A DNA stretch of 23,408 nt from a virus: positions 1 to 23,408 of IMG/VR virus record IMGVR_UViG_3300006928_000090. One strand, written 5' to 3'. The position numbers and the translations under genes are program-made. Shown here piece by piece: positions 1 through 23,408 of this stretch. The notes beneath the pieces were generated by a model. It worked only from the letters and a program-made list of their open reading frames with translations. It did no database searches and was not told the origin of the DNA. How positions within the stretch are numbered: position 1 is the stretch's first letter; each line of letters opens with the position of its first letter.

Positions 1-1
1 A

Positions 2-73
2 ATAGTTATTCCTACTAGATTTAATCACCATTTTTCTAGTGCAAAAGTTAAACATATAATGGAGGAAGAATAA
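2..73 (+). CDS. 3' end of an upstream gene (partial)
   Basis: The frame is open from the window edge and ends in TAA at 71-73. It encodes the last 23 residues of a protein ending in IMEEE. The stop overlaps the ATG of the next gene (TAATG), which is the coupling style seen throughout the window. The terminal GGAGGAAGAA is both coding sequence and the ribosome-binding site of the next gene. The visible part is too short for any functional call. Confidence 0.45.
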   Translation: MVIPTRFNHHFSSAKVKHIMEEE

Positions 74-153
74 TGAAATGGTGTCCGTGTTTAGTGGATT
101 CAACATTATATGCAAATGTTAAATGTCCAATACATGATAAGGAGGAAGAATAA
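73..153 (+). CDS. 26-residue Cys-rich mini-protein
   Basis: A 26-codon gene preceded by GGAGGAAGAA at 61-70 and ending directly before the ATG at 154. The protein begins MKWCPC and contains a later CPIH, giving a CxC...CxxH set that could bind one zinc ion. Its 3' end again encodes (K)EEE through an embedded GGAGGAAGAA, which serves as the ribosome-binding site of the E1-like gene. Cellular function is unknown. It could also be a leader peptide that couples translation of the next gene. The call rests on spacing and the strong ribosome-binding site. Confidence 0.5.
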   Translation: MKWCPCLVDSTLYANVKCPIHDKEEE

Positions 154-717
154 ATGAGAAAAATAATGATAATAGGAGCAGGAGGAATTGGAAGTCATCT
201 AATATCCTTCTTAGATAGAATAGGAATATATGATATAACAGTGTTTGATGATGATAAAGTAGAGAAGAAGAATCTAACATATCAAAAGTTTAGTGAAGCA
301 CATATCGGTATGAACAAAGTTGATGTGTTTGGTAATGTACAGTCTAAACCATATCAAGTATTAGTTGAAGGACAATTACAAGGTTATGATTTAGTAGTTT
401 GTTGTGTAGATAACCTAGCCGCTAGAAGACTATTATACAGACAAGGTTATGGTGATGATGCTAATATTAAGTGGTTAGATTTAAGAGCACAAGGAAGAAA
501 TGCTGCTTTGATTTCTTATAAGATAGACCCAAATCTAATGGATGCTTTACTAGCAGGGCCGGATGGTTCTTTTAGTTGTCAAGGTTCAGAATGGGATGGT
601 AGTGCTGAAGATATTAATTGTATGCATATTACTGTAGCAGGTATGGCTACACAATGGATACAAAGATGGTGGCAAGATAATGATAATGTTGTAGATAAGA
701 TGGTTGTGAATCTATGA
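154..717 (+). CDS. E1/ThiF/MoeB-like adenylating enzyme
   Basis: A 187-residue Rossmann-type protein with the signature of the ThiF/MoeB/E1 superfamily, whose members adenylate the C-terminal glycine of ubiquitin-like or sulfur-carrier proteins. Visible elements are the nucleotide-binding GAGGIG (8-13), the acidic pair after strand 2 (FDDDKV, 31-36), NLxxQ (40-44), the ATP-contacting lysine in IGMNK (55) and the Mg-binding aspartate in CVDN (86). Cys142 and Cys156 lie where family members carry zinc-binding or catalytic cysteines, followed by the usual helix (VAGMATQWIQ). The arginine normally in NLxRQ is a tyrosine here. It is shorter than MoeB (about 250 residues), so it is a minimal version. 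A JAMM protease lies 1 kb downstream in the same gene run. The fold call is strong; substrate and partner are unknown. Confidence 0.82.
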   Translation: MRKIMIIGAGGIGSHLISFLDRIGIYDITVFDDDKVEKKNLTYQKFSEAHIGMNKVDVFGNVQSKPYQVLVEGQLQGYDLVVCCVDNLAARRLLYRQGYGDDANIKWLDLRAQGRNAALISYKIDPNLMDALLAGPDGSFSCQGSEWDGSAEDINCMHITVAGMATQWIQRWWQDNDNVVDKMVVNL

Positions 718-920
718 TTAGTGAAGAATTAAAAAGAAAAGTAAGACAAGCAGAAGCCATAGAAAAAGCCATAGAAATATGTGAAAAAGCACAATATTAT
801 GTAATGGAGGCTTGTGATAGAATAGGTGGTTTTGGAATACAAGAACCATGTGGTCATGCAAGTGAGAATTGGGCTGATATTGTTGAGGAATTAAAAATAC
901 AATTAGGTGATTTACAATGA
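714..920 (+). CDS. 68-residue helical protein, unknown function
   Basis: This gene starts with ATGA overlapping the stop of the E1-like gene, so the two are probably translated together. The product is mostly helical and charged (EELKRKVRQAEAIEKAIEIC), with three cysteines and one Gly-rich turn around residue 39. No catalytic motif or membrane segment is visible. Its position between the E1-like and JAMM genes makes it a possible partner of that pair, but nothing in its sequence shows a beta-grasp fold. Confidence 0.6.
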   Translation: MISEELKRKVRQAEAIEKAIEICEKAQYYVMEACDRIGGFGIQEPCGHASENWADIVEELKIQLGDLQ

Positions 921-1159
921 ATGATGAAGACAGTAATATAGAAGATTTAGATGAAGAAGATATTGGTAAAATAATGGATGTTATATCTACAGATGGTTTC
1001 TATATCAATTCAGAAATAGTAAAGGTTACTTGTCCTCACTGCGGTGAAGAATTTTTAGGAACAAAGAGACATGCAGGTGGTTTTATTGCAGGACACGAAG
1101 CATATCATAAATTTGTACATAGTGCAGATATAATTGCATCTCAATTAGGAGGAATATAA
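917..1159 (+). CDS. 80-residue zinc-finger protein
   Basis: The ATG overlaps the stop of the preceding gene (ATGA). An acidic N-terminus (residues 1-20, rich in D/E) is followed by CPHCGEEF and then spaced histidines (KRHAGG, GHEAYH, FVH), giving a C2H2-like or CCHH zinc-binding arrangement. The protein ends LGGI. That Gly-Gly is encoded by the AGGAGGA ribosome-binding site of the next gene at 1147-1153, so it need not be functional. The role is unknown; binding to nucleic acid or protein is typical of such small zinc modules. Confidence 0.62.
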   Translation: MNDEDSNIEDLDEEDIGKIMDVISTDGFYINSEIVKVTCPHCGEEFLGTKRHAGGFIAGHEAYHKFVHSADIIASQLGGI

Positions 1160-1684
1160 ATGAAAGAAATAACAGAAGAAATGTGGAAAGATATAGCAAC
1201 AAAGGTAGAATTATGGTTTAAACATCATGAAGATTGGGATACTGAAAATCCTGAATTAATATCAGTTGGTACTTTAATTACTGCCGGAAATTTAAAACCG
1301 GAAAAAAGAAAGGCTCTTTATGGTGCAATTAAAACTTGTTTTTCTGATGTAAAGGATAAACCATTTACTACAGGTAAGAAAAGTAGAATGCCTTTATCGG
1401 TTCAAGCATATCGAGACTCTATGTTGGCTCAAATAAAAGAAGCCTATAAAGATGTATTTCGTAATAGTGATTCAGTACGGAAATTTATTGTAAAAAATAA
1501 AAGAAGTGGTGGTGGTCTATTTAATAATTCAGAAGACTATGCTCAATCTGTTGTTGATTCAACGCGTTTGAGAATGAATACTGCTTACAATGCTTTCATG
1601 AGAAATGACAAAGAAGCAGATTATATATGGGATGGTACTGATAAAGGACTCATTTGTCAGATACCTCGTAAGGAGGATGCTTAA
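1160..1684 (+). CDS. 174-residue protein, unknown function
   Basis: The ATG follows the previous TAA directly, with AGGAGGA 7 bases upstream. The protein is soluble, rather basic in its second half, and mostly helical. It has a Lys/Arg-rich stretch around residues 109-117 (KNKRSGGGLF) and only two cysteines. I do not recognise a family. I looked for an E2-like catalytic Cys context because of the E1 and JAMM neighbours and did not find one. The 3' end carries AAGGAGG, which serves the tiny gene at 1687. Confidence 0.65.
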   Translation: MKEITEEMWKDIATKVELWFKHHEDWDTENPELISVGTLITAGNLKPEKRKALYGAIKTCFSDVKDKPFTTGKKSRMPLSVQAYRDSMLAQIKEAYKDVFRNSDSVRKFIVKNKRSGGGLFNNSEDYAQSVVDSTRLRMNTAYNAFMRNDKEADYIWDGTDKGLICQIPRKEDA

Positions 1685-1686
1685 CT

Positions 1687-1785
1687 ATGTCTAGAGGAGT
1701 AAGAGCAAGATATTTTAGTAAGTTTAAAGCAAGACATAAGAATTACCTAGCAGGTAAATATAGAGTAAAGGAAGTGAAACAATGA
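1687..1785 (+). CDS. 32-residue very basic peptide
   Basis: A 32-codon gene with AAGGAGG at 1669-1675 and an ATGA overlap with the JAMM gene at 1782. The peptide is strongly basic (MSRGVRARYFSKFKARHKNY and onwards), with about one residue in three Lys, Arg or His. It may bind nucleic acid or act mainly as a translational coupler. There is no recognised family. Confidence 0.5.
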   Translation: MSRGVRARYFSKFKARHKNYLAGKYRVKEVKQ

Positions 1786-2315
1786 TACAAGAATTAGAAA
1801 TAAAAGATAAAAATTGGAAAGAAGATATAAGAAAGTGCCATGAACAATTAAAAGACGATATACAATATTTATATCCAAATAATAGTACTGAAACACTATT
1901 AACAATTATTTGGGATAAGTCAAAGAATGCTTTTGATAGTGATAGAGAAGTACAAGTATTAATTGATAGTAAAGATGATTTGTATATTAGTGTGGGTACT
2001 GTTGGTTTTGTTTCTTTTCAAAATCAAGAAGATGAATTAACCAATGGTGCACCAATGAAGTTACCATTGAAGTGTTGGATACATACTCATCCCTTTGGTA
2101 CTGCTTTTTGGAGTGGTACTGATTGGAAATCCTTAAAGACATGGCGACCTGTCCTTAGTTCTGCTATAGTGTTAGGTGATAACGAATACTTAGCATTCGA
2201 CCCTGCTACTGAAATAGCAAAGAAAGTTTACTATGGTGTGATGCCATTTCCCGAAACAATTACGGAATATAAAACAGAAGAAGAAGAATTATTAAAACAA
2301 CAGGAGGAAGAATGA
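1782..2315 (+). CDS. JAMM/MPN+ (JAB) domain metalloprotease
   Basis: A 177-residue protein with a full JAMM zinc-protease motif: a candidate Glu at 56 in REVQVLI, then WIHTHPFGTAFWSGTD with His101, His103, Ser111 and Asp114, matching HxHx7SxxD. JAMM enzymes are zinc isopeptidases that remove ubiquitin-like proteins or trim their C-termini. Related domains occur in phage tail proteins, in CBASS Cap3, in Bil systems and in PRTRC cassettes. An E1-like adenylating enzyme lies 1 kb upstream in the same run. The C-terminus is a Glu-rich tail whose codons contain the ribosome-binding site for the next gene. The motif is intact, so the enzyme is probably active; its substrate is not identifiable from the window. 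Confidence 0.82.
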   Translation: MIQELEIKDKNWKEDIRKCHEQLKDDIQYLYPNNSTETLLTIIWDKSKNAFDSDREVQVLIDSKDDLYISVGTVGFVSFQNQEDELTNGAPMKLPLKCWIHTHPFGTAFWSGTDWKSLKTWRPVLSSAIVLGDNEYLAFDPATEIAKKVYYGVMPFPETITEYKTEEEELLKQQEEE

Positions 2316-2443
2316 TGACTAATACTAAATATGAAGTATCCTCTAACAATGCGGTACGCGATTATTATGAAAGTAATGCATTTAGAAGACACTTGAATAA
2401 AATAATAGATGCAAGAATAAGGCTTGCTTTGGAGGAAGAATAA
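2312..2443 (+). CDS. 43-residue small protein
   Basis: The start is the ATG pair at 2312/2315, overlapping the JAMM stop, with AGGAGGAAGA just upstream. The protein has a polar N-terminus and a basic amphipathic C-terminal helix (FRRHLNKIIDARIRLAL), and ends EEE through an embedded GGAGGAAGAA box. No family is recognised. Confidence 0.5.
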   Translation: MMTNTKYEVSSNNAVRDYYESNAFRRHLNKIIDARIRLALEEE

Positions 2444-2560
2444 ATGGGTAAAGTTAATTTGTCTGCAATTAATATTGATATTGGTAAGAAAAGAAGTAAA
2501 AGAAGATTTCTTTTTGATATGATAAAAATGCAAAGCAATACTGATGATGGTTGTGATTAA
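2444..2560 (+). CDS. 38-residue basic small protein
   Basis: The ATG directly follows the previous TAA, with GGAGGAAGAA at 2431-2440 as ribosome-binding site. A Lys/Arg cluster (GKKRSKRRF, residues 14-22) is flanked by a hydrophobic N-terminal half and an acidic tail. The stop abuts the next ATG. Function is unknown. Confidence 0.5.
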   Translation: MGKVNLSAINIDIGKKRSKRRFLFDMIKMQSNTDDGCD

Positions 2561-2755
2561 ATGAGTAAAAAATATTACACAATAGCATTACAATATGATA
2601 TTAGTGGAGACCCATGCGACCCACCACATCACATAGAAGATAGAATGGTTATGTTGATGCAAGTGATGCATGAAATTGGGTTTGGTATGGATGTTGTCTA
2701 CGGATATGCTGATAAGAAGATAATGAAAACAATAGAAGAAGGTGGCAAAAAATGA
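2561..2755 (+). CDS. 64-residue small protein ending GGKK
   Basis: A 64-residue protein with a predicted strand (YYTIALQYD), a helix (DRMVMLMQVMHEIGF) and a second strand, ending EEGGKK. The helix-strand order and C-terminal di-glycine raised the possibility of a ubiquitin-like substrate for the nearby E1 and JAMM enzymes. However, the Gly-Gly codons (GGTGGC) are also the ribosome-binding site of the lipoprotein gene, whose ATG overlaps this stop. I treat the Ubl idea as weak. Confidence 0.55.
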   Translation: MSKKYYTIALQYDISGDPCDPPHHIEDRMVMLMQVMHEIGFGMDVVYGYADKKIMKTIEEGGKK

Positions 2756-3192
2756 AAAATAAATCAAGACAAACTAAGTTAGACGAACATGGAATTAAAA
2801 CAGGAAAGACAAGACAAACTAGATTAACAGAGTTTGGAATAGTATTACTATTCCTCTCTGCTTCTCTAGCAGGTTGTGCAGAAGTTATACCCGACCCACC
2901 TTCAGAGTATGATAGTATTAGTGGGTCTTTCGATACTTATGATAACAAAACTATACCTGTAGTTGCTATTGGAAACAATACGACACTTCTACAGATTATT
3001 AGCGTTACATACAATATGACTAACTCTAATAATGATAGTTTTGAAATTAATGGATATGTATTCCAAGAAGGTACTGACTTTGTTTTTAACAAAGGGTATG
3101 CATTAGATATTGGTAAAGTGTATTTACATTTTGCTTATGTTGAGAATGCCTCATATACATATGAAGTATATTATTCTGAAAGGGTTATATAA
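2752..3192 (+). CDS. membrane-anchored lipoprotein with duplicated N-terminal motif
   Basis: A 146-residue protein. Residues 29-41 are hydrophobic and end in the lipobox SLAGC, with Cys42 as the likely lipidated residue. Beyond it lies a beta-rich extracytoplasmic domain of about 100 residues with several N-x-S/T sequons (NKT, NTT, NMT, NDS, NAS), as expected for a glycosylated archaeal surface protein. The cytoplasmic N-terminus is unusual: RQTKLDEHGI at 6-15 is repeated as RQTRLTEFGI at 21-30, a 15-residue period also visible in the DNA (2764-2776 and 2809-2821). Both repeats resemble PCNA-interacting peptides (QxxLxx[FH]). The start is fixed by ATGA overlap with GGTGG upstream. Likely roles are host surface modification or superinfection exclusion; this is inference. 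Confidence 0.65.
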   Translation: MKNKSRQTKLDEHGIKTGKTRQTRLTEFGIVLLFLSASLAGCAEVIPDPPSEYDSISGSFDTYDNKTIPVVAIGNNTTLLQIISVTYNMTNSNNDSFEINGYVFQEGTDFVFNKGYALDIGKVYLHFAYVENASYTYEVYYSERVI

Positions 3193-3308
3193 TGTACAGA
3201 TTACCTGAGCCAAAAAAGTGTTCTTCATGTGGTTATGGCATGAGAAAAGATTGGAGAAAAATTATGTCTCATTTATGGATATGTAGAAATTGTGAAGAGG
3301 TTGTTTAA
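3192..3308 (+). CDS. 38-residue zinc-ribbon protein
   Basis: The ATG overlaps the lipoprotein stop (TAATG) and the stop abuts the ATG at 3309. Two CxxC knuckles (CSSCG at 10-14 and CRNC at 31-34) separated by a basic stretch give a classic single zinc ribbon. It is one of about ten very small zinc-binding proteins in the window. Binding of nucleic acid or a transcription component is plausible but not shown. Confidence 0.62.
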   Translation: MYRLPEPKKCSSCGYGMRKDWRKIMSHLWICRNCEEVV

Positions 3309-3548
3309 ATGGTTGGTTTTAATTTATTTAAGGTTGCTATTGTTAAGGAAGAGAAAAAAGTCTGCCCTAAAAAGTCTGCTTCTGCAAAAAAGGGTTGGAT
3401 AACTCGGAAGACACGTAAAGCATACATAGAAGAAAGAGAAGAAAGAGAAGCACAACAAATAAATGAATTATATCCTAGAGAAGATTGGGAAAATCTTCCC
3501 CCATTATTTAATGAAGGTGAAAAAAATGAAGAAAGCAGTAACAATTAG
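3309..3548 (+). CDS. 79-residue charged protein, unknown function
   Basis: A strongly charged, helical protein. The N-terminal half is Lys-rich (EEKKVCPKKSASAKKGW), followed by an Arg/Glu helix (AYIEEREEREAQQ) and an acidic Asn-rich tail. The last 23 bases overlap the next gene in another frame. The opposite strand is open over almost the same interval, but the + strand frame fits the gene chain (TAAATG upstream). No family is recognised. Confidence 0.55.
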   Translation: MVGFNLFKVAIVKEEKKVCPKKSASAKKGWITRKTRKAYIEEREEREAQQINELYPREDWENLPPLFNEGEKNEESSNN

Positions 3549-3924
3549 GTTTCCTGCCCCTTTACCTGCTGAAATTACTTGTCCTATTTGTGATGGGAAC
3601 AAATGTAAGGTGTGTAATAAGACAGGTAAGATTAGTATAACAGTAGATGCAAAAGTACCCATACAACGTAGTTTAATAGTGCAATATGTTGCTGAAAATG
3701 TAAAAGATATTGCATATGAATTAAGTAGGCAATATGGTCTATCTCAAGAAATAGAAACAGAAGATATGTTTACTATAGGAGAGGCTACTTATGAATTAGT
3801 TAAAATAAGTAGTTTAGGTGGGGTAGTTTGGATAGCAAGTAGAGTAGATGAGTTAGAATCACCTCGCTACTTTAAATCAATAATTGATTTACAAAAATTT
3901 AGGAGTGTATCAAATGAACAATGA
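3526..3924 (+). CDS. 132-residue zinc-binding protein
   Basis: I chose the ATG at 3526, preceded by GAAGGTGA, rather than an upstream in-frame ATG at 3463 that lies deep inside the previous gene. The N-terminus carries a DnaJ-like Cys cluster, CPICDGNKCKVCNKTG (19-34), with two CxxC units that would bind zinc. A mixed alpha/beta domain follows. Cys-rich CxxCxGxG-type modules usually mediate protein contacts, but only one pair of units is present here. The exact role is unknown. The stop overlaps the next start by 11 bases. Confidence 0.6.
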   Translation: MKKAVTIRFPAPLPAEITCPICDGNKCKVCNKTGKISITVDAKVPIQRSLIVQYVAENVKDIAYELSRQYGLSQEIETEDMFTIGEATYELVKISSLGGVVWIASRVDELESPRYFKSIIDLQKFRSVSNEQ

Positions 3925-4135
3925 TGATTTTAAAACAATAATACGAATACCAAGAGATGATAGTTCTGAATTAATATTGAAAACAGGAGTATATTGGAAA
4001 ATACCTGTAGCAGATATTAGATGGTACAGTAATGGTAATCCAACAAAGAAAGGGATACGTGTTAATATGGATGAACTTAAACAATTGACAACCGCATTGA
4101 ATAAAATGTTAGGTGATATTGATGACTCTAATTAG
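3914..4135 (+). CDS. 73-residue protein, paralogue of the 9874-10140 product
   Basis: The ATG at 3914 has AGGAGTG at 3901-3907 upstream. A compact strand-rich domain reads SELILKTGVYWKIPVADIRW, then IRVNMDELKQL and LNKM. This order matches the protein at 9874-10140 (TEVFV, FPLSQVSFITW, IRITVNLGEL, LLNKW), so the two are probably paralogues. Each sits next to a replication gene: this one overlaps the start of DNA ligase by 14 bases. Function is unknown; a small DNA- or protein-binding module is possible. Confidence 0.58.
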   Translation: MNNDDFKTIIRIPRDDSSELILKTGVYWKIPVADIRWYSNGNPTKKGIRVNMDELKQLTTALNKMLGDIDDSN

Positions 4136-5675
4136 TTTCGCAAGAATGTGTCAAGCAGTAGAAAACAAATCTTCTTCTGATGATGTTGCAAATATTATTA
4201 ATCAATCAATGAATAATCTTCATAAAGATACACTAATAAAAATATTGTGTGAATATTATGATAGTAATAACATTGGTATTAAAAGAGCACAAGTGTGGAT
4301 AGCAAATGCCTTTGGTATTTTTGAAGAAGAAATAAAGGCTGCTGAATATTCATGGTTAGATTTATCAGAAGCAATGGGTCAATTTGTAGGCCATGATAAA
4401 GAAGATAGTAATATATCTTTGAAGGCATTATACAATTTACTTACTATGGATTGTTCTACAATAGACGGTACTTCGTATGTATTGTTTAAAGAACATATTA
4501 CACAAATGTCAGGTTTAGAAGTTAAATGGTTTCTAAGATATTGGTTAAGAATGCCTAGAAACGGTATTACTGAAAAGGTTGTAAGTAAGGCTTTAGTTAA
4601 ACACTATGATAACCCAAATATTATAGAATATTCAAATTATAATCAATTAGATAATGTGTGTATGTATTTAGATAGTGGTAATATACCACCAACACGGTCT
4701 GAACATGGGCTATTTGTAAAACCAATGTTAGCAAAGAATTGGAATACTAATAATCATCTTCCGGTTAAATATGTTATGGATATCAAATACGATGGTAATA
4801 GATATCAAATACATAAACATAATCAAAAAATACTTATTTTTAATCGTAAAGGAAAAATTGTAACTAATCAATTTACAGATATTGCTAATCTAGTTCGAGA
4901 ATTAGATGGTAATTTTATATTAGATGCAGAAATATATCCGGTAGATGAACATGGAAACCCTGCTAATCATAAGTTATTAGCAAAAAGAGTTCATTCTAAT
5001 GATAAAGAAAAGGCCATAATAGAATGTCCTGTTAGATTAGCAATATTTGATATACTAATGTTTATGGGAGTATCATTAATAGAAGAACCTTATGAAATGA
5101 GATTAAATCATCTAAAGGGAATACCAACAAAGTATCTTTCTTATATGTATAATAGAGACCATAATGGTGTAATGTCTGATGTATCTTTTCAATCTGCATA
5201 CAATGAAGCGATTAGTGATGGGTTTGAAGGGATTATGATTAAAGATTTAGATGCTAAATACGATGTTGGTCGAAGAAGTAATAGTTTATTAAAACATAAA
5301 CCCCCTAGAATAGAATTAGACGTTGTCATAACTTCTGCTTCTTATGGAGAAGGAAAATTAAGTGATGTGTTTGGTTCTTTTGGAATATCTATTTTAGATA
5401 ATGGAGCATATACTTCTATTGGGTCTGTTGGAACAGGTTTTTCTGATGTACAACGTAGACTATTAACTACACAATTAAAACAGATAGTAGATAGATATGA
5501 TAATAATGTTTTCTATTTCTTACCAAGAAAGGTTATTCAAGTAACTGCTGATATGGTTCAAATAGATAATGATGGTAAATTCGCTCTTAGATTCCCTAGA
5601 ATGGTAAGAATAAGGCAAGATAAATATCCAAAAGAAATAAACACTATTCATGATATTAGACACATGTGTGTTTAA
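4122..5675 (+). CDS. lig: ATP-dependent DNA ligase
   Basis: A 517-residue ligase that seals nicks using ATP. Visible nucleotidyltransferase motifs are the catalytic lysine in KYDGNR (Lys at about 222), FNRKGK (motif Ia-like), the metal-binding DAEIYP (about 268), the EGIMIK motif IV (about 369-374) and LLKHK (about 389-393, motif V). Upstream is a DNA-binding helical domain of about 200 residues, as in archaeal and eukaryotic ligases. Downstream is an OB-fold domain (SFGISILDNGAYTSIGSVGTG). Length is close to archaeal LigI-type enzymes (550-600), with a shortened N-terminus. I chose ATG 4122 over the upstream GTG 4113. The gene ends the first coding block; an intergenic region follows. Confidence 0.95.
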   Translation: MTLISFARMCQAVENKSSSDDVANIINQSMNNLHKDTLIKILCEYYDSNNIGIKRAQVWIANAFGIFEEEIKAAEYSWLDLSEAMGQFVGHDKEDSNISLKALYNLLTMDCSTIDGTSYVLFKEHITQMSGLEVKWFLRYWLRMPRNGITEKVVSKALVKHYDNPNIIEYSNYNQLDNVCMYLDSGNIPPTRSEHGLFVKPMLAKNWNTNNHLPVKYVMDIKYDGNRYQIHKHNQKILIFNRKGKIVTNQFTDIANLVRELDGNFILDAEIYPVDEHGNPANHKLLAKRVHSNDKEKAIIECPVRLAIFDILMFMGVSLIEEPYEMRLNHLKGIPTKYLSYMYNRDHNGVMSDVSFQSAYNEAISDGFEGIMIKDLDAKYDVGRRSNSLLKHKPPRIELDVVITSASYGEGKLSDVFGSFGISILDNGAYTSIGSVGTGFSDVQRRLLTTQLKQIVDRYDNNVFYFLPRKVIQVTADMVQIDNDGKFALRFPRMVRIRQDKYPKEINTIHDIRHMCV

Positions 5676-5852
5676 TAAAGATTATATCCATGTTTCCCTA
5701 CAGTCTAACCGTATGGTTTCGGGGTTAAAAAGTCTAAAGTTCGTTTTCTTTTATTAGTGTGTATCCTACCCAACGGTGTCATGACCGTAGACTTACCCAT
5801 ACACCTACTTTTTTGGAGTAATATATAACTACCACCATACATACGGAGGGTT
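5676..5852 (+). promoter_or_regulatory. 177-bp intergenic region with TATA-like box and dyad
   Basis: One of only two real gaps in the window. A near-palindrome ACGGTgtcatgACCGT (5773-5788) lies about 30 bases upstream of an archaeal TATA-like box TAATATATAA (5818-5827). The TATA-like box is about 25 bases before GGAGGG (5845-5850) and the GTG start at 5853. A weaker hairpin TAACC/GGTTA is near 5705-5727. The arrangement suggests a regulated promoter for the clamp-loader block that follows. No gene is visible inside. Local composition is richer in C than the neighbours. Confidence 0.45.
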
Positions 5853-6245
5853 GTGTTCAGCCGAGAAGAACTCGCAGGAATTTTTCTTAGTATTCCTACG
5901 GCAGAAGTTTCTGTTGTCAAGGCTAACAATATGGCTACAGGATATAGAGTAAGACTTAGAATATGTATTAGAGGTAAGTTAGCGTACTTAAAAGCAATAC
6001 AACGTAGTTTATTACAATGCGAAATAGAATGTGTAATAAAAGAAAAAGAAAATAAACAAAGACCAAAACCAATACTGATTATTTCAGATAAAAAGAGTAT
6101 GGAAAGAGTACTTTCATTAGTACCACATAAACCTTCTAATGTCAATTGGCATGTATTTGATGAAATATTTGTATTATATATGTGGCAAAGACATTTGACA
6201 CAAGAAGGGTTAGATGAAATACTAGAACTCAAAGGGGTTCTTTGA
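5853..6245 (+). CDS. LAGLIDADG-like protein, probably catalytically degenerate
   Basis: A 130-residue protein with a GTG start, supported by GGAGGG at 5845-5850. The pattern of a single LAGLIDADG domain is visible: ELAGIFLSIPTAEVSV (5-20), then GYRVRLRICI (32-41), LAYLKAIQRSLL (45-56), a strand/turn rich in Lys, ILIIS and SMERVLSLVP. These correspond to the helix, saddle strands and second helix of homing-endonuclease folds. The acidic residue normally closing the LAGLIDADG helix is not in its usual place, so cleavage is doubtful. It could be a domesticated DNA-binding regulator of the adjacent promoter. It is not inside an intein or intron. The family call is by pattern only. Confidence 0.45.
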   Translation: MFSREELAGIFLSIPTAEVSVVKANNMATGYRVRLRICIRGKLAYLKAIQRSLLQCEIECVIKEKENKQRPKPILIISDKKSMERVLSLVPHKPSNVNWHVFDEIFVLYMWQRHLTQEGLDEILELKGVL

Positions 6246-6602
6246 ATGTTGTGTAACCGTTGTGGCTTGCATGATATTAAACAGGACAGTTCTATAGGTA
6301 TATGTTCTGTATGTCAAATTAATTTAATGGTAGAAGATGTACCAAATATTGTTCAAGATAGTGAAATAATAGATTGGTATGTATTAAAAGCAATAGAACA
6401 AGGATGTAGATATTGTTCATCTCATCAATTTGGGATAAAGGCAGGTATAAACTACGAAAATAAACTTAAGTGGTATATATTAGAGGTAGATTGTGCTGAT
6501 TGTAATAATAAATATGAAGAAATAGTGGAAGTGAGAACAAATGAGTCTAAAACAGATGCAATTAAAAAGGGCAATAATTATAGTGGGCAAAACCGACACT
6601 GA
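6246..6602 (+). CDS. 118-residue double zinc-ribbon protein
   Basis: The ATG follows the previous TGA directly. Two separate Cys4 sets are visible: CNRCG (3-7) with CSVC (20-23), and CRYC (54-57) with CADC (83-86). Each could form a zinc ribbon. The C-terminal 20 residues overlap the next gene by 62 bases in another frame, which is a longer overlap than usual here. Such proteins often bind DNA or RNA polymerase, but no specific role can be read off. It lies between the LAGLIDADG-like gene and the clamp-loader pair. Confidence 0.6.
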   Translation: MLCNRCGLHDIKQDSSIGICSVCQINLMVEDVPNIVQDSEIIDWYVLKAIEQGCRYCSSHQFGIKAGINYENKLKWYILEVDCADCNNKYEEIVEVRTNESKTDAIKKGNNYSGQNRH

Positions 6603-7380
6603 AAAGAAAAAGAAATTGTTAGAGTTTGTATCAGAAAATTACATATTTAAATATGCTAACGAATATGATATAGAAGATAACTATAGTATTCCTATAGAAA
6701 CAGGCATTGTAATTGATGATTGTCATTATAAGGCTAATGTAGAATTAATCAGAAAAACAATACTAGAATATAGAGGTCAAGTAGTATTAATGGCTGATAA
6801 TCAAAAAGATGTTTCTAAGAAATTATTCAACCTTTGTAAACTTAAAAGGGCTACAAAGAAAGATACTTCTTTACATGAAATAGCACCTAGAGCAAGACCA
6901 CCATATAATTATGATATAGATACCTTTAGTTTAGTAAGAGAATATCTTACATCAACTAATAGGGAAGACATTCGCACTACATTGCATATTAGTAGACCAC
7001 CGGATGTACAATTATTATCGTGGTTAGCACCCAACTTACACCCTAATAAATTATCCTTTGTTGATTTTCATGTAGGAAGAAAGTGGAGTACAGAATATTT
7101 TTATGATTTATTAGCATATGCACATGATGGTAGAATGAACCGTAAAATGCAGATGCCTATAAGAAGGGCATATTCCCAAATACCAAAAATATGTAGAAAG
7201 TTAAAACTTAAACCATCAGAAGTACATCTTCTGAAGGATTTATTAAAAGATGAAGCATTCAAAGAATATGCTAAATCAAAACTCGATAACGCCGAATGTC
7301 GAATACTAAAATTAGGCGAAAAGAAAAGAAAGAAAAAGACTGATGTGATTATACCACAGTCTTCATTAGAACAATGGTGA
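6541..7380 (+). CDS. degenerate clamp-loader (RFC large-subunit-like) protein with PIP-like box
   Basis: A 279-residue protein directly upstream of RFC small subunit. It keeps the outline of a AAA+ domain: a weak P-loop (IIIVGKTDTEKKKK, 12-25), a Walker B-like strand GIVIDD (55-60) and a sensor-1-like strand VVLMADN (81-87). The P-loop lacks the usual GxxxxGKT spacing. The C-terminus is Lys-rich (KKRKKKTDV) and ends QSSLEQW. This is a PIP-like PCNA-binding peptide (QxxLxxW) at the extreme end, where archaeal RFC large subunits carry theirs. I infer an RFC-L counterpart that may no longer hydrolyse ATP. An alternative start is ATG 6556. The call rests on motif order and context; whole-protein similarity is not evident by eye. 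Confidence 0.55.
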   Translation: MSLKQMQLKRAIIIVGKTDTEKKKKLLEFVSENYIFKYANEYDIEDNYSIPIETGIVIDDCHYKANVELIRKTILEYRGQVVLMADNQKDVSKKLFNLCKLKRATKKDTSLHEIAPRARPPYNYDIDTFSLVREYLTSTNREDIRTTLHISRPPDVQLLSWLAPNLHPNKLSFVDFHVGRKWSTEYFYDLLAYAHDGRMNRKMQMPIRRAYSQIPKICRKLKLKPSEVHLLKDLLKDEAFKEYAKSKLDNAECRILKLGEKKRKKKTDVIIPQSSLEQW

Positions 7381-7384
7381 TAAA

Positions 7385-8302
7385 ATGTTATGGACAGAAA
7401 AATATAGACCAAGTAAATTAACTGATTTAATAGGACAACCAAATTTTGTAATAGATGCAGAACATTGGATTACAAATAAAGAAATGCCTAATTTACTTTT
7501 ATATGGAATAGCAGGGGTTGGAAAAACTACTGCGGGAATAGTGTTAGCAAATCAACTACTAGGTGATGATAAGTCTACAAACTTTTTTGAGATAAATGCT
7601 TCTGATGATAGAAAATTAGAAACAGTTAGAACTAGAATTAAAGATATTGCTTCCACTAGTAAAGTAGGTGATGTACCATTCAAGATTGTACTATTCGATG
7701 AAATGGATGGGATGACTAAGGATGCTCAAAACGCCCTTAAAAGAATCATGGAAAGATATGCAAGTAATTGTAGATTTATCATAACTTGTAATGATAGACA
7801 CAAGATAATCTATCCATTGATTTCTAGATGTGCTAATTATTGTTTTAGAAGAATTAACAATGCAGAAATGTATACTTTATTTTCTGATGTATTGGCGAAA
7901 GAATCTGTATTAGATTATGAATATTCCCCTACTGAGTTAGAAACATTCATAGCGTCTTTACATGGAGATGTAAGAAGAGGTCTCACTGAACTTCAAGCGG
8001 CTCATTCGAGTCGAACGCCTTTGAGAAACCAAATAGATAAAAATCTATCACCTTATACCGAAATATTAAAATTAATAAATAATAATAATTATCAAAATGC
8101 ATTAGATGGGGTACATAACTTGTTATATGATTCAGTAGATATGAAAACTGTATGTATTAATTTACATGATACAATTATCAAAACAGAACTAACAAATACA
8201 CAGAAATTTAAACTTTTAAGAGTTGTAGGTGAAGCAGAATGGAGAAGCAGTAACAGTACTCCAAAGGTATTAGCCTCATGGATGATAGGACAGATGATGT
8301 AA
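7385..8302 (+). CDS. rfcS: replication factor C small subunit (clamp loader ATPase)
   Basis: A 305-residue AAA+ protein that loads the sliding clamp onto primed DNA. The N-terminal LWTEKYRPSKLTDLIGQ is diagnostic of RFC. It is followed by Walker A GIAGVGKT (41-48), INASDDR (70-76), Walker B LFDEMD (103-108), sensor 1 FIITCND (131-137) and the SRC motif ISRC (146-149), with a sensor 2-like GDVRRGL around 198. Length is near the archaeal norm (about 320). It sits next to the degenerate RFC-L-like gene and 2.7 kb before the PCNA-like gene, so the clamp system is clustered. Confidence 0.95.
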   Translation: MLWTEKYRPSKLTDLIGQPNFVIDAEHWITNKEMPNLLLYGIAGVGKTTAGIVLANQLLGDDKSTNFFEINASDDRKLETVRTRIKDIASTSKVGDVPFKIVLFDEMDGMTKDAQNALKRIMERYASNCRFIITCNDRHKIIYPLISRCANYCFRRINNAEMYTLFSDVLAKESVLDYEYSPTELETFIASLHGDVRRGLTELQAAHSSRTPLRNQIDKNLSPYTEILKLINNNNYQNALDGVHNLLYDSVDMKTVCINLHDTIIKTELTNTQKFKLLRVVGEAEWRSSNSTPKVLASWMIGQMM

Positions 8303-8383
8303 ATGATAGAGATTTTTTTAGCGTTTTTCTTTCTAAGATTTTTAATTAAATTTTTAGATAGAAGCCCTAGAAGGAAGTGGTAA
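8303..8383 (+). CDS. 26-residue hydrophobic mini-protein
   Basis: The ATG follows the RFC stop directly. The sequence is a single hydrophobic helix (MIEIFLAFFFLRFLIKFL) with a basic tail (RSPRRKW), as in single-pass membrane micropeptides with the C-terminus in the cytoplasm. The tail codons contain AGAAGGAAG, usable as ribosome-binding site for the next gene. Function is unknown. Confidence 0.45.
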   Translation: MIEIFLAFFFLRFLIKFLDRSPRRKW

Positions 8384-8385
8384 TT

Positions 8386-8628
8386 ATGAATAAATTAGAT
8401 TTGAATAATGATGGTGTTGTAGACCATAAAGATGTAGCACATCTTTTACTACGATACGAGATAATAGTGTTAGGTGGTGCGTTGCTAATAGTACTACGAA
8501 TATTAAACACTTTAAATTATATTAGTGTAGATTCCAACTTCTTTTGGATATTATGTGGCTTAGTCATGTTTACCGAAGGATTAGTAGAAATAAAACAAAT
8601 GAAAAAAGGAAGGAATAAAAATGAATGA
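8386..8628 (+). CDS. EF-hand-loop membrane protein
   Basis: I chose the ATG at 8386; an upstream in-frame GTG (8377) overlaps the previous gene. The 80-residue protein begins with a canonical calcium loop DLNNDGVVDHKD (5-16: Asp1, Asn3, Asp5, Gly6, Val8, Asp9, Asp12) and continues with two hydrophobic segments (IIVLGGALLIVLRIL and FFWILCGLVMFTEGLV) and a basic tail. The single-loop form with Asp at position 12 resembles dockerin-type or viral lytic-enzyme calcium loops. The combination of a calcium loop with two transmembrane helices could suit a small channel, holin-like or sensor role, but this is inference. Confidence 0.62.
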   Translation: MNKLDLNNDGVVDHKDVAHLLLRYEIIVLGGALLIVLRILNTLNYISVDSNFFWILCGLVMFTEGLVEIKQMKKGRNKNE

Positions 8629-9862
8629 AGAAATAAAAAATGAAATAAAGAAAGCGGCTGAAATACTTGGTATGACCGAAGAGGAAGGGGAGAAGAAGTT
8701 CTTGGATATATGTGAACAAAACAATATAGACATAGAACAAGAATCTTTACTTGCTCGAAGTTTATGGAGACAATATTTTAGTAATGCAAAAATGGCACAA
8801 GGAAGAACGCAGAATAATAATACTGATAGTGATGATGGTTTCTTTAAGAAAGCAATTGGATTCTTTATATCTTTAGATGATGCTAGAGATATGATGGCTT
8901 CACAAAGAGAAAGAATAGTTGCATCTTACCATAGAGACTCTGATTTAACCTTTGAACAAGGTCAAGTAGCAATGTTTACTACAATAAATGAATCTTCTTA
9001 TGAAGGTAGAATGATGGTAAAGGGAGAAGAGGTTGTTAAGATAATGACTAAACTTCCAAACAACCATGTAGAAGTTGATACGGGTTTATATCTTGTACCA
9101 TTAGATAATACAGAAAAATATGGTACATATGTAAACAAAAACTTTGGTAAACCATTACCTAAATCAGAATTTAGAAGAAGTGGTGTGTTTATTGGAGAAG
9201 TAAATGGTCAATTTGGTAAATATTATTTTAATTACAAAGGAGAACATTGTCAAACCTTTGCACCACAAACTTTTGAGTTAATACATTTTATTTGTACCGT
9301 TAATTCTAATGATGGTAGTAAAATACATGGAGTAACAGATAAAACATCTGCTAGTTTAATGTTAAACAGTGAACTTGCTTTGGATAGTGATATTAGACTA
9401 CAAGAGAATGATGTTAATGTACAAGATATGTTAATGGAATACTCTAGTGGTAACTTTAGTACATTAATTGATTTAGATAGATATCATACAGAGGCTATTA
9501 ATAAAGCATATAACAATAGATTTGTATTTACAGATGGTAGTGTAACTAGTATTAATATGAACCCAACTAAAAATGGTAATAGAATTATCAATCTTGATGA
9601 TTTGAATACTGATTTTGATTTCGATAGTGAAGGTTGGAGTGGTACTACATGTTGGATACCATCTCATATAGATATTGATTTTGGAATAGGTTCAAATGTA
9701 ATTGTTGTAGGAAGAACTTCTCAATCTAGAGATACTGAAGGAAACTTACAACCTGTTACTATTAATGTTACAGGATTATATGTTACAAAGAGAAGAGGTG
9801 GAAGTCCACAACAAATAGACTTTGTAGATGAAGAAGATGATACTGATTGGTTCTTTAGTTGA
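8621..9862 (+). CDS. candidate single-stranded DNA-binding protein (RPA-like)
   Basis: A 413-residue soluble protein starting with ATGAATGA overlap. It has a helical N-terminal segment (EEIKNEIKKAAEILGM and following, to about 60), an acidic Asn/Ser-rich linker, and a long strand-rich middle. A late segment, GSNVIVVGRTSQSRD...VTINVTGLYV (about 353-387), looks like an OB-fold strand pair. The end is acidic with aromatics (DEEDDTDWFFS), which recalls the partner-binding tails of SSB proteins. It sits directly before the RecA-like ATPase, PCNA and polymerase genes. No other SSB is visible in a replisome that would need one. This is an inference from architecture and context, not a motif-level identification. 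Confidence 0.4.
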   Translation: MNEEIKNEIKKAAEILGMTEEEGEKKFLDICEQNNIDIEQESLLARSLWRQYFSNAKMAQGRTQNNNTDSDDGFFKKAIGFFISLDDARDMMASQRERIVASYHRDSDLTFEQGQVAMFTTINESSYEGRMMVKGEEVVKIMTKLPNNHVEVDTGLYLVPLDNTEKYGTYVNKNFGKPLPKSEFRRSGVFIGEVNGQFGKYYFNYKGEHCQTFAPQTFELIHFICTVNSNDGSKIHGVTDKTSASLMLNSELALDSDIRLQENDVNVQDMLMEYSSGNFSTLIDLDRYHTEAINKAYNNRFVFTDGSVTSINMNPTKNGNRIINLDDLNTDFDFDSEGWSGTTCWIPSHIDIDFGIGSNVIVVGRTSQSRDTEGNLQPVTINVTGLYVTKRRGGSPQQIDFVDEEDDTDWFFS

Positions 9863-9873
9863 GTGTGATTTAA

Positions 9874-10140
9874 ATGACAAATTACACTTTATTACAAAAG
9901 GATACTACAGAAGTATTTGTACAGGGGCGAAGTTTTTGCTTCCCCCTGTCTCAAGTATCTTTTATTACTTGGAGAATGAATGATGAAACCGGAAGTTATT
10001 GGTTAAAATTCCATTTTACTTCAGGTAAAGAAATACGAATTACAGTTAATTTAGGTGAACTAAATAACTTATTAAATAAATGGACAAATTCAAATGTAAA
10101 TTATAGAGGCAATGAAAATGAGTTGGAAAACACAAGATAA
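9874..10140 (+). CDS. 88-residue protein, paralogue of the 3914-4135 product
   Basis: A strand-rich small protein (TEVFVQGRSFCFPLSQVSFITW, truncated here for length, then KEIRITVNLGELNNLLNKW) sharing order and spacing with the product at 3914-4135. The body of the gene includes a strong RNA-hairpin sequence at 9921-9949, encoding GRSFCFPL. The last 29 bases overlap the RecA-like gene in another frame. Function is unknown; being next to SSB-like and RecA-like genes suggests a role on single-stranded DNA. Confidence 0.55.
   Translation: MTNYTLLQKDTTEVFVQGRSFCFPLSQVSFITWRMNDETGSYWLKFHFTSGKEIRITVNLGELNNLLNKWTNSNVNYRGNENELENTR
9921..9949 (+). other. strong hairpin inside a coding region
   Basis: ACAGGGG (9921-9927) pairs with CCCCTGT (9943-9949). 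After a bulged C at 9928, GAAG (9929-9932) pairs with CTTC (9939-9942), closing a TTTTTG loop. The 11 base pairs with a GC core stand out in a very AT-rich gene. As RNA it could pause ribosomes, protect the mRNA or bind a protein. As DNA it could be a cruciform or a dyad operator. Confidence 0.6.
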
Positions 10141-10978
10141 AAATGAAGCAATAACGACAGATGAAAAAACAAAAGGAACTTTTGCAATAGGAAGAGAAGC
10201 ATATCTTGCTAAAAGAAAGATAGCACAAGAGAGAAATAAGAATTTTCTTTGTGTTGGTATTTGGGGAGCACCTAAATCAGCCAAGTCAGGATTAGCAGCA
10301 GATATACTAACTGAAGAAGATATCAAAAATGGCATGCATGTATTTGTATGGGATTACGATAACAGATTTATTGATGTTAAAAGAAATCACTATGCTAATG
10401 TAGAGAACCTAGTTGTCTTCAATCCTATTGAGAGACATCCTGATACTCTAGTTGACATTAAGGCTACAAAGCACAATGCAGAAATGCATTATCAAGAGGC
10501 TATGTCTTTCTTAGAACAGGGTAAACTAAAAGCAGTAATTGTAGATGGTGCAGATAAGTTTCTAACTGATGTATGTGAAACATATATGAGAATTAAACAT
10601 AATCTAGATGCAGATACAGTGATTAAACAATTACCATTTGTATGGGGAGACAGAAATACTCCTTACAAGAACTTCTTACATAAGAAGATATTAGAGATGG
10701 ATTGTCATAGAATAGTAATTGCTCATTCTAAAGATAAGTATGTAGATGGTAGTCCTGTAGGCACTATTGCTAATTGGCATGAAAGTACGGAAGATATCTT
10801 TACTTCGACTATTAAAATGGATAGAAGAATGAGTAAAGGTAATGCTACATTTACTGCATTGATAGAAGCATCTGCAACAAAGCCGGAATTAATAGGCACA
10901 AGACATATTGTTTTGACTATTGAAAGCGGTAAGGTGAATTGGAAAGGATTAGAAGTTTTGAAGAAGGGAGAACTATGA
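10112..10978 (+). CDS. RecA-like (Sak4-type) ATPase
   Basis: A 288-residue RecA-fold protein. The P-loop is GAPKSAKS (52-59), the Walker B strand is KAVIVDGAD (139-147), and a later segment CHRIVIAHSKD fits the sensor strand. Phage and archaeal-virus Sak4 proteins have this size and similar GxPKxxKS loops, and act in recombination-dependent replication with an SSB partner. Here the glycine before the catalytic lysine is alanine (position 57), which is unusual. Neighbours are the SSB candidate upstream and PCNA downstream (ATGA overlap). The starts at 10112 and 10118 are both possible. The alternative is a RadB-like recombinase paralogue. Confidence 0.65.
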   Translation: MKMSWKTQDKNEAITTDEKTKGTFAIGREAYLAKRKIAQERNKNFLCVGIWGAPKSAKSGLAADILTEEDIKNGMHVFVWDYDNRFIDVKRNHYANVENLVVFNPIERHPDTLVDIKATKHNAEMHYQEAMSFLEQGKLKAVIVDGADKFLTDVCETYMRIKHNLDADTVIKQLPFVWGDRNTPYKNFLHKKILEMDCHRIVIAHSKDKYVDGSPVGTIANWHESTEDIFTSTIKMDRRMSKGNATFTALIEASATKPELIGTRHIVLTIESGKVNWKGLEVLKKGEL

Positions 10979-11757
10979 AATTTACAATTTCTTCAAAAGT
11001 ATTAATAGAAGTGTTAGAATCAATTATGATGAAAGGAAAGTATTTTCAAAGTGAAGGTGCTAAGAATGGATTTTTAACTAACTATGCAGTTCTAGATATT
11101 AGAAGTGCTTCTAATCAAATGGAGATATACAATGCTGATACGAGTACTGCTTGTATGGTGGCAACACCAATTACAGGTGATATAGAAGAAGGTCAATGTG
11201 TAGTTGATATTCTAAAGACTATTAGTTATCTGAAGCCATTTAATTCAGAAGTTTCTCTTACTATTGGAGATTATATTACTATAGAAGATAGTAGAGATGG
11301 TGTAAATAAAAAGGCTACATTACCTAAAGTTTTAACACACGAAGGTATGGGTTTAATTGCTAGAATGATTAGTTTTACAAGTTCTTGGAACTATAATGAT
11401 GTTACTTCAGAATTACCTACGTTTAGTAAAACAACTTTTGATACTTGTGTACAAGTACTAGCATCGGACTTAGTTCCTGTTGCTAAATCATGTGAAGTTG
11501 TTGGAGTAGCAAAATATAAGTTTGATTTCAATGAAGATGTATTAACAATATCTAGTATGAAAACAGATGTAGAGAAATACGAAGGTGGTTTAACACCACT
11601 TGATTATACAGGGTGGGCTGAAGCCACTGTAGAGTTTACAGGAAACTTTCACAAGTTTCTTAATGGTTTAGTTAGAATATACATGAAAGACGATGCACCG
11701 ATACTAATGGTGTGTCAGAATAGAATGTTATTGAAAGCACCATATTTATCGGGTTGA
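10975..11757 (+). CDS. pcn: PCNA-like sliding clamp
   Basis: The start at ATG 10975 overlaps the previous stop; AAGGGAG lies just upstream. The 260-residue protein matches PCNA length (about 245-260). Two strand-helix repeats are visible: an N-terminal one (SSKVLIEVLESIM...YAVLDIRS) and a second after about residue 130 with TFDTCVQVLAS. The closing segment MKDDAPILMVCQNRMLLKAPYLSG fits the PCNA C-terminal strands and (A)P end. Context is strong: the genes for RFC-S, an RFC-L-like protein and a polymerase with a C-terminal PIP box are nearby. It should form a ring that tethers polymerase and other PIP-box proteins to DNA. Primary sequence is divergent. Confidence 0.68.
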   Translation: MKFTISSKVLIEVLESIMMKGKYFQSEGAKNGFLTNYAVLDIRSASNQMEIYNADTSTACMVATPITGDIEEGQCVVDILKTISYLKPFNSEVSLTIGDYITIEDSRDGVNKKATLPKVLTHEGMGLIARMISFTSSWNYNDVTSELPTFSKTTFDTCVQVLASDLVPVAKSCEVVGVAKYKFDFNEDVLTISSMKTDVEKYEGGLTPLDYTGWAEATVEFTGNFHKFLNGLVRIYMKDDAPILMVCQNRMLLKAPYLSG

Positions 11758-11761
11758 TATT

Positions 11762-13417
11762 ATGATTATAAATAGGTTAAAAGAAGGAATTGGTCTTAGA
11801 TGGCGTAATGATTTCGGTAGTCGCCAAGAGTGCATTGTTCCTTTTGGTGAGTACCAACCTTATTTTTATATTAAAGCAAATGAAGAACAACCAACTCAAC
11901 TTATCATTGGTGATAAATGGGGTAGGTTTCCGGTGGAACTTAGTTATCATACAGGAGACTATTATAATTTAAACGGTGAACAATTAACTAAGGTAACTTG
12001 GACACCAAATAATTCAAACCATATAAGGAAACTAAAGGATTGTTTCAACTATACATATGAAGCAGATGTTGCTTTTCACTATAGATTTTGTGTAGACGAA
12101 TTAGAACTATTGCCGGAATATAACTTGAACAAATGGTATTGGGATATGGAATGGATACAAGGTGGTGATTATGATGGGGCAATCACTTGTATTTCATTTT
12201 ATGATTCATATAAAAAAGAATGTGAAGTGTTGTGGTGGAGTCCTACTAAGATTGAAGTTGAAGGACATAACAAACACTTTAATTCTGAAAAGGCAATGTT
12301 ACATTATTTTCTTAATGTTATAGAAGATGAAGACCCTGATATGTTAATCTCATGGTTTGGTTGGAAATTCGATTTACCTAAATTAATTGAAAGATTAGTA
12401 GTAAATGATATAGACCCAAGAGACCTGTCTCCTTTTCAACAAGTAACAGGTGTAAATTGGTCTTCTAAAACATCTAAAATTAATTTAAATAATAATGTTG
12501 TTAGTAACTATTCGCCAATTAGTCAACCTATTAAGGGAAGAATATGTGTTCCTTTAGATTTAGCATTTGAAAGACAATGGAATGATTCTCAAAGAGGTAC
12601 ATTACCATCAATGGCTTTAGACTATGTAGCAGAATTAACATTAGGTGAGAAGAAACTTGTTAGTGATAGATTTCCTGATAAGAATGAATTTTTTCAAAGG
12701 GGTTGGTTAGAAGATACTCAACGTTATTTAGATTATGCTAAAGTAGATACTGAATTATTAGTTAGAATAGATAATGAAATGTATATTACAGAATCTATTT
12801 TAGCCCTACAAAGACTACTAGTTGCTCCTTTTGATGCTTGTTTCTATGCAAGTAATATGGGTGGAATATATTTCATGCGTAATGCCTCTTGGAAAGCCCC
12901 TACGGGTAAGAAAGAAGAAAGAGTAAACTATGACGGTGCAATGGTATATGACCCCTTGAGTGAAGGCACAAACGGTCTTCATTTGGGAGTTGCTGCATTT
13001 GATTTTGCAGGTCTATATCCGTCTATGATGATAGCAAGAAATATTTCATGGGAAACTAAATCAGATGAGGAAACAGAATTTGGTGTAAATATTAAAACAC
13101 CAAAAGACTTTTCGGAAGTATCTGAAAAAGATATGAGATATTATAAAACTGATAAATTAGGATTATTACCAAAAGCCGTATTAGAATTAAAGGTTTTACG
13201 AAATAAATATAAAAAATTAATGAAAGAATCTAAAAATAAAGAAGACTACAATAAATGGAATAGTAATCAATTAGCAGTGAAAAGATTATCTGCTTCCTTT
13301 TATGGTATCACTGCTTATCAAGGGTTTGGTTGGGCCGATGTAGATTTAGCGGCTAGTATTACTGCTAGTGCTAGAGAAGCAATTAGGTCTGCTGCATTTA
13401 AGGTGAGGGAATTATAA
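11762..13417 (+). CDS. polB-N: DNA polymerase B, N-terminal piece (exonuclease, motifs A and B)
   Basis: A 551-residue N-terminal portion of a family B DNA polymerase. The 3'-5' proofreading domain is complete: Exo I WYWDME (Asp128, Glu130), Exo II SWFGWKFDLP (Asp204) and Exo III YAKVD (Tyr325, Asp329). Polymerase motif A is DFAGLYPSMM (414-423) and motif B is KRLSASFYGITAYQGFG (507-523). The protein then stops at AFKVREL, just before where motif C should begin. The stop overlaps the ATG of a zinc mini-gene (TAATG), and the motif C piece is found 1.2 kb downstream as a separate gene. There is no intein sequence at the break. Activity would require both chains to assemble, as in the split PolB of Methanothermobacter. 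Confidence 0.95.
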   Translation: MIINRLKEGIGLRWRNDFGSRQECIVPFGEYQPYFYIKANEEQPTQLIIGDKWGRFPVELSYHTGDYYNLNGEQLTKVTWTPNNSNHIRKLKDCFNYTYEADVAFHYRFCVDELELLPEYNLNKWYWDMEWIQGGDYDGAITCISFYDSYKKECEVLWWSPTKIEVEGHNKHFNSEKAMLHYFLNVIEDEDPDMLISWFGWKFDLPKLIERLVVNDIDPRDLSPFQQVTGVNWSSKTSKINLNNNVVSNYSPISQPIKGRICVPLDLAFERQWNDSQRGTLPSMALDYVAELTLGEKKLVSDRFPDKNEFFQRGWLEDTQRYLDYAKVDTELLVRIDNEMYITESILALQRLLVAPFDACFYASNMGGIYFMRNASWKAPTGKKEERVNYDGAMVYDPLSEGTNGLHLGVAAFDFAGLYPSMMIARNISWETKSDEETEFGVNIKTPKDFSEVSEKDMRYYKTDKLGLLPKAVLELKVLRNKYKKLMKESKNKEDYNKWNSNQLAVKRLSASFYGITAYQGFGWADVDLAASITASAREAIRSAAFKVREL

Positions 13418-13563
13418 TGGCTAGAACAGATAAAAGTAAACCAATAAGAAGAGAATGTACAGTTTGTCATAAAACATTTAGATTAGCAAAAAGAGATGTA
13501 AAAAGATGTGCCACTTGTGCTCGTAAAGCAAGGGAGGCTAGAGAAAATGGCAAATCTCTTTGA
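13417..13563 (+). CDS. 48-residue basic zinc-ribbon protein
   Basis: First of eight mini-genes between the polymerase halves; its ATG overlaps the PolB-N stop. It has two CxxC pairs, CTVC (14-17) and CATC (31-34), in a very basic protein (KPIRREC, AKRDVKRC, ARKAREARENG). This is a single zinc ribbon of a kind likely to contact nucleic acid. Its 3' end contains the start of the next gene, with a 17-base overlap. Confidence 0.62.
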   Translation: MARTDKSKPIRRECTVCHKTFRLAKRDVKRCATCARKAREARENGKSL

Positions 13564-13681
13564 GAATAATATATGTTTTTATATTCTTTTAATTGTATAT
13601 AGTTTATTAGTTTGGTCTATTAGTAGGAAATATTCCCATGAAGAAATATATCTTGTAGATAATAAGGAGGAAAAGAAATGA
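13547..13681 (+). CDS. 44-residue single-pass membrane protein
   Basis: A hydrophobic segment ICFYILLIVYSLLVWSI (9-25) is followed by a charged C-terminal tail ending DNKEEKK. The start at 13547 lies inside the zinc-ribbon gene behind AGGGAGG (13531-13537). The stop overlaps the next start (ATGA), and AAGGAGG at 13664-13670 inside the tail codons serves that gene. Function is unknown. Confidence 0.52.
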   Translation: MANLFENNICFYILLIVYSLLVWSISRKYSHEEIYLVDNKEEKK

Positions 13682-13932
13682 ATAGATTTAGATTAGTAAG
13701 TGTTAAACATGCAGAGTATGAAATTTATAAGGGTATGTTGGTTAATAAAAGAGTAGAACCTATTCAAAGAACAATGCAAGATATCTACAATAGAGTAGTA
13801 CCAAAGGGTGATAAAGTAGCCCTTAAAAGATGGAATACTGCAATACAGAATGTAAAGCAGCAAATGGAAAATAAAATGGAAAATAGAAAACAATATTTAC
13901 CAAAAAACCACGTAGATGGAGATGACACATAA
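13678..13932 (+). CDS. 84-residue basic helical protein
   Basis: The ATG is preceded by AAGGAGGAAAAG and overlaps the previous stop. The protein is basic and helical (RTMQDIYNRVVPKGDKVALK, NVKQQMENKMENRKQYL), with no cysteines and no membrane segment. It looks like a small nucleic-acid or protein-binding helix bundle. It is not a missing part of the polymerase: no motif C or palm strand is present. Confidence 0.58.
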   Translation: MNRFRLVSVKHAEYEIYKGMLVNKRVEPIQRTMQDIYNRVVPKGDKVALKRWNTAIQNVKQQMENKMENRKQYLPKNHVDGDDT

Positions 13933-14075
13933 TGGAAATACAATGTATCGTATGTGGCAATACCTTTAATTTACGTGGGGGTGTTTATGGTCAATCTACG
14001 AAACGTTGTGGTAAATGTTATTTAGAATGGAAAAAAGAAATAAGGAGGAAAAAAAATGATAAGAAAATGTACTAG
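13932..14075 (+). CDS. 47-residue zinc-ribbon protein
   Basis: TAATG overlap with the previous gene. The motifs CIVCG (5-9) and CGKC (26-29) form a single zinc ribbon, followed by a Lys/Arg-rich helix (EWKKEIRRKK). The AAGGAGGAA inside that helix is the ribosome-binding site for the next gene, so the tail is partly dictated by translation signals. It is the second zinc ribbon in the intra-polymerase cassette. Confidence 0.6.
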   Translation: MEIQCIVCGNTFNLRGGVYGQSTKRCGKCYLEWKKEIRRKKNDKKMY

Positions 14076-14148
14076 AAAGGATTGTAATAAGGCTATGTTT
14101 ATGCATGGTGAATGTTATCATCATTATTTTATAGCGTGGGGTAAGTAA
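14056..14148 (+). CDS. 30-residue zinc-finger mini-protein
   Basis: The sequence CTRKDCNKAMFMHGECYHHYF (residues 5-25, quoted in pieces: CTRKDC, HGEC, HHY) follows the pattern CxxxxC...xGxCxxHY found in small zinc modules of phage HNH and regulatory proteins. Here it stands alone in 30 residues. The start has AAGGAGG 7 bases upstream and overlaps the previous gene by 20 bases. Confidence 0.52.
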   Translation: MIRKCTRKDCNKAMFMHGECYHHYFIAWGK

Positions 14149-14149
14149 C

Positions 14150-14377
14150 ATGTTAATGTATAGTTTATCATTATTAGGTGGATTTGCATTAGCAAAATGG
14201 GCAGTACCTAGAGTACCTTCTTTGAAAACAGAGAAATATCATTTACATCATTGGATGTGGTCATCAGCAATACTCATAGGTTTTATGTTTATTACTGTTA
14301 CAGATATTACTATTGGTTTATTTACAGGTATTGCTTTACAAGGTTTAACCTACAAAAATTGGGGGATTATACAATGA
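14150..14377 (+). CDS. 75-residue membrane protein with HLHHW motif
   Basis: Hydrophobic stretches cover MYSLSLLGGFALAKW at the N-terminus and SSAILIGFMFITVTDITIGL (38-57) to GIALQGL, giving two or three membrane segments. Between them lies a histidine cluster YHLHHWMW (30-37), which could bind a metal at the membrane surface. Such His clusters occur in small membrane proteins of several archaeal viruses and cells, but I cannot assign a family. It is in the intra-polymerase cassette. Confidence 0.58.
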   Translation: MLMYSLSLLGGFALAKWAVPRVPSLKTEKYHLHHWMWSSAILIGFMFITVTDITIGLFTGIALQGLTYKNWGIIQ

Positions 14378-14517
14378 AATGTAATATATGTAACGTAGAA
14401 CAAATAAAAACAATTCGCTTACAAACAATATTTCCTTACGGAACAGTTTGTGGCGATTGTATTCAAATAGGCGTTAATATGTTAGCAAAACATAGGGGAA
14501 TAGAAAATGACAGTTGA
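14374..14517 (+). CDS. 47-residue zinc-ribbon protein
   Basis: The start at ATG 14374 overlaps the previous stop. Upstream in-frame ATG codons from 14251 would give a Tyr/Phe-rich extension lying wholly inside the membrane gene, so I reject them. CNIC (3-6) and CGDC (26-29) form one zinc ribbon; the remainder is a short helix. It is the third zinc ribbon between the polymerase halves. Confidence 0.58.
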   Translation: MKCNICNVEQIKTIRLQTIFPYGTVCGDCIQIGVNMLAKHRGIENDS

Positions 14518-14647
14518 ACCTACAGACTTATTATTATACACTTCTTGTTGTGCAGGTTTATGTTTTTTAATATGTGTAGGATATATTATATTAGAAAATT
14601 TAAGAGTAACATATAAAATTATTCAAGATGGAGTTGAATGGCCTTGA
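14507..14647 (+). CDS. 46-residue Cys-rich membrane mini-protein
   Basis: A single hydrophobic segment (LLLYTSCCAGLCFLICVGYI) contains four cysteines within the membrane, an uncommon feature that could support palmitoylation or disulfides. The tail is amphipathic (LRVTYKIIQDGVEW). The last ten bases overlap the start of the polymerase C-terminal gene, and GGAG at 14630-14633 in the tail is its ribosome-binding site. Confidence 0.52.
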   Translation: MTVEPTDLLLYTSCCAGLCFLICVGYIILENLRVTYKIIQDGVEWP

Positions 14648-15540
14648 AAGTAGTTTACGGACATACAGATTCTATCTATGTAAAGATAGATAGTATAGAA
14701 GAATCAAAAAAAACCTTAAGCATTCTAAATGAACACGTTAGAGAAAGTTTTCCTAATGTTCTTGGATTAGATGAACACCCTGTTGTTTTAGAATTTGAAA
14801 AATACTTTCATAGTCTAGGAGTAGGAGTTACTAAGAATAGAAATGCCGGATTAATAACTTGGAAAGATGGTAAAGACCTAGAAGAAATGGAATTTACTAT
14901 GACAGGATTTACTGCAAAGAGAGTTTCAGAAACTAAGTTAGCAAAAGATGTTCAAATTAATACATTGAAAATGTGGGCTGAAGGAAAAACAGAAGAAGAA
15001 ATTAGTGGCTATCTTAATGACAGATATTATCAAGTACTAAACGGAGAAATACCTTTATCTGAAATTACTAAGAGAAGTAGATATAGAGATGTTAGATTTC
15101 AAGTTGAATGTAAAACATGTAAGAAAACTTCTAATCTTAATACACTTGTAATGTCTACTTGTTGTAGTTTACCTAAATTACAAACTATAGAAGGTAAAAA
15201 TGTAACAGTAGGAGCAGGAATTGCAGGAGTATTATTTTATAATAACATACCAACTAATGTTCCAATTACAGATTCTTATTTATACTGTAAAATTAAAGAA
15301 AATAGTAATAATAAGTTTACACACCCTGTAACTCAACAGACTATCATAACAACATGGTATTCTGCAAACAACGAAAAAGAAATAGAACTATTTTTGAAAT
15401 CTTCACGTAGTTTTATTGATTGGTTTTATTATGCCAATACTGTAGTGAAGAAAGCAGAGCCTATTTATTTAGCAATGGGTTGGAAAACTGCTAATATATC
15501 CAAAGATAAAAAACAAAAGAATTTAGATGAGTGGTTTTAA
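14638..15540 (+). CDS. polB-C: DNA polymerase B, C-terminal piece (motif C, thumb, PIP box)
   Basis: A 300-residue C-terminal part of the family B polymerase, beginning a few residues before motif C: MALKVVYGHTDSIYVKI. Motif C is normally YxDTDS; the first Asp is His here (His9) while the second (Asp11) is kept. A palm/thumb region follows with TKRSRYRD (144-151). A Cys quartet CKTC (158-161) and CC (175-176) in the thumb could bind zinc and is not typical of archaeal PolB. The protein ends KQKNLDEWF, a strong PCNA-interacting box (Gln293-Phe300). Alignment with the N-terminal piece (ending AFKVREL) leaves almost no missing residues, so the two chains together rebuild a full enzyme of about 850 residues. 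The stop overlaps the next ATG. Confidence 0.93.
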   Translation: MALKVVYGHTDSIYVKIDSIEESKKTLSILNEHVRESFPNVLGLDEHPVVLEFEKYFHSLGVGVTKNRNAGLITWKDGKDLEEMEFTMTGFTAKRVSETKLAKDVQINTLKMWAEGKTEEEISGYLNDRYYQVLNGEIPLSEITKRSRYRDVRFQVECKTCKKTSNLNTLVMSTCCSLPKLQTIEGKNVTVGAGIAGVLFYNNIPTNVPITDSYLYCKIKENSNNKFTHPVTQQTIITTWYSANNEKEIELFLKSSRSFIDWFYYANTVVKKAEPIYLAMGWKTANISKDKKQKNLDEWF

Positions 15541-16424
15541 TGGCAAGAAGTAGTAATACAAACGAATATACATATCAATGGGTAGCAGATACTTATGGAG
15601 ACAAGGATTTACCAATATTAAAGATTACTAAATCTTCTTTTGGGTCATTTCAATGGTGTCCTAAGAAATATCAATTTAATTATATAGAAAGATTACCTCA
15701 AGATACAACAGAAGCAATGTATAAGGGTACTATTGTACATAATGCTAGAGAAGCATTTTTTGATGACTTTGATATTGCTAAGGCTGAAGAAATGACACAC
15801 TCAGAACTAATTAATTACTGTTTAAGTCTTCATCCGATTGATGATTATACTGAAATGTATGAAACTATGGCTATTTTTGAGGCTAATAGGTTTTTAGAAG
15901 CCAAAGAAGATAATAATACTCAAGATTTTATACCTGTAGTAAATGAAGTTATGTTAGATGCTAAGTTTACTATAGGACAACATGATAATCCTAAATTTAT
16001 CTTAAAAAGAGATTATACTGTACATCTTCAAGGTATTATTGACCGTATGTTTTATGAAGACGGTTCTTATATTCCTATGGAGTTAAAAACAGGTCTGTGG
16101 AAAGACTACAAAACAACAATGATGAGAAAAGAAATGGCCTTTTACAAATTACTGTTTGAGAATGCTTCTGATGAATTATTAGAAAGTGCAAACTTAGATA
16201 GAAATATACCAATTACACATTGGGGATGGTATTACCCTGCATCCAACTATTTACATATGGAAAAGATGAAACAGAGTAGTATTACATCAGTAAAGAAAGG
16301 AATAGCAGAATTAATATACGCATATGAACACGGAGTATTCCCAACTAAATACTTTGCACGAACATGTGCTTCTTGTAGTTTTTTTGGGATATGTGATGCT
16401 GCTAATACGGAGAGTTGGTTATGA
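15540..16424 (+). CDS. Cas4/RecB-like PD-(D/E)xK nuclease with Fe-S cysteines
   Basis: The start at ATG 15540 (TAATG overlap) is preferred over an in-frame GTG at 15531. The 294-residue protein has the RecB/Cas4 arrangement: an N-terminal Cys (QWC, Cys40), the GTIVH motif (His67), the metal-binding GIIDR (Asp168), then MELKTG (Glu181, Lys183), and a C-terminal CxxCx5C set (Cys276, Cys279, Cys285). Cys40 plus the three C-terminal cysteines would hold a 4Fe-4S cluster as in Cas4 and AddB. It is a probable exonuclease for DNA ends in recombination or replication. No cas1 or CRISPR array is nearby, so adaptation is not supported. Confidence 0.85.
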   Translation: MARSSNTNEYTYQWVADTYGDKDLPILKITKSSFGSFQWCPKKYQFNYIERLPQDTTEAMYKGTIVHNAREAFFDDFDIAKAEEMTHSELINYCLSLHPIDDYTEMYETMAIFEANRFLEAKEDNNTQDFIPVVNEVMLDAKFTIGQHDNPKFILKRDYTVHLQGIIDRMFYEDGSYIPMELKTGLWKDYKTTMMRKEMAFYKLLFENASDELLESANLDRNIPITHWGWYYPASNYLHMEKMKQSSITSVKKGIAELIYAYEHGVFPTKYFARTCASCSFFGICDAANTESWL

Positions 16425-16492
16425 GAATAATATCTAGAATAATATCAAGTACAAAATTATGGAGAAATAAAAATGATAGAAGAAAAAATTAA
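16421..16492 (+). CDS. 23-residue basic micropeptide (tentative)
   Basis: An ATGA overlap with the preceding stop opens a 23-codon frame (MRIISRIISSTKLWRNKNDR and a few more residues) that ends 20 bases inside the next gene. It follows the coupling pattern of the window, but such a short frame could arise by chance. It may serve only to carry ribosomes to the next start. Confidence 0.25.
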   Translation: MRIISRIISSTKLWRNKNDRRKN

Positions 16493-16928
16493 ACAATTAT
16501 TAAAAGAACGAAAATGGACATTTGCAGATTTTCAAAATATGCAAGGTATAATTGATGAGTTTCAATTAAAACTACAGGATTCAATGACGATAGGAGAACA
16601 GTTAGAATTTATATTTAACAAATCTATTTATGCTCAGTCTATGGAAATTAGTGAACAAATAATAAATAATGAAAAGGTTAGTGTAAACCCACCATTAATG
16701 TTAAATGTTTTTCCCGATGAATGGGATTTTCAAGATATATTTTCTAGGACAGTCTCAGAACATTTAGATGTAACAATAGCAAATGTACTGAAAGAAGAAT
16801 TAATGAATGCAAATATAAATTTCAATAAGGAGGTTGAGAATAATGAAGTTTCCAAGAACAGTGTGGTCGGGAAGTCATCTAAAAGGGGCAAGACAGTTCC
16901 CAAGAAGAGTGATGCACTCAAAAAGTGA
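16473..16928 (+). CDS. 151-residue protein with basic C-terminal tail, unknown function
   Basis: ATG with GGAG at 16461-16464. The N-terminal 110 residues are helical and acidic (MIEEKIKQLLKERKWTFADF onwards). The C-terminus is Lys/Ser-rich (VGKSSKRGKTVPKKSDALKK). That whole tail lies in an 86-base out-of-frame overlap with the primase gene, an unusually long overlap for this window. Its placement right before the primase suggests a primase or helicase accessory, but no motif confirms this. Confidence 0.55.
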   Translation: MIEEKIKQLLKERKWTFADFQNMQGIIDEFQLKLQDSMTIGEQLEFIFNKSIYAQSMEISEQIINNEKVSVNPPLMLNVFPDEWDFQDIFSRTVSEHLDVTIANVLKEELMNANINFNKEVENNEVSKNSVVGKSSKRGKTVPKKSDALKK

Positions 16929-17826
16929 ATTTATTGAATGGTTTAATTTACACAACGGTATAATGAACTGTTATACTACAGTGTATGATTTTTCCGAGTA
17001 TTCAGAGTCAATACAATTAGACCATAGTGTTATATTAGACAGAATGTTTTTAGATTTTGATGCTCATGACAAACCACTTATAGAAGCATACAATGATTAT
17101 GATAAACTAAGAGATTATTATATAGAACAGGAAATTAAGTTTGATTCATTCTTTAGTGGAAAAGGTTTTCATATGATAGTCTATGGTGAAGTTGTAGATG
17201 ATATCAGACGCATTCAACAGTATTATACCAAGATGGCTATTGATTATCCTACCCTTGATAGAACAGGTATACAAACTAAAAGACTTCGTAGATTACCTAA
17301 TTCGATGAATCTAAGTAGTGATGGATATTTTTGTATTCCATTAGATAAAAAATATGATTTAGAAACAATACTAAATTTAGCCAAAAAACCACATCTAGTT
17401 TCTTCTAGAATAGAAGGTGGATTATTAGAATGGCCTAATGTAAAATCAATGCAACTTTCTGATATAGAAGTGGAGATACCAAAACCTATTGGTAGATTAC
17501 CACTATTACCTTGTTTACATAATGCTATTACTGTAGAGAACCCTAGCCACTATGCTAGAGTATATTTGATTCAATGGTATAGAGATTTATTATCATTAGG
17601 TGATAGACATATAAGTCTTGAAAAACAAGAAGAAATTATTGAAGCAATTATGACAGAATTAGAACTCATTGCTTCAGGAGAAGAGATTTGGTTAGATTGG
17701 GATGCTAATAAAACTAAAGGATATGTATCGGGCATTGTTAGAAAGGGATATAATGCGGCAGGTTGTAAATCTGTATTAATACCACAAGGATACTGTGTAG
17801 GTAAATGTTGGAGGTATACAGAATGA
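16843..17826 (+). CDS. archaeo-eukaryotic primase, PriS-PriL-type fusion
   Basis: The start is ATG 16843, with AAGGAGG at 16827-16833; an upstream TTG is unlikely. The 327-residue protein carries the catalytic core of AEP primases: motif I LDFDAHD (Asp71, Asp73), motif II SGKGFH (105-110) and motif III LDRTGIQTKRLRRLPNSMN (Asp139 to Asn156). From about 213 the sequence resembles the PriL C-terminal domain, PCLHNAI...PSHYARVYL, with four cysteines (Cys224, Cys308, Cys318, Cys322; GCKS...GYCVGKC) placed like the 4Fe-4S ligands of PriL. So one chain seems to combine both primase subunits, as in the pTN2 plasmid enzyme. It would make primers for the split PolB. The gene overlaps the next start by ATGA. 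Confidence 0.85.
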   Translation: MKFPRTVWSGSHLKGARQFPRRVMHSKSEFIEWFNLHNGIMNCYTTVYDFSEYSESIQLDHSVILDRMFLDFDAHDKPLIEAYNDYDKLRDYYIEQEIKFDSFFSGKGFHMIVYGEVVDDIRRIQQYYTKMAIDYPTLDRTGIQTKRLRRLPNSMNLSSDGYFCIPLDKKYDLETILNLAKKPHLVSSRIEGGLLEWPNVKSMQLSDIEVEIPKPIGRLPLLPCLHNAITVENPSHYARVYLIQWYRDLLSLGDRHISLEKQEEIIEAIMTELELIASGEEIWLDWDANKTKGYVSGIVRKGYNAAGCKSVLIPQGYCVGKCWRYTE

Positions 17827-18506
17827 ATAAATTATTAATTGACAGTAGAGAAGATTCAAAACTAACTGAAGAAGTTTTAATCAAATGTCATGAAATGAAT
17901 ATTTCATTTGAAAAACAATGGTTAGAAATAGGAGACTACACTTTTAATGATGTATGTTTTGAAGCCAAATCAACATATGATTTTTTATTATCAGTTCTAA
18001 ATAAAAGACTTTGGAATCAATTAGATAATATGGATAGAGCCTTTGATAATAACTTAGTTATTGTATATGGTAATTTCAATGATGCCTATAAAGACTATCG
18101 CCAATATGGTAAATCACCATATGGTATGATTAAAAATAAATTTTATGGGGCAATGGGTAAAATAATATTAGATTTAGATTGTAATATTTTATTTGTACCT
18201 AACGAAAAGATTGCGGCACAATTGATTGCCGTAGTTTGTAAAATGCAACCCATCAATCGAGATGTATATAATCCTCGTTTAATTAAACAACGTAAGATAA
18301 GTACATCTGATTTAAGGATTGATGTATTAATGACTGTAAAAGGCATTAGTGAAAAGAAAGCCAAACTCTTGATAAAAGAATTTGGTTCTATTATGGAAAT
18401 AGGAGAAGCAGAACCATCAGAAATTGCTATGCTAGATGGTTTCGGAAAAGTATTAGCACAAAGACTTTCAGAGGTATTAAACTCGGAAGAAAAACAGGTG
18501 ATATAA
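17823..18506 (+). CDS. ERCC4/XPF-type nuclease with helix-hairpin-helix domain
   Basis: The start is ATG 17823 behind GGAGG (17810-17814), preferred over an in-frame upstream start at 17805. The 227-residue protein has an N-terminal ERCC4 nuclease: LLIDSRE (Asp8, Glu10), IGDY (36-39) and FEAKSTYDF (Glu47, Lys49). The classic ERK triplet is EAK here, keeping the catalytic Glu and Lys. A C-terminal (HhH)2 domain follows (VLMTVKGISEKKAKLLIKEF and MLDGFGKVLAQRL, about 167-220). This is the layout of archaeal XPF/Hef nuclease halves without the helicase. It probably cuts branched or flap DNA during replication or recombination; XPF-type enzymes work as dimers. Confidence 0.88.
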   Translation: MNKLLIDSREDSKLTEEVLIKCHEMNISFEKQWLEIGDYTFNDVCFEAKSTYDFLLSVLNKRLWNQLDNMDRAFDNNLVIVYGNFNDAYKDYRQYGKSPYGMIKNKFYGAMGKIILDLDCNILFVPNEKIAAQLIAVVCKMQPINRDVYNPRLIKQRKISTSDLRIDVLMTVKGISEKKAKLLIKEFGSIMEIGEAEPSEIAMLDGFGKVLAQRLSEVLNSEEKQVI

Positions 18507-19994
18507 ATGGATAATAATGATAATGATTATATTGAATTAGAAGAAGACAGACTATATTTCGAGGGGTTATATGATACCAATCCGATACTAAGTCTAAAAG
18601 ATAGAGCAACACCAAACAAAAATAATTTACCAAAGGTTGTTGAAGCCTATGTAAAAAGTGCTACTGAAGTATCAAAATATAATGAAGTACCTTCAGCAGT
18701 ATCTTTCTATGTGCTATTAGGACAAATATGTAAAGACATGGTAGCAATACCTAGTGGTAGAAGAATAGACGATACAAGAGTACATTTTATTTGGATGCAG
18801 ACATCGGGTACAGGAAAATCAACACTTTATGATTTCTTTGGGCCTGTATCAGATTTATCCTTTGAATTAATTAATAAGAAATATAATACTAATTTTGATG
18901 TATTTTCTATAAAGGATACTACTGATGCAGCATTAGTAGGTTCAATGGGAGAAGAGTTGGTTGAAGATGTAGATGATGAAGGTAATGTAATGAGAGTTAA
19001 ACAACCTGTACAAATAATGGGTGCATTAGAAGGAGCAGGATTAGCAGCATATGATGAGTTCGAGTATTCCGGTGTCTTTAAACAAAGTCAACATAAAGAA
19101 AATGTTATTATGTATTTGAATACATTCATGAACTCATTACATGGAGAAAATTGGGTTATTACTAAGAAACTAAAAGATGGAGATACTATTGAATGTAGAT
19201 GTCAACGTTCTACTTTTGCAACAACATATATCCCAACAATGTTGACAACAGTAATAGCAGAAAAAGGAGTGATGCAAAGAACTCTTATTTATATTAGGGA
19301 AGTACCTCAACATATACAAGACGAATTAAGAGATGCTATTATTGATGAAGTAGGTACAATTATCAATAGAGATTTACCTATTACTAAATTCGCAAATAAC
19401 TTTCTATTAATGTATGAAACACTAAAGAGACATTTCGATGAGACAGATGGTAATCCCTTGAATACAATTAAATTTGGTAGAGGTATTACTGATGCTATTA
19501 AAAATGAATCATGGAAAATGAGAAATTATGTTGTAAGTAGTAGGCCGGAAGTATTTAACATTGCTAGTAATTTTATTACTAGATTAAATGGAACAATGGT
19601 TAAGATGGCAGTATTATCTTGTATTGCAGAAGCACCAAGTTTACCCGCAGAACAGAGATATATTGTAACTGAAAGACACGTAAGACAAGCATCATTTTTA
19701 GTTAGGCAATGTTATAAATCATTGGTATCATGGCTCGACACCGCACTGAAGGTTAAGCAGAGTAGTTTAGAAGACAGAGCCAACATGACAACCTTTAGAG
19801 AATTATATTTTAAAATGAAAAAGAAGGATGATGATTACGTGAATAAAACGGCTTTACTAGAGGAAGTTAGAAAAACTACCCACAAGGCTCAACCAAGTGT
19901 ATACCGTTGGTATCGAGACATCAAACACAATTTTGAGGAAAAGAAAATAGGAAGAAGCGTATACATAAAAATAAAAGGAAGTGAAGAAAAATGA
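18507..19994 (+). CDS. AAA+ ATPase, candidate replicative helicase
   Basis: A 495-residue protein. It has Walker A TSGTGKST (99-106), Walker B GLAAYDEFE (178-186), and a sensor/arginine-finger-like stretch LTTVIAEKGVMQRTLIYI (246-263, Arg258) that resembles phage DUF3987-type and MCM-like helicases. A basic C-terminal winged-helix segment (about 425-490: FRELYFKMKKKDDDYVNKTALLEEV region) may bind DNA. It directly follows the primase and XPF genes and is the only helicase-like gene in the replisome cluster, supporting a role in unwinding. The exact AAA+ clade cannot be fixed by eye. Confidence 0.65.
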   Translation: MDNNDNDYIELEEDRLYFEGLYDTNPILSLKDRATPNKNNLPKVVEAYVKSATEVSKYNEVPSAVSFYVLLGQICKDMVAIPSGRRIDDTRVHFIWMQTSGTGKSTLYDFFGPVSDLSFELINKKYNTNFDVFSIKDTTDAALVGSMGEELVEDVDDEGNVMRVKQPVQIMGALEGAGLAAYDEFEYSGVFKQSQHKENVIMYLNTFMNSLHGENWVITKKLKDGDTIECRCQRSTFATTYIPTMLTTVIAEKGVMQRTLIYIREVPQHIQDELRDAIIDEVGTIINRDLPITKFANNFLLMYETLKRHFDETDGNPLNTIKFGRGITDAIKNESWKMRNYVVSSRPEVFNIASNFITRLNGTMVKMAVLSCIAEAPSLPAEQRYIVTERHVRQASFLVRQCYKSLVSWLDTALKVKQSSLEDRANMTTFRELYFKMKKKDDDYVNKTALLEEVRKTTHKAQPSVYRWYRDIKHNFEEKKIGRSVYIKIKGSEEK

Positions 19995-20263
19995 GTGATA
20001 TATATGAACACCAATACTTAGTTTTTAGTGTTGGAGATGGCCCAAGAGTGATTAACGAAGCATTAAATGCATCCGGTAGAGAAGGTTGGCAATTGTCAAC
20101 AATGATTACCGTAGGCAATGGAGAACACATAGTTGCATGGATGACTAAATGTGATACTATACATGCCCCTGACCCAACTAAATCTAAGGAAAGTGAAATA
20201 GCCGCACTATGGTCTTCATCTGAAGAAGAAGATGTTAAACCCAAAAGCGGTGGAAAGAAATGA
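19991..20263 (+). CDS. DUF4177-like small protein
   Basis: ATGA overlap with the helicase gene. The 90-residue protein has the pattern of DUF4177: YEHQYLVFSV, a helix, then LNASGREGWQLSTMITVG and HIVAWMTK. This is the usual lone alpha/beta unit with the conserved LNxxGxEGWxL. After about residue 55 comes a Ser/Glu-rich linker and a tail ending SGGKK, whose Gly-Gly codons are the ribosome-binding site of the next gene. Function of the family is unknown. Confidence 0.65.
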   Translation: MSDIYEHQYLVFSVGDGPRVINEALNASGREGWQLSTMITVGNGEHIVAWMTKCDTIHAPDPTKSKESEIAALWSSSEEEDVKPKSGGKK

Positions 20264-20853
20264 GCGTAATGGCAATTGATATAGAAACCAAGAATTTTGC
20301 ACACGAAATTGGCGGTTGGGGTAATACTCATATGTTTCAAGTTTCTACTGTATGTACTTGGAATGGTGATGTAGGAACAATATACATAGATAAATCTGTA
20401 GATGATTTAAAGAAAAGTAATGTTATAATTAAACCATTATCTCAATTAAAATTTGATTTAGATGACTTCCATAAAGGTGGTGGAATTTTATTAGGTCATA
20501 ACATAATTGGTTTTGATTTACCTGTAATGAAAAACGCTATGGATATATATTGTATTAAAAAATATTTAGATGATAAATCATATATTGATACTAGTATGTT
20601 AATTAACAAACAACATGGGGAAAGATATAGTTTGAATAATTTAGTGCAAAATACATTGGGTGAAAATAAAATAATGGATAGTGCTGATGCTCCCTTAGTT
20701 TGGAAGTCCGGTGGATATTCTGAAGTAGCAGAATATTGTTTAAAAGACTGTCAACTTGTATATGATTTATGGCAATACGGCCAAAACAATAAAATGGTAA
20801 AGGGGTTCTCGTTAGAACAAGAAGAAACACTAGAATTAGGAGTTGAATGGTAA
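20260..20853 (+). CDS. DEDDy 3'-5' exonuclease (DnaQ/RNase H-like)
   Basis: A 197-residue stand-alone exonuclease. Exo I is MAIDIET (Asp7, Glu9), Exo II is LLGHNIIGFDLP (Asn81, Asp86) and Exo III is YCLKD (Tyr159, Asp163), so all four metal-binding acids and the DEDDy tyrosine are present. It resembles the exonuclease domain of family B polymerases. Because the local PolB has its own intact exonuclease, this protein probably acts separately, for example on recombination ends, RNA primers or host DNA. It starts in ATGA overlap with the DUF4177-like gene. Confidence 0.85.
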   Translation: MSVMAIDIETKNFAHEIGGWGNTHMFQVSTVCTWNGDVGTIYIDKSVDDLKKSNVIIKPLSQLKFDLDDFHKGGGILLGHNIIGFDLPVMKNAMDIYCIKKYLDDKSYIDTSMLINKQHGERYSLNNLVQNTLGENKIMDSADAPLVWKSGGYSEVAEYCLKDCQLVYDLWQYGQNNKMVKGFSLEQEETLELGVEW

Positions 20854-21015
20854 ATGGCTACAACAATAGAATGGATTGTTTGGTTTATCTTTATTTGCTT
20901 TCTTTCATTATTGTTCTTTGCTGCCTTCGGAGGTTCAAAATATTCCGAAGATAACATTGATGAATATATGGAAAAATTAATTGAAGAGGAGAGAAGTCGT
21001 AATGGCTCTCGCTGA
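20854..21015 (+). CDS. 53-residue single-pass membrane protein
   Basis: The ATG follows the exonuclease stop directly. Hydrophobic residues 6-26 (EWIVWFIFICFLSLLFFAAF) form one membrane helix, followed by a charged helix (IDEYMEKLIEEERSR). GAGGAGAG at 20986-20993 inside the tail acts as ribosome-binding site for the next gene, with which it overlaps by 14 bases. Confidence 0.52.
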   Translation: MATTIEWIVWFIFICFLSLLFFAAFGGSKYSEDNIDEYMEKLIEEERSRNGSR

Positions 21016-21139
21016 AATCTGCAAATTTTGTAATAAAACAACAATACCAAAAAGAATAAAGGGCAAGTATGTCGGTTCGGTAGAATCAATTTTAATTTGG
21101 CAATGTCGAGAATGTAAGGCTTTGTGGTCGCAAGAATAA
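21002..21139 (+). CDS. 45-residue zinc-ribbon protein
   Basis: Two CxxC pairs, CKFC (7-10) and CREC (35-38), with basic residues between them (KRIKGK) form a single zinc ribbon like those in the polymerase cassette. It is the last gene of the large + strand block and is followed within five bases by a terminator hairpin. Confidence 0.6.
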   Translation: MALAEICKFCNKTTIPKRIKGKYVGSVESILIWQCRECKALWSQE

Positions 21140-21143
21140 TCTT

Positions 21144-21167
21144 GTGGCTGCAAGGCCGCTTTTTTTT
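21144..21167 (+). terminator. hairpin plus T8 terminator
   Basis: GTGGC (21144-21148) pairs with GCCGC (21155-21159, one G-T pair) around TGCAAG, followed by eight T residues (21160-21167). It lies just after the last gene of the long + strand block. In archaea a T-run alone can terminate transcription, so the hairpin may be auxiliary. Confidence 0.6.
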
Positions 21168-21428
21168 ATGCAAAAATTTTTGACTTTAAGGTGTTTTATT
21201 TGGTATATAAACACGATACCTGAATAAGCGATTTTTTAAACATCACGAATAATGAATTTATAGCGTTGTACATTACGAATAAATTATTTTTATGTTAAAA
21301 AGGTAAAAAGTCTATGTTAACCGTATATAAAGAACGTAAAACTGATTGTGTTTTTTTTGCCGTTGCAATCATTTGTAAATATCAAGAAATAGAAATAATA
21401 AAATACTAGTGGTTTACTTTCTACACTT
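21168..21428 (+). promoter_or_regulatory. regulatory or origin-like intergenic region with repeats and two TATA-like boxes
   Basis: This 261-bp AT-rich gap has no convincing gene. A TATA-like box TATATAAA (21204-21211) lies inside two overlapping dyads, GTGTTT/AAACAC (21191-21214) and GGTAT/ATACC (21202-21220). A 12-base repeat CAT(C/T)ACGAATAA occurs at 21241-21252 and 21271-21282, exactly 30 bases apart, with a partial third copy (GAATAA) at 21222. A second TATATAAA is at 21324-21331, and a T8 run (21351-21358) sits between TGATTG and CAATCA. It separates the replication block from the small genes before the structural block. Confidence 0.55.
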
Positions 21429-21524
21429 ATGACAGACGACACTAATCAAAGAAAACACCATAATGGAAAATGTAAATGGATGAAAAATTTCCTAGAAGAA
21501 AGTTTTGGAGAGTGGGATGAATGA
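21429..21524 (+). CDS. 31-residue small protein
   Basis: The first frame after the regulatory region: a 31-codon polar peptide (MTDDTNQRKHHNGKCKW then MKNFLEESFGEWDE). TTTGGAGAG within it acts as ribosome-binding site for the next gene, which overlaps by ATGA. No strong ribosome-binding site precedes its own ATG, so a leaderless mRNA from the upstream TATA-like box is possible. Confidence 0.4.
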   Translation: MTDDTNQRKHHNGKCKWMKNFLEESFGEWDE

Positions 21525-21682
21525 AATTAGACATTGACCACACAATGCGTTTCTTGGAAAAAGATATTCCAATTGATTTGTTTCCTTTAGATTCTCCTCT
21601 ACTAAAATTGAGTTTATTTATAGTAGTAATGAGCGTCATTGTTGGCACTACAATTTATCGGTGGAATGTAAATCGTGAATGA
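21521..21682 (+). CDS. 53-residue single-pass membrane protein
   Basis: ATGA overlap with the previous gene, with GGAGAG 9 bases upstream. An amphipathic N-terminal half is followed by a hydrophobic segment LFIVVMSVIVGTTIY (32-46) and a short basic tail. The size and topology would suit a small membrane protein of the lysis or egress type, but there is no specific evidence. Confidence 0.5.
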   Translation: MKLDIDHTMRFLEKDIPIDLFPLDSPLLKLSLFIVVMSVIVGTTIYRWNVNRE

Positions 21683-21743
21683 TACCAATTGGGATTATTG
21701 GGAAGCCATATTGGAAGGTATGATAATTGAACAAAGTGGATAA
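21675..21743 (+). CDS. 22-residue micropeptide (tentative, GTG start)
   Basis: A GTG at 21675 opens a 22-codon acidic, aromatic peptide (MNDTNWDYWEAILEGMIIEQ plus two residues) overlapping the previous gene by 8 bases. There is no clear ribosome-binding site. It is supported only by the continuous coupling pattern, and could be chance. Confidence 0.22.
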   Translation: MNDTNWDYWEAILEGMIIEQSG

Positions 21744-21804
21744 AGCCTTTTGGTATCTTTCTAATAAATTCTTAACTTGGTTAGTATTTAGAAAGAAAAG
21801 ATAA
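21727..21804 (+). CDS. 25-residue basic micropeptide (tentative, TTG start)
   Basis: A TTG at 21727, preceded by GGAAGG (21713-21718), opens a 25-codon frame with an aromatic helix and basic end (KAFWYLSNKFLTWLVFRKKR). It stops two bases before the end of the opposite-strand gene. The start codon is weak and the length minimal, so this is tentative. Confidence 0.28.
   Translation: MNKVDKAFWYLSNKFLTWLVFRKKR
21756..21796. terminator. inverted repeat between convergent genes
   Basis: TCTTTCTAA (21756-21764) and TTAGAAAGA (21788-21796) are perfect 9-base inverted arms with a 23-base loop. They lie at the meeting point of the + strand genes and the - strand tail-fibre gene (stop at 21807-21809). 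The position suits a two-way terminator, but there is no T-run on either side and the loop is long. Confidence 0.3.
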
Positions 21805-21806
21805 TA

Positions 21807-23408
21807 TCATGATTCATCTGCAAATGGTACTGCCATTAAAGTACCTACTACATATGTAAGAGGACTACTAGCCTTAATACAAGTTACTACTAGCGAACTA
21901 CCTGTATGATGAATCTTAGCCTCACTATTACCACCTGCATTAGTATGACCATTAATCATTATATTTGTTCCTGCTAAAACTGTAAGATAAGTTCCGGCGG
22001 CTGAACTAGTAAGAAGTTCATATGTATCTCCAACAGTTGCCGATGTAGGAAGTGTAACTGTACTTGTTCCTAAACAATTTATCATTGCTCCTGCATGAGT
22101 AGCATAAACTAATTGTAAGTTAGTATTATCCGCTAAATCAATTACTTTTCTTCTGAAAATTCTAGCACCACCTGTTCCTGATTTTGAAATTAGTGTTTCT
22201 TGTGTTCCTCCATCTAATGTTAATAATTCAACTGAACCATTAATACGGAATTTCATATCACCGCCTGATTTTCTATTTACAATATAAGTATCATTTTCAG
22301 ATTGAGCAAAGTCAGTTGAAGCAGATGCAGATGAATCTGTAACTCTTAAATTTGATTGAGTACCATGTGAAATTTCTAATGCTGCATGGCTACTTGTACC
22401 CGAATAACTTGTTGCATTAACTAGTAAATGACCAGCACTATCAAATCTTGCTTTTTCTGTTGCATCTAATCTAAATGATATACCATCATAAGCAGATATA
22501 GCAAGCCCATCGGGATTAGCACCGCTATGGTCTTGTACTGTAATTGATGGTTGATTAGTATTTAAATGTCCTTCACGGAAATATAAACCTGCACCTGCTC
22601 CTACTTCGTAAGCATCAATTAACACACTACCCTCAACATGTAAAGTGGTATCGGGAGCATCAGTACCTATCCCAACTTTACCATCAGACAAAATACGCAT
22701 TCTTTCAGTTGGTACTGTGGTGGCATCTCCACCTGTTGCTCTTGTACCAAAAACTAAATCTCCTGTACTATTACTACCTGTTCTTACATGACCAACATAA
22801 GCCCCCGCATAACTACTACTACTACCACTTTCTGAAAATACTATTTGTGGGCCTTGTCCATCAGTAGCACTATCGCCTGAAAGCATAATATGACCATTAA
22901 CAGTATTAAAAGTTGAAGCGGCTCTAATTTCTAACTTAGCAGTAGGACTTGAAGTACCTATTCCAACGCTTTGTTCACTACCATCGAATCTAACGTATTC
23001 AGTAGAACCTGTTTTAACTACTAAATCGTTATCCGGTTCTAATTCAATATGTCCATCTGAACCTATATGCAAATCTTCTGATGAATCTGTATCAGCGTAG
23101 ATATATGAGTCAGTAGAATCAAAGTAAATTTTCTTATTTTCTGCTACATATATATCTCCTGTAAGTCCAATATCTCCCGCTACATCTAAAGTTTTAGCAG
23201 GACTTGTAGTGCCTATTCCAACTTTACCATCATTTCTAACAATTAATAAAGCGTTTGTATCATCTGATGTTGATTGGGTATGGGAAGAAGTAGCCTTTCT
23301 ACCTACCATCCAAGAATCAGATAGAGAATAAGGTGTTCCCATATACCACTCATGGTCTGATTGGGCATCGTGCATGAATACACCAAGACCACGATAAGAA
23401 GCATCGTC
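21807..23408 (-). CDS. tail-fibre-like structural protein (partial, 5' end beyond window)
   Basis: This - strand gene is open to the window edge: 11 further codons (reading DDASYRGLGVF) precede the first Met at 23375, so the N-terminus is missing. The visible 533 residues are low in Cys and rich in Gly, Ser, Thr and Asp. They carry three GIGT units, KVGIGTTSPAKTLDV, SVGIGTSSPTAKLEI and KVGIGTDAPDTTLHV (about 52, 137 and 234 from that Met), each followed by strand repeats. This is the repeat style of phage tail fibres and marine virion adhesins. The C-terminus (VTLPTSATVGDTYELLTSSA onward) looks like a compact beta domain, without a peptidase-S74 chaperone motif. It is a probable receptor-binding virion component and marks the start of a structural block on the other strand. 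Confidence 0.78.
   Translation of the reverse strand, partial: DDASYRGLGVFMHDAQSDHEWYMGTPYSLSDSWMVGRKATSSHTQSTSDDTNALLIVRNDGKVGIGTTSPAKTLDVAGDIGLTGDIYVAENKKIYFDSTDSYIYADTDSSEDLHIGSDGHIELEPDNDLVVKTGSTEYVRFDGSEQSVGIGTSSPTAKLEIRAASTFNTVNGHIMLSGDSATDGQGPQIVFSESGSSSSYAGAYVGHVRTGSNSTGDLVFGTRATGGDATTVPTERMRILSDGKVGIGTDAPDTTLHVEGSVLIDAYEVGAGAGLYFREGHLNTNQPSITVQDHSGANPDGLAISAYDGISFRLDATEKARFDSAGHLLVNATSYSGTSSHAALEISHGTQSNLRVTDSSASASTDFAQSENDTYIVNRKSGGDMKFRINGSVELLTLDGGTQETLISKSGTGGARIFRRKVIDLADNTNLQLVYATHAGAMINCLGTSTVTLPTSATVGDTYELLTSSAAGTYLTVLAGTNIMINGHTNAGGNSEAKIHHTGSSLVVTCIKASSPLTYVVGTLMAVPFADES

Follow-up and report, generated by a model that had tools for sequence, protein, structure and literature searches.

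A split family B DNA polymerase, interrupted ahead of motif C in a probable magrovirus-type virus and very probably assembled from two chains without splicing

How does a virus make a replicative polymerase from a gene that is interrupted beside the active site, with a row of very small putative genes lodged in the interruption? This question is raised by the window analysed here, a stretch of 23,408 nucleotides of viral DNA in which, according to its open reading frames (ORFs) and their profile matches, two genes (11762-13417 and 14638-15540) encode a family B DNA polymerase (PolB). Exonuclease motifs and motifs A and B are found in the first gene, motif C and the thumb in the second. The matched segments of Pfam DNA_pol_B (profile positions 36-195 by PolB-N, 221-361 by PolB-C) and of PHROG 262 (21-560 and 574-731, respectively) are likewise distributed over both genes, which confirms a sequence-only reading that had placed the split between motifs B and C. 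We consider it highly probable that the window encodes a two-subunit replicative PolB of a magrovirus-type virus, rebuilt from two chains without splicing. The locus contains the following features:

11762-13417, plus strand: PolB-N, 551 amino acids, with exonuclease domain, palm motif A, fingers and motif B, C-terminus ...AFKVREL before the stop; Pfam and PHROG matches, AlphaFold model.
13417-13563, plus strand: putative gap mini-gene 1, zinc-ribbon-like, 48 amino acids, one nucleotide in common with the PolB-N stop (TAATG); in a cluster of seven related gap ORFs, first gene in six.
13547-13681, plus strand: putative gap mini-gene 2, single membrane segment, 44 amino acids; also present in L089.
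13678-13932, plus strand: putative gap mini-gene 3, basic, 84 amino acids; cluster of 13 loci including the window, third-position excess.
13932-14075, plus strand: putative gap mini-gene 4, zinc-ribbon-like, 47 amino acids; 21 related ORFs in 18 loci.
14056-14148, plus strand: putative gap mini-gene 5, Cys/His-rich, 30 amino acids; present in L005, L008 and L011.
14150-14377, plus strand: putative gap mini-gene 6, membrane protein, 75 amino acids; cluster of eight loci including the window.
14374-14517, plus strand: putative gap mini-gene 7, zinc-ribbon-like, 47 amino acids; also present in L010.
14507-14647, plus strand: putative gap mini-gene 8, membrane protein, 46 amino acids, 10-nt overlap with the PolB-C start; present in L005, L008 and L011.
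14625-14640, plus strand: Shine-Dalgarno (SD)-like GGAG and PolB-C start codon; SD-like motif enrichment across loci.
14638-15540, plus strand: PolB-C, 300 amino acids, with motif C (YGHTDS), the remainder of the palm, a thumb with Cys pair and a PIP-box-like C-terminus (QKNLDEWF).

The replication cluster of the window comprises a ligase, an RFC-like AAA+ protein, PDDEXK and ERCC4 proteins and the split PolB, and was compared with the Magrovirales replisome by description rather than with a reference genome; the putative PCNA, primase and MCM gave no library matches. A magrovirus-type virus, i.e., an archaeal tailed virus, is the best explanation for the window, which would place it in an abundant ocean virus group whose hosts are thought to be archaea, presumably the Poseidoniales named in the literature on this group. 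By gene set and gene order, the window probably shares its virus group with the Aoguangviridae (order Magrovirales), and the genome-map legend of the ICTV profile of this family labels PolB-NTD and PolB-CTD in a magrovirus (PMC10768690). The likeness of the split rests on this legend, as the profile text is silent on the break, its position, its fixation and the intervening genes.

The break lies in the loop joining the helix after motif B to the beta strand that enters motif C. When both chains are aligned to one PolB fold, it falls between RTX/KOD residues 531 and 532 with zero residues missing, PolB-N covering RTX 2-531 and PolB-C RTX 532-756; on RB69 gp43, PolB-N 1-551 corresponds to 6-604 and PolB-C to about 605-613 onward. 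The AlphaFold model of PolB-N (pLDDT 84.9) matches RB69/KOD-type PolBs with Z of about 29-33, and the predicted model of PolB-C (pLDDT 85.6) aligns with KOD-type PolB from residue 532 with Z of about 14-15. Model confidence drops at PolB-N 395-417 (the motif A strand) and at the first residues of PolB-C, where the partner chain would sit. Alignment with the fused PolBs of haloviruses likewise gives no loss at the break, and PolB-N and PolB-C together represent one ancestral PolB reading frame, broken without residue loss.

PolB-C starts with MALKVVYGHTDS... Among 151 distinct loci, 150 give this half a start codon of its own (ATG in 146). An SD-like motif precedes this start in 118 of the 151 (78%), as against 17% of internal ATGs taken as control, and the PIP-box-like C-terminus is kept in 50 of 55 relatives. 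Among public viral contigs, all 280 motif-C matches (181 distinct DNA sequences) are split and none is fused, an upstream open frame of more than 60 amino acids being absent from every one of them. The break site is identical in every junction-spanning relative, from 100% down to about 50% PolB-N identity, and within the replication cluster the two genes remain adjacent, in order and on the same strand. Of two outcomes that could have spoken against the split, a frameshift or assembly error behind the separate halves is therefore not the case; the other, an intact PolB elsewhere in the genome, was not found in 18 long relatives (72-98 kb), which contain just the two halves, the window contig itself being a 23-kb fragment. 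A motif search of GTDB genome contigs returned one match with the same split in a Maricaulis MAG contig, most likely a binned virus contig. Separately, the locus L103 is an unrelated match.

Apart from the break, the palm itself is unusual. The DEDD exonuclease motifs I-III are intact (D128, E130, D204, Y325 and D329 invariant in 60 relatives), and motif A D414, motif B K507 and PolB-C D11, the second Asp of motif C, are invariant in alignments of 55-60 relatives. However, three usually conserved, though not universal, palm positions are altered, namely the motif B Asn (to Ala or Ser), the first motif C Asp (to His) and the KKRY-type Tyr (to Asn), with the consensus motifs KRL(M/S)(A/S)SFYG and KNRN. 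Motif C reads YGHTDS in all 280 matches, His taking the place of the first Asp of the usual pair. The earlier proposal that the break puts the catalytic Asp residues on different proteins consequently holds for D414 and D11, which judging by the alignments form a pair shared out between the chains, but not for the first Asp of motif C. With these changes, the enzyme may be weak or specialised. When sequences with an Asp-type motif C were searched for this split, two matches were obtained, both fused PolBs. Archaeal PolB2/G2 resemble the window PolB in that their motif C, too, combines a conserved His with a single Asp, but they lack a conserved exonuclease site (PMC7544198); the window PolB has intact exonuclease motifs and is encoded by a split gene.

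Given the own start of PolB-C with its SD-like motif, the fixed break and the complete fold, a two-chain enzyme assembled without splicing is most likely. Since no intein residues flank the break, the two chains would have to pair without splicing, in support of what the sequence-only reading had suggested. PolB-N and PolB-C would be translated separately from one message and fold together to restore the palm, with a metal site formed by D414 and D11; the proofreading exonuclease would stay with PolB-N, and the thumb would belong to PolB-C, as would a PIP-box-like peptide for the sliding clamp at its C-terminus. The split probably dates far back, and the zero fused copies seen suggest that it is effectively irreversible. 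Moreover, neither the split nor the His motif is seen without the other in the data examined, and the two may therefore have evolved jointly. A wider proposal, which we regard as rather unlikely, is a polymerase fixed in trans-assembled form throughout the lineage, with its active site completed between two proteins, coordinated palm changes (H-T-D, N to A/S, KNRN) co-evolved with the split, assembly-dependent activity, and the gap as a dedicated gene-exchange site.

The eight ORFs that tile the window gap comprise four with paired Cys/His motifs, three with a strongly hydrophobic segment and one basic ORF. This survey agrees with the zinc, membrane and basic mini-genes counted in the sequence-only reading, as does the overlap of the outermost ones with the polymerase ends (1 nt at the PolB-N stop, 10 nt at the PolB-C start). 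The window gap ORFs look like genes because their differences from the nearest relatives at codon positions 1/2/3 number 48/31/83 and because ORFs cover 93% of the gap on the plus strand vs. 34% on the minus strand over 151 loci. A single zinc family of 115 gap genes, obtained by loose clustering, was an artefact of Cys-rich composition and dissolved under stricter settings. Across relatives, the gap spans 5-2097 bp with 0-9 genes; it is longer than 90 bp in 94% of loci and outsizes every other core gap in 101 of 128, in contrast to most neighbouring gaps of an otherwise mostly tight cluster. The halves directly abut in L053, L074, L115 and L135, so the split requires no insert, and since some viruses have zero genes between the halves, none of the gap genes appears to belong to the polymerase. 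By these comparisons, the DNA between the halves behaves as a gene-gain hot spot, a tolerated insertion site where small genes come and go.

As to how the split arose, the gene could have been divided in the style of T4-like gp43A/gp43B, either by a mobile gene of the free-standing homing endonuclease kind or through no more than a frameshift or stop, the site then serving as insertion locus. This origin, which is compatible with the two-chain explanation, is quite possible without being probable. Two adjacent polymerase genes exist in phage 44RR, the divided 43A/43B of phage 25 works, and a few gaps hold genes for an HNH nuclease or a T5orf172/MUG113 (GIY-YIG-type) protein, but nucleases are rare among gap genes. 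Four loci have ATGA-overlapping halves, L135 among them, which branches first in a halovirus-rooted tree; the long branch makes this rooting weak and leaves it uncertain whether zero-gap or inserted-gene loci came first.

Inteins are known to occur at motif C, and the break could accordingly be what remains of one, or of an intein-encoded endonuclease, that was lost from the pol-c site, with cargo genes moving in afterwards. The splits of Methanobacteriales PolB3 have been suggested to reflect erratic intein excision (PMC4104785), and the nuclease genes in a few gaps would fit as well. However, the pol-c site is YGD|TDS (PMC549080), about eight residues downstream of the break; no intein was seen there in relatives or in three halovirus outgroups, and the fused halovirus PolBs are continuous across it. 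An intein (Hint) domain had no Pfam match in the eight window gap proteins or in ten gap representatives from relatives. Split-intein halves are likewise absent from the gene ends, PolB-N stopping at REL and PolB-C beginning M-(AL)-KVVYG with no extra sequence, and abutting halves exist without any insert. We therefore consider this origin highly improbable; of the earlier suggestion of a cargo-filled scar, the cargo genes hold in modified form, as genes that come and go, and the lost intein finds no support.

An RNA-level intron or recoding bypass yielding one full-length polymerase appears even less credible: the halves share a reading frame in several relatives (e.g., L039, L029 and L050), but numerous stop codons lie between them, PolB-C has its own start signals, and the gap is freely variable in length and packed with coding-strand ORFs. 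An apparent open frame of 948-987 amino acids in four relatives was filled with stop codons in the three that were checked. Chimeric assembly or a decaying pseudogene, a hazard of metagenome contigs, was rejected as next to impossible, as 181 distinct sequences, drawn from many samples, share this junction, with both halves strongly conserved.

The two-chain explanation finds a close counterpart in the Aeromonas phages 25 and 44RR, where gp43A and gp43B likewise form one family B polymerase from two adjacent genes, and in the window, too, two complete genes with their own start signals jointly cover one PolB. The chains of phage 25 copurify, assemble without splicing and have polymerase activity (PMC2988022), whereas the window enzyme is known from sequence and models. 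In 44RR, the interruption is located in the fingers, after motif A and ahead of motif B, with gene 43 ending before KxxxNS and 43B holding motifs B and C; in the window clade, the break is fixed between motifs B and C, with up to 2 kb of other genes inside. The window split is therefore independent, though the two chains would work in a similar way. Among archaea, the Methanobacteriales PolB3 (Kelman, 1999, as cited in PMC4104785) is, as far as this secondary account goes, also a two-chain PolB without splicing; it is cellular, while the window PolB is related to halovirus and T4-like PolBs, and the likeness holds at the two-chain level and not for the split site. The PolB of Nanoarchaeum equitans (NEQ068/NEQ528) is encoded by two genes with a break near motif C as well, but there a split intein at position III, the pol-c site, links the two products (PMC549080), in contrast to the intein-free window PolB.

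Split PolBs of Methanobacteriales, Nanoarchaeum and phages 25 and 44RR are thus already known, as is the PolB-NTD/CTD label in a magrovirus; the position of the break, its fixation, the gap hot spot and the unusual palm motifs appear to be new. The usual picture of a split polymerase is that of an intein relic or of an oddity confined to a single phage. In the present virus lineage, which is large and abundant, the split is stable, lies at one defined loop and comes with many natural pairs of halves. These constitute a natural data set on how a replicative polymerase works when cut beside its active site, and also on the absence of re-fusion and the accumulation of genes at exactly that place. 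In this context, the break site and the diversity of the pairs would be suited to the design of split or switchable polymerases.

The family B DNA polymerase of the window, a 23,408-base viral contig from IMG/VR, is encoded by two genes whose products we call PolB-N and PolB-C:

11762-13417, plus strand: PolB-N, initial two thirds of the polymerase
14638-15540, plus strand: PolB-C, final third of the polymerase

ORF calls and profile matches bear out these coordinates, which a sequence-only reading had proposed. Pfam DNA_pol_B is matched by PolB-N at profile positions 36-195 and by PolB-C at 221-361, and PHROG 262, a phage DNA polymerase family, at 21-560 and 574-731, respectively. The 1.2 kb from one half to the other is filled by eight small ORFs, which that reading correctly sorted into four Cys/His-rich proteins, three with a membrane segment and one basic protein. 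Its motif assignment, with the break between motifs B and C, stands except for one detail, as motif C reads YGHTDS.

The split polymerase is not an artefact, since the same junction recurs across loci and none is fused. All loci retrieved by either half and spanning the junction were split at the same place, with PolB-N identities from 100% down to about 50%; counts here come from one viral collection, among the best or first matches returned, and "all" refers to all examined. Further loci were obtained by a motif C pattern search, independent of the upstream half, and by a profile search of PolB-C. The 280 motif C matches (181 distinct 240-bp sequences) all carried YGHTDS, and in none did the upstream frame stay open for more than 60 codons. 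No PolB match outside the two halves was found in 18 relatives of 72-98 kb. A long "open frame" was tabulated for four of these 18; the three that were translated contained many stops between the halves. The same split polymerase also turned up in L224 (NZMJ01000151.1), which was binned in a Maricaulis MAG and is probably a viral contig placed there in error.

Alignment with fused PolBs from the haloviruses HCTV-5, VOLN27B and HGTV-1 places the junction in the loop between the helix after motif B and the motif C strand, with no residues missing. AlphaFold models, based on alignments of 60 (PolB-N) and 55 (PolB-C) sequences, reached mean pLDDT values of 84.9 and 85.6, respectively, and together account for the full length of one solved PolB fold: PolB-N aligned with residues 2-531 and PolB-C with 532-756 of RTX, a KOD-derived enzyme, and on RB69 gp43 with 6-604 and from about 605-613 onward. 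Model confidence falls in two regions that would pack together, PolB-N 395-417, which contains the motif A strand, and the extreme N terminus of PolB-C; this suggests that each half depends on the other. The known pol-c intein site, YGD|TDS (PMC549080), lies about eight residues downstream of this break.

The alignments show no variation at the exonuclease residues, at D414 of motif A, at K507 of motif B or at D11 of PolB-C, the second Asp of motif C. Motif B reads KRL(M/S)(A/S)SFYG in place of KxxxNSxYG and the KKRY-type motif reads KNRN. The haloviral relatives keep the usual residues at most of the positions changed here in these motifs and in motif C. A motif C with one Asp and a conserved His is shared with the PolB2/G2 polymerases (PMC7544198). 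Two viral sequences with YGDTDS and a Met codon at the corresponding place were both fused. PolB-C ends in a PIP-box-like QxxLxxW[FW] in 50 of 55 relatives, and its thumb contains two conserved Cys residues (158, 161). In some relatives (L090, L091), PolB-N bears a four-Cys zinc-ribbon insertion after the APTG motif, which is absent from the window.

Of 151 distinct loci, 150 provide PolB-C with a separate start codon (ATG in 146), and 118 have an SD-like motif upstream of it, compared to 17% for ATGs internal to PolB-N. In the window, the small ORFs run into both halves, the first sharing one base with the PolB-N stop and the last extending past the start of PolB-C; in four loci without gap genes (L053, L074, L115, L135) the halves themselves overlap by ATGA. 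Start codons, SD-like motifs and overlaps all fit one polycistronic message with separate translation, and splicing is not needed to explain expression of the halves.

Measured to motif C, the gap spans 5-2097 bp (median 587) and holds 0-9 genes in the 151 distinct loci, with ORFs covering 93% of its plus strand but 34% of its minus strand. Its 550 genes form 112 clusters, 50 of them singletons. Most neighbouring gene pairs in the cluster are closely packed: spacing exceeds 90 bp between the polymerase halves in 94% of cases, in contrast to 0-29% for core gene pairs, and the polymerase gap is the largest core gap in 101 of 128 loci. Other loose spacings occur upstream of RFC and from the Cas4-like gene to the primase, with an additional gene between. 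A recent change is visible in L005, whose gap holds an additional ORF of the Viral_Rep (HUH) type, absent from its close relatives L008 and L011. This 114-aa ORF, about 620 bp past the PolB-N stop, is a lone PF02407 domain (E 4e-17) such as small ssDNA viruses use. Other gaps encode a PemK/MazF-type toxin (L128, offset 342; PF02452, E 4e-16), a DUF2061 protein and, as first gap gene, an HNH nuclease (275 aa, L181) or a MUG113/T5orf172 protein (192 aa, L102). Because some viruses have no gene between the halves, no gap gene can be a general polymerase subunit, unless it is encoded elsewhere.

By its gene content, the window would belong to the Magrovirales. A tail-fibre-like gene at 21807-23375 on the minus strand (PHROG 18345, E 4e-18) fits the two-cluster layout described for magroviruses; several replisome genes had no library matches. 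A ThiF/E1-like protein (PF00899, E 2e-18) and a nearby ORF whose HTHP...SGTD motif is JAMM-like, with weak AMSH matches only, are encoded at 154-717 and 1782-2315, possibly as a viral ubiquitin-like conjugation/deconjugation pair.

The split itself is not new, as a genome map in the ICTV Aoguangviridae profile (2023) bears PolB-NTD/CTD labels (PMC10768690). Phages 25 and 44RR also have split polymerases, that of phage 25 being active as two chains (PMC2988022), but the 44RR break lies at a different place; PolB3 of Methanobacteriales is likewise split, perhaps derived from an intein (PMC4104785). Provisionally, given partial literature coverage, what appears new is where exactly the chain breaks, that this break is fixed in the lineage, that the gap is a site of gene exchange, and that the split occurs together with YGHTDS. 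Rooting the tree with halovirus PolBs puts the zero-gap loci in scattered positions: three lie within groups of gapped loci, and L135 branches off first; since the outgroup branch is long (2.1, support 0.84), we claim no order of zero-gap and filled states. Either way, gaps fill or shrink to nothing, and the halves were not re-fused in any copy seen.
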